Under the pieces are notes generated by a model, which saw only the letters and a list, made by a program, of their open reading frames with translations, ran no database searches and was not told the origin of the DNA. Shown here in pieces: positions 1-39,396 of a stretch of 39,396 nucleotides of DNA. The translations under genes and the position numbers were made by a program. This stretch comes from Chloroflexota bacterium (GTDB lineage Bacteria; Chloroflexota; Limnocylindria; Limnocylindrales; CSP1-4): the NCBI GenBank assembly GCA_003152995.1, contig PMBR01000072.1:13895-53290 (forward strand), in the 5' to 3' direction. Numbering within the stretch: position 1 is the stretch's first letter; every line of letters starts with the position of its first letter.

Positions 1-663
1 TACAACCGCGAGGCGCTGGAGATCCATTACAAGGGTCGATCGATCGCGGACGTGCTCGAAATGACGATCGAAGAAGCGCTCGACTTCTTCTCGCCGGTGC
101 CGTCGGTGCGCTCGAAGCTCAAGACCCTCAACGACGTGGGTCTGGGCTACGTCCACCTCGGCCAGCCGGCCACCACGCTCTCTGGCGGCGAGGCACAGCG
201 CGTCAAGCTGGCCACGGAGCTGTCGAAGCGGGCCACGGGCCGGACGGTCTACGTCCTGGACGAGCCGACGACGGGACTCCACATGGCGGACGTCGAGAAG
301 CTGCTCCAGGTGCTCCACCGACTCGTCGAGACGGGCAACACGGTCGTCGTCATCGAGCACAACCTGGACGTGGTCAAGACCGCGGACTGGATCGTGGACC
401 TGGGCCCGGAAGGCGGCGACCGCGGCGGCTACGTCATCGCGGAGGGAACGCCGGAGGAGGTCGCTCGGGTCCCGGGTTCCGCCACCGGCGAGTACCTCGC
501 CCGCGTTCTCCGGGGAGAGCCGCTCGTGCCGCTCTCCGCCGTGACCTTCGCCGAATCGGCTGCGCGAAAGCCACCGACGCAGGCCGGTCCGGAAGTCCGC
601 ATCGGAGCGGTGCCGCGAAAGCGCGCGGCGGCAGTTGCGCTTCAGGATGCCCGAGAAGACTGA
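1..663 (+). CDS. uvrA: UvrABC excinuclease subunit A, C-terminal fragment
   Basis: The reading frame is open from base 1, so the gene begins before the window; 220 residues of the C-terminal end are present. UvrA is the DNA-damage-sensing ATPase of nucleotide excision repair in the cytoplasm and passes lesions to UvrB. Visible are the second ABC signature ([10 protein letters not shown], codons from about base 178), the Walker B stretch [12 protein letters not shown] and the switch histidine in [10 protein letters not shown], in the order expected for the second ATPase domain. The last 50 or so residues are a basic, poorly conserved tail. The family is about 950 residues long, so roughly three quarters of the gene is missing on the left. 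uvrC lies 21 kb away in this window. The stop is TGA at 661-663. Confidence 0.97.
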
Positions 664-700
664 GCCTGCTACAGTCCTCCCCGCCGACTGGGGATCGGCA

Positions 701-706
701 TATGCT
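701..706 (+). promoter_or_regulatory. Candidate -10 box TATGCT before the sugar-binding lipoprotein gene
   Basis: TATGCT stands 64 bases before the chosen ATG at 770, predicting a leader of about 55 bases that ends in a GGAG ribosome site at 762-765. No clear -35 element is seen. The same TATGCT hexamer occurs in front of the RDD gene and the kelch lipoprotein block. Confidence 0.4.
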
Positions 707-769
707 GCTCAGCCATGCCGGCAGTCCCGCCGGACCGCCGAGCGACCGATACCACGGGATTGGAGAAAC

Positions 770-2224
770 ATGATCCCCAGGCGCAGGAGCGGAAGGCAGC
801 TGATCGCGCTGGCCGCCATCGCGGCGCTCGTGGTGAGCGCCTGCGGTCCGGGACCCGCCAAGCCAACTCCCGGCCCCACGCTGACGCCGCTGGTCCCTGT
901 CGGCCCGGTGACTGTGGTTCGATGGTTCGTCGGTCTCGGGCTTGGCAACGAGGCCAATCAGGTCGATGCCGAGAAGGCTTTCGTCACGTCCTACAACTCG
1001 TCGCAGAGCAAGATCTACATCAATCTCGAGATCGTGCCCACGGCGGCCGCCTACGAGACGCTCCAGTCTGAGATCGCGAACGGGGCCGCGCCCGACATCG
1101 TCGGCCCGGTCGGAATCGACGGCCTCAATGGATTCTCGGGCGACTTCCTCGATCTCTCGCGGGAGATTGCCAGCGCCAATTACGACATGACCAAGTATCC
1201 GTCGGCCCTGGTGGACTTCTACAAGGACGCCAAGTACGGCCAGATTGGGCTGCCGTACCTCGTCAACCCGGGTTTCATCTTCTACAACAAGGACATCTTC
1301 ACCAAGGCGAACTTGCCGGACCTGCCCAAGAAGGTCGGCGATCGATGGAACGGCAAGGACTGGACCTGGGACGCGCTCGCGGGCGTCGCGGCTCAGCTCA
1401 CTGTCGACGCGAAGGGCAAGAAGTCGACGGACACCGGCTTCGATGCCGCGACGATCGTCCAGTACGGGATGGACTTCCAGTGGGCCGACGCCCGCCGGCT
1501 GGCCTCATGTTTCGCCTCAGGTTCTCTCCTCGGCGCCGACGGAACGGCCACGATCCCGGACGGCTGGAAGACGGCCTGGACCTGGTACTACAACGCCATC
1601 TGGAAGACGCACATCGCGCCATCGGCAAAGGCCATCGTGTCGCCGCTGCTGGGCAACGGTTCGACCGTCGCCTCGGGCCACCTCGCCATGGCCGTTTCCT
1701 GGCCGTGGGCAATCAGCACCTACGGCGCGCTCGGATCGGACGGCCATACGACTGCCAAGTTCAACACCTGGGACATGGCGGTCATGCCGTCCACTGCCGG
1801 TCAAACCTCGTCCCCGTTGGACTCCAACACGTTCGTCATCACCCGGAAGACGGCGCACCCGGACCAGGCCTTCGCGGCGATGGCCGCGATCGTCGCCGAC
1901 AAGCAGTTGCAGGCCGCGTACGGCGGCATGCCGGCCGTGACGGCGGATCAGCAGGCCTGGTTCGATCAGTCCGAAATCGAACTGGCAAAGGTCTTCCCGG
2001 GGAACAACACTTCATGGTCGGTGCTGCAGGACATGGAGAACTACCCGGCCAACCCGAGCCCGGAAGCCGACCTCCCGAATTTCCAGGCGGTGAACAGCCT
2101 GATGGCGGCGTTCTACACCAAGCTGCAGACCTCCGGCAAGGTAAACATGGTCACGGAGATGACGAATCTCCAGGCCGCGATCCAGAAGGCTTTCGTGCAG
2201 GCGTCTGCCAGCCCGAACCCGTAG
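770..2224 (+). CDS. ABC transporter extracellular sugar-type substrate-binding lipoprotein
   Basis: A 484-residue exported solute-binding protein of the family-1 (maltose/sugar) type, expected to sit outside the membrane on a lipid anchor and deliver a substrate to an ABC permease. I chose ATG 770 although the frame is open from 635: it has GGAG at 762-765 and gives a textbook lipoprotein signal, with basic n-region MIPRRRSGRQ, a hydrophobic core and lipobox VSAC with Cys25. A Pro/Thr linker follows, then the mature domain with VVRWFVGLG, a GAAPDIVG segment and the GLPYLVNPGFIFYNKDIF stretch typical of the family. No permease or ATPase gene lies nearby, so it is an orphan here and its partners may be elsewhere. 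The substrate cannot be read from sequence. Confidence 0.87.
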   Translation: MIPRRRSGRQLIALAAIAALVVSACGPGPAKPTPGPTLTPLVPVGPVTVVRWFVGLGLGNEANQVDAEKAFVTSYNSSQSKIYINLEIVPTAAAYETLQSEIANGAAPDIVGPVGIDGLNGFSGDFLDLSREIASANYDMTKYPSALVDFYKDAKYGQIGLPYLVNPGFIFYNKDIFTKANLPDLPKKVGDRWNGKDWTWDALAGVAAQLTVDAKGKKSTDTGFDAATIVQYGMDFQWADARRLASCFASGSLLGADGTATIPDGWKTAWTWYYNAIWKTHIAPSAKAIVSPLLGNGSTVASGHLAMAVSWPWAISTYGALGSDGHTTAKFNTWDMAVMPSTAGQTSSPLDSNTFVITRKTAHPDQAFAAMAAIVADKQLQAAYGGMPAVTADQQAWFDQSEIELAKVFPGNNTSWSVLQDMENYPANPSPEADLPNFQAVNSLMAAFYTKLQTSGKVNMVTEMTNLQAAIQKAFVQASASPNP

Positions 2225-2255
2225 CCCGGATCGGGAACGTCGCGCCGCCACCCGC

Positions 2256-2261
2256 TACGAT
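2256..2261 (+). promoter_or_regulatory. -10 box TACGAT six bases before the start codon (leaderless type)
   Basis: TACGAT ends at 2261 and the ATG is at 2268. The expected transcription start therefore falls on or next to the start codon. No ribosome site is present between them. Confidence 0.5.
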
Positions 2262-2267
2262 TGACAC

Positions 2268-2699
2268 ATGCCTCAAATCGAGTACGCCTTTCTCGCCGAT
2301 GCGGCCGAGGTTCAGCCCGGCCAGAAGTTCCACGTGCTGGGCGGCGGTGTCACGCGCCTGAGTGGGCCGACCATGCCGTTTCAGCACCCACATCTCGCCC
2401 TCGTGGTGGGACTCCGGTTGGCCGCCAACGAGCGCGACCGCGAGCACGAAATGGAGTTCATTCTCGCCGCTCCCGATGGAGCGAAAGTCAGCAGTTCATC
2501 GGGGCGCATCGTGGCCCACGGCCTGCAGGATTCCAGTGACGTCATCCTGACCCTGACCGTCGACATGTGGAACCTGACCCTGCCCGTACAGGGCGACTAC
2601 ACGGTCAGGATCATGATGGGTGGCACGGAGCGAAAGCGGCTGACGCTGACGGTGATCCTGTCCCGAGAGCCTGCACCGGAGCAACGGTATCTGGCGTGA
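2268..2699 (+). CDS. Small beta-rich protein resembling the DUF6941 family
   Basis: A 143-residue soluble protein without signal peptide or membrane segment. It starts MPQIEYAFLADAAEV and alternates short hydrophobic strands (FHVLGGGVTRL, HLALVVGLRL, YTVRIMMGG, LTLTVILSRE) with polar turns, which suggests a beta-sandwich. From memory it resembles the DUF6941 family seen in Chloroflexota and actinobacteria, whose function is unknown; this match has not been tested. The start is supported by a TACGAT box six bases upstream, giving a likely leaderless message. Its stop (2697-2699) overlaps the GTG of the next gene, so the two are probably translated together. No catalytic motif is visible. Confidence 0.78.
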   Translation: MPQIEYAFLADAAEVQPGQKFHVLGGGVTRLSGPTMPFQHPHLALVVGLRLAANERDREHEMEFILAAPDGAKVSSSSGRIVAHGLQDSSDVILTLTVDMWNLTLPVQGDYTVRIMMGGTERKRLTLTVILSREPAPEQRYLA

Positions 2700-3034
2700 C
2701 GTTCAGGAACTACGCTGGGGACCGCGGTCCTGCTCGCCATGAGCGTCCCCTGATCGATGAGGCAGCTCTGGCCGCGGCTCGGGATGCGGATCGGCTGCTC
2801 GCGGCTGCTCGGGCGCTGGGCACCACACGCTGGGAGGAGGTCCTGGCGCCTCTTCCGGGGCTGCTCCGAGACGGCGTGATCGCGGATCTGCCGAGGATCG
2901 CCCGCCGGGCTCGAGCGGCTTATGGCCCCAAAGACTCGATCCGCGACGCGTTTTCGCCCGAGTTGACGGAGCCATTCCTGGCCGATCTTGATCGGCTGCT
3001 CAAGACCCTGGCGCGCGACGCGATGGAGCGTTGA
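2696..3034 (+). CDS. Hypothetical helical protein, translationally coupled to the gene before it
   Basis: I do not recognise this 112-residue protein. The frame is open further upstream, but the best start is GTG 2696, whose last bases form the TGA stop of the preceding gene (GTGA overlap). This start removes an arginine- and glycine-rich stretch that is only the shadow of the upstream gene. The body looks almost entirely helical: an Ala/Arg/Leu-rich run (ALAAARDADRLLAAARAL), a short TRWEEVLAPLPGLL segment and a C-terminal helix ending FLADLDRLLKTLARDAMER. It has no signal peptide, membrane span or Cys/His pattern. Overlap with the DUF6941-like gene suggests a shared role. The product is probably real because codon bias and stop placement agree with its neighbours. 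Confidence 0.6.
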   Translation: MTFRNYAGDRGPARHERPLIDEAALAAARDADRLLAAARALGTTRWEEVLAPLPGLLRDGVIADLPRIARRARAAYGPKDSIRDAFSPELTEPFLADLDRLLKTLARDAMER

Positions 3035-3042
3035 ACCGCGGG

Positions 3043-3048
3043 TATGCT
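3043..3048 (+). promoter_or_regulatory. Candidate -10 box TATGCT before the RDD gene
   Basis: TATGCT lies 57 bases before the TTG start at 3105, with a GGAGG ribosome site at 3093-3097 in the leader. No -35 element is obvious. Confidence 0.4.
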
Positions 3049-3104
3049 CTAGCGGTCCGGGCTGACGCGGCGGACGCCATCGATCGGTACTCGGAGGTCT
3101 GGGC

Positions 3105-4637
3105 TTGAGCAGTTGGCAGGTGAGCGGGCAGGGTGGGGCCGTCATGCCGCTGCCGTTCGGACTTCGCATTGCCGGCATGGGGTCTCGGCTCGGGGCGTGG
3201 ATCCTCGACCTCGCTTTGTTCGCGCTGTTGAGCCTGGTCCCGCTTGCTTTCGCCGTCGCATCGGGTGGCGTCGGCTTGAACTCCGAGGCCTTGCGACAGA
3301 CCGAAGCGAATCCGTATCTGCAGCCCACCGTCCCCTGGCTCGTCGTGAACACGGTCCCGCTCATCTTCTGGGCCGCCGTTTGGGTGGTCTTCGCGATCGT
3401 CTACGCGACCGTTTGCTGGGCATTCTTCCGCGGCCTGCCCGCACAGCGGCTCCTCGCCCTTCAGGTTGCCGACGCTGCGACCGGAAAGAATCTCTCGCTG
3501 CCGCGCGCGACATGGCGTGCGGTTCTGGTCAACGGTATTCCAGCGGCCGCAGGAGCCGTGACGATCGTGGCCGTGTGCGAGATGCTGGCCACGATCATCC
3601 CGGCCGATCTCGGCTCCTCGGGCGATCCCGCTTCGCTCTACGCGGGTGCCAGTGGTTCCTGGAGCACCTTCTTCTCGTTGTTCGGCCTGGCGTCCTGGGC
3701 CTGGCCGATGGTCCTTCTGATCAGCACCGCGGCCGTCCGCGACAAGCGAGGGATGCACGACAGGCTGGCAGGTTCGGTCGTCGTGGGGCGCGCGTTGGCC
3801 CCGGTGGCGTGGAATTACCCGTATGCGCCCGCACCCGGACATGCGCCCGGACCCGGATACGCGCCCAGACCCGGCTATGCGCCCGGACCGTGGTATCCGT
3901 ACGGTCCCCAGCCGGCCGTGCCCGGTCAACCGGCGGCGGAACCGGCGGCCGCACCCCAGTCCGAGGATGTGGGGTCGGGTGACGCGGCCGGGGCAATGCC
4001 TGCCGAACAATGGCGACCCCCGACGTGGCCCGGCCTGGTCGAGCCCGAGCAGATTCCTGCGCCCGGCGGCCAGCCGCGGCCGTCCGTCGACCCACAGCCG
4101 GACTCAAGGGTGACTTTGGGCGTCGGCCCGCAGGTTTTCGGCGCGAAGTTGCCCGCGGGATTGCGCGTGGCCGGAATCAATCGGCGAACGGCGGCCTACG
4201 GCCTGGACTGCGTCATCGTCCTGATGCTCTTCGGCGTCATCGAAACGCTCGTGGTCGGGCCTCAGCAGCCGAATGCCGGACTGCCGCCGGAGCGCCTGGC
4301 AATGCTGGCCGGGCTGGCATCGGGGCTCGCCCAGGCGGTCTACTTCGTCGCGACCTGGTCGATCTGGCGCGGCTCGATCGGTCAGAAGGCGCTCAGACTT
4401 CAGGTCGGTGACGAATCGACCGGACATCGACTGAGTCTGGCCGACTCGATCGTTCGGTGGGCCCTGCTGCAGGGTCCCTTTGCGCTCTTCTCGGCGGTGC
4501 CGGTGGTGCTCCAGCCTGTGGCGGGGATCGCCGCAATCGGCTGGCTGTGGCTGCTGACGTACAGCACTCGGACCGACCCCGACCGTCGGGGCTACCACGA
4601 CAGATTGGCGCACAGCCTGGTCGTCGAACAGGGTTGA
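3105..4637 (+). CDS. Protein with two RDD-type membrane domains joined by a Pro/Gly-rich linker
   Basis: A 510-residue integral membrane protein. The TTG start at 3105 follows GGAGG (3093-3097) at a good distance; ATG 3144 is a possible internal start. The first RDD unit begins at LRIAGMGSRLGAWILDLALF and closes with DKRGMHDRLAGSVVV. The second begins LRVAGINRRTAAYGLDCVIV, contains GSIGQKALRLQVGDESTG and closes DRRGYHDRLAHSLVVEQG. Each unit keeps the Arg/Asp signature that names the family and about three hydrophobic spans. Between them lie about 120 residues rich in Pro, Gly, Ala and Tyr, partly built from an 18-bp DNA repeat. RDD proteins are poorly understood; some have been linked to ion or solute transport. 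Two RDD units in one chain is less usual than the single-domain form. The function here is unknown. Confidence 0.85.
   Translation: MSSWQVSGQGGAVMPLPFGLRIAGMGSRLGAWILDLALFALLSLVPLAFAVASGGVGLNSEALRQTEANPYLQPTVPWLVVNTVPLIFWAAVWVVFAIVYATVCWAFFRGLPAQRLLALQVADAATGKNLSLPRATWRAVLVNGIPAAAGAVTIVAVCEMLATIIPADLGSSGDPASLYAGASGSWSTFFSLFGLASWAWPMVLLISTAAVRDKRGMHDRLAGSVVVGRALAPVAWNYPYAPAPGHAPGPGYAPRPGYAPGPWYPYGPQPAVPGQPAAEPAAAPQSEDVGSGDAAGAMPAEQWRPPTWPGLVEPEQIPAPGGQPRPSVDPQPDSRVTLGVGPQVFGAKLPAGLRVAGINRRTAAYGLDCVIVLMLFGVIETLVVGPQQPNAGLPPERLAMLAGLASGLAQAVYFVATWSIWRGSIGQKALRLQVGDESTGHRLSLADSIVRWALLQGPFALFSAVPVVLQPVAGIAAIGWLWLLTYSTRTDPDRRGYHDRLAHSLVVEQG
3822..3893 (+). repeat. 18-bp tandem repeat, four copies, coding the RDD linker
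   Basis: Four 18-bp units start at 3822, 3840, 3858 and 3876 and differ by a few bases. They encode the YAPxPG-type hexapeptide of the linker between the two RDD domains. The repeat keeps frame, so copy number changes would only alter linker length. Confidence 0.8.
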
Positions 4638-4640
4638 TGG

Positions 4641-4778
4641 CCGTGGCTGCCTTCGTCGGCGGGCGCCACGGCCGATTGGCGCCGCGGTCGATCGGCGGCG
4701 GGCGGCACGGCCGATTGGCGCCGTGGCCGCCTTCGTCGGCGGGCGCCACGGCCGATTGGCGCCGCAGTCGATCGGCGG
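4641..4778. repeat. Imperfect direct repeat of 58 bp with 80-bp period, with a nested third copy of its core
   Basis: The 58 bases at 4641-4698 recur at 4721-4778 with two mismatches. The core CACGGCCGATTGGCGCCG is also present once between them (from about 4707), so it occurs three times. Two of the three copies of GGCGCC-ACGGCCGATT-GGCGCC can form a 6-bp stem. The repeat fills the gap between the convergent RDD and helicase genes and could act in transcription ending, but it has no T-run. I see no gene in it. Confidence 0.8.
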
Positions 4779-4803
4779 CCTGCGCAAGCGAGACTCGGCG
4801 CCG

Positions 4804-6525
4804 CTAGGGAGCGAGGCTTTCCACACCCAGCTCTCGGTCGCTGAACGCTTCCAGCAGGAACTGCGAAGGCGACGCGGGATCGTAGACGAGCGTCAGCGAT
4901 CGACGGGCCCGGGTCCAGGCGACGTAGGCAAGGCGGCGCTCCTCCTCGAGGACGCGCTCCGGCTCGGTCGATTCGCGCAGCGAGCGGGCCGACGGGAACC
5001 GGCCGGCGTCCATCCCGATGACGGCGACGTGGTCGAATTCCAGGCCCTTCGTCGAGTGGGCGGTGGCCAACGTCAACTGAGCGTCGTCTCGGCGCAACTC
5101 CGCGATGCGGGCCCGGTGGCGTTCGACGGCCCCGGCCAGGTCCGAGAAGGAGTGGAATGGCGCCGCCCAGCCGACTAGGGCTGCCAGCAGATCGGCCGTC
5201 TCGACGGGGAGTGGCTCGTCGGGTTCGCGGCTGTCGGGATCCGTTGCGGCGCGCGGCGGTGGTTCGGGCAGCTCGAACCCGCCCCTGGCCAGTGCCGCCA
5301 GCGCCGGCAACAGTGGCGCCTCAGTCGACCCGGCTCCGCCTTTCAGGTCGGCCGCCCGGCTTTCGGCCGCTCGATCTTCGGCCGCCCGGAGGATCGCATC
5401 GACTCGTCGATCCTCGGTGAGCAGCCGCAATCTGGCCGCCCGAAACGGCAGCCCCATTTCGACAGCGACGGCAGCAGCCGGCAGCAGCTCGACGTTCGTC
5501 CGAGCCAGGATGGCGCGAGTCCCGCCGTCGTCCGGCCAGCTGGCGATCACATGCTGGATTCGGGCGATCTCGTCGGAAGAGTCGGGCGCCAGGATCAGCC
5601 GGCCCGACGCCGCCGGCCCCGCCCGGATCGTCTTGACGAAGCGCTCTTCGTTGCGCTGGATCAACCGCACGGCCCGCTCGACGACAACCTCCGGGCAGCG
5701 GTAGTTGACGGTCAGATCGATCCGTCTCAGGCCCGGCAGCGACTCCGCCAGGGCCAGAACACGGCGAACATCCGCGAGTCGCCAGCCGTAGATCGTCTGA
5801 TCGTCGTCGCCCACCAGGAAGATCCGATTGGCCGGCGCCGCCAGCAGCAGCGCGAGTCGCAGCTGGGAGCGGTCTACGTCCTGGGTTTCGTCGACGAGGA
5901 GATCGCGGCAGCGTTCGCGCCAGCGGCGCAGCAGAGATGGGCGAGCCTCCAACAATCGAAGCGATCGGGCGACCAGGTCGTCGAAGTCGAGGCCGCCGGC
6001 ATCCTCGAGCGCCTGCTCGTATGCCAGGAACGCGCGAGCGATCGGGCCCGGCTCGGCATCTGTGGCGACCTCGGCGGCGGTGACTCCGATGTCCAGCTTG
6101 AGCTTGCTGAACGCGTCGTCGAGCTGGCGCATGGCGCCGCGGGTGATGTCGGGCCAGATGTCGCGCAGCACGGCCTCGCGGGCAAGCAGCGGCTCCACGG
6201 AAGCGCCACCGTCGGCGAGGATCTCGCGGCCGAGGGCGTGGAACGTCTTGACGCGGACTGAGCCGGCGGCGAGACCGAGCGGCTCCAGCGCCGCGTCTAC
6301 GCGCGTGGCCATCTCGTCCGCCGCTCGCTTGTTGAAGGTGACGGCCGTGATGCCGGCCGGATCGGCGCCGGTGGCCACGAGCCACGCGATGCGGGCGACG
6401 AGAGTGGTCGTCTTGCCGGACCCAGCCGGAGCCACGCACAAGACCGGACCCGGCGGCGCGGTTGCAGCCGCCCGCTGGTCTGGCGCGAGGCGAGCCAGCC
6501 TGTCGACAACGGAGAGGGGAAGCAC
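4804..6525 (-). CDS. Compact UvrD/Rep-type superfamily 1A DNA helicase
   Basis: A 573-residue ATP-driven 3'-to-5' DNA helicase of the UvrD/Rep/PcrA group, likely acting in repair or removal of replication blocks. All helicase motifs are seen: Walker A APAGSGKTT (32-40), Ia VTFNKRAADEM (62-72), II VDETQD (211-216), III VGDDDQTIYGWR (238-249), IV VNYRCPE (273-279), V HSTKGLEFDHV (490-500), VI YVAWTRARRSL (534-544). It is 100-200 residues shorter than typical UvrD. The loss lies in the 2B region, where residues about 385-450 are Ala/Pro/Glu-rich and look disordered. The start is GTG at 6525; a CAACCT hexamer six bases upstream may be a weak -10 box. I do not name it uvrD because the length and 2B region differ. 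Confidence 0.92.
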   Translation of the reverse strand: MLPLSVVDRLARLAPDQRAAATAPPGPVLCVAPAGSGKTTTLVARIAWLVATGADPAGITAVTFNKRAADEMATRVDAALEPLGLAAGSVRVKTFHALGREILADGGASVEPLLAREAVLRDIWPDITRGAMRQLDDAFSKLKLDIGVTAAEVATDAEPGPIARAFLAYEQALEDAGGLDFDDLVARSLRLLEARPSLLRRWRERCRDLLVDETQDVDRSQLRLALLLAAPANRIFLVGDDDQTIYGWRLADVRRVLALAESLPGLRRIDLTVNYRCPEVVVERAVRLIQRNEERFVKTIRAGPAASGRLILAPDSSDEIARIQHVIASWPDDGGTRAILARTNVELLPAAAVAVEMGLPFRAARLRLLTEDRRVDAILRAAEDRAAESRAADLKGGAGSTEAPLLPALAALARGGFELPEPPPRAATDPDSREPDEPLPVETADLLAALVGWAAPFHSFSDLAGAVERHRARIAELRRDDAQLTLATAHSTKGLEFDHVAVIGMDAGRFPSARSLRESTEPERVLEEERRLAYVAWTRARRSLTLVYDPASPSQFLLEAFSDRELGVESLAP

Positions 6526-6821
6526 CCGGCAAGGTTGCCAGACACCGCTTCGCTGCCGCTTATGTGCCTTGGGTATGCTGAGCCTGGAGATCGTCGGTCC
6601 CAGGCGTCCCCGACTTGGGAGCCGCGGTCACTACCGCGATCGTCTGGCCGCGTGCTTTGGCGCGATCCTACAGGCTGGGAGAGAGCATCATGTTCTCGTC
6701 GGGCAGCTCCCAGGCCGCAGGACAGGCCGGTCCACGGAAATGGCGCCTGCCGGCCGCACAACAAGAGCGGTGGGTGGGGAGTCATGGTCCGACTGCGACC
6801 ATAGATGATTGGGGGGATAGG
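6526..6821. other. Divergent intergenic region between helicase and kelch lipoprotein block
   Basis: This 296-bp stretch separates genes facing away from each other. It holds a TATGCT box (6574-6579). It also holds an alternative ATG at 6690 with GGGAGAG in front, in frame with the first kelch gene; starting there would bury the lipoprotein signal. Its last 48 bases (from 6774) resemble the sequence before the third kelch gene (from 9462). No separate gene is convincing. Confidence 0.5.
6574..6579 (+). promoter_or_regulatory. Candidate -10 box TATGCT before the kelch lipoprotein block
   Basis: The hexamer is preceded by GGG and matches the boxes at 701 and 3043. A start near 6586 would give a leader of about 235 bases to the GTG at 6822, which is long. 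The assignment is weak. Confidence 0.3.
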
Positions 6822-8129
6822 GTGCGAACCGGACGTCTGACCCGAATGGGCTCGATCTTCTTTCTGCTGCTGGCCGTGGTTGCCTGCTCGAACACGGCCA
6901 CGCCCAGCCCGACGGTTGTCACGAGCAGCGCCGTGCCGCCGACGCCGTCAGCGATTCCGACCCCCAGTCCAACGGCCAGCCCGCTCCCGACGGCCACCCC
7001 CAGCCCGCTCCCGACGGCCACCCCCAGCCCGCGCCCGATGGCGCCGGCTACGCTGAGGCCCGGCCCGAAGATGACCACGGCACGCGAGGGCCAGACTGCG
7101 GTTCGTCTTGCCGACGGCCGCGTCTTGATCCTGGGCGGCATCGTTTCGTTCCCGGGCAAGTGCGAGATGGCGTGCATTGAGCCCGCCACGGCGAGCGTGG
7201 AGATCTACGACCCCAGGACCGGCAAGTTCAGCCATGACGGCTCGCTGGCACAGGCGCGCGTTGGTGCGAACGCAGTGCTCCTGAGCGACGCCACGGTCCT
7301 GGTAATGGGAGGCGGCTATGGGGCTCCCGTCGAAACGATGGAGATCTACGACCCCGCCATGGGTACGTCGGCCCTCGTCAAGCTGCCGGCCAACGTGGCG
7401 AGTCTGCCCGCGGAGGCTGCCACTTCGCTCCTGGCCGACGGCCGGGTGCTCATCGCCGGCGGTACGTACAACAACAGCTCCACATCGAACGCGACCCTGG
7501 TCTTCAACCCCGCCAACGGCACGTTTGACAATGGACCGCTCATGGCGAAACCGCGCCAGGAAGCCACGGCGACGCTTCTGGTAGACGGACGTGTGCTGAT
7601 CGTTGGGGGCGAAGACTCCGGCTCCTGGAACGACGACGCCGAGGTGATCGATCCGTCAAGGCCGCTCGCGAAGTCCACGCTGCTTCAAACCGTCTACCCT
7701 CTGGAACCTGTGGCGCCAGAGACTCCTATCACGCTCTCCGACGGGCGTGTCCTCGTCGCGGCTTCGGGTTCCAGCGCCGTCGCGGGTTGCTCGGCCCCAT
7801 CCGACTTTGAGGTCTTCGATCCCAGGACCGATGAGCTCAGCTACCCCGCTCGGATGATCACGCCACACAGTGGCGCGTCGGCCATTCGGGTAGGGGACGG
7901 CCGAGTACTCTTCTTCGGCGGCTTGGACTCCCACTGCGCTCCCGCGGTCACCGTGGAAGCGTTCGACCCCGACAGCGGTACGTTGCAGGTAGTCGCGACC
8001 GGGTTCCCAAAGATCACGGGCTTCAGTGCGACGCTCCTGGACGACGGCGAGATCCTGATCGCCGGCGGCAGCGACGCCAACGTGTATTGGAACGGACAGA
8101 CCGCCAAGAGCTGGTTGCTCAAGCCCTGA
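6822..8129 (+). CDS. Secreted lipoprotein with seven kelch-like blades, copy 1
   Basis: A 435-residue lipoprotein. I chose GTG 6822 because it gives a clean signal: basic start RTGRLTRMG, hydrophobic SIFFLLLAVVA and lipobox VVAC with Cys22, with a G-run (6811-6816) as ribosome site. After the Cys comes a Pro/Ser/Thr linker of about 50 residues, then seven units built around DGRVLIxGG: LADGRVLILGG, LSDATVLVMGG, LADGRVLIAGG, LVDGRVLIVGG, LSDGRVLVAAS, VGDGRVLFFGG and LDDGEILIAGG. Seven units fit a seven-bladed beta-propeller of the kelch/galactose oxidase type. Several units also carry VEIYDPRTGKF-like segments. Galactose oxidase copper ligands were not identified. The likely role is surface binding of a glycan or protein. 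It is the first of three tandem paralogues. Confidence 0.85.
   Translation: MRTGRLTRMGSIFFLLLAVVACSNTATPSPTVVTSSAVPPTPSAIPTPSPTASPLPTATPSPLPTATPSPRPMAPATLRPGPKMTTAREGQTAVRLADGRVLILGGIVSFPGKCEMACIEPATASVEIYDPRTGKFSHDGSLAQARVGANAVLLSDATVLVMGGGYGAPVETMEIYDPAMGTSALVKLPANVASLPAEAATSLLADGRVLIAGGTYNNSSTSNATLVFNPANGTFDNGPLMAKPRQEATATLLVDGRVLIVGGEDSGSWNDDAEVIDPSRPLAKSTLLQTVYPLEPVAPETPITLSDGRVLVAASGSSAVAGCSAPSDFEVFDPRTDELSYPARMITPHSGASAIRVGDGRVLFFGGLDSHCAPAVTVEAFDPDSGTLQVVATGFPKITGFSATLLDDGEILIAGGSDANVYWNGQTAKSWLLKP
6978..7040 (+). repeat. 24-bp repeat coding the Pro/Thr/Ser linker, two and a half copies
   Basis: Units at 6978-7001 and 7002-7025 are identical; a partial third follows to about 7040. 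They encode PLPTATPS-type linker residues just after the lipid-anchor Cys of kelch copy 1. The same repeat has a different copy number in copy 2. Confidence 0.85.
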
Positions 8130-8206
8130 TGACTGTGAGCCGCGACCCCTGCGCCCGACGACGCTGGCCGCTTGGATGGGAGACGAGCGTGATCGAGGAG
8201 GAGAGG

Positions 8207-9454
8207 GTGCGAACCGGACGTCTGGCCCGAATGGGCTCGATATTCTTCCTGCTGCTGGCCGTGGTTGCCTGCTCGAACACGGCCACGCCCAGCCCGACGG
8301 TCGTGACGAGCAGCGCCGTGCCGCCGACGCCGTCAGCGACTCCGACCCCCAGTCCAACGGCCAGCCCGCGCCCGACGGCCACCCCCAGCCCGCGCCCGAT
8401 GGCGCCGGCCACGATAGAGTCTGGCCCGGCGATGACCGTGCCTCGCTGGGGCCAGGTTGCGGTTCGTCTCAACGACGGCCGCGTCCTGATCATGGGCGGG
8501 ACCGTTCCGTTCGTCGGCAAGTGCGCGATGGCATGCATTGAGCTCCCCACGGCCAGCGTGGAGGCTTACGACCCCAGGACCGGCAAGTTCAGCCCGAACG
8601 GTTCGCTGGCCGTGCCGCTTACCGATGGGGAGGCCCTGCTGCTGAACGACGGCCGCGTCCTCGTGGCGGGCGACCCCGGCGGCTACGGCGGCGCGCTCAA
8701 TACGATCGAAATCTACGACTCTGCCAAGGGGAGCTCGGTCGTGGTCAAACCAACGGCCGGCATGCAAGAACTGCCAACCAATACCGCGGTTGTGCTGCTC
8801 GCCGACGGCAGGGTGCTCATCGCCGGCGGCTCGTACGACAGCGGAATCACGTCTTCGAACGTCACCCTGATCTTCGACCCGACGAGCGGCGGGTTCAGCA
8901 ACGGACCGCTCATGGCCAGGCCCCGGCAGGGAGCGACGGCGACGCTGCTGGACGACGGGCGAGTGCTGATCGTAGCAGGGGACGATGGTTACAACGGCGA
9001 CGCGCAAGACCTCGCCGAGTTGATCGATCCGTCGCACCCCCTCTCCCAGTCCACCTGGCCGGTGTCCCCGGGCTCGTCAACTTCTACCCTGCTCTCCGAC
9101 GGACGCGTCCTCGTAGCGGGAGGGGGCACGGAAGTCTCGGAGGTCTTCGATCCCAGGACGGAGCGGTTCACCGTAGTGGGTCCGATGATCACGTCGCGTA
9201 CTGGATCGGCTGCGATCAAGATCCAGGATGGTCGAGTGCTCCTCCTCGGCGGGGTGGACTCGAACCGCGCGGCCATCGGTACCGTCGAGGCGTTCGACCC
9301 GGACAGCGGAACATTCCAGGTGATCTCAACAGCGTTCCCAAAGATCACTGATTTCAGCGCGACGCTGCTGGACGACGGCGAGATCCTGATCGCCGGGGGC
9401 TGGAACGAGGACGGGAACAGGGTGACGGCTGCCAGCTGGTTGTTGAAGCCCTGA
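8207..9454 (+). CDS. Secreted lipoprotein with seven kelch-like blades, copy 2
   Basis: A 415-residue paralogue of the preceding gene, 77 bp downstream in the same direction. GTG 8207 follows GAGGAG (8195-8200) at close spacing and yields the same signal peptide and lipobox VVAC. Another in-frame GTG at 8189 precedes the ribosome site and is less likely. Seven DGRVL units are present: LNDGRVLIMGG, LNDGRVLVAGD, LADGRVLIAGG, LDDGRVLIVAG, LSDGRVLVAGG, IQDGRVLLLGG and LDDGEILIAGG. The fifth blade lacks the Cys-containing insertion present in copies 1 and 3 (GCSAP, GCAIP), and the linker has one repeat unit fewer. A Cys pair in the first blade (GKCAMACIE) is shared by all three copies and may form a disulfide. 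The function is inferred to be extracellular binding. Confidence 0.84.
   Translation: MRTGRLARMGSIFFLLLAVVACSNTATPSPTVVTSSAVPPTPSATPTPSPTASPRPTATPSPRPMAPATIESGPAMTVPRWGQVAVRLNDGRVLIMGGTVPFVGKCAMACIELPTASVEAYDPRTGKFSPNGSLAVPLTDGEALLLNDGRVLVAGDPGGYGGALNTIEIYDSAKGSSVVVKPTAGMQELPTNTAVVLLADGRVLIAGGSYDSGITSSNVTLIFDPTSGGFSNGPLMARPRQGATATLLDDGRVLIVAGDDGYNGDAQDLAELIDPSHPLSQSTWPVSPGSSTSTLLSDGRVLVAGGGTEVSEVFDPRTERFTVVGPMITSRTGSAAIKIQDGRVLLLGGVDSNRAAIGTVEAFDPDSGTFQVISTAFPKITDFSATLLDDGEILIAGGWNEDGNRVTAASWLLKP
8363..8401 (+). repeat. 24-bp linker repeat in kelch copy 2, one and a half copies
   Basis: One unit at 8363-8386 is followed by a partial unit. It is the same element as at 6978 and 9666 but one copy shorter, consistent with slippage or unequal exchange. 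Confidence 0.75.
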
Positions 9455-9509
9455 TGACTGCGTGGGGAGTCATGGAGCGACTGCGACATAGATGACCGAG
9501 GAGGAGAGG

Positions 9510-10817
9510 GTGCGAACCGGACGTCTGGCTCGAATGGGCTCGATCTTCATTCTGCTGCTGGCCGTGGTTGCCTGCTCGAACACGGCCACGCCCAGCCCGA
9601 CGGTCGTGACGAGCAGCGCCGTGCCGCCGACACCGTCAGCGATTCCGACCCCCAGTCCAACGGCCAGCCCGCTCCCGACGGCCACCCCCAGCCCGCTCCC
9701 GACGGCCACCCCCAGCCCGCGCCCGATGGCGCCGGCTACGCTGAAGCCCGGCCCGAAGATGACCACGGCTCGCTTGGACCCGGCTGCGGTTCGTCTCAAG
9801 GATGGCCGCGTCCTGATCATCGGTGGGACCATTCCGTTCGTCGGCAAGTGCCCGATGGCGTGCATGTCCCCCGTCACGGCCAGCGTAGAGGATTACGACC
9901 CCAGAACCGGCAAGTTCAGCCACAACGGTTCGTTGTCCGAGCCGCGTTCCGGTGCTGAGGCCCTGCTGCTGAACGACGGCCGAGTGCTCGTGTCGGGCGG
10001 CAACGGCCAGTACGGCCAGTCGCTCAGCACGCTCGAAATCTACGATGCCGCCAAAGGGACTGCGGTCGTGGTCAAGCCACCCGCCGACATCCAGAAACTG
10101 CCCGTCGACCCCACGGTGCTGCTGCTCGCCGACGGCAGGGTGCTTGTGGCCGGCGGCTCCTACGACGACCTCATCACGTCTTCGAACGTCACCCTGATCT
10201 TCGACCCGGCGAGCGGGGGGTTCAGCAAAGGGCCGCTCATGGCTGAAGACCGACAAGGAGCGGCGGCGACCCTGCTCGACGACGGGCGAGTGCTGATCGT
10301 GGGAGGCGACTACTACAGAGGCCTATACGGCTACCAGAACAACAACGCCGAGCTGTTCGACCCGTCGCACCCGCTATCCCAGCCCAGCCTGCCTCTGCCC
10401 ATGTCCCCGGTCAGTTCTACCCTGCTTTCCGACGGGAGAGTTCTCGTCTCGGGATGGAGCTCTTACGACAACGGCTCGGGTTGCGCAATCCCGATAGCCT
10501 CAGAAGTCTTCGATCCCATGACTGGGAATTTCGCCGTGGTGGGTCCAATGAAGACGCCGCGTACTGGATCGGCCGCGATCGCGATCAAGGATGGTCGAGT
10601 GCTTGTCTTCGGCGGAGTGGACTCCAAGTGCGCTGCCACCGGGACCGTTGAGGCGTTCGACCCGGACACTGGGACGTTCCAGGTGGTCGCGTCCGGCTTC
10701 CCGAAGATCAGCGATTTCAGTGCGACGCTCCTGGACGACGGCGAGATCCTGATCGCCGGCGGTGGCAGCGGCGACTGGAACGGGATGACGGTCGCTAGTT
10801 GGTTAATCAAGCCGTGA
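9510..10817 (+). CDS. Secreted lipoprotein with seven kelch-like blades, copy 3
   Basis: A 435-residue third paralogue, 55 bp after copy 2. The frame also has ATG 9492 (MTEEER before the same sequence), but that ATG precedes the GAGGAGGAG ribosome site, so GTG 9510 is preferred. Signal peptide and lipobox VVAC match copies 1 and 2. Seven blades are visible: LKDGRVLIIGG, LNDGRVLVSGG, LADGRVLVAGG, LDDGRVLIVGG, LSDGRVLVSGW, IKDGRVLVFGG and LDDGEILIAGG. It is a mosaic: linker repeat number and upstream sequence follow copy 1, while many silent bases in the signal region and in blades 2-4 follow copy 2. The stop overlaps the start of the next lipoprotein gene, so the two are likely co-translated. 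Confidence 0.85.
   Translation: MRTGRLARMGSIFILLLAVVACSNTATPSPTVVTSSAVPPTPSAIPTPSPTASPLPTATPSPLPTATPSPRPMAPATLKPGPKMTTARLDPAAVRLKDGRVLIIGGTIPFVGKCPMACMSPVTASVEDYDPRTGKFSHNGSLSEPRSGAEALLLNDGRVLVSGGNGQYGQSLSTLEIYDAAKGTAVVVKPPADIQKLPVDPTVLLLADGRVLVAGGSYDDLITSSNVTLIFDPASGGFSKGPLMAEDRQGAAATLLDDGRVLIVGGDYYRGLYGYQNNNAELFDPSHPLSQPSLPLPMSPVSSTLLSDGRVLVSGWSSYDNGSGCAIPIASEVFDPMTGNFAVVGPMKTPRTGSAAIAIKDGRVLVFGGVDSKCAATGTVEAFDPDTGTFQVVASGFPKISDFSATLLDDGEILIAGGGSGDWNGMTVASWLIKP
9666..9728 (+). repeat. 24-bp linker repeat in kelch copy 3, two and a half copies
   Basis: Units lie at 9666-9689 and 9690-9713 with a partial third, the same number as in copy 1. Confidence 0.85.
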
Positions 10818-11794
10818 TGACCTTGAAGCATGTGATATCCATCGCCGCGGCTACGGCCCTGGGCATGACGCTGGCGGGCTGCTCCGGACAGACCGCGTCT
10901 CCCTCGCCCTCGCAGACCCCGAAGCCGACCACGACTCCGATACCCGCCCCAACGCCGTCGCCTTCCGTCAACTGCTCGGCCGTACTCGTGCTCGCGCAGG
11001 CCCGGCAACTGTTGGCCGGAACGGACTTTGAGGCCCACTACCTGACCATCGGCGACAAGTTCACGCTCTCGGTCTGGCTGGTGGACCCGGAGATCGACCC
11101 CGCGACGCCCGTGTCAGGCATGGCCGCTGCCGACCACCAGGCTCTGGAGCTCGGGCTGTCGATCTCATACCGGATCGTCGACCAGATCCCTTGCGCCCAA
11201 CGGGTATTCGACCAGGTCAATCCCATGATCGTCGACGGCCGCTTCCAGCATTGGTACAGGGACTTCCTCCCCGTCAGCGCCTTCGTGGGCCTGCACGACC
11301 CCACCACGGACGACCTGATCGCCGCGATCGAGGCCACCGGGACCGCTCTCGAAGTACCCCGTGCCACAGTGCCTCAAGCAGTTCAAACCCCGGCGGCGAG
11401 TTCATGCGGTTGGCCGGAGGCGCGGGCCGCCATTCATGCCTATTTCGGCGCCGAAGACAACACGGCCGCCTACCTGATCATCGGCTCAAGACTCGTTGAG
11501 CAGGGGAACCCGACGCCCAACGCACCAGACGACGTGGGCGTGGAGGTTCAATGGCCGGTGCGCGGCACGGCGGAGGCAGCCGATGCGCTGGTCCGTGAGC
11601 GCCTGGGACACGTCGCCGAGGCCCTGGCCTGCTTGTCGCCGGCCGTCGACTCGCTGGAGGCCTTCGTCGTGGACCCGGCAGGTCGAACCATCGTCTATGC
11701 GATAGTGCCGGGGTCGATCATCCGAGCGCGGACAATTCCGTTGCCTCCGAGCGGCGTCCGCCTCTATCACATGACGCCCCCGACGCAACCGTAG
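10817..11794 (+). CDS. Lipoprotein with two similar halves and paired cysteines, unknown function
   Basis: A 325-residue protein I do not recognise. ATG 10817 shares a base with the TGA of the kelch gene before it (TGATG), implying coupled translation. The signal MTLKHVISIAAATALG leads to lipobox LAGC with Cys22, then a Ser/Pro/Thr linker. The mature part seems to have two related halves. Each begins with a Cys (VNCSAV; SSCGWPEA), has a YLxIG motif (YLTIGDKF; YLIIGSRLV), a LVDPEID or QWPV strand and a second Cys (IPCAQRV; LACLSPA) followed by Asp-rich strand segments. One disulfide per half is therefore plausible. It ends the four-gene lipoprotein block and is probably co-expressed with the kelch proteins. 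No enzyme motif is seen. Confidence 0.7.
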   Translation: MTLKHVISIAAATALGMTLAGCSGQTASPSPSQTPKPTTTPIPAPTPSPSVNCSAVLVLAQARQLLAGTDFEAHYLTIGDKFTLSVWLVDPEIDPATPVSGMAAADHQALELGLSISYRIVDQIPCAQRVFDQVNPMIVDGRFQHWYRDFLPVSAFVGLHDPTTDDLIAAIEATGTALEVPRATVPQAVQTPAASSCGWPEARAAIHAYFGAEDNTAAYLIIGSRLVEQGNPTPNAPDDVGVEVQWPVRGTAEAADALVRERLGHVAEALACLSPAVDSLEAFVVDPAGRTIVYAIVPGSIIRARTIPLPPSGVRLYHMTPPTQP

Positions 11795-11814
11795 GTTGGC
11801 CGGGCGACGGAGAG

Positions 11815-11831
11815 GGCCTGCCGGTCAGGCT
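11815..11831. terminator. Small hairpin in the 35-bp gap between convergent genes
   Basis: GCCTG at 11816-11820 pairs with CAGGC at 11826-11830 around a CCGGT loop, with one G-T pair outside. It overlaps the stop codon of the PstS-like gene. There is no T-run, so a terminator role is only possible. Confidence 0.25.
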
Positions 11832-12864
11832 AGGAGACCGGCACGTAGCCGCTCTGCTTCACGACGCGCTGGCCATCCGGAGAGAGCAGCCAGTCCCTGT
11901 ACTTGAGCGCCGGGCTTCCGGCCGCCGCGTCCTTGCGCGTCACGACGTAGACCTCGGCCGCGAGCGGGTAAGCCCGCGACGAGATCGTCGCCGACGTCGG
12001 TTTGACTCCGTCGACGCCGATCATCTTGACCTGCGGGTTCGAAAACATGACCGCGGCGTAGTAGTAGACCGAGAAGCCGAGGCCGAGCTTGTCGCCGCCG
12101 GCGCCCGTCACTGGGTTGCCGCCGATTGTGTTGTACGGCCCGGCCATCGTCTGGACGACCATCTGCGGCGCGTCGACCATCGGCGTCGTGCCCATGACCA
12201 TCTGCTTCATCAGCTCCTGGCTGCCTGAGTTAGGCTCGCGCTGATAGGCGTGGATCTGGGCCGCCGCATCGCCCACGTCGATGTTGGCCGCGGTCCATGT
12301 GGTGATCTTGCCGGCGTAGATATCGCGCAGCGTACCCAGCGGCATGTTCTCGGTGGGGTTCTGCGTGTTGACGAGGAAGACGAAGGCGTCCAGCGCGAAA
12401 GCGTGCGTCTCGATCGTGACGCCCTTTGTCGACGCCTCTGCCAGTTCGTCGGGCGAGGGCAAGCGTGCCTCCAGGAGCACGTCGATCTTGCCCTCGATGA
12501 GGTTCACGTAGGCGTTGTGGGTGGTGCTGAACTTGATGCCGGTGATGGTCGACGCGGTCTGCGACGGAATGGCGGCGTTCGGGTCGGGCACGTACGTACG
12601 CTCGATGTTCGCCGACGCGGGAGCCGACCAGACGCATGGAACACCCAGCAGGTCACACGCCAGCAGGCGCGCGAGGGGCCCGGTGGTGGTGGATCCGTCC
12701 ACGCTCGGGTAGTGGGATACGATCGCGGATCTCATCGCCGGAATGGTCGGCGAGGTGCTCGGTGAGGCGCTCGGCGAGGCACTTGGCGCAGCGCAGCTCA
12801 AGACAACCCCGGCTACAAGCGCGGCAGTGACGACGGCTGTCACCGTTGAACGCAGGCTGTACAC
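11830..12864 (-). CDS. PstS-like periplasmic-type binding lipoprotein
   Basis: A 344-residue substrate-binding lipoprotein. The frame is open upstream to 13044, but GTG 12864 has GGAGGGG in front (complement of 12869-12875) and gives a lipoprotein signal with lipobox VLSC, Cys24. A short Ser/Pro linker precedes the domain. Features of the phosphate-binding PstS superfamily are the early VDGSTTTGPLARLL segment (usually a GS-rich anion loop), IYAGKITTW and the later REPNSGSQELMKQMV, which matches the R-x-x-SG-S/T anion-binding stretch. No pstC, pstA, pstB or phoU genes are near, and the loops differ from classical PstS, so the ligand may be phosphate or another oxyanion. It faces the lipoprotein block and ends 35 bp from it. 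Confidence 0.82.
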   Translation of the reverse strand: MYSLRSTVTAVVTAALVAGVVLSCAAPSASPSASPSTSPTIPAMRSAIVSHYPSVDGSTTTGPLARLLACDLLGVPCVWSAPASANIERTYVPDPNAAIPSQTASTITGIKFSTTHNAYVNLIEGKIDVLLEARLPSPDELAEASTKGVTIETHAFALDAFVFLVNTQNPTENMPLGTLRDIYAGKITTWTAANIDVGDAAAQIHAYQREPNSGSQELMKQMVMGTTPMVDAPQMVVQTMAGPYNTIGGNPVTGAGGDKLGLGFSVYYYAAVMFSNPQVKMIGVDGVKPTSATISSRAYPLAAEVYVVTRKDAAAGSPALKYRDWLLSPDGQRVVKQSGYVPVS

Positions 12865-13191
12865 GATTCCCCTCCAATAATCAGGCCCGCCGCGCAATCC
12901 CTCGCCGCTGCCTGGCAGCGAGTCTAGCATCGGCCGGAGTCGCAGCGAGGTCTTCGTCCGTGCCGAGAGCGACGCCGCAGTCGGCGCCCGAGTGACGCCA
13001 TGGGGCGTGTGGGGCGGCGCTTCGCACGACCGACGGTCTCGCAATCGAACGCGGGCGGACGCTGTTGGACGGCCTTCCGTACACTCCGAGCCAGAGTCGA
13101 CCGACCCGAAGTAGCCCAGAATGGCTGAGGCGCCGCCGAGTCTCGCGGCGGGTTCCAGGTTCGGCTATGGAAGAGAGAGTGGGGCAGTGGC
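12865..13191. other. 327-bp divergent intergenic region
   Basis: It separates the PstS-like gene (left, minus strand) and the MazG-like gene (right, plus strand). Seen are the ribosome site and a possible -10 box for the former, and a possible TACACT box (13080-13085) for the latter with a leader near 100 bases. I see no gene or RNA fold. Confidence 0.5.
12921..12926 (-). promoter_or_regulatory. Candidate -10 box TAGACT for the PstS-like gene
   Basis: Read on the minus strand, TAGACT lies about 57 bases before the GTG at 12864. The same hexamer precedes rapZ. No -35 element or Pho-box pattern is clear. Confidence 0.35.
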
Positions 13192-13512
13192 GTGACTTGC
13201 TACAACAAGCTCGTTCGCGACAGAGTGCCGGAGATCCTGCGGGCCGGCGGTCACGAGGTGGTCACCGAGACCCTCGAGGGTGACGCGCTGCTGGATGCGC
13301 TCCGCGCCAAGATCGACGAAGAGGTCGCCGAGTACGACACGGCGATCGACGACGAGCACGCTGCGACCGAACTGGCGGACCTGCTCGAGGTCGTGATGGC
13401 AATCGCGAAGCGGCGCGGATACGGAGAAGCCGCGATCCAGCAGCTGCGGGCGGACAAGGCGGCGCGACGCGGCGCCTTCGATCTCGGGTTCTTCCTGGTG
13501 GAGGCCGAATAG
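13192..13512 (+). CDS. MazG-like nucleoside triphosphate pyrophosphohydrolase
   Basis: A 106-residue all-helical enzyme of the MazG/HisE superfamily. Such small members clean up non-standard nucleoside triphosphates or act on phosphoribosyl-ATP-like substrates using Mg2+. It starts YNKLVRDRVPEIL, the hallmark of the short stand-alone group often annotated as phosphoribosyl-ATP pyrophosphohydrolase-like. It carries the metal-binding pattern EExxE (DEEVAEYD, residues about 43-50) followed by ExxD (TELADLLEVV). GTG 13192 is chosen because the next in-frame starts would remove the conserved YNKLVRD motif. No his genes are nearby, so a house-cleaning role is more likely than histidine synthesis. 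Confidence 0.88.
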   Translation: MTCYNKLVRDRVPEILRAGGHEVVTETLEGDALLDALRAKIDEEVAEYDTAIDDEHAATELADLLEVVMAIAKRRGYGEAAIQQLRADKAARRGAFDLGFFLVEAE

Positions 13513-13580
13513 CGCTACTGCTCGACCTTCGGGTTCTCGTCCGCGCCGGCGCGACGGCGAAGGCCACGGCGCCCGCAGGT

Positions 13581-15881
13581 TTAGTTCCGGGCATAGACCG
13601 TCGCCCGAGCGCTGGACCAGATCTGGTGGTAGCCGGCTGAAGTGATCGTGGCGGGCAGTCCGGGGTCGAGGCCGGCCGCTTCGAGAACCACGTAGCCGTA
13701 GCCGGAGGCAAGCTCGGCGGAAAGACGGTCGAAGCCGAGTAGTCGGCCGCCCTCCGTGTGGATGCTCAGTTCAGGCTGGAGCGATATCGAAGTCTCCAGT
13801 GCGCCCACGAAGACCCCGATGGGCACCGTATCCCACTGCTGGAAATCGGCTGCGACGTGGAGCACTCGCGTCGATGGCCCGAGGCGGCCGGCGCTCACTT
13901 CGCCGCGAAGTTCGTCGATGACGTCCTGCTCCGCCGGATCGACGATGAAGCGTGCGTCCGGGTAGCCGGTCCAGTAGCCGAGTTGAGCCTCGCGCAGGGC
14001 CAGGCCGAGCGACTCCGAGCCGCGGTGCTCGCCGATCTGAATGTTGCTGATCAGAGGCCCCGGGTACGTGTAGATCGCGTCGACGAGGAACGCACCCAGC
14101 ACAAGCACCGGCACGAGCCGGAGGCTGTGCAGCCGCAAGACCGCGGCGATGCCGCCGGCCGCGCCGAGCGCGAGCATGACCGGCAGCCAGTACTCGATCG
14201 TCTTGGGCACCTCGTAGTGGATCGCCTGCTGCGTCAATGTTTCGTAGCCGACCAGGCTCGAAGCGGCCCAGGCCCCCAGTCCGGACGCGACTCCACAACC
14301 GAGCACCGTCCAGCCCCGACCAGCGCGCTTCAGCCCGAGCACCAGGCCGATGGTCGCCACGAGCAGCAATCGCGGGAAGAAGTTGTACATCTCCGACCAC
14401 GGGTCGTCGGGCGGAGTGATGTGCTGGCGCGCGATTCCGAGGCATACCACGATCGCGACCGCGACAACTGACAACTGCAAGACGCGAGGCGCCGCAAACG
14501 GGATCGCCAGGCGGCGCGCGTCGATGATCCGGGCCAGCCCAAAGGCGACCGCCGCGGCCGCGAGGATGCACCCAAAGCCCGTCCATGCCGGCGCGTCTAC
14601 CCCGAGCATGGTCAACGCCTGCGGCACGGCTACGACCGCCCCCCCGGCCAGCGCCGGAATCAGCCGCGGACCCAGGCGACGGGGCTCGAGCAGCAGCATC
14701 CCGACGGCGGCCGCCGTCGTGACGATGCCGACGAGCGGATGGACGAGGATGGTGGCGCCCAGCGCGGCGGCCAGCGGAAGGTCGGGCCGCGAGTGGCTCT
14801 CCCGGCCGGGGGGCCCGGCCGCCGGCGCGGCAATCGGCGCGGCGCTGCGAAGCTCCTGGGCGATCGTCGCCAGAACATAAGCCGCGAGCGGGAAAGCCAC
14901 GACCGTGCCGCGCGTATCCGCCAGCCGCATGAAGGTGAAGGTCAGCGGGAAGGTAAGGAGAACCCAGAAGCCGGCGCTTGCCCCGAACAGGCGCGACGCC
15001 AGCTGGCGCATCGAAATCGCCATGAGGATCGACAACGGAAACGCAAAGGCGGCGACGGCCAGGATTGCCTGCAGGTTCGCGATCGTGGTGAGGTCGCCGA
15101 GCAGGCCGACGTACCCGAGCATCAGGCGCGACGGGCCGTAGATCGGCGAGGGCGACGTGGTGAGCGTGGCGAAGCTGCCGAAGACGCGAGCGTGCTCGAC
15201 CGGCGCCACGTGGTTCGGCAGCACGTCGATGAACGGCGCGGCCGGTGAGGCGAGCTGGATGATGAGCGGACCGGCCCAGATCGCGACGACCAGGAGCCAC
15301 CACGCGGCGGGGCGGCGGGCACGCAATCGCAGCCTGGTGGCCATGAGCGGCCGCGACTCGCGGGTGATCGAATACGCAGCGACCGCGGCCAGATGGAGCG
15401 CCAGCAACTCAGGCCAACCGAACAGCCCGAAGCTGCCGAGGAGGAAGAGAGCCGCCACGTCCAGGACGACGGCCGCTGCGAAACCGGCCAGAACCAGATC
15501 CGAGAGCGACCGGAAGGCCGGCGTGCCCATGAAGCGCAGCACGATCGCGCCGGCCAGCACGTTGGCCGCGGTAGCCAGAGCCACGAGCACCGCAGGCGCG
15601 GCCGTGTACGCGAGCTGCGACAGTTCGCCATCGAGGGCACCGCCCCAGGTGAAGCCCCATTGCAGCGAGCCGCTCACCTGACCGAGGCCCATCGTCAGAA
15701 CCACAGCTCCGAACAGCATGGCGATGCTGACCGACTGCACCTCGGTATTGCGACCGATGAGTCGCTCCAGGGGCTGCGTATGGTGCGCCGAATGGGTCCT
15801 GGGCGCGTTGTCGTCGACTTCGGGGAGGTCCCTCACGGCGGCATCTTCCCACAGCCGCGCCGGCGACGGCCGCTCGGGCAC
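13581..15881 (-). CDS. Large polytopic membrane protein with C-terminal soluble domain (GT-C-like layout)
   Basis: A 766-residue protein not assigned to a named family. A polar N-terminus of about 45 residues (with a His cluster HSAHHTQ) is followed by roughly a dozen hydrophobic spans from SIAMLFGAVVLTMGLGQV to LRLVPVLVLGAFLVDAIYTY. About 150 mostly hydrophilic residues close the chain. The layout resembles GT-C membrane glycosyltransferases or related polysaccharide-handling proteins, but I could not identify their DxD or WWDxG-type motifs. The start is uncertain: GTG 15881 opens the frame without a ribosome site, while GTG 15836 has GGGAAG eight bases upstream and would remove 15 residues. 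No sugar-pathway genes lie next to it. Function unknown; membrane location is certain. Confidence 0.8.
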   Translation of the reverse strand: MPERPSPARLWEDAAVRDLPEVDDNAPRTHSAHHTQPLERLIGRNTEVQSVSIAMLFGAVVLTMGLGQVSGSLQWGFTWGGALDGELSQLAYTAAPAVLVALATAANVLAGAIVLRFMGTPAFRSLSDLVLAGFAAAVVLDVAALFLLGSFGLFGWPELLALHLAAVAAYSITRESRPLMATRLRLRARRPAAWWLLVVAIWAGPLIIQLASPAAPFIDVLPNHVAPVEHARVFGSFATLTTSPSPIYGPSRLMLGYVGLLGDLTTIANLQAILAVAAFAFPLSILMAISMRQLASRLFGASAGFWVLLTFPLTFTFMRLADTRGTVVAFPLAAYVLATIAQELRSAAPIAAPAAGPPGRESHSRPDLPLAAALGATILVHPLVGIVTTAAAVGMLLLEPRRLGPRLIPALAGGAVVAVPQALTMLGVDAPAWTGFGCILAAAAVAFGLARIIDARRLAIPFAAPRVLQLSVVAVAIVVCLGIARQHITPPDDPWSEMYNFFPRLLLVATIGLVLGLKRAGRGWTVLGCGVASGLGAWAASSLVGYETLTQQAIHYEVPKTIEYWLPVMLALGAAGGIAAVLRLHSLRLVPVLVLGAFLVDAIYTYPGPLISNIQIGEHRGSESLGLALREAQLGYWTGYPDARFIVDPAEQDVIDELRGEVSAGRLGPSTRVLHVAADFQQWDTVPIGVFVGALETSISLQPELSIHTEGGRLLGFDRLSAELASGYGYVVLEAAGLDPGLPATITSAGYHQIWSSARATVYARN

Positions 15882-15980
15882 GAAACCGAATCGTGGCCGT
15901 CGATCCAGGGTGCGCCCCGCCGCGGGAGTATCGCTGCGAGCCCGTGTCGCCGCCCGGCGGCATGTCTCTGAGGTGTAGGC

Positions 15981-16919
15981 CTACAGCCCGGCGACCGCGT
16001 CCATGTCCGCGGGGCTCAGACGCCATTCGGCCGCGGCGACGTTCAGCCTGACCTGATCTGCCGAGCTGGCGCTGGCGATGACCGAGCCGACGACCGGCTG
16101 ACTCAGCAGCCACCCGAACGCGAGGTCGAGCAGCCTGCGCTTCCGTTCGAGCGCGAACCGCTCGAGTCGTTCGATCCGCCCGAAGTTGGCGTCGGTCATG
16201 ATCTCGACAGCCCGCGCGCTTTCGGCCAGCCGGCCCCGGCCTTCTCCGGTAGACCGGTACTTCCCTGTGAGGAAGCCGGATTCGAGCGGGAAGTAGGGGA
16301 TGATTCCGAGCCCGAATGACTGGCAGGCCGGAATCACGTCCTCCTGAATACCCCTGACCAGCAGGTTGTAATGCATCTGGGCGGATATCGGCCGGGCCAG
16401 GGTGTGCGTTCGAGCGGTCCAGTCGGCGTCGACGATCTGCCAGGCGGCGAAGTTGCTATGCCCGACCCAGCGCACCTTGCCGGCCTTGACCAGGTCGTCG
16501 AGGGCGCGGAGTGTGTCCTCGATCGGCGTCTTCGGGTCGGGAGTGTGCACCTGGTAGAGATCGATGTAGTCGGTCCGGAGGCGGCGCAGACTCGCTTCGA
16601 CGGCCCGGACGATCCACTCCCGCGAGGCGCCCCGCTCCTGAACGGACTCGCCCATGGCAAGCCCGAATTTGGTCGCCAGGATGACGTACTGACGCCGTTC
16701 GCCGAGCAGGCGGCCGAGCTGGCTCTCCGACGCGCCGGCGCCTTCCGTCGAGCCGCGGCCGTAGACGTCGGCAGTGTCCAGGAAGGTTACGCCCAACTCG
16801 AGCGCTTGATTCAAGACGCCGCCTGCCGCCCCGTCGCTGAGCCGCGAGGCGAAGTTGTTCGTGCCGAGCCCCACCGCCGACACCAGCAGGCCCGAATCGC
16901 CGAGTCGCCTGTATTCCAC
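15981..16919 (-). CDS. Aldo/keto reductase
   Basis: A 312-residue NADPH-dependent oxidoreductase of the aldo/keto reductase superfamily, a TIM barrel that reduces aldehydes or ketones. The N-terminal MEYRRLGDSGLLVSAVGLGT is typical. The catalytic residues are visible as Asp and Tyr in DTADVYG (about 48-53), Lys in ATKFG (about 83) and His in YQVHTPD (about 126). The cofactor region SQPVVGSVIASAS sits near the C-terminus. GTG 16919 has GGAGG (complement of 16926-16930) six bases upstream, so the start is well supported. It resembles the YajO/general stress type, but the substrate cannot be deduced. It is transcribed away from guaB. Confidence 0.93.
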   Translation of the reverse strand: MEYRRLGDSGLLVSAVGLGTNNFASRLSDGAAGGVLNQALELGVTFLDTADVYGRGSTEGAGASESQLGRLLGERRQYVILATKFGLAMGESVQERGASREWIVRAVEASLRRLRTDYIDLYQVHTPDPKTPIEDTLRALDDLVKAGKVRWVGHSNFAAWQIVDADWTARTHTLARPISAQMHYNLLVRGIQEDVIPACQSFGLGIIPYFPLESGFLTGKYRSTGEGRGRLAESARAVEIMTDANFGRIERLERFALERKRRLLDLAFGWLLSQPVVGSVIASASSADQVRLNVAAAEWRLSPADMDAVAGL

Positions 16920-16967
16920 GGCGCACCTCCGTCGGGATCGATCGAGAGCGGTTCGGCTCCAGAGTCC

Positions 16968-16973
16968 AGCCTA
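16968..16973 (-). promoter_or_regulatory. Candidate -10 box TAGGCT for the aldo/keto reductase gene
   Basis: On the minus strand TAGGCT lies about 48 bases before the GTG at 16919, leaving a short leader that contains GGAGG. Confidence 0.35.
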
Positions 16974-17066
16974 CTGCGAGGTCGGGCCGGATGCAGGCCC
17001 GCGAATCGACGACCGCGGTCCACGCCTCCGGGCGGCCCGCTCGGACGCGGAGTGCCCTCGGGCTCG

Positions 17067-17072
17067 TAGAAT
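17067..17072 (+). promoter_or_regulatory. Candidate -10 box TAGAAT for guaB
   Basis: TAGAAT lies 81 bases before the guaB ATG. The predicted leader of about 75 bases contains GGAGG at 17145-17149. No purine riboswitch fold was recognised in it. Confidence 0.42.
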
Positions 17073-17153
17073 GTCGCCCAACGCGAACACCGGCCTCCAG
17101 GCGCGGATCGGCCGGCGAGTCGATCGAGCGAGCGACAGACAGGCGGAGGCGAG

Positions 17154-18320
17154 ATGGCGACAACGCAGATCGGACGGGCCGGCAGCGACGAGGTATCGGG
17201 GGCGGTCCTCGGTCAGCCGTTGCTGGGACTGACTTTCGACGACGTCCTGCTCATCCCACAGTATTCCGAGATCCTGCCCGGCGACGCCAGCGTGAAGAGC
17301 CGCTTCTCGCGGCACATCTCCTTGAACACGCCGGTCGTCAGCGCGGCCATGGACACTGTCACCGAAGATCGGATGGCGATCGCCATGGCGCTCGAGGGCG
17401 GCATCGGCGTGATCCACAGGAACCAGGCGCCGGAACGCCAGGCCGAGGAGGTCTCGGCCGTTAAGGCGGCCGCGGTGCCCGCGGACGCGACGCTCGCCAA
17501 CGTCGGTTCCCGCGGGCGGCTGCGCGTGGCCGCGGCCGTCGGCGTTGGCCCGGACTCCATCGCCCGGGCCGAACTGCTGGTCCGTGCCGGGGTCGACGCA
17601 CTCGTGGTGGACACGGCCCACGGCCACACCCGGAACGTGATCGAGGCGCTGCGCCGCTATCGCGCCTCGTACGGAGACTCCATCGACCTCCTGGCAGGGA
17701 ACGTGGCCACGGCCGAGGGGACGGCCGCGCTGATCGAGGCCGGCGCGGATGGCGTCAAGGTGGGCATTGGGCCGGGCAGCATCTGCACCACTCGGATCGT
17801 GGCCGGTGTCGGAGTGCCGCAGCTCACGGCGATCTTGATGTGCGCTGCAGTGGCCGCCGAGCACGATGTGCCGATCATCGGCGACGGCGGTATCCGCTAC
17901 TCGGGCGACATCGTCAAGGCACTCGCCGCCGGAGCGGATTCGGTCATGTTGGGCCGGCTGCTGGCCGTCGCGGAGGAGAGCCCCGGCGAGGCGGAGCGCG
18001 TCGGCGGGCGCGTCGTCAAGGAATATCGCGGCATGGGTTCGCTCGGCGCGATGTCGGCGGGCAGCGACCGCTATCCGCAGGTCGACCGCCGCAAGCTCGT
18101 GCCCGAGGGCGTGGAGGCGCTAGTCTCCGTCGAGGGTCCGCTGGCCGGGATCCTCTACCAGCTCATCGGCGGCACGAAGGCGGGCATGACGTACTGCGGC
18201 GCCGAGTCAATCGCGGACCTGCGCGTCAAGGCGCGCTTCGTCCAGGTCACACATTCCGGGCAGATAGAGAGTCACCCCCACGACATCGAGCTGGCCCGCT
18301 CCGCGCCCAACTACCCGTAG
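17154..18320 (+). CDS. guaB: IMP dehydrogenase lacking the CBS pair
   Basis: A 388-residue enzyme that oxidises IMP to XMP with NAD+, the committed step of GMP synthesis. The barrel begins [18 protein letters not shown]; the NAD-site Asp is in VVDTAHGH (153). The phosphate and catalytic loop is [15 protein letters not shown] with Cys211; the IMP phosphate site includes [10 protein letters not shown]; the flap is [10 protein letters not shown]. The usual enzyme has about 490 residues with two CBS domains inserted after the VIHRN segment. Here residues 90-120 pass straight from [11 protein letters not shown] to [14 protein letters not shown], so the CBS pair is absent. Since all catalytic motifs are intact this is a natural short form and not a broken gene. 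GGAGG at 17145-17149 supports ATG 17154. Confidence 0.96.
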
Positions 18321-18323
18321 ATC

Positions 18324-18351
18324 GGGGCGGCCGCAAGACACGGCCGTCCCC
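18324..18351 (+). terminator. Strong hairpin just after guaB
   Basis: GGGGCGGCCG (18324-18333) pairs with CGGCCG-T-CCCC (18341-18351), ten G-C pairs with one bulged T and a seven-base loop. It begins four bases after the guaB stop. No T-run follows, so it may end transcription by another route or protect the 3' end. Confidence 0.55.
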
Positions 18352-18369
18352 ACCGAAACGATCGAGGTC

Positions 18370-18389
18370 GCCGTCTCGGCTGAGACGGC
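18370..18389 (+). other. Perfect 8-bp hairpin with four-base loop
   Basis: GCCGTCTC (18370-18377), loop GGCT and GAGACGGC (18382-18389) form a perfect stem. A weaker third stem (GCGCC 18393-18397 with GGCGC 18405-18409) follows. It may be a second terminator or part of a structured RNA upstream of the sigma factor promoter. Confidence 0.45.
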
Positions 18390-18414
18390 AACGCGCCGGC
18401 ATGGGGCGCCTGGT

Positions 18415-18442
18415 GAACCTTTTCGTCTCCGCGACTCGTCTG
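18415..18442 (+). promoter_or_regulatory. ECF-type promoter before the sigma factor gene
   Basis: GAACC at 18415-18419 (within TGAACC) and CGTCTG at 18437-18442 are 17 bases apart, matching the -35 GAAC and -10 CGTC pattern recognised by many ECF sigma factors. Transcription would start near 18449, some 59 bases before the GTG with GGAGGGG in the leader. This suggests the sigma factor activates its own operon. A second CGTCT at 18424 is too close to the -35 to work with it. Confidence 0.55.
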
Positions 18443-18507
18443 GACAGTTGAAACCCGACCGGCCCGGTCGGACGGCGAGGTCGCATTCGTTGGAGGGGCA
18501 GCTGATC

Positions 18508-19026
18508 GTGACCCAGCAGGACGCGCTCGAACGCGCCTCCGCCGAGTACGTCCTCGCCGCCGAAGCCGAAGCGGACGATGCGTACCGTCTGGCCGGGTAC
18601 ATCCTCGGGGACGCGGCAGAGGCGCAGGACGCCGTCCAGGAGGCGTCGATCAAAGCCTGGCGGAGCTGGTCGAGCCTGCGCGACCGCAATAGCTTCGGGC
18701 CCTGGTTCCAGCGGATCGTCGTCAACGTGTGTCGCGATCGGATGCGCCGCCACAGCACTCTGCGGATGGTCGAACTCGATGCCGCAGGCGAGGTCGAAAC
18801 GGATGACATCTTTCGCCGGATGGTGGCCGACGACGAGGTTGCGGGCGCCGTGGCGCGGCTCGACCGCGAGCATCGGATCGTGATCGTCCTGCGTTTCTGG
18901 CAGGACCTGGCCCTCGAACAGGTCGCGGATCGGCTGGACCTGCCTGTGGGGACGGTCAAGTCACGGCTCCACTACGCCCTCAAAGCGCTCCGAACGGAAC
19001 TGAGGCGGTCGAACGATGAGGCCTGA
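18508..19026 (+). CDS. RNA polymerase sigma factor, ECF (sigma-70) family
   Basis: A 172-residue alternative sigma factor. Region 2 runs from about DDAYRLAGYILGDAAEAQD through VQEASIKAWRSW and ends FQRIVVNVCRDRMRRH, with the core-binding and -10-reading helices. Region 4 spans VAGAVARLDREHRIVIVLRF to VADRLDLPVGTVKSRLHYAL, the helix-turn-helix for the -35 element. The frame is open from a TTG at 18448, but GTG 18508 has GGAGGGG (18492-18498) nine bases upstream and is preferred. The gene overlaps the next gene by 11 bp. An ECF-like promoter at 18415-18442 points to self-activation. It falls outside the ECF groups I could name with confidence. Confidence 0.93.
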   Translation: MTQQDALERASAEYVLAAEAEADDAYRLAGYILGDAAEAQDAVQEASIKAWRSWSSLRDRNSFGPWFQRIVVNVCRDRMRRHSTLRMVELDAAGEVETDDIFRRMVADDEVAGAVARLDREHRIVIVLRFWQDLALEQVADRLDLPVGTVKSRLHYALKALRTELRRSNDEA

Positions 19027-21613
19027 CGTGCCCGACGATCTCGAACTCGAACAGCGTTGTCGCGACTCTGTCGCAGGCCGGCGTCCGAATGCCCCCGCCA
19101 GTCTTCGCGAGTTCATCCGGCAAGTACCCACAGCGGACGCGCTCTCGGCTACGCCCGGGCCTCTCCGGCTCGCGCGCGCGGGCGAGCGGCCCAGGACGCG
19201 ACGCGGGGTTACTGGGATCGCAGCCGCGGCGGCTATCGTCCTTGCCATCGCCGGCGGGGCGGCCCTCTTCGCGGTCCTCGACCGCCGGGCGGAGTCTTCG
19301 CCTTCAGCTGCGGCGTCGGCGTCTTACGACTTCGAAACGGGCGGCTGGGGCTGGCGACGAGTGGGCGAGCCCGCTCCCGGCGCCGTTGCCGGCATCGCGA
19401 ATGGATACCTCGGCGAGTGCATCTCGAATGGGCTCCCCGCGGCGTGCACGTCGAAGGACGGGGTCAGCTGGGCGCTTCCGGCCGATCCTGCCGTACTGGC
19501 AGTCGATGGAGCCGCCCCGTTTGCAGGCTGGTCCGTGGCGCACGGCGCCGCCGGCTGGGTGGCCACGGGAACGATCGACCCGGGTACGTGGCACTCGGGC
19601 GACGGCGTCCACTGGTCGGCTGTGGCGGTCGATCTGCCGGGCCTGCAGAGGGCTCAAGTTCAGGCGTTGACCGACGGGTTCGCCATGGTGGCCCAGGTCT
19701 ACGACGGCCAGCAGACGGCCTACCCCGGTCAGCAGACGGCCTACCCCGGTCAGCAGACGACCACGAAGGTATTCTTCTCGACCGATGGCGCCGTCTGGAA
19801 GCCGCTAGATCTGGCGGCCGGCGTGACCCAACCGCAGCCTGGCGGGGCGATCGGTCTGGTGGCGACAAAGGGCGAGACGGTGAACGGCTCGCAGGTCAGC
19901 CGCGTCGTATCGTCGAGCGATGGCGTCAGCTGGACGGCACTCACGCTGCCGGACGGCGTGATGGGCCTTTCGTCCTCGATACACCTGGCCAGCGGCAAGT
20001 ACGTCGCCGTCGGCACCAAGACGTGGACGTACGGGGCGAAGACGCTGCTTACCTCCGCCGACGGCGTGATCTGGCAGGCCGGAACCGCGCCCAGCACCTG
20101 GCTGGATTCTCTGGCCGTGGTGGGGCCGCACATCCTGGCGATTTCGGTAATCCCGAACACGGCCCTTCCGGCCCTCTGGGAATCGACCGACGGCACGACC
20201 TGGCGGCGAATCGCCCTGCTGGACGGCAACCCGCTGAGCGGGACGCAGCTGGTCGCGCTTGGGGACCGAGTTGGGCTCTTCACAGGGTCCAAGCTCACCG
20301 TGGTCGGGGCCCCGCTGCCGGCAGGTTACCCGACGAGCCCGCCGCAGCCGACCTCCAGCCCGAGCACGGCCGCCTCGCCAACGGCTTCGCCCGCCCCGGC
20401 ACTCGTCGTGGGTGGCTGGCGCTGGCACGCGGTCAACCTCGTGCCCGACACCAGCACCGCCGTAGTCCGCGTTCCAAACGGCTACTTCGGGCGCTGCGGC
20501 ACTTCGATGTGCACCTCGCCGAACGGTTGGTCCTGGCACATCCCAGCCGATCCCGCAATCTTTGCGACGGACGGAGCCGCGCTGTTCTCGCCGTTGTCGG
20601 TGGCCCACCGGCCCGATGGCGGCTACGTGGTGAATGCCGGCGAGGGGGTCTGGTATTCGCTCGACGGCGTGCTCTGGAAGCCGGCGACGGTGCCCGCCGA
20701 CCCCGCCGGCTACCGCGCCGTCATGTACGGCGCGAGCGGTTTCACGCTGATCGGCTCGCCCGACGATGCGATCGGTGGCAAGAGCCGGCTGTACACGTCG
20801 CCCGATGGAGTCGCCTGGACGGCCCTGGGGATCGGGCCGATGGTCGGTCTCCTGGCTCAGGGCGACACCTCTGGCGGCATCCTCGACCTGACCGGGAAGA
20901 ACTCGGCAGGCGGCGCGTTCGGCTACTCGGCGGACGGTCGCACCTGGGTGACGGCCACGTTCCCAAAGAACGAATACGCGTCGACCCTCCCGTACCGGCT
21001 GGCGGACGGAAGCCTCGTCGCCCAGGGCGGCGGCGGCATCCTGCGCTCCACGGACGGCCGATCGTGGGTTCTCCTGAAGACCGGCTGGGTGGCCACTTCC
21101 ATTGCCGTTGCCGGTGACCGAATCGTCGCCATCGCCAACGGCTCGGGCAATGTCGGAACGGCCTGGGAGTCGTCCGACCACGGCGCGACATTCCACCAGC
21201 TGATGGCCGGCGCGAACCAGGTCTCCCAGTTCGGCGACCTCGTCCTGCTGCGTGCCGGCGGGGCGGCCTACGTCGGCGCGCCGCTCTCGGCTTCAGAAGG
21301 GCCCGGTACCACGCCGACCGCGACCGGGCTGCCGGGTGCGACCCCAGCTCCCACCCCCACGACGGTGCCCATGCCGGCCGGCGGGATTTCGAAGGACGAG
21401 GCTATCCGGATCGCGACGGCTACCATCCACCCCACGCCGGACGAACTGGCCAAGGTCTCTGCCTCGGCCTATTTGGACAGCCAGTACGGGCGCTGGATCT
21501 GGGGCGTGTCGTTTCTCGACTACTACGGCGGGCCGCTGAACGCGCAGGGCAAGTTCGTCGACATCGACTTCTTCACCGGCGAAGTCCTGGCCTCGGGCAA
21601 CTGGATCTCGTAG
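19016..21613 (+). CDS. Single-pass membrane protein with duplicated propeller-like ectodomain and PepSY-like end; probable partner of the sigma factor
   Basis: An 865-residue protein whose ATG lies inside the sigma factor gene (11-bp overlap), the usual position of an anti-sigma factor. Residues 1-63 are cytoplasmic and basic near the membrane; 64-88 form one transmembrane helix. The outer part holds two related halves, from about 108 and 466. Each opens with GGWxW, has NGYxGxC, then DGVSWALPADPAVLAVDGA or NGWSWHIPADPAIFATDGA, followed by many SxDGxxW units, suggesting beta-propellers. Pro/Thr/Ser linkers separate the parts. Residues from about 789 (ISKDEAIRIATATIHP to WIWGVSFLDYYGG and FFTGEVLASG) resemble a PepSY domain. 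No HxxxCxxC zinc motif is seen, so anti-sigma action is inferred from position and layout only. Confidence 0.78.
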   Translation: MRPDVPDDLELEQRCRDSVAGRRPNAPASLREFIRQVPTADALSATPGPLRLARAGERPRTRRGVTGIAAAAAIVLAIAGGAALFAVLDRRAESSPSAAASASYDFETGGWGWRRVGEPAPGAVAGIANGYLGECISNGLPAACTSKDGVSWALPADPAVLAVDGAAPFAGWSVAHGAAGWVATGTIDPGTWHSGDGVHWSAVAVDLPGLQRAQVQALTDGFAMVAQVYDGQQTAYPGQQTAYPGQQTTTKVFFSTDGAVWKPLDLAAGVTQPQPGGAIGLVATKGETVNGSQVSRVVSSSDGVSWTALTLPDGVMGLSSSIHLASGKYVAVGTKTWTYGAKTLLTSADGVIWQAGTAPSTWLDSLAVVGPHILAISVIPNTALPALWESTDGTTWRRIALLDGNPLSGTQLVALGDRVGLFTGSKLTVVGAPLPAGYPTSPPQPTSSPSTAASPTASPAPALVVGGWRWHAVNLVPDTSTAVVRVPNGYFGRCGTSMCTSPNGWSWHIPADPAIFATDGAALFSPLSVAHRPDGGYVVNAGEGVWYSLDGVLWKPATVPADPAGYRAVMYGASGFTLIGSPDDAIGGKSRLYTSPDGVAWTALGIGPMVGLLAQGDTSGGILDLTGKNSAGGAFGYSADGRTWVTATFPKNEYASTLPYRLADGSLVAQGGGGILRSTDGRSWVLLKTGWVATSIAVAGDRIVAIANGSGNVGTAWESSDHGATFHQLMAGANQVSQFGDLVLLRAGGAAYVGAPLSASEGPGTTPTATGLPGATPAPTPTTVPMPAGGISKDEAIRIATATIHPTPDELAKVSASAYLDSQYGRWIWGVSFLDYYGGPLNAQGKFVDIDFFTGEVLASGNWIS
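19709..19759 (+). repeat. 21-bp tandem repeat inside the membrane propeller gene
   Basis: Units at 19709-19729 and 19730-19750 are identical, with nine bases of a third. They encode QQTAYPG copies in a loop of the first propeller half. Confidence 0.88.
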
Positions 21614-21668
21614 GCCCAGGCGCGCGACCTGAACCTTCTGGACATCAAACCCTCGGGTCGGGCGGCAC

Positions 21669-21682
21669 GGTCGTCGACGACC
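21669..21682. other. Perfect 14-bp palindrome
   Basis: GGTCGTCGACGACC lies between the sigma operon and uvrC. It could be a binding site for a dimeric regulator or chance in GC-rich DNA. The rest of the 189-bp gap (21614-21802) shows no gene. Confidence 0.35.
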
Positions 21683-21735
21683 TCACGGGAGGGGCCCTCG
21701 ACATAACGCGCTGGACGCCGAGTGGTCTCGGGCGG

Positions 21736-21767
21736 CGCCGGTTCCGGACGTCACGTTGAACCCGGCG
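21736..21767 (+). terminator. Hairpin between the sigma operon and uvrC
   Basis: CGCCGGTTC (21736-21744) pairs with GAACCCGGCG (21758-21767) with one bulged C and a 13-base loop. It would separate the sigma operon from uvrC. It lacks a T-run. Confidence 0.35.
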
Positions 21768-21790
21768 GCGCCGGCGCCGCTCGCTCCGCA

Positions 21791-21796
21791 TAGAAT
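21791..21796 (+). promoter_or_regulatory. -10 box TAGAAT six bases before uvrC (leaderless type)
   Basis: TAGAAT ends at 21796 and the GTG start is at 21803, so the message probably begins at the start codon. There is no ribosome site. Confidence 0.55.
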
Positions 21797-21802
21797 CGCG
21801 TC

Positions 21803-23653
21803 GTGACTCCTGATCTGGAAGCGACCCTCAAGCGATTGCCCGACAGGCCGGGCGTGTACCTGATGAAGGATGCGCGCGGGACGGTGATCTACGTCGGCAA
21901 GGCCCAGAGTCTGCGAAGCCGCGTCCGGAGCTACTGGCAGAAGCAGACGGGCGGCGGCGAGAGCCAGCTGATCCGCAGCGTCATCGACAAGATCGCCGAC
22001 CTTGAATACACGATGACCGACTCGGTCAGCGAGGCGCTGCTGCTCGAGATCAACCTAGTCAAGCGGTACCGGCCGCGGTACAACGTCCGGCTCAAGGACG
22101 ACAAGAGCTACCCGTTCATCAAGATCACCCTGGCCGACGACTTTCCGCGGGTAGAGCGGACGCGCAAGCTCCCGGCCGACGGCAGCCGCTACTTCGGGCC
22201 GTACGCGTCGGCGAGCAGCGTCGACGAGGCGATGAATCTGATCCGGCGGCTCTTCCCGTTCCGCACGTGCACTCTGGACATCCACGAAGGCCGAAAGGCG
22301 ATCGAGCGGCCCTGCTTGCTGTATCACATCAAGCGCTGCCAGGCGCCATGCGTCGGGTACATCAGTAAAGCCGACTACCGCGCCCAGATCGAGCAGATCG
22401 AGCAGTTCCTCGAAGGCCGCCAGGAGGTCGTCGCCCGCGAGCTGACGCGCCAGATGCAGGCGGCTTCGGAGGCGACCGAATACGAGCGGGCGGGAGCGCT
22501 TCGCGACAAGGTGCGAGCCATCGAACGGACGATGGAGTCCCAGAAGATGGCGGCCCACTCCACGACCGAAGAAGACGTGCTGGGGCTGGCCCGCCAGGAT
22601 GCGCAGGCGGCCGTGCAGCTCTTCGCCGTCCGTGGCGGGAAGATGGTCGGGCGCGACGTGTTCCTGCTCGACGCCCCGCGCGAGTCGGACGACGTCACGG
22701 TGCTGGCCGGGTTCGTCCAGCAGTACTACAGCCGCGCCACCAGCATCCCGCCGGTCGTGCTCGTGCCCGCTCTCCCGGACGACGTGGCGGATCTGGAGGC
22801 GATGCTCACCGGACGTCGGGGAGCGACCGTCCACGTCCACGTCCCGCGGCGCGGCAACAAGCGCGAGCTCCTGGAGTTGGCAGCCCGCAACGCCACCGAA
22901 ACGCTGGCCCGAGAGCATGCCCGCTGGCTGGCGGACCACGGCAAGACGCTGGCCGCGCTCGAGGAACTTGCCGATGCCCTGGACTTGCAGGCCGCGCCGC
23001 TGCGGATCGAGTGCTACGACATCAGCAACTTCCAGGGGGCGCAGTCGGTCGGGAGCATGGTCGTCTTCGAGGACGGCCGGCCGCGGACGGGCGAGTATCG
23101 GCGCTTCCGCATCAAGACGGTCACGGGCGCCAACGACTACGCCAGCCATCAGGAGGTCCTGCGGCGCCGCTTCGTCCGGGCGAAATCGGGCGACGAGGGC
23201 AGCGAGGAGGAACTGCGCTGGCGGCTGCCGGACCTCGTCGTCATCGACGGCGGCAAGGGGCAGCTATCCGCGGCAAAGGAAACGCTCGACGACCTGGGCT
23301 TCCACGATCTGGCGGTGGTCGGGCTTGCGAAGGAGCGCGAGGAGATCTTCCTGCCCGGTCGCGACGACCCGGTGCTCCTCCCGACGACTTCGCCGGCGCT
23401 ATACCTGATGCAGCGGCTGCGCGACGAGGCCCATCGCTTCGCCATCACGTATCACCGTGCTCTGCGGGCAAAGGCCGCCACCCACTCAGCCTTCGACGAT
23501 CTGCCGGGCGTCGGTCCAAAGAGGCGGGCGGCGCTGCTGCGCGTTTTCGGCTCGGCGAAACGCGTGCGTGAGGCGCCGGTGGAGCAGGTCGCCGCCGTTC
23601 CGGGGATCGGACCGGCCCTCGCTGCTCGAATCAAGGCCGGTCTGGAGGGTTAG
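21803..23653 (+). CDS. uvrC: UvrABC excinuclease subunit C
   Basis: A 616-residue nuclease that makes both cuts around a lesion in nucleotide excision repair with UvrB. The GIY-YIG domain is at the N-terminus (PGVYLMKDARG then IYVGKAQSLRSRVRSYW, residues about 16-45). A Cys-containing stretch CLLYHIKRCQAPCVGYI follows. The UVR motif for UvrB binding is near residues 200-245 (EYERAGALRDKVRAIE). The RNase H-like second nuclease carries RIECYDISNFQG and LVVIDGGKGQLSAA. Two helix-hairpin-helix motifs end the protein (DLPGVGPKRRAALL and AVPGIGPALAARI). Length and order are normal. GTG 21803 is preceded only by a TAGAAT box, so translation is likely leaderless. Confidence 0.98.
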   Translation: MTPDLEATLKRLPDRPGVYLMKDARGTVIYVGKAQSLRSRVRSYWQKQTGGGESQLIRSVIDKIADLEYTMTDSVSEALLLEINLVKRYRPRYNVRLKDDKSYPFIKITLADDFPRVERTRKLPADGSRYFGPYASASSVDEAMNLIRRLFPFRTCTLDIHEGRKAIERPCLLYHIKRCQAPCVGYISKADYRAQIEQIEQFLEGRQEVVARELTRQMQAASEATEYERAGALRDKVRAIERTMESQKMAAHSTTEEDVLGLARQDAQAAVQLFAVRGGKMVGRDVFLLDAPRESDDVTVLAGFVQQYYSRATSIPPVVLVPALPDDVADLEAMLTGRRGATVHVHVPRRGNKRELLELAARNATETLAREHARWLADHGKTLAALEELADALDLQAAPLRIECYDISNFQGAQSVGSMVVFEDGRPRTGEYRRFRIKTVTGANDYASHQEVLRRRFVRAKSGDEGSEEELRWRLPDLVVIDGGKGQLSAAKETLDDLGFHDLAVVGLAKEREEIFLPGRDDPVLLPTTSPALYLMQRLRDEAHRFAITYHRALRAKAATHSAFDDLPGVGPKRRAALLRVFGSAKRVREAPVEQVAAVPGIGPALAARIKAGLEG

Positions 23654-23658
23654 CGCAA

Positions 23659-23679
23659 GGCGGCGACGGCGGGCGCCGC
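23659..23679 (+). terminator. G+C hairpin just after uvrC
   Basis: GCGGCG (23660-23665) and CGCCGC (23674-23679) form a 6-bp stem with an eight-base loop, six bases after the uvrC stop. The stem is short and there is no T-run. Confidence 0.3.
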
Positions 23680-23699
23680 GCCGCTGGGGCGAACCCTGG

Positions 23700-23705
23700 T
23701 ATCAT
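23700..23705 (+). promoter_or_regulatory. -10 box TATCAT eight bases before secD (leaderless type)
   Basis: TATCAT ends at 23705 and the GTG is at 23714. The transcript should start within a base or two of the start codon. It likely drives secD-secF. Confidence 0.48.
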
Positions 23706-23713
23706 CCCGCCTC

Positions 23714-25150
23714 GTGCGAAGATTTGTCCCGATCATCATCCTGGTCATCGGCGCGCTGGCGCTCTATGTCGACGCCTTCCCAGGCGCCAAGTTCGTCGTC
23801 CTGAGCAATATCGACGCCGGCTTCACCCAGTCGCTTGACACCAAGCTGGGCCTGGACCTGAGGGGCGGGTACTCCGTCACCTACCAGGCGGAGCCGATCA
23901 CCGACCCCAAGACCGGGGTCGTCACCAGACCGGACAGTAGCTCGATGGAGACGATCCGGGGGATCGTCGAGAACCGTGTGAACCCCTCCGGCACCCTCGA
24001 GGTCGTTGTCGAGACCCAGGGCACCGACGAGGTCATCGTCCAGGTGCCAGGCGCCACGGACCCCCAGAAGATCCAGGACCTGGTCGGCAAAGCCGGCAAT
24101 CTGACTTTCGTGCCGCTGGATCGCACCACGTACGGCTACTTCGACACGACGGCGAAGAACGGTGTCGCCGGCACGAAGACGCTTCCCGCCGAAGGAGCCG
24201 ACGTTCCAGCTGACGCAGGTCCGGCACTGTTCGGCGGCAACCAGGTGGACGGCGGCCAGGTCAGGGCCTTCTACGACACCAGCGCTATTCCCGCCAAATG
24301 GGCCGTCAACCTCGTGCTCAAGAGTGACGCGTCCGCGTCCTTCTCGACCTGGAGCACCGCCAACGTGGGCAGCTACTTCATGATCGTGCTGGACGGCAAG
24401 ATCGTGTCGCATCCGTACATTGCGGAACCGATCACCAACGGCACCGCAACGATCAGCGGGAGCTTCACTGTCGATTCGGCAAAGTCGCTGGCTACCCTCC
24501 TGCAGTACGGCGCCCTTCCGTTCCCCATGTACAAGCTGACCGACTCGAACATCCCGGCCACTCTCGGGAAGACCTTCCTGAACCAGACCCTGCTCGCAGG
24601 CGCAATCGGGATCGGTCTCGTTCTGCTCTTCATGTTGGTCTACTACCGCCTGCCAGGCCTGATCGCTTGTATGGCCCTGGCCTATTACGCCGTGGCCGTG
24701 CTCGCCATTTTCCGGATAGTGCCCGTCACCCTCACCCTTGCCGGAATTGCAGCTTTCGTGCTCTCGGTGGGCATGGCGGTTGACGCCAACATCCTGATTT
24801 TCGAGAGAACCAAGGAAGAGCTCAGGACCGGAAAGAGTCTGGTTTCGGGCATCGAGGCCGGGTTCAACCGGGCCTGGAACTCGATCTTCGACTCCAACAT
24901 GTCGAGCCTCATCACGGCCTCGATCCTGTACTTCGGCGGATCATCCACGATCAAAGGCTTTGCCCTGGTTCTGATCATCGGTGTCGCCACGTCGATGTTC
25001 ACCGCCTTCACGGTCTCGCGCACGCTGCTGCGCGTGGTCGTCAGGCAGAGCTTCGCTCAGAAGGCCTGGCTGTACGGCGTGACGGATGAGGAATTCCAGG
25101 CACGGGCCCTGTCCGGCCGGTCGCGCAGGGAGGCCCGCGTTCGTGTTTGA
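23714..25150 (+). CDS. secD: Protein translocase subunit SecD
   Basis: A 478-residue membrane subunit that uses the proton gradient to help the Sec translocase release exported proteins. A first transmembrane helix ([19 protein letters not shown]) precedes the signature [14 protein letters not shown] long outer domain follows with [19 protein letters not shown] and [16 protein letters not shown]. The C-terminal half has five transmembrane helices with [19 protein letters not shown], the conserved Asp-bearing fourth helix, and a C-terminal basic tail. GTG 23714 is the first start of the frame and has a TATCAT box just upstream. The end overlaps secF by 8 bp, so the two are co-translated. Confidence 0.97.
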
Positions 25151-26378
25151 CGTCATCGGCAAGAGGAACTGGTTCTTCCTCTTCTCTGGCCTCGTCGTCG
25201 TCCCAGGGCTGATCTTCATCTTGCTGACGCCTCTCACCAACGGCAAGGTCGGCCTTCAGTTCTCGGTCGACTACACGGGCGGGACCAAATGGGAGGTCCA
25301 GTTCAAGAACACGAACGTAACCGCCGACCAGGTCAGGGCCGTATTCGTCGCGCACGGCGTCGGTGACGCCGAGGTGTCGGAGGACACGGCCAACTACTTC
25401 ACCGTCCTGACGAAGCAGTTCGACCTGTTCCCGAACCCGACGCCGGTTCCGATCACGCCTGCACCGTCGGTCACTCCGACCCCGACTCCGACCCCGACGC
25501 CGACCCCGACGCCGACCCCGACGCCGACGCCGACCCCCTCGGCAACGGCCGGTCCATCGGCCAGCGCGGGCGCTACAGCCAGCCCCACGCCCTCGGCATC
25601 GCCCACCGCCAGCCCTTCGGCGTCCGTGACTCCGAGTCCGTCTCCCGCGCCGGCGCTTCTCGGCAAGGACCAGACGGGTGCTGCGTGCCCCTTGCAGATC
25701 CCACCCACGGGCAAGCTCGCCGACATTGCCGCCGCCTTCAACGCCGATACGGCCACCTTCGGCGGGATTGCCTGCACCCGCCAGGAGACGACGGTCGGTC
25801 CGGTCGTCAGCGCCCAGCTGATCCAGCAGGCCGTGCTGCTGATCCTGCTCGGCTCGCTCGGCATCCTGATCTGGATCGGCGTGCGGTTCCAGAGCATCAA
25901 GTTCGGCGCCACGGCTCTGGCAGCCCTACTCCATGACGTGATCGTCGTGGTCGGCACCTTCGCCATCCTGGGCACGATCTTCGGGGTCCAGATAGACGCG
26001 CTCTTCGTGACGGCGATGCTGACGGTCATCGGATTCAGCGTTCACGACACCATCGTCGTGTACGACCGGATTCGCGAGAACCGGGCCCGTCATGCCGGCG
26101 AGCCGTTCGACCAGATCGTCAACCACTCGATCCTGCAGACCTTCGGTCGGTCGATCAACACCAGCTTCACGGTGGTTCTGACGCTGGCCGCGCTGCTCTT
26201 CTTCGCCGGCTCTTCGGTCCACTATTTCGTGCTGGCGCTGCTGATCGGCATCATCTCGGGCACGTATTCGTCGATCTTCAATGCGAGTCCGCTCCTCGTG
26301 GTCTGGCAGCTGTGGGACGACCGCCGCCGGGCCGAGCGCATGGCCCTGGCGCGCGGCAGTCGAAGATCCAACGGCTGA
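25143..26378 (+). CDS. secF: Protein translocase subunit SecF with a low-complexity insertion
   Basis: A 411-residue partner of SecD. The frame is open from 25086, but GTG 25143 has GGGAGG (25128-25133) and starts right at the conserved [16 protein letters not shown], so it is preferred; it overlaps the secD end by 8 bp. Helix 1 is followed by [15 protein letters not shown], the family signature. Later come [13 protein letters not shown], the membrane half and [16 protein letters not shown]. Between the two parts of the outer domain, residues about 98-170 are almost only Pro, Thr, Ser and Ala, including twenty residues of Pro-Thr repeat. This insertion makes the protein about 70 residues longer than expected. 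Everything needed for function seems to be kept. Confidence 0.96.
25473..25532 (+). repeat. Pro-Thr-coding hexanucleotide array in secF
   Basis: About ten copies of a 6-bp unit (CCGACN-type) encode a Thr-Pro dipeptide run. The surrounding 25434-25652 is Pro/Ser/Thr/Ala-biased. In-frame slippage would change the insert length without breaking secF. Confidence 0.9.
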
Positions 26379-26467
26379 TCTGGCGCGACGTTCTCCTGGC
26401 GGCCCGTGTTTGGGCCCGATAAGCCCTAGATACGCGGGCGTTGAGTCCGTCGTGGCATCCTGACGCC

Positions 26468-28330
26468 ATGGTTCAATCGCTCTTCGAGTGGCTCCCGCCG
26501 CGCGACGTTGCCCTGGATCCAGACTGCCTGGCGATCGGCTCACAGCGCGGCATCTCAGAGCGGCTGCTCCGTGTCCTGGCGGCGCGCGGCGTCTCGAGCC
26601 CGGAGGAGTTACGGCAGTTCCTCGCCGATCCTGAAGAGGGGCTGCACGATCCACGGCTGCTGCCCGATGCCGGGGCCGCTCTCCTGCGGGTGGCGGAGGC
26701 CCGGGCCCGGGGGGAGCGCGTGCTGGTATACGGCGACTTCGATGCCGACGGACTGACCGGCCTGACGATTCTGGTTCTGGCGCTGCGCCGACTGGGCCTG
26801 GACGCGTCGGCATACGCGCCAGAGCGAGTCGCCGACGGCCACGGCCTGTCGCTGCGGGCCATCGAGGCGGCAGAGGCCGAGGGGCGGACACTGATCGTGA
26901 CCGCGGACTGCGGCACGAGCAGCGAACCTGAGATCGCGGATGCGGCGCGGCGCGGCATCGACGTTGTAGTCACGGACCATCACCACGCTGCCGTGTGGCC
27001 GTCCTCTGCCGTGGCGGTTGTCAACCCGCAGCGCAGCGACAGCACATATCCCGACCGGCGGCTGACCGGCGCGGGAGTCGCCTGGAAGTTCGCCCATCTC
27101 CTGTTGAGCCTGCCCGGTGAAGCCGGGCTGCCGGAGGCCGCGCGGGAGCTTGCGGATCTGGCCATCATCGGCACGGTCGCGGACGTCGCCCCGATCCAGG
27201 GCGAAAACCGCGCAATCGCTCGGATCGGGCTGGAGCAGCTCCGCCACAATGCCCGGGCCGGTTTGAAGGCGATGCTGGCTCGAGCCGGGATCGCCCCCGA
27301 TAGGGTCTCGCTCGACGACATCGGGTTTGCCATCGCTCCACGTCTGAACGCCGCCGGCAGGGTCGGCGAAGCGGCACGAGCGGCGCGGCTGCTGCTCGCC
27401 GACGACGCTGCAGAGGCGGACGCCCTGGCGGACGAGATCGAGGCGGCCAACACCGAGCGGCGGGGTCTGACGAAGAGCTGCCTGGCAGAGGCTCGGCTGG
27501 CACTCGGGCTGGATTCTGTCCCCGGCGAAGCCTCCGGGCCCGGCCAGGCCGCAGACGCCGGAACGGCGTCCGTGCCGGCCGATTCGGACCGTCAGCTGCC
27601 CGCCGCGTTGCTCGTTCGGGGCGATTGGCCCCTCGGCATCATCGGCCTGATCGCCGGTCGTTTGGCCGACGAGACGGGTCGCCCCGCGGTCGTGGCCTCG
27701 CCGATCGATCCGGAAGCGGGCCTCCTGCGGGCCTCCTGCCGCGGGCCACAGGGCTGGAACCTGGCCGAGGCGCTTGTTGCCTGCGAGGATCTTCTGGTGC
27801 GCCACGGCGGCCACGCCGGCGCCGCGGGCTTCGACATCAGGGTCGATCGCTGGCTGGAGTTCGAGCGCCGTTTCCTCGGCCTGGCTGCCGGAGCCCCGGG
27901 TCGGGCCGGCCGCGCAGAGCTGGTGCTGGACATCGTCATGCCGGCAACGGAGGTTGACTACCGTCTGGTCCACGAACTCGAGTTGCTCGAGCCGACAGGT
28001 CCCGGCAATCCCACGCCGACGCTGGCCCTTACCGGCTTGCGCGTTGTCAGAGCGCGTTCGGCGAGCGGAGGGCATACTCAGCTAGTATTGGGACGCGGGC
28101 GAGACGTGCTCGACGCCGTCGCATTCCGAAGGCCGGATCTGGCCACGTCGCTCCGGGAGGGTGACCGAATAGACGTCGTCGCACGAGCGGCAAGCCGTCG
28201 CTTCGGGGGTTTCGAGTCGATCCAATTGGAAGTGCTCGACGTCGCATCCGAGGGTATGGACCCGGCGGTTGCCCTGTCCGGCGCCGGCGCGGGCGTGCCC
28301 GCGATATCGAGAGGGCCTTTGCCGGCATGA
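26468..28330 (+). CDS. recJ: Single-stranded-DNA-specific 5'-3' exonuclease RecJ
   Basis: A 620-residue DHH-family nuclease used in recombination and repair. ATG 26468 begins right at the aligned N-terminus; a TTG at 26441 in the same frame is possible. Motif I is VYGDFDADGLTG (D90, D92, D94), the second metal Asp is in TADCGT and the DHH motif is VTDHHHA (170-172). Later motifs include VDRP-region equivalents NAAGRVGEAARAARLLL and the DHHA1 GGHAGAAGF near residue 450. An OB-like C-terminal domain follows (ELLEPTGPGNPTPTLAL onward). A Gly/Ala/Pro-rich stretch near residues 352-375 separates the domains. The gene overlaps the next by four bases (ATGA), implying coupling. A weak CATCCT box lies six bases before the ATG. 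Confidence 0.95.
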   Translation: MVQSLFEWLPPRDVALDPDCLAIGSQRGISERLLRVLAARGVSSPEELRQFLADPEEGLHDPRLLPDAGAALLRVAEARARGERVLVYGDFDADGLTGLTILVLALRRLGLDASAYAPERVADGHGLSLRAIEAAEAEGRTLIVTADCGTSSEPEIADAARRGIDVVVTDHHHAAVWPSSAVAVVNPQRSDSTYPDRRLTGAGVAWKFAHLLLSLPGEAGLPEAARELADLAIIGTVADVAPIQGENRAIARIGLEQLRHNARAGLKAMLARAGIAPDRVSLDDIGFAIAPRLNAAGRVGEAARAARLLLADDAAEADALADEIEAANTERRGLTKSCLAEARLALGLDSVPGEASGPGQAADAGTASVPADSDRQLPAALLVRGDWPLGIIGLIAGRLADETGRPAVVASPIDPEAGLLRASCRGPQGWNLAEALVACEDLLVRHGGHAGAAGFDIRVDRWLEFERRFLGLAAGAPGRAGRAELVLDIVMPATEVDYRLVHELELLEPTGPGNPTPTLALTGLRVVRARSASGGHTQLVLGRGRDVLDAVAFRRPDLATSLREGDRIDVVARAASRRFGGFESIQLEVLDVASEGMDPAVALSGAGAGVPAISRGPLPA

Positions 28331-29628
28331 CCGACCAGATCGCCCCCAGTGACAAGCCGTCCCTGCGCAGGCGCCTTTCGGGCGGCCGGACGAGCGTCGT
28401 TCCGGTTCTGTCACTCCTCGGGCTGTTGATCGCCGGCCTGCTCACCGCTCAGGTCTACCAAAACTGGACGCCGACGCTATCCAGCGCCGCAACTCCTTCG
28501 ATCACGCCGGCTCCAGTGGAGAGCGGGCAGACCCCGACGCCCGCACCCTTGCCCACCGAGGTGATCACGGCCAACCCCGATATCTCCGTGCCCGGCACGC
28601 TCGTCTATGCGAAATCGGGCAGCCTGTGGGTTCAGACCGGGACGACAGCTCGCCAGATCACCGAATCGATCAACGGTTCGGTGGCGTCGCAGCCGGCCTT
28701 TTCTCCAGATGGGCAGTGGATCTACTACATCGACACTCGCGTCACGACGGGCAACTGGTACAACCCGGACAACGGCGATGTGATCAGCGACTACACGCTG
28801 TACTACCCGACTCTGTCCCGCATTCACCCCGACGGAACCGGCCGGGCCGACGTCCTGTCGGGCCTGATCAAGCGGGGCTCGCTCAAGACCTTCTTCTGGA
28901 TCAGGCAGCCGGCGATCGCAACCAGTGGGACCCTGGCGGCGATCGTCTCCGACGGTCCGACAGCCCCCGATGTCCAGGACGTGATGATCCACTACGTGAC
29001 CCTGAACAACGGCAAGATCGGGGCCGCCCTGCCGCTTCGCGAGACGACGCCGCTGGGCCTTTCGGATCCGGACTTCTCTCCCGACGGCAAGAATCTGACC
29101 TACACGATGGAGGGCCGCTCCGGCAGGTTCGGTGCCCCGAGCATCTGGATCTACACCATCCGGACGGGAGCGGCACGAATGCTGGCCTCCGGCTACCGTG
29201 CGGCCGCCTGGTCTCCCGACGGCAAGTACGTGGCCGCCACGAAGGTCAGCGCCGACACGCAGAACGTCGTCGTCCTTGACGCGAGCTCCGGCAAGCAGGT
29301 TGCCCAGGTGACCTCGGACGGTGCGTCGTGGTCTCCCGTCTGGTCGCCGGACGGCGACAAGCTCGTCTACATGCACCTCACAGGCCCGTCCGTGAATCTG
29401 AACATGGTGTACATCTCAGGCTCCGGGGCGAATCTGACGTACAAGATCGAGCCAAATCTGACCGACTACAACGGCCTGGACGGACAGTCGACTCCGACGT
29501 GGTTCATCCGGGGTTATGGGCCGGCGCCGGCGCCGACGCCCACGGCGGCTTCGGATTGCTCGACTGGGAGCCCCGCGCCGTCGGCATGCGGCTCGGGCTC
29601 CGCCCCGGCCTTGCCGACTCCTTCGTGA
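28327..29628 (+). CDS. Membrane-anchored PD40/TolB-like beta-propeller protein
   Basis: A 433-residue protein anchored by one N-terminal helix (VVPVLSLLGLLIAGLLTAQV, about 25-44) after a short basic cytoplasmic tail. A Pro/Thr linker leads to an outer domain with PD40-type repeats: PAFSPDGQWIYYIDTR, DPDFSPDGKNLTYTMEG, AAWSPDGKYVAATKV and PVWSPDGDKLVYMHL, the SPDG motif of TolB-like propellers. A Pro/Ala/Ser tail ends the protein. ATG 28327 overlaps the recJ stop (ATGA), so it is expressed with recJ although no functional link is known. It lacks Pal or Tol neighbours, so I do not call it TolB. Its likely role is extracytoplasmic binding. Confidence 0.85.
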   Translation: MTDQIAPSDKPSLRRRLSGGRTSVVPVLSLLGLLIAGLLTAQVYQNWTPTLSSAATPSITPAPVESGQTPTPAPLPTEVITANPDISVPGTLVYAKSGSLWVQTGTTARQITESINGSVASQPAFSPDGQWIYYIDTRVTTGNWYNPDNGDVISDYTLYYPTLSRIHPDGTGRADVLSGLIKRGSLKTFFWIRQPAIATSGTLAAIVSDGPTAPDVQDVMIHYVTLNNGKIGAALPLRETTPLGLSDPDFSPDGKNLTYTMEGRSGRFGAPSIWIYTIRTGAARMLASGYRAAAWSPDGKYVAATKVSADTQNVVVLDASSGKQVAQVTSDGASWSPVWSPDGDKLVYMHLTGPSVNLNMVYISGSGANLTYKIEPNLTDYNGLDGQSTPTWFIRGYGPAPAPTPTAASDCSTGSPAPSACGSGSAPALPTPS

Positions 29629-29647
29629 TCGGCTGATTGCGGTCCGC

Positions 29648-29653
29648 TAACCT
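29648..29653 (+). promoter_or_regulatory. -10 box TAACCT eight bases before pyrF (leaderless type)
   Basis: TAACCT ends at 29653 and the ATG is at 29662, with no ribosome site between. It gives pyrF its own likely leaderless start. Confidence 0.45.
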
Positions 29654-29661
29654 TCACGGCG

Positions 29662-30528
29662 ATGAGCTCCTACCTCGAGCGCCTGGGCGCACGCACTCGA
29701 TCCACCGGTTCGGTCCTGTGTTTGGGCATCGATCCGGTGCTCGAGGCGCTGCCGGCGGGCTTCAGCCGCGACCTTGCCGGGATCGAACGCTTCTGCGAGG
29801 TGCTTCTCGAGGCGGCCCTGCCCTTTGCCTCGGCGGTGAAGCCGAACATCGCCTTCTTCGAAGCGTTCGGGTCGCCTGGGATCGCGGCCCTGGAGCGGCT
29901 CAGGATCAGGATCCCGGCCGAGATCGTCTTCGTGGTCGATGCCAAGCGCGGCGACATAGGGACGACGGCCGCCCGCCAGGCGACCGCTCTCTTCGACAAC
30001 CTGGGCGCCGACGCGGTCACGGTCAACCCGTATCTCGGATCGGAGGCGGTGGAGCCGCTCATCGGACGGGTCGGCAGGTTTGCCTACGTCCTGTGCCGAA
30101 CGTCGAATCCCGGGGCGGGCGAGTTGCAGTCGCTCGAAGTCGCGGCCGATCCGACGATCGACGCGCCCGCCGAGCCGCTCTATGCGAGGGTCGCTCGGCG
30201 TGCGCGGCAGTGGGGTCCCGGCGGGACCGTTGGGCTTGTTGTCGGCGCCACCGCGCCGGTTGAACTCGAGAAGATCCGCGCCATCGCTCCCGAGCTGGCG
30301 CTGCTCGTGCCCGGGGTTGGAGCTCAGGGAGGCGAGGTGGAGCCGGTCCTGCGCCACGGGCCGGCTACGTCGCCGCCCGCCGGAGAGTGGCAGGGTGGGG
30401 GACTGCTCGTGAACGTGTCGCGTGGCATCTCCGCCGCGGCCTCCGGTCGCGATGGAACGGTCGACGTGGCCGTGCTCCTCGCCGCCGCGGCCGCCGATTG
30501 GGCCGCGCGTCTGAGGGTGCCCGCCTAG
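29662..30528 (+). CDS. pyrF: Orotidine 5'-phosphate decarboxylase, type 2
   Basis: A 288-residue enzyme that decarboxylates OMP to UMP, the last step of pyrimidine synthesis. It belongs to the longer type 2 group found in actinobacteria, Chloroflexota and others. Visible motifs are the barrel start VLCLGIDPV (about 18-26), the catalytic Lys60 in SAVKPNIAFFEAFG and the Asp-Lys-Asp set in VVDAKRGDIGTTA (D93, K95, D98). Later come VTVNPYLG and the phosphate-binding end LVPGVGAQGG with NVSRGI. Length and motif order are normal. No other pyr genes are near; it stands alone after the PD40 gene with its own TAACCT box. Confidence 0.96.
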   Translation: MSSYLERLGARTRSTGSVLCLGIDPVLEALPAGFSRDLAGIERFCEVLLEAALPFASAVKPNIAFFEAFGSPGIAALERLRIRIPAEIVFVVDAKRGDIGTTAARQATALFDNLGADAVTVNPYLGSEAVEPLIGRVGRFAYVLCRTSNPGAGELQSLEVAADPTIDAPAEPLYARVARRARQWGPGGTVGLVVGATAPVELEKIRAIAPELALLVPGVGAQGGEVEPVLRHGPATSPPAGEWQGGGLLVNVSRGISAAASGRDGTVDVAVLLAAAAADWAARLRVPA

Positions 30529-30606
30529 CTCGATCGCGAAGGGGCGCCGCCGCGCCAAAGTGTGTCCGGCCGATGCGCATCCGGCCGGCGGTCGTCCGGA
30601 TCGCTA

Positions 30607-30612
30607 TAGACT
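30607..30612 (+). promoter_or_regulatory. -10 box TAGACT (within TATAGACT) six bases before rapZ (leaderless type)
   Basis: The box ends at 30612 and the ATG is at 30619. It supports the far-upstream ATG as the true start of rapZ, including its long N-terminal extension. Confidence 0.55.
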
Positions 30613-30618
30613 TAGCCA

Positions 30619-31797
30619 ATGCGCAGCGAGGCGAGCCTGAGCGAGACTGCGGCCGAACCGGCGGAGGCGCCGCCTGAGGCACAGCCGCCGCGTGTCCGCG
30701 CGCCCAGACCTCGGCGGAGCCCTGGTAATTCTCCTCCTGCCGGACACGGATTAGCGGAAAGTGCCAGCCAGGCTGCCGCCGCCGCAGGTCGGGCGCTGGT
30801 CGAGGAGCAGAGTCGTCGCGCCGTCCGCACCGCCGGCCGCTCCAAAGATCGTTCCAAAGCCCTGACCGCGACCTCACAGGGCTCGTCTCCGGCCACGTCG
30901 CCGGACAAGCGATCTGGGCGCGCCAGAGAAATCGATCAACGCGTCGTGATCCTCAGCGGGCTGTCGGGCGCGGGCAAGACGGCCGCGACCAAACTCTTCG
31001 AGGATCTCGGGTACACATGCATGGACAACGTGCCCGGCGAGTTGTTGCCGGCACTGGCCGATCTCGTCTCGGAGGATCGCCAGCGTTTCGAGAAGGTCGC
31101 GATCGTTCTGGACGTCCGCGCCGGTGACGCGCCTCTGGCCCTGGCCGCAATGCGTGGCGCGCTGGAAGGTCGCGGCATCACGCCGCGGGTGATCTTCCTT
31201 GAAGCTCGCGACGAAGTGCTCATCCGGCGCTTCTCCGAGACTCGCCATCGGCACCCGCTCGCCGGCCGGCGCGGTATTGCCGGCTCGATCGCCGAAGAGA
31301 GGCGCCTCCTCGATCCAATTCGGGCCGACTCAGACGTCGTGGTCGATACCTCGGACCTTTCGCTGCGACAGCTCAAGGAGCGCATCTTCGCCCACCTCGG
31401 CGACAACACATCCGATGCCGGCATCCTCTTCCAGTTGATCAGCTTCGGCTTCAAGTACGGCGTGCCTCTGGAGGCCGACCTGGTCTTCGACGTTCGGTTC
31501 ATGGAGAACCCGTACTACGTGGACGAGCTACGGCACCTGTCCGGGCTGACGCCGGCCGTGCGCGACTACGTCATGGGCCAGCCGATCGCGCAGCAGTTCT
31601 TCGACTTCCTCGCCCGTTTCCTCGATCTGACCGTCCCCGGCTTCAAGAGCGAGGGCAAGACGCGGCTGACGGTGGCCATCGGCTGTACCGGCGGCTACCA
31701 TCGCTCGATCGTCATCGCCGAGCAGCTCCGGGGCTGGCTCGAGCGACGCGGCTACGGCACCGTGGCCGTGTTCCATCGGGAGCTGGAGCGCGAATGA
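30619..31797 (+). CDS. rapZ: RapZ/YvcJ-type nucleotide-binding protein with N-terminal extension
   Basis: A 392-residue P-loop protein. Relatives bind nucleotides and signalling molecules; in enteric bacteria RapZ guides RNase E to a small RNA that controls glucosamine-6-phosphate synthase, and in Gram-positives YvcJ affects competence and envelope traits. Walker A is GLSGAGKT (114-121), followed by ALKLFEDLGY-type CMDNVPGELLPALADL. The C-terminal domain has GCTGGYHRSIVIAEQL. Residues 1-107 are rich in Ala, Pro, Arg and Ser with no family counterpart and look disordered. ATG 30619 is kept because a TATAGACT box sits six bases upstream and I found no good later start. The stop overlaps yvcK by four bases. 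Confidence 0.94.
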   Translation: MRSEASLSETAAEPAEAPPEAQPPRVRAPRPRRSPGNSPPAGHGLAESASQAAAAAGRALVEEQSRRAVRTAGRSKDRSKALTATSQGSSPATSPDKRSGRAREIDQRVVILSGLSGAGKTAATKLFEDLGYTCMDNVPGELLPALADLVSEDRQRFEKVAIVLDVRAGDAPLALAAMRGALEGRGITPRVIFLEARDEVLIRRFSETRHRHPLAGRRGIAGSIAEERRLLDPIRADSDVVVDTSDLSLRQLKERIFAHLGDNTSDAGILFQLISFGFKYGVPLEADLVFDVRFMENPYYVDELRHLSGLTPAVRDYVMGQPIAQQFFDFLARFLDLTVPGFKSEGKTRLTVAIGCTGGYHRSIVIAEQLRGWLERRGYGTVAVFHRELERE

Positions 31798-33149
31798 GGT
31801 TTCCCCGTCTTCGCGTCGCCTGGGGGCTGAGGCGCTGGCTGAGGCCCGGGGTCGGGGTCAAGCGCTGGCTGTTGCTGGTCTTCGTGGGCGAGGCGGGGCT
31901 GGCCCTCGCAGGCGCTCTGTGGCTGCGCCAGGTCTACCGCGACTTCGAGGTCACCGGTCCCTTTCAGGCGGTCGTATCGACGGTCACTCTGCAGTTCCTG
32001 CCCTACTGGGCCCGGGCCGTGATCGTCGGTACTGCCGGCGTCGCCCTGTTCGCCTTCGGCGCGTGGCGAATGGTTCGTGTCCTGGTGACGCCGTTCGTCC
32101 CGGCCGAGGCCGATCAGCCCCTGGTGGATGTGATCTTCCAGAAGCGCTTCCTGGCCCGCGGCCCGAAGATCGTGGTTCTCGGCGGTGGGACCGGGCTGTC
32201 GACTCTGCTGCGCGGTCTGAAGGCATATAGCAGCAACATCACCGCCGTGGTCACCGTGGCGGACGATGGCGGTTCGTCCGGCCGGCTGCGCGAATCGCTT
32301 GGGATCCCGGCGGTCGGTGACATTCGCAACTGCATCGTCGCTCTTGCGGATGCCGAGCCGCTCATGGGCGAATTGCTCCAGTACCGCTTCCCCGGGGACG
32401 ACGCCGAGGCCCTCGGCGGCCACACCATCGGCAATCTGCTGCTGGCCGCGATGTCCTCGGTCCAGGGCGGCGACTTCGAAGAGGGCGTTCGGCAGATGAA
32501 CAGAGTCCTGGCCGTTCGCGGCCAGGTTGTTCCGGCAACTGCGAGCGCTGTCACCCTGCACGCCAGCCTGGTCGACGGCTCCGAAGTCGTAGGCCAGTCG
32601 ACGATTGCGAAGTCGACCGGCATCGACAAGGTCTGGCTCACGCCCGAGGGAGTGGTCGCGTGCGAGGATGCGCCGAGGGCGATCGGCGAGGCCGATCTGA
32701 TCGTCATCGGCCCCGGCAGCCTCTACACGAGCATCCTGCCGAGCTTGCTCGTGCCGGCGATCACCGACGCCATTCGAGCCTCGCGCGCAATTCGGGTTTT
32801 CGTGTGCAACGTTGCTACGCAGCCGGGCGAGTCGCAGGGCTACGACCTGGCCGACCACCTGTCCGCGGTCGAACGCCACACCAGCCCGGGGCTTCTCGAC
32901 GTGGTCCTGGCGAACAACCAGTTCGGGGCGAAAAGACCGGGCGCGTATGCCGCGGAGCCGGTCCGGTTGCGCTGGCCTCCTGCCTCCGCGTGGCCGATGG
33001 CGAACACGCCGCGCCTCGTGCTCGACGACGTCGTGAACTGGGAGAACTCGCACCACCACGATCCCGCCCGACTGGCGGCGTCGATCATGAAGATCTACGA
33101 ACGCGAGTCTTTCGGGCGCCGGCGATCGCGGCCCGTGCGGACGGCGTGA
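31794..33149 (+). CDS. yvcK: YvcK/CofD-like gluconeogenesis factor with N-terminal membrane helices
   Basis: A 451-residue protein of the YvcK family, which binds UDP-sugars and is needed for growth on gluconeogenic carbon and for correct cell-wall synthesis in Bacillus and mycobacteria. ATG 31794 overlaps the rapZ stop (ATGA). Residues about 24-45 and 75-98 are hydrophobic and probably cross the membrane, placing the domain on the inner face; many family members lack these. The core begins KIVVLGGGTGLSTLLRGLK and has VADDGGSSGRLRESLG, GDIRNCIVALAD, GHTIGNLLLAAM and VIGPGSLYTSILPSLLVP. The order matches the family. It is the middle gene of rapZ-yvcK-whiA. Confidence 0.94.
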   Translation: MRFPRLRVAWGLRRWLRPGVGVKRWLLLVFVGEAGLALAGALWLRQVYRDFEVTGPFQAVVSTVTLQFLPYWARAVIVGTAGVALFAFGAWRMVRVLVTPFVPAEADQPLVDVIFQKRFLARGPKIVVLGGGTGLSTLLRGLKAYSSNITAVVTVADDGGSSGRLRESLGIPAVGDIRNCIVALADAEPLMGELLQYRFPGDDAEALGGHTIGNLLLAAMSSVQGGDFEEGVRQMNRVLAVRGQVVPATASAVTLHASLVDGSEVVGQSTIAKSTGIDKVWLTPEGVVACEDAPRAIGEADLIVIGPGSLYTSILPSLLVPAITDAIRASRAIRVFVCNVATQPGESQGYDLADHLSAVERHTSPGLLDVVLANNQFGAKRPGAYAAEPVRLRWPPASAWPMANTPRLVLDDVVNWENSHHHDPARLAASIMKIYERESFGRRRSRPVRTA

Positions 33150-33186
33150 CCGGACCGGCAGTCGTAGAGCATCGGGGGACCGCGGG

Positions 33187-34020
33187 TTGACCACCGCGGA
33201 GCGCGATCTGGCCGAAGCATTGCGGGCCGAGCTGGCGGCGATCGACCCGCCCCGGCGGTGCTGTCGTCGGTCCGAGAGCATCGGCCTGGTGGGCGCCTTC
33301 GAACCCCGGCGACGTCTCATAGCTCGGCTTCTGGTGCGCCTCCGGCGAGCCAGGGCCGAGGCCGATACTGCCGGCGGCGCCACCCACGACCCGGGCGCAC
33401 CCACCGACCCGTCGTTCGACTGGGCGGGCTCGGCCGAGCATTGCCGGGCCGCCTATCTTCGCGGCCTCTTCCTGGCCCACGGATCGCTGAGCCTGGCTTC
33501 GGGGCGGACCCACCTGGAGTTCGTCGTGGACGCCGAACAGGCACCGGTTCTGGCGAGCCGCCTCGGCGAGGTCGAACTCCCTGCTTCGTGGCGGCTGCGC
33601 CGTGGTCGCGGCGTGGTCACGTGGAAGAGTGCCGAGACCGTGGGCACGTACCTGCGAATGGTGGGTGGGGGAGCGGCCCTCCTCGAGCTCGAGGCACGCC
33701 AGGTGTCGCGTTCTGTGCGCGGCGACTTGAACCGCGTCATCAACGCCGAATCGGCCAATCTGCAACGGGCAGTCGCGACGGCTGCGCGCCAGCTGGAAGC
33801 GATCGACGCGGTCGAAGCAGACGGTCGGCTGGCCCGTCAGTCGAATCTGGTTCGGCTGGTCGCCGCCACGCGGCGCGAGGTACCCGAAGCCACTTTCACC
33901 GAGCTGGCGGAGCGTCTGGACCTTCACCGATCTGCCGTACAGCGCGCTCTGGATCGCATCCAATGGCTGGCGCTCCACGCGGACGAGGGAGTGGGGAAGC
34001 GGCGCCCGGCGCGCCGGTAG
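33187..34020 (+). CDS. whiA: WhiA-type DNA-binding protein
   Basis: A 277-residue member of the WhiA family, which in Streptomyces controls sporulation-linked division genes and in Bacillus affects cell division and chromosome segregation. TTG 33187 has a purine-rich GGGGGA ahead and keeps the conserved N-terminal helix. The middle is a degenerate LAGLIDADG homing-endonuclease fold: CRAAYLRGLFLAHGSLS, LEFVVDAEQAPVL and VVTWKSAETVGTYLRM. The C-terminal helix-turn-helix spans LVRLVAATRREVPEATF to LAERLDLHRSAVQRALDRI. A Cys-rich CCRRSESIG segment is near residue 24. It is shorter than the usual 310-330 residues. It completes the widely conserved rapZ-yvcK-whiA group, 37 bp after yvcK. Confidence 0.93.
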   Translation: MTTAERDLAEALRAELAAIDPPRRCCRRSESIGLVGAFEPRRRLIARLLVRLRRARAEADTAGGATHDPGAPTDPSFDWAGSAEHCRAAYLRGLFLAHGSLSLASGRTHLEFVVDAEQAPVLASRLGEVELPASWRLRRGRGVVTWKSAETVGTYLRMVGGGAALLELEARQVSRSVRGDLNRVINAESANLQRAVATAARQLEAIDAVEADGRLARQSNLVRLVAATRREVPEATFTELAERLDLHRSAVQRALDRIQWLALHADEGVGKRRPARR

Positions 34021-34061
34021 GCGGAGCGGCTCAGAGGTCCAGAGGGCGCCGGGCTCTGACG

Positions 34062-34067
34062 TATGAT
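34062..34067 (+). promoter_or_regulatory. -10 box TATGAT before the VanZ-like gene
   Basis: TATGAT lies 38 bases before the GTG at 34106. A leader of about 32 bases would include an AGGTGG ribosome site. It probably starts a new transcript after whiA. Confidence 0.42.
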
Positions 34068-34105
34068 CCAGATCCAGCGGGCGACCAAGCAGCTCAGGTG
34101 GCGCA

Positions 34106-34558
34106 GTGGGCTATCAGAGAACTACCGGGCCCGGCCGAGGCCGCCGCGTCTTGACCGCGTCGCCCTCCGCCGGCCGCCTCGCCCTGTTCTGGCTGCCTGT
34201 TCTCGTCTGGGCCGGCATCATCTTCGCTTTGTCGGCGACGCCGAACCTCCGGGTCTCCCAGGATGCAGACCTGGACTTCGTTGCGCGCAAGGCCGGCCAC
34301 ATCGCCGCCTTTGGCATTCTGGCCGTGTTGCTGTGGCGGGCCCTTGCCGCCTCAACCGTCAGGCGAGCAATCGTGTGGAGTTGGGTGCTGGCGGTGGCAT
34401 ACGCCGCTACGGACGAGTTCCATCAGGCCTTCACGGCGGGCCGACACCCGGCGGTCACAGACGTCGCGATCGACTCGCTGGGTGCGCTGATCGCGCTGCT
34501 GGTCGTGGCGTTGTGGCTGCGGAAGCGCTCGCGTGGCGATGCTATCGGGGCCGACTGA
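34106..34558 (+). CDS. VanZ-like membrane protein
   Basis: A 150-residue integral membrane protein of the VanZ-like family. The family is named after a teicoplanin-resistance gene, but most members have no known role, and nothing here suggests resistance. Four hydrophobic spans are seen: LALFWLPVLVWAGIIFALS, HIAAFGILAVLLWRAL, IVWSWVLAVAYAATDEF and LGALIALLVVALWL. Conserved family features include SATPN after helix 1, KAGHIAAFG, and DEFHQAFTAGR with TDVAIDSLGA. The first 18 residues are basic and may not be translated; a TTG at about 34153 (LTASPSAG) is an alternative. It lies between whiA and tpiA. Confidence 0.88.
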   Translation: MGYQRTTGPGRGRRVLTASPSAGRLALFWLPVLVWAGIIFALSATPNLRVSQDADLDFVARKAGHIAAFGILAVLLWRALAASTVRRAIVWSWVLAVAYAATDEFHQAFTAGRHPAVTDVAIDSLGALIALLVVALWLRKRSRGDAIGAD

Positions 34559-34641
34559 CACTCCGGCGGGGCCCGACCGTCGCCGACCGAAGGGCCGACT
34601 GTCCCTCCGGCGGGCCGCTCCACTCTGTCATCATTCCGGCT

Positions 34642-35442
34642 ATGAGACCCATAATCATTGCCGCCAACTGGAAGATGAACACCACCCCCGCGGACGCTGG
34701 AGAGCTGGCCGCGACAATCGCCGCCCGGACCGAGGAGCCGGCGGTCATCCGAGTCATCTGCCCGCCATATGTATGCCTGGCCGCCGTTAGGGACGCGCTG
34801 GCCGGCAAGGACGTCGCCGTCGGCGCCCAGAACGTGCATCACGAGCAGGGTGGCGCTTACACCGGCGAGATCTCCGCGTCGATGCTGGCCGGACTGGCCA
34901 CGTGGGTCATCCTCGGCCATTCGGAGCGACGCCGCGACGAATTCGAGAGCGACGAGCTGATCGGCAAGAAGCTGGCCCGCGCCATCAGCGCCGGTCTGCG
35001 CCCCATCCTGTGCGTCGGCGAGGTCCTGGCCGAGCGCGAGGCCGGCCGGGCCGTGGAAGTCGTTGCCACGCAGCTACGTGGCGCCCTGGCGGGCAAGGAC
35101 GTCGAGGCGCTTCTCGCCGCGGGTTTCGTCATCGCCTATGAGCCGGTCTGGGCGATCGGCACCGGCCGCACCGCCTCCAGCGCGGATGCCGCCGCGATGG
35201 CCGAAGCGATCCGCTCGACGCTCGCCGCCGACCTCGGTTGGGGTCACGCTGCGGAAGACGTGCCGGTCCTGTACGGCGGCAGCGTCACCAGCGCGAATAT
35301 CGGCGAGTTCCTGGCCGAGCACTCGATCGACGGCGGCCTTGTCGGCGGCGCGTCGCTCAAGCCCGACGAGATGGCCGGCATGGTCGCTCGCGCCGCCGTG
35401 ACCGCCAGGGCTCGCGCCGCCGCCGAAGGCAAGCCGGCATGA
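34642..35442 (+). CDS. tpiA: Triose-phosphate isomerase
   Basis: A 266-residue TIM-barrel enzyme that interconverts dihydroxyacetone phosphate and glyceraldehyde 3-phosphate in glycolysis and gluconeogenesis. The frame is open far upstream, but ATG 34642 gives the conserved start MRPIIIAANWKMN. Catalytic residues are Asn9 and Lys11, His93 in LGHSERR and Glu167 in AYEPVWAIGTG. Phosphate loops are VLYGGSVTS and GLVGGASL. Length and motifs are standard. The stop overlaps the gpmI ATG (ATGA), so the two glycolytic enzymes are co-translated. A CATCAT hexamer seven bases before the ATG may be a weak leaderless -10 box. Confidence 0.97.
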   Translation: MRPIIIAANWKMNTTPADAGELAATIAARTEEPAVIRVICPPYVCLAAVRDALAGKDVAVGAQNVHHEQGGAYTGEISASMLAGLATWVILGHSERRRDEFESDELIGKKLARAISAGLRPILCVGEVLAEREAGRAVEVVATQLRGALAGKDVEALLAAGFVIAYEPVWAIGTGRTASSADAAAMAEAIRSTLAADLGWGHAAEDVPVLYGGSVTSANIGEFLAEHSIDGGLVGGASLKPDEMAGMVARAAVTARARAAAEGKPA

Positions 35443-37037
35443 CGGCCGCAAGCGCCGGCGCTCGGCGCCCCCGGCCAATCGTGCTGGTCGTGCTCGACGG
35501 CTTCGGCATCGGGCACCAGCCCGCCATCGACGCCATCGCCCAGGCCCACATGCCCAACTGGATCGAATTCCTGGAGCGCTGGCCGCATTGCTCCGTCGAG
35601 GCTTCGGAGGAGTTCGTCGGTCTGCCCGAGGGCCAGATGGGCAACTCTGAGGTCGGCCACCTCAACCTGGGTACCGGCCAGCCTGTCCTGCAAGACTTGC
35701 CGAGGATCGACAAGTCGATCTCCACCGGTAACTTCTTCAGCCGGCCCGTCCTGCTCGAGCTGTGCGCCAGGGCGAAGGAGGCCGACCACACACTCCACCT
35801 GATCAGCCTTGTCGGTCCCGGAGGCGTTCACGCCAACGACCGCCATCTGGTCGCCGTGGCGGAGCTGGCCGCCCGCCAGGGCGTGAAGCGCGTCCGCGTC
35901 CACGGGCTCCTGGACGGCCGCGACACGCCGCCGCGATCCGCCATCGAGTTCGTGCCGGATCTGGAGACGCGCCTCAGAGCCGTCCACCCGGACGCGAAGA
36001 TCGCCACGATCGGCGGCCGCTATTACGCCATGGATCGCGACAAGCGCTGGGAGCGCACCAAGAAGGGCTACGACGCCATCGTCCACGGCGTCGCCGACTT
36101 CCACGCTCCCTCTGCCGTGGCGGCCGTGGAGGCCGGCTACGCGCGAGGCGAGAACGACGAGTTCATCATTCCCACGGTGATTGACGGCGTCGACCACGGA
36201 GCCATCGCCGACGGCGACGCCGTGCTGCACTGCAACTTCCGGGCCGATCGAGCTCGCCAACTCTCCCACGCGCTCGCGGACGCCGACTTCACAGGCTTCG
36301 ACCGAAATGCGGCCGGGCCGGCGCCCAAGGGCATCCTCTACGCCACGATGACCGCCTATGAGGCCGACCTCCCGGTTCAGGTCGTTTTCGGCCCGGAGGT
36401 CGTCCCCTCGCTCGCCGAGGCTGTATCCAAAGCCGGCTGGACCCAGTTCCACGTCGCCGAGACGGAGAAGTACGCCCATGTGACCTACTTCTTCAACGGC
36501 GGCCGCGAGGAGCCGTGGCCGGGCGAGGATCGCAAGCTCGTGCCGAGCATCAAGACGGTCGCGACCTACGATCTGCAGCCGACCATGGCCGCCGAAGGCG
36601 TGTGCGACGCTCTGGTGGATGCCATCTCCGGCGGCAAGTACGACCTGATCGTGGCCAACTTCGCCAACCCGGACATGGTCGGCCACACCGGCGTCTGGGA
36701 AGCCACGATCAAGGCCTGCGAGACCGTGGACACGTGCCTGGGTCGAGTCGCCGACGCGATTCTGGCCGTCGATGCGGCGGATCCCGCCGGCCCCGGCGCA
36801 GTCGTGTTCATCACAGCGGACCACGGCAACGCCGACGAGATGAAGGACGAGGCCGGCAACCCGGTCACCAAGCACTCCCTCAACCCCGTCCCGTTCCTGG
36901 GGATCGGTCGGTACATGGAAACCAAGCGGCTCAAGGACGGGCGGCTTGCGGACGTGACGCCGACGCTCCTCGAGATCGGCGGTCTCGCCCCCTGGCCGGA
37001 GGTCACCGGCCACTCCCTCCTCGCCCCGAAGGACTGA
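35439..37037 (+). CDS. gpmI: 2,3-bisphosphoglycerate-independent phosphoglycerate mutase
   Basis: A 532-residue Mn2+-dependent enzyme of the alkaline phosphatase superfamily that interconverts 3- and 2-phosphoglycerate. The frame extends upstream, but ATG 35439 overlaps the tpiA stop and starts just before the first motif. The metal Asp is in VVLDGFGIG (D20). The phosphoserine nucleophile is Ser70 in QMGNSEVGHLNLG. The transferase domain continues with DGRDTPP, GRYYAMDRDKRWER and NFRADRARQL. The C-terminal metal sites are NFANPDMVGHTG and TADHGNADEM, followed by TKHSLNPVPF. Domain order and length agree with the family. A terminator-like hairpin follows 22 bp after the stop. Confidence 0.97.
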   Translation: MTAASAGARRPRPIVLVVLDGFGIGHQPAIDAIAQAHMPNWIEFLERWPHCSVEASEEFVGLPEGQMGNSEVGHLNLGTGQPVLQDLPRIDKSISTGNFFSRPVLLELCARAKEADHTLHLISLVGPGGVHANDRHLVAVAELAARQGVKRVRVHGLLDGRDTPPRSAIEFVPDLETRLRAVHPDAKIATIGGRYYAMDRDKRWERTKKGYDAIVHGVADFHAPSAVAAVEAGYARGENDEFIIPTVIDGVDHGAIADGDAVLHCNFRADRARQLSHALADADFTGFDRNAAGPAPKGILYATMTAYEADLPVQVVFGPEVVPSLAEAVSKAGWTQFHVAETEKYAHVTYFFNGGREEPWPGEDRKLVPSIKTVATYDLQPTMAAEGVCDALVDAISGGKYDLIVANFANPDMVGHTGVWEATIKACETVDTCLGRVADAILAVDAADPAGPGAVVFITADHGNADEMKDEAGNPVTKHSLNPVPFLGIGRYMETKRLKDGRLADVTPTLLEIGGLAPWPEVTGHSLLAPKD

Positions 37038-37059
37038 ATCGAGCTTTCTTCACGCGGCG

Positions 37060-37090
37060 CGGCCTTCCGGACTACTCGGCTGGAAGGCCG
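37060..37090 (+). terminator. Terminator-like hairpin after gpmI
   Basis: CGGCCTTCC (37060-37068) pairs perfectly with GGAAGGCCG (37082-37090). Two further inner pairs (one G-T) leave a nine-base loop. A pyrimidine-rich TCCTCGT follows in place of a true T-run. It would end the tpiA-gpmI transcript before secG. Confidence 0.6.
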
Positions 37091-37099
37091 TCCTCGTGC

Positions 37100-37105
37100 T
37101 AACAT
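37100..37105 (+). promoter_or_regulatory. -10 box TAACAT before secG
   Basis: TAACAT directly follows the terminator-like hairpin. A start near 37112 leaves about 40 bases of leader with AGAGG at 37136-37140 before the secG start. Confidence 0.4.
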
Positions 37106-37152
37106 GCGCCGGTCCGCTCTCGGGCGAAGTCAGATAGAGGTTGCAGCGCACA

Positions 37153-37371
37153 GTGAATCCACCGCTGGCCATAGGCCAAGACCTGGTAGGCATCTTCCTG
37201 ATGCTCGCCATCCTGTTCCAGGCGCGCGGCTCCGGGCTGTCCGCCACCTTCGGTGGCGACTCTTCCGTGTACCGCAGCCGGCGCGGGGTCGAGCGGCGCC
37301 TGTGGCAGTTCACGATCCTGCTGGCGGTCCTGTTCTGCGTCTTCTCCGAGGCGAGCTTCGTCCTTCGCTGA
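37153..37371 (+). CDS. secG: Preprotein translocase subunit SecG
   Basis: A 72-residue membrane protein that assists SecYE in protein export. Two hydrophobic helices are visible: LAIGQDLVGIFLMLAILFQA and WQFTILLAVLFCVFSEAS. They are joined by the conserved loop RGSGLSATFGGDSSVYRSRRG, where most SecG proteins have GGLGxxFGG followed by a basic stretch. I chose GTG 37153, 12 bases after AGAGG. A TTG at 37141 opens the frame but touches the ribosome site, which makes it unlikely. secD and secF lie 12 kb upstream in the same window. The gene sits between gpmI and a peptide-type binding protein, and gpmI/tpiA next to secG is a common bacterial arrangement. Confidence 0.92.
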   Translation: MNPPLAIGQDLVGIFLMLAILFQARGSGLSATFGGDSSVYRSRRGVERRLWQFTILLAVLFCVFSEASFVLR

Positions 37372-37413
37372 TCTGGCCCAGCTCGTGGGCAGGCGGAGGA
37401 CGGTCCCGACCCC

Positions 37414-39237
37414 ATGAAACGTCGCGACAGGCTTGCCGTTGTCGCCCTCGCTTTGATGCTGGCGGCCATCGGTGCGGCGATGTACGCCACCGATGCCTCG
37501 CGGTCGCCGGATCCCACACCCATCTACGTCACGCCACCCCCGGGCTTGACATATCGTGAGGGTCTGGTCGGCCATCCGAGTTCGATCAACCCTTTGACGG
37601 CGCGCACGCAACTCGACCGCGATCTGGTGGCGTTGCTCTTCCGGGGTCTCCTGCGCGCCGGTCCGAACGGGACTCTGCTGCCCGATCTGGCTCGATCCTG
37701 GGCAGTGTCGGCCGACGGCCTTACCTATACCTTCAATCTGCGCAACGACGCCCAATGGGAGGACGGCCAGCCTGTCACGGCCGCCGACGTCGTGTTCACC
37801 GTCGGCCTGGCGCAGGACCCGGACTACGACGGTCCACTCGGGGCTTCGTGGCAGGGGATCACCGCCACGGCTGTCGGCTCCAACGTGGTGCGATTCACGC
37901 TCACGACTCGTCTCGGCGGCTTCCTGCGGCAGGCGTCGCTGCCGATCCTGCCCCAACACGTGCTCACGGGCATTGCCGTCACGGATCTGGCGGACTCCGA
38001 CTTCAGCGCTCAGCCGATGGGGGACGGGCCATATCGAATCGTCGAGATAGACGACACTCACGTACTGCTTGCGCGGGCATCCGCGGCGGCGCCGGTGAGC
38101 GGCACGGATGCCACGGCCGATCCCTTCGCGTCTGTGTCCGATACCGCGGCAGCCGATACCGCGGCAGCCACCGCGGCAGCCTCCACGGCGGCAGCGGCGG
38201 CAGCGGCGGCAGCCTCCACGGCGGCGGCGGCCTCCACAGCGGCAGCGGCCGAGACCGAGACGGCCACCACGGCGCCGCAGGGCAACATCGAGAGCATCGA
38301 CCTGGAATTCTTCGACGAACCGGCATCGGCAATCGCGAGCTTCCGGGCCGGCCACCTGGACACGCTGGGCGGCCTCGCGCCCGACTCGATCGAGGCGGCG
38401 GCGTCCCGTGCCGGAGCCGGCGTCATGACGTACCCGCTGGCAAGCCTCTACTCGGTCGTGCTCAATCAGCGGGCCTCTCATCCGGAGTTCGCGAATCTGA
38501 ACGTCAGGAAGGGGTTGCTGGCGGGAATCGATCGGGCGACGATCCTGAGGACGACGCTGCTCGGCCGTGGGACGGTCGCGGACGTGCCGCTCCCCAGCTG
38601 GTCGGCGTCATACGATCCGGCAGCGATCTCCGTCACCTCGTACAGCGTGTCCGATGCGGCAGCTGATCTCGGCGCCGCTGGCTGGGCACACGGCCAGGCC
38701 GGTTGGTCGTTGCCGAAGGCGACGACCAGCTACGCGATCAGGCTGCTCAGCCTGAACGAGGCGACGAACGCCGTGGCATACCGGATCGCCGGTCAGATTG
38801 CCGCGGATTGGCGCGCCCTAGGTCTCCAGGTCAATCTCCAGGCGTTCGGCGCGGCCGACTTCACGCAGCATCTGTCCGGCGGCGACTTCGACGCGGCCGT
38901 TGTCGACTACCAGCTCGGGCTCGACCCGGACGTCAGTCCGCTCCTCCTCTCGTCACAGGCGGCGCCGAACGGTTCGAACCTGTCGGGTGTGGCGGACTCA
39001 TCTCTCGACGGGCTTCTCACGGCCGCTCGGACCACCTCCGACCCGAACGCCCGTCAGACCGCCATTTCGGCCGTGGAGAAGTATGTTTCGACCAACGTCC
39101 TGATGCTGCCGATATCCTTCGCCGACTACGAATTCGTCGTCGCAAGTCGCGTCCACGGGATCGCCACCACCGACATGGCCGATCCCTCGGATCGCTACTG
39201 GGATGTGCTAGACTGGCGCCTCGCCAGCGACGGGTAG
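37414..39237 (+). CDS. ABC transporter substrate-binding protein, family 5 (peptide type), with Ala-rich insertion
   Basis: A 607-residue exported binding protein of the oligopeptide/nickel type (SBP family 5). ATG 37414 follows GGAGG (37395-37399) at a long spacing of 14 bases. The N-terminal helix RLAVVALALMLAAIGAAMYA lacks a lipobox Cys, so it is probably an uncleaved anchor or an ordinary signal. Family motifs are the NPL-containing start (SSINPLTARTQLDRDLVALLFRGL in part), LLPDLARSWAVSADGLTYTF and DGQPVTAADVVFT, then MGDGPYRIVE and NLNVRKGLLAGIDR. Residues about 230-288 are an Ala/Thr/Ser-rich insertion where the family normally has the NPxYW loop. No permease genes are nearby, so it is an orphan here. 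The substrate is unknown. Confidence 0.9.
   Translation: MKRRDRLAVVALALMLAAIGAAMYATDASRSPDPTPIYVTPPPGLTYREGLVGHPSSINPLTARTQLDRDLVALLFRGLLRAGPNGTLLPDLARSWAVSADGLTYTFNLRNDAQWEDGQPVTAADVVFTVGLAQDPDYDGPLGASWQGITATAVGSNVVRFTLTTRLGGFLRQASLPILPQHVLTGIAVTDLADSDFSAQPMGDGPYRIVEIDDTHVLLARASAAAPVSGTDATADPFASVSDTAAADTAAATAAASTAAAAAAAAASTAAAASTAAAAETETATTAPQGNIESIDLEFFDEPASAIASFRAGHLDTLGGLAPDSIEAAASRAGAGVMTYPLASLYSVVLNQRASHPEFANLNVRKGLLAGIDRATILRTTLLGRGTVADVPLPSWSASYDPAAISVTSYSVSDAAADLGAAGWAHGQAGWSLPKATTSYAIRLLSLNEATNAVAYRIAGQIAADWRALGLQVNLQAFGAADFTQHLSGGDFDAAVVDYQLGLDPDVSPLLLSSQAAPNGSNLSGVADSSLDGLLTAARTTSDPNARQTAISAVEKYVSTNVLMLPISFADYEFVVASRVHGIATTDMADPSDRYWDVLDWRLASDG
38140..38279 (+). repeat. GCGGCAGC-type low-complexity array coding Ala/Ser/Thr
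   Basis: Overlapping short units of GCGGCAGC and CCTCCACGGCGGC encode the Ala-rich part of the insertion in the family-5 binding protein. The frame stays open. It looks like recent repeat growth. Confidence 0.85.
39209..39214 (+). promoter_or_regulatory. Possible -10 box TAGACT for the tRNA genes
   Basis: TAGACT lies inside the end of the binding-protein gene, 39 bases before the tRNA 5' end. It matches the hexamer before rapZ. No -35 element is clear. Confidence 0.3.
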
Positions 39238-39253
39238 CCCCGCTGCTGTATGC

Positions 39254-39339
39254 GCCGAGGTGGCGGAATGGCAGACGCGCCGGCTTCAGGAGCCGGTGCC
39301 CGCAAGGGTGTAGGGGTTCAAATCCCCTCCTCGGCACCA
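39254..39339 (+). tRNA. tRNA-Leu(CAG)
   Basis: A complete class II tRNA that reads CUG codons. The acceptor arm pairs GCCGAGG (39254-39260) with CCTCGGC (39329-39335), discriminator A39336 and an encoded CCA at 39337-39339. The anticodon stem CCGGC/GCCGG encloses loop TTCAGGA with anticodon CAG at 39287-39289. A long variable arm (TGCCCGCAAGGGTG) and a T arm AGGGG-TTCAAAT-CCCCT (39312-39328) complete the fold. It follows the binding-protein gene by 16 bp. Confidence 0.97.
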
Positions 39340-39380
39340 GGAACGTTCGGGCGGCGCGGAGTCGTCGCAGCAGTGCTCGT

Positions 39381-39396
39381 GCCCAGGTGGCGGAAT
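39381..39396 (+). tRNA. Second tRNA, 5' end only, probably Leu
   Basis: GCCCAGGTGGCGGAAT at the window edge has an acceptor strand followed by TGGCGGAAT, identical at those positions to the complete tRNA-Leu 41 bp upstream. The anticodon lies outside the window, so the isoacceptor is unknown; Leu is most likely and Ser is possible. Confidence 0.7.

Follow-up and report, generated by a model that had tools for sequence, protein, structure and literature searches.

An ECF sigma factor gene that runs into the gene of an 865-residue membrane protein poses two questions: whether the second protein controls the first, and how a sigma factor came to be coupled to a membrane protein of this size. The pair lies in a stretch of 39,396 nucleotides from a Chloroflexota bacterium, referred to here as the window, between guaB and uvrC (17154–18320 and 21803–23653). 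The source assembly is a fragmented metagenome-assembled genome (MAG) of 140 contigs and 3.05 Mb that is 73% complete. We regard it as probable that the pair consists of an ECF sigma factor under positive autoregulation and a cognate anti-sigma factor in the membrane, built from a two-helix head and a propeller/PepSY sensor, with release of the sigma factor most likely by proteolysis, and that the head has been joined to a different sensor.

The sigma gene and its promoter

The sigma gene occupies 18508–19026 of the forward strand, 172 codons from a GTG, and has Pfam matches to Sigma70_r2 (E 4.5e-16) and Sigma70_r4 (E 2.5e-14). Translation probably begins at GTG 18508 and not at TTG 18448 further upstream; a likely ribosome-binding site, GGAGGGG (18492–18498), stands 5' of the GTG, and the sigma starts of relatives are preceded by a similar ggaggggc. 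Group IV (ECF) sigma factors are recognized by having sigma2 and sigma4 only, with a linker of fewer than 50 residues. These are the only two domains that Pfam finds here, at residues 40–103 and 135–182 of protein P0001, with 31 residues between them. The nearest solved relatives of the protein are SigW, SigL and SigE.

An AAC/CGT promoter ahead of the factor's own operon belongs to the definition of ECF sigma factors (PMC8103513), and a motif of this type precedes the operon at 18415–18442 on the forward strand, where the preliminary description had placed it. It consists of GAACC (18415–18419), a 17-bp spacer and CGTCTG (18437–18442). The exact motif occurs twice in the 3.05-Mb genome, each time closely 5' of an ECF gene followed by a gene for an Asp-box membrane protein; the second copy belongs to a pair on contig C67. 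At the syntenic locus of relatives, where the sigma orthologues are 60–71% identical, the motif is kept ahead of the sigma gene. The looser pattern GAAC-N15-18-CGTC lies upstream of 48 of the 127 sigma genes of the genus family, compared with a mean of 5.2 (maximum 11) in Markov-shuffled controls and 9 on the reverse strand, and its spacing is near-constant at about -150 relative to sigma2. Enrichment at a fixed distance, together with conservation in relatives, makes positive autoregulation likely, as for ECF factors generally (PMC8103513); the earlier reading of a self-activating factor is thus supported at the level of sequence. A regulon outside sigma operons was not found in a genome search with GAACCTT-N14-16-CGTC, which returned eight sites, three of them ahead of ECF genes; one of the other five is intragenic, and no convincing target follows any of them.

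A twin-propeller protein with a predicted two-helix head

The downstream gene (19016–21613, forward strand) starts at ATG 19016 and shares 11 bp with the sigma gene, which ends at 19026, an overlap already noticed in the preliminary description. Its product is a predicted anti-sigma factor. A single membrane passage, a large outer part made of two similar repeat-rich halves and a PepSY-like end had been read from the letters, and an AlphaFold2 model of the protein alone (37 sequences, mean pLDDT 79) agrees on each point. It predicts a cytoplasmic head with helices at residues 8–19 and 28–35 (19016–19150), one transmembrane helix at 67–88 (19214–19279), which is also indicated by hydropathy, two beta-propellers at 106–433 (19331–20314) and 462–756 (20399–21283), and a confident alpha/beta fold at 793–864. 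The last coincides with the PepSY match at residues 791–859 (21386–21592), which at 22.6 bits (E 1.4e-4) falls below the cut-off of 24. The Pfam and NCBIfam scan of the protein gave no other match.

The two propellers are about 30% identical to each other (E 1e-16 to 1e-18) and contain 11 boxes of the SxDGxxW type. The best structural neighbors of the first are GH74 xyloglucanases (Z 16.6 over 269 residues, rmsd 3.4), followed by YCF48 (Z 14.9) and BT4663 (Z 14.8), and a PDB search with a profile built from the family hit GH74, sortilin and sialidases. On the strength of the modeled folds, these neighbors and the profile matches, the outer part is a predicted pair of Asp-box (BNR) propellers, a common fold that is uninformative on function. 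The likeness to GH74 xyloglucanases, enzymes marked by catalytic aspartates in a cleft between their propellers, is one of fold only; with them, sortilin and YCF48 the protein shares the fold and the Asp-box repeats, but it differs in being tethered to the membrane and in having no match to a glycoside hydrolase family in Pfam or NCBIfam. The Bacteroides hybrid two-component sensors BT4663 and BT4673 also have a twin-propeller sensor ectodomain, in their case linked to a histidine kinase output rather than to an ECF anti-sigma factor. In the first propeller, a loop modeled with low confidence contains an in-frame 21-bp tandem repeat of 2.6 copies (GQQTAYP; 19705–19759).

The cytoplasmic tail modeled by itself forms the same two helices as in the full-length model, and in this prediction, made without the sigma partner, the remainder is disordered. 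The zinc anti-sigma (ZAS) motif H-x3-C-x2-C is absent from the protein, as had been observed earlier. Two helices only, on a short cytoplasmic segment, place the head by prediction with the class II (CnrY-like) anti-sigma factors, whose first helix contacts sigma4 and whose second contacts sigma2 (PMC7406223, PMC4598750), and by analogy the same arrangement is probable here. CnrY, the partner of CnrH, likewise has a short two-helix head before its membrane helix, lacks the zinc motif and pairs with an ECF factor, a likeness of architecture, with no sequence similarity seen; however, CnrY senses via its partner CnrX, whereas the window protein carries a 775-residue ectodomain on the same chain. 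The class I proteins RseA, RskA and RsiW resemble it in being single-pass membrane proteins encoded next to their sigma factors, and in the known cases they are controlled by regulated intramembrane proteolysis (RIP). They have a three-helix bundle plus a fourth helix, averaging 101 residues (PMC7406223), compared with the two helices predicted here in the absence of the sigma partner. Class I domains have been associated with 72% of Chloroflexi ECFs, an unexplained figure (PMC7406223). Searches with a profile of the head sequence, and with Foldseek of the head model against the PDB, gave no useful matches.

The paired family and the proposed release of the sigma factor

The pair has many paralogs. 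There are 46 sigma-region-2 matches in the genome, and at least 35 of them precede a single-pass protein with its membrane helix at residue 35–90. Across the genus (146 distinct sigma genes from 21 genomes), 127 sigma genes are directly followed by a gene for a single-pass protein; 98 of the pairs overlap by 4 bp, and the membrane helix starts at a median of residue 63. Conservation of the pairing, the overlap and the length of the tail thus favors the anti-sigma interpretation proposed in the preliminary description, which had asked for such pairing in relatives. The zinc motif is present in 2 of the 127 proteins. The heads of 120 paralogs share [D/E]-L-E-x-R-L-R ... P-x-x-P-x-x-L as well as an arginine that precedes the membrane helix, and the window head shows this pattern (LExRLR...P..P..L). 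Covariation between sigma factor and head (APC-corrected mutual information, 120 pairs, Neff 80) gave scattered top pairs that are noisy and confounded by phylogeny, and the mirror-tree correlation of 0.60 indicates co-inheritance only. Most other sampled Chloroflexota of similar genome size have fewer sigma genes, and the genus is thus rich in them.

The single-pass proteins span 154–865 residues, the window protein being the longest found. Large ectodomains had been called unusual; in this family they are common. Pfam assigns Kelch repeats to 6 of 34 ectodomains scanned in this genome, BNR/sortilin repeats to 3, RCC1 to 2, and NfeD, a SecDF P1 head and PepSY to 1 each, and by motif count 7 have at least three Asp-boxes. 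The SecDF P1-head domain is an additional feature of the anti-sigma protein on contig C113. Most genomes of the genus also have a sister branch, whose members join the anti-sigma head and a membrane helix to an entire ClpP-like membrane protease of the NfeD1b type in one fused protein. This branch consists of L047:2622-4205:- on contig C68 of the same genome and 19 related loci, with sigma gene overlaps of 1–4 bp; two members were assigned by a Pfam scan and the other 18 from head sequence and length. Paralogs and relatives, in which the pairing, overlap, tail length and promoter are conserved, also support the earlier suggestion that the protein senses something outside the cell. The idea of an undescribed signaling system holds in part: this is not a lone system but one of at least 35 pairs with interchangeable ectodomains, and what is found in this genome only is the particular combination of sigma factor and double propeller.

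In the proposed mechanism, the two-helix head would keep the sigma factor at the membrane until a ligand, polymer or protein on the Asp-box propellers, the PepSY end or both leads to its release. The free factor would then transcribe its own operon from GAACC-N17-CGTCTG and may act on other targets. Among known systems, the RsgI/SigI pairs of Clostridium thermocellum offer a parallel in their many paralogous pairs per genome, short heads, single membrane helices and large variable outer sensors, and they work through proteolysis by RseP and then ClpXP (PMC12203970). They differ in that SigI is not an ECF factor and in that the RsgI sensors are carbohydrate-binding domains rather than propellers. 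RsgI_N has no match in the window protein in Pfam or NCBIfam, and with an ECF partner the protein falls outside the RsgI family.

Release would most likely proceed through site-1 and then site-2 (M50) proteolysis, and RIP is the leading model. The main alternative is that the signal passes as a ligand-driven change of shape, as proposed for CnrYX. The CnrY-like two-helix head fits this idea, conformational release having been proposed for CnrY itself (PMC4598750). We consider it a minority possibility, since the genome encodes M50 proteases (best E 8e-45), two of them directly behind paralogous sigma/anti-sigma pairs (L042 on C79 and L059 on C113), and the sister branch has a protease fused to the head. 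An M50 gene is next in line in only 2 of the 103 pairs checked.

A mosaic gene at the variable guaB–uvrC locus

The guaB–uvrC interval is variable across the genus. Among 17 loci compared, it can be empty or can contain one or two sigma/propeller pairs or an orphan propeller gene. It is empty in G041, G046, G047 and G052, has one sigma/single-propeller pair in G037, G045 and G048 and two in G055, and in G044 has a sigma gene with its own 811-residue double-propeller protein. Orthologs of the window double propeller (48–80% identical) occur in G036, G050 and G038 (Chloroflexi bacterium fen_1069, the sole relative from one contig scan), where they are sigma-less and truncated in the head, and in G051 the second half of the double propeller alone remains. 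In G050 the orphan is followed by a sigma/single-propeller pair. Orthologous sigma/Asp-box pairs are found at this locus in six relatives altogether (G037, G044, G045, G048, G050 and G055).

Comparison with G050 divides the window gene in two. Window positions 18414–19051 are 75% identical in nucleotide sequence to the sigma/single-propeller genes of G050, and from 19154 on the match is to its orphan double-propeller gene, at 77%, which places the junction at 19052–19153 on the forward strand. At the protein level, similarity to the single-propeller heads extends to residue 39, and the join therefore falls in the disordered linker. By this comparison the window gene has a mosaic structure, the join falling after the second helix of the head and before the membrane helix. 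Its combination of sigma factor and double propeller occurs in this genome only, among 21, and the closest relatives pair the sigma factor with other Asp-box proteins. The fusion is likelier to be the derived state, because G036 and G051, which are more distant, show the orphan state; from this direction we infer that a head that binds sigma acquired, at the linker preceding the membrane helix, an ectodomain that stands alone in relatives as a gene with no sigma factor. Double Asp-box proteins of some 800 residues that are paired with a sigma factor also occur at other loci (L170 and L173, on G037:C6 and G044:C57), and double propellers may thus have had more than one origin.

A sharp nucleotide junction in a combination seen in 1 of 21 genomes, from a source MAG in 140 pieces, is also what a chimeric assembly might produce; the real genome would then resemble that of G050, in which the sigma/single-propeller genes and the sigma-less double-propeller gene are distinct. 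This seems quite improbable to us given that the 865-codon frame is intact, the head helices are complete, the junction falls in the linker and both the guaB and uvrC flanks are present. The conserved element that lies upstream of the orphan is absent from this assembly, as is a second double-propeller copy, with the qualification that the assembly is 73% complete. In addition, the architecture is found elsewhere, since the guaB–uvrC locus of G044 contains another sigma/double-propeller gene, distinct from that of the window. A chimera, if real, would remove the window pair and not the family.

Both parts of the pair are under purifying selection, with dN/dS relative to G050 of 0.30 for the sigma gene and 0.27 for the ectodomain. 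Between the ectodomains of two orphans the value is 0.29. Equal constraint where the sigma factor is absent argues for a role of the ectodomain that is independent of the adjacent sigma factor. Taken further, the ectodomain could mainly be a surface binding or enzyme-like protein (GH74-like or lectin-like) with a job of its own, and the sigma factor and head would control its expression only. The conserved orphans, the GH74 xyloglucanases as best fold matches and the restriction of convincing promoter copies to sigma operons are all consistent with such a role. It is nevertheless an unlikely account of the pair, as related heads on Kelch, Asp-box, RCC1 and NfeD proteins point to a head that reports on its ectodomain, and a glycoside hydrolase family match is lacking. 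The preferred reading remains that of a sigma factor held by a membrane sensor.

For the genus as a whole, the chances seem evenly balanced that these genes form a sensor-swapping repertoire. Each genome would have tens of ECF sigma/anti-sigma modules in which a shared two-helix head recombines in the juxtamembrane linker with Asp-box, Kelch and RCC1 propellers and even a membrane protease, and the window gene would be a recent swap at a variable locus. The literature searched, which excludes most subscription papers, yielded no description of Kelch or Asp-box propellers on an ECF anti-sigma factor. With tens of pairs in a genome of roughly 3 Mb, swappable sensors and a locus that can be empty, single, double, orphan or fused, this group would make a natural system for understanding how sigma pathways gain inputs and stay insulated from one another. 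Candidate functions would also follow for many proteins with Kelch or Asp-box repeats in uncultured Chloroflexota.
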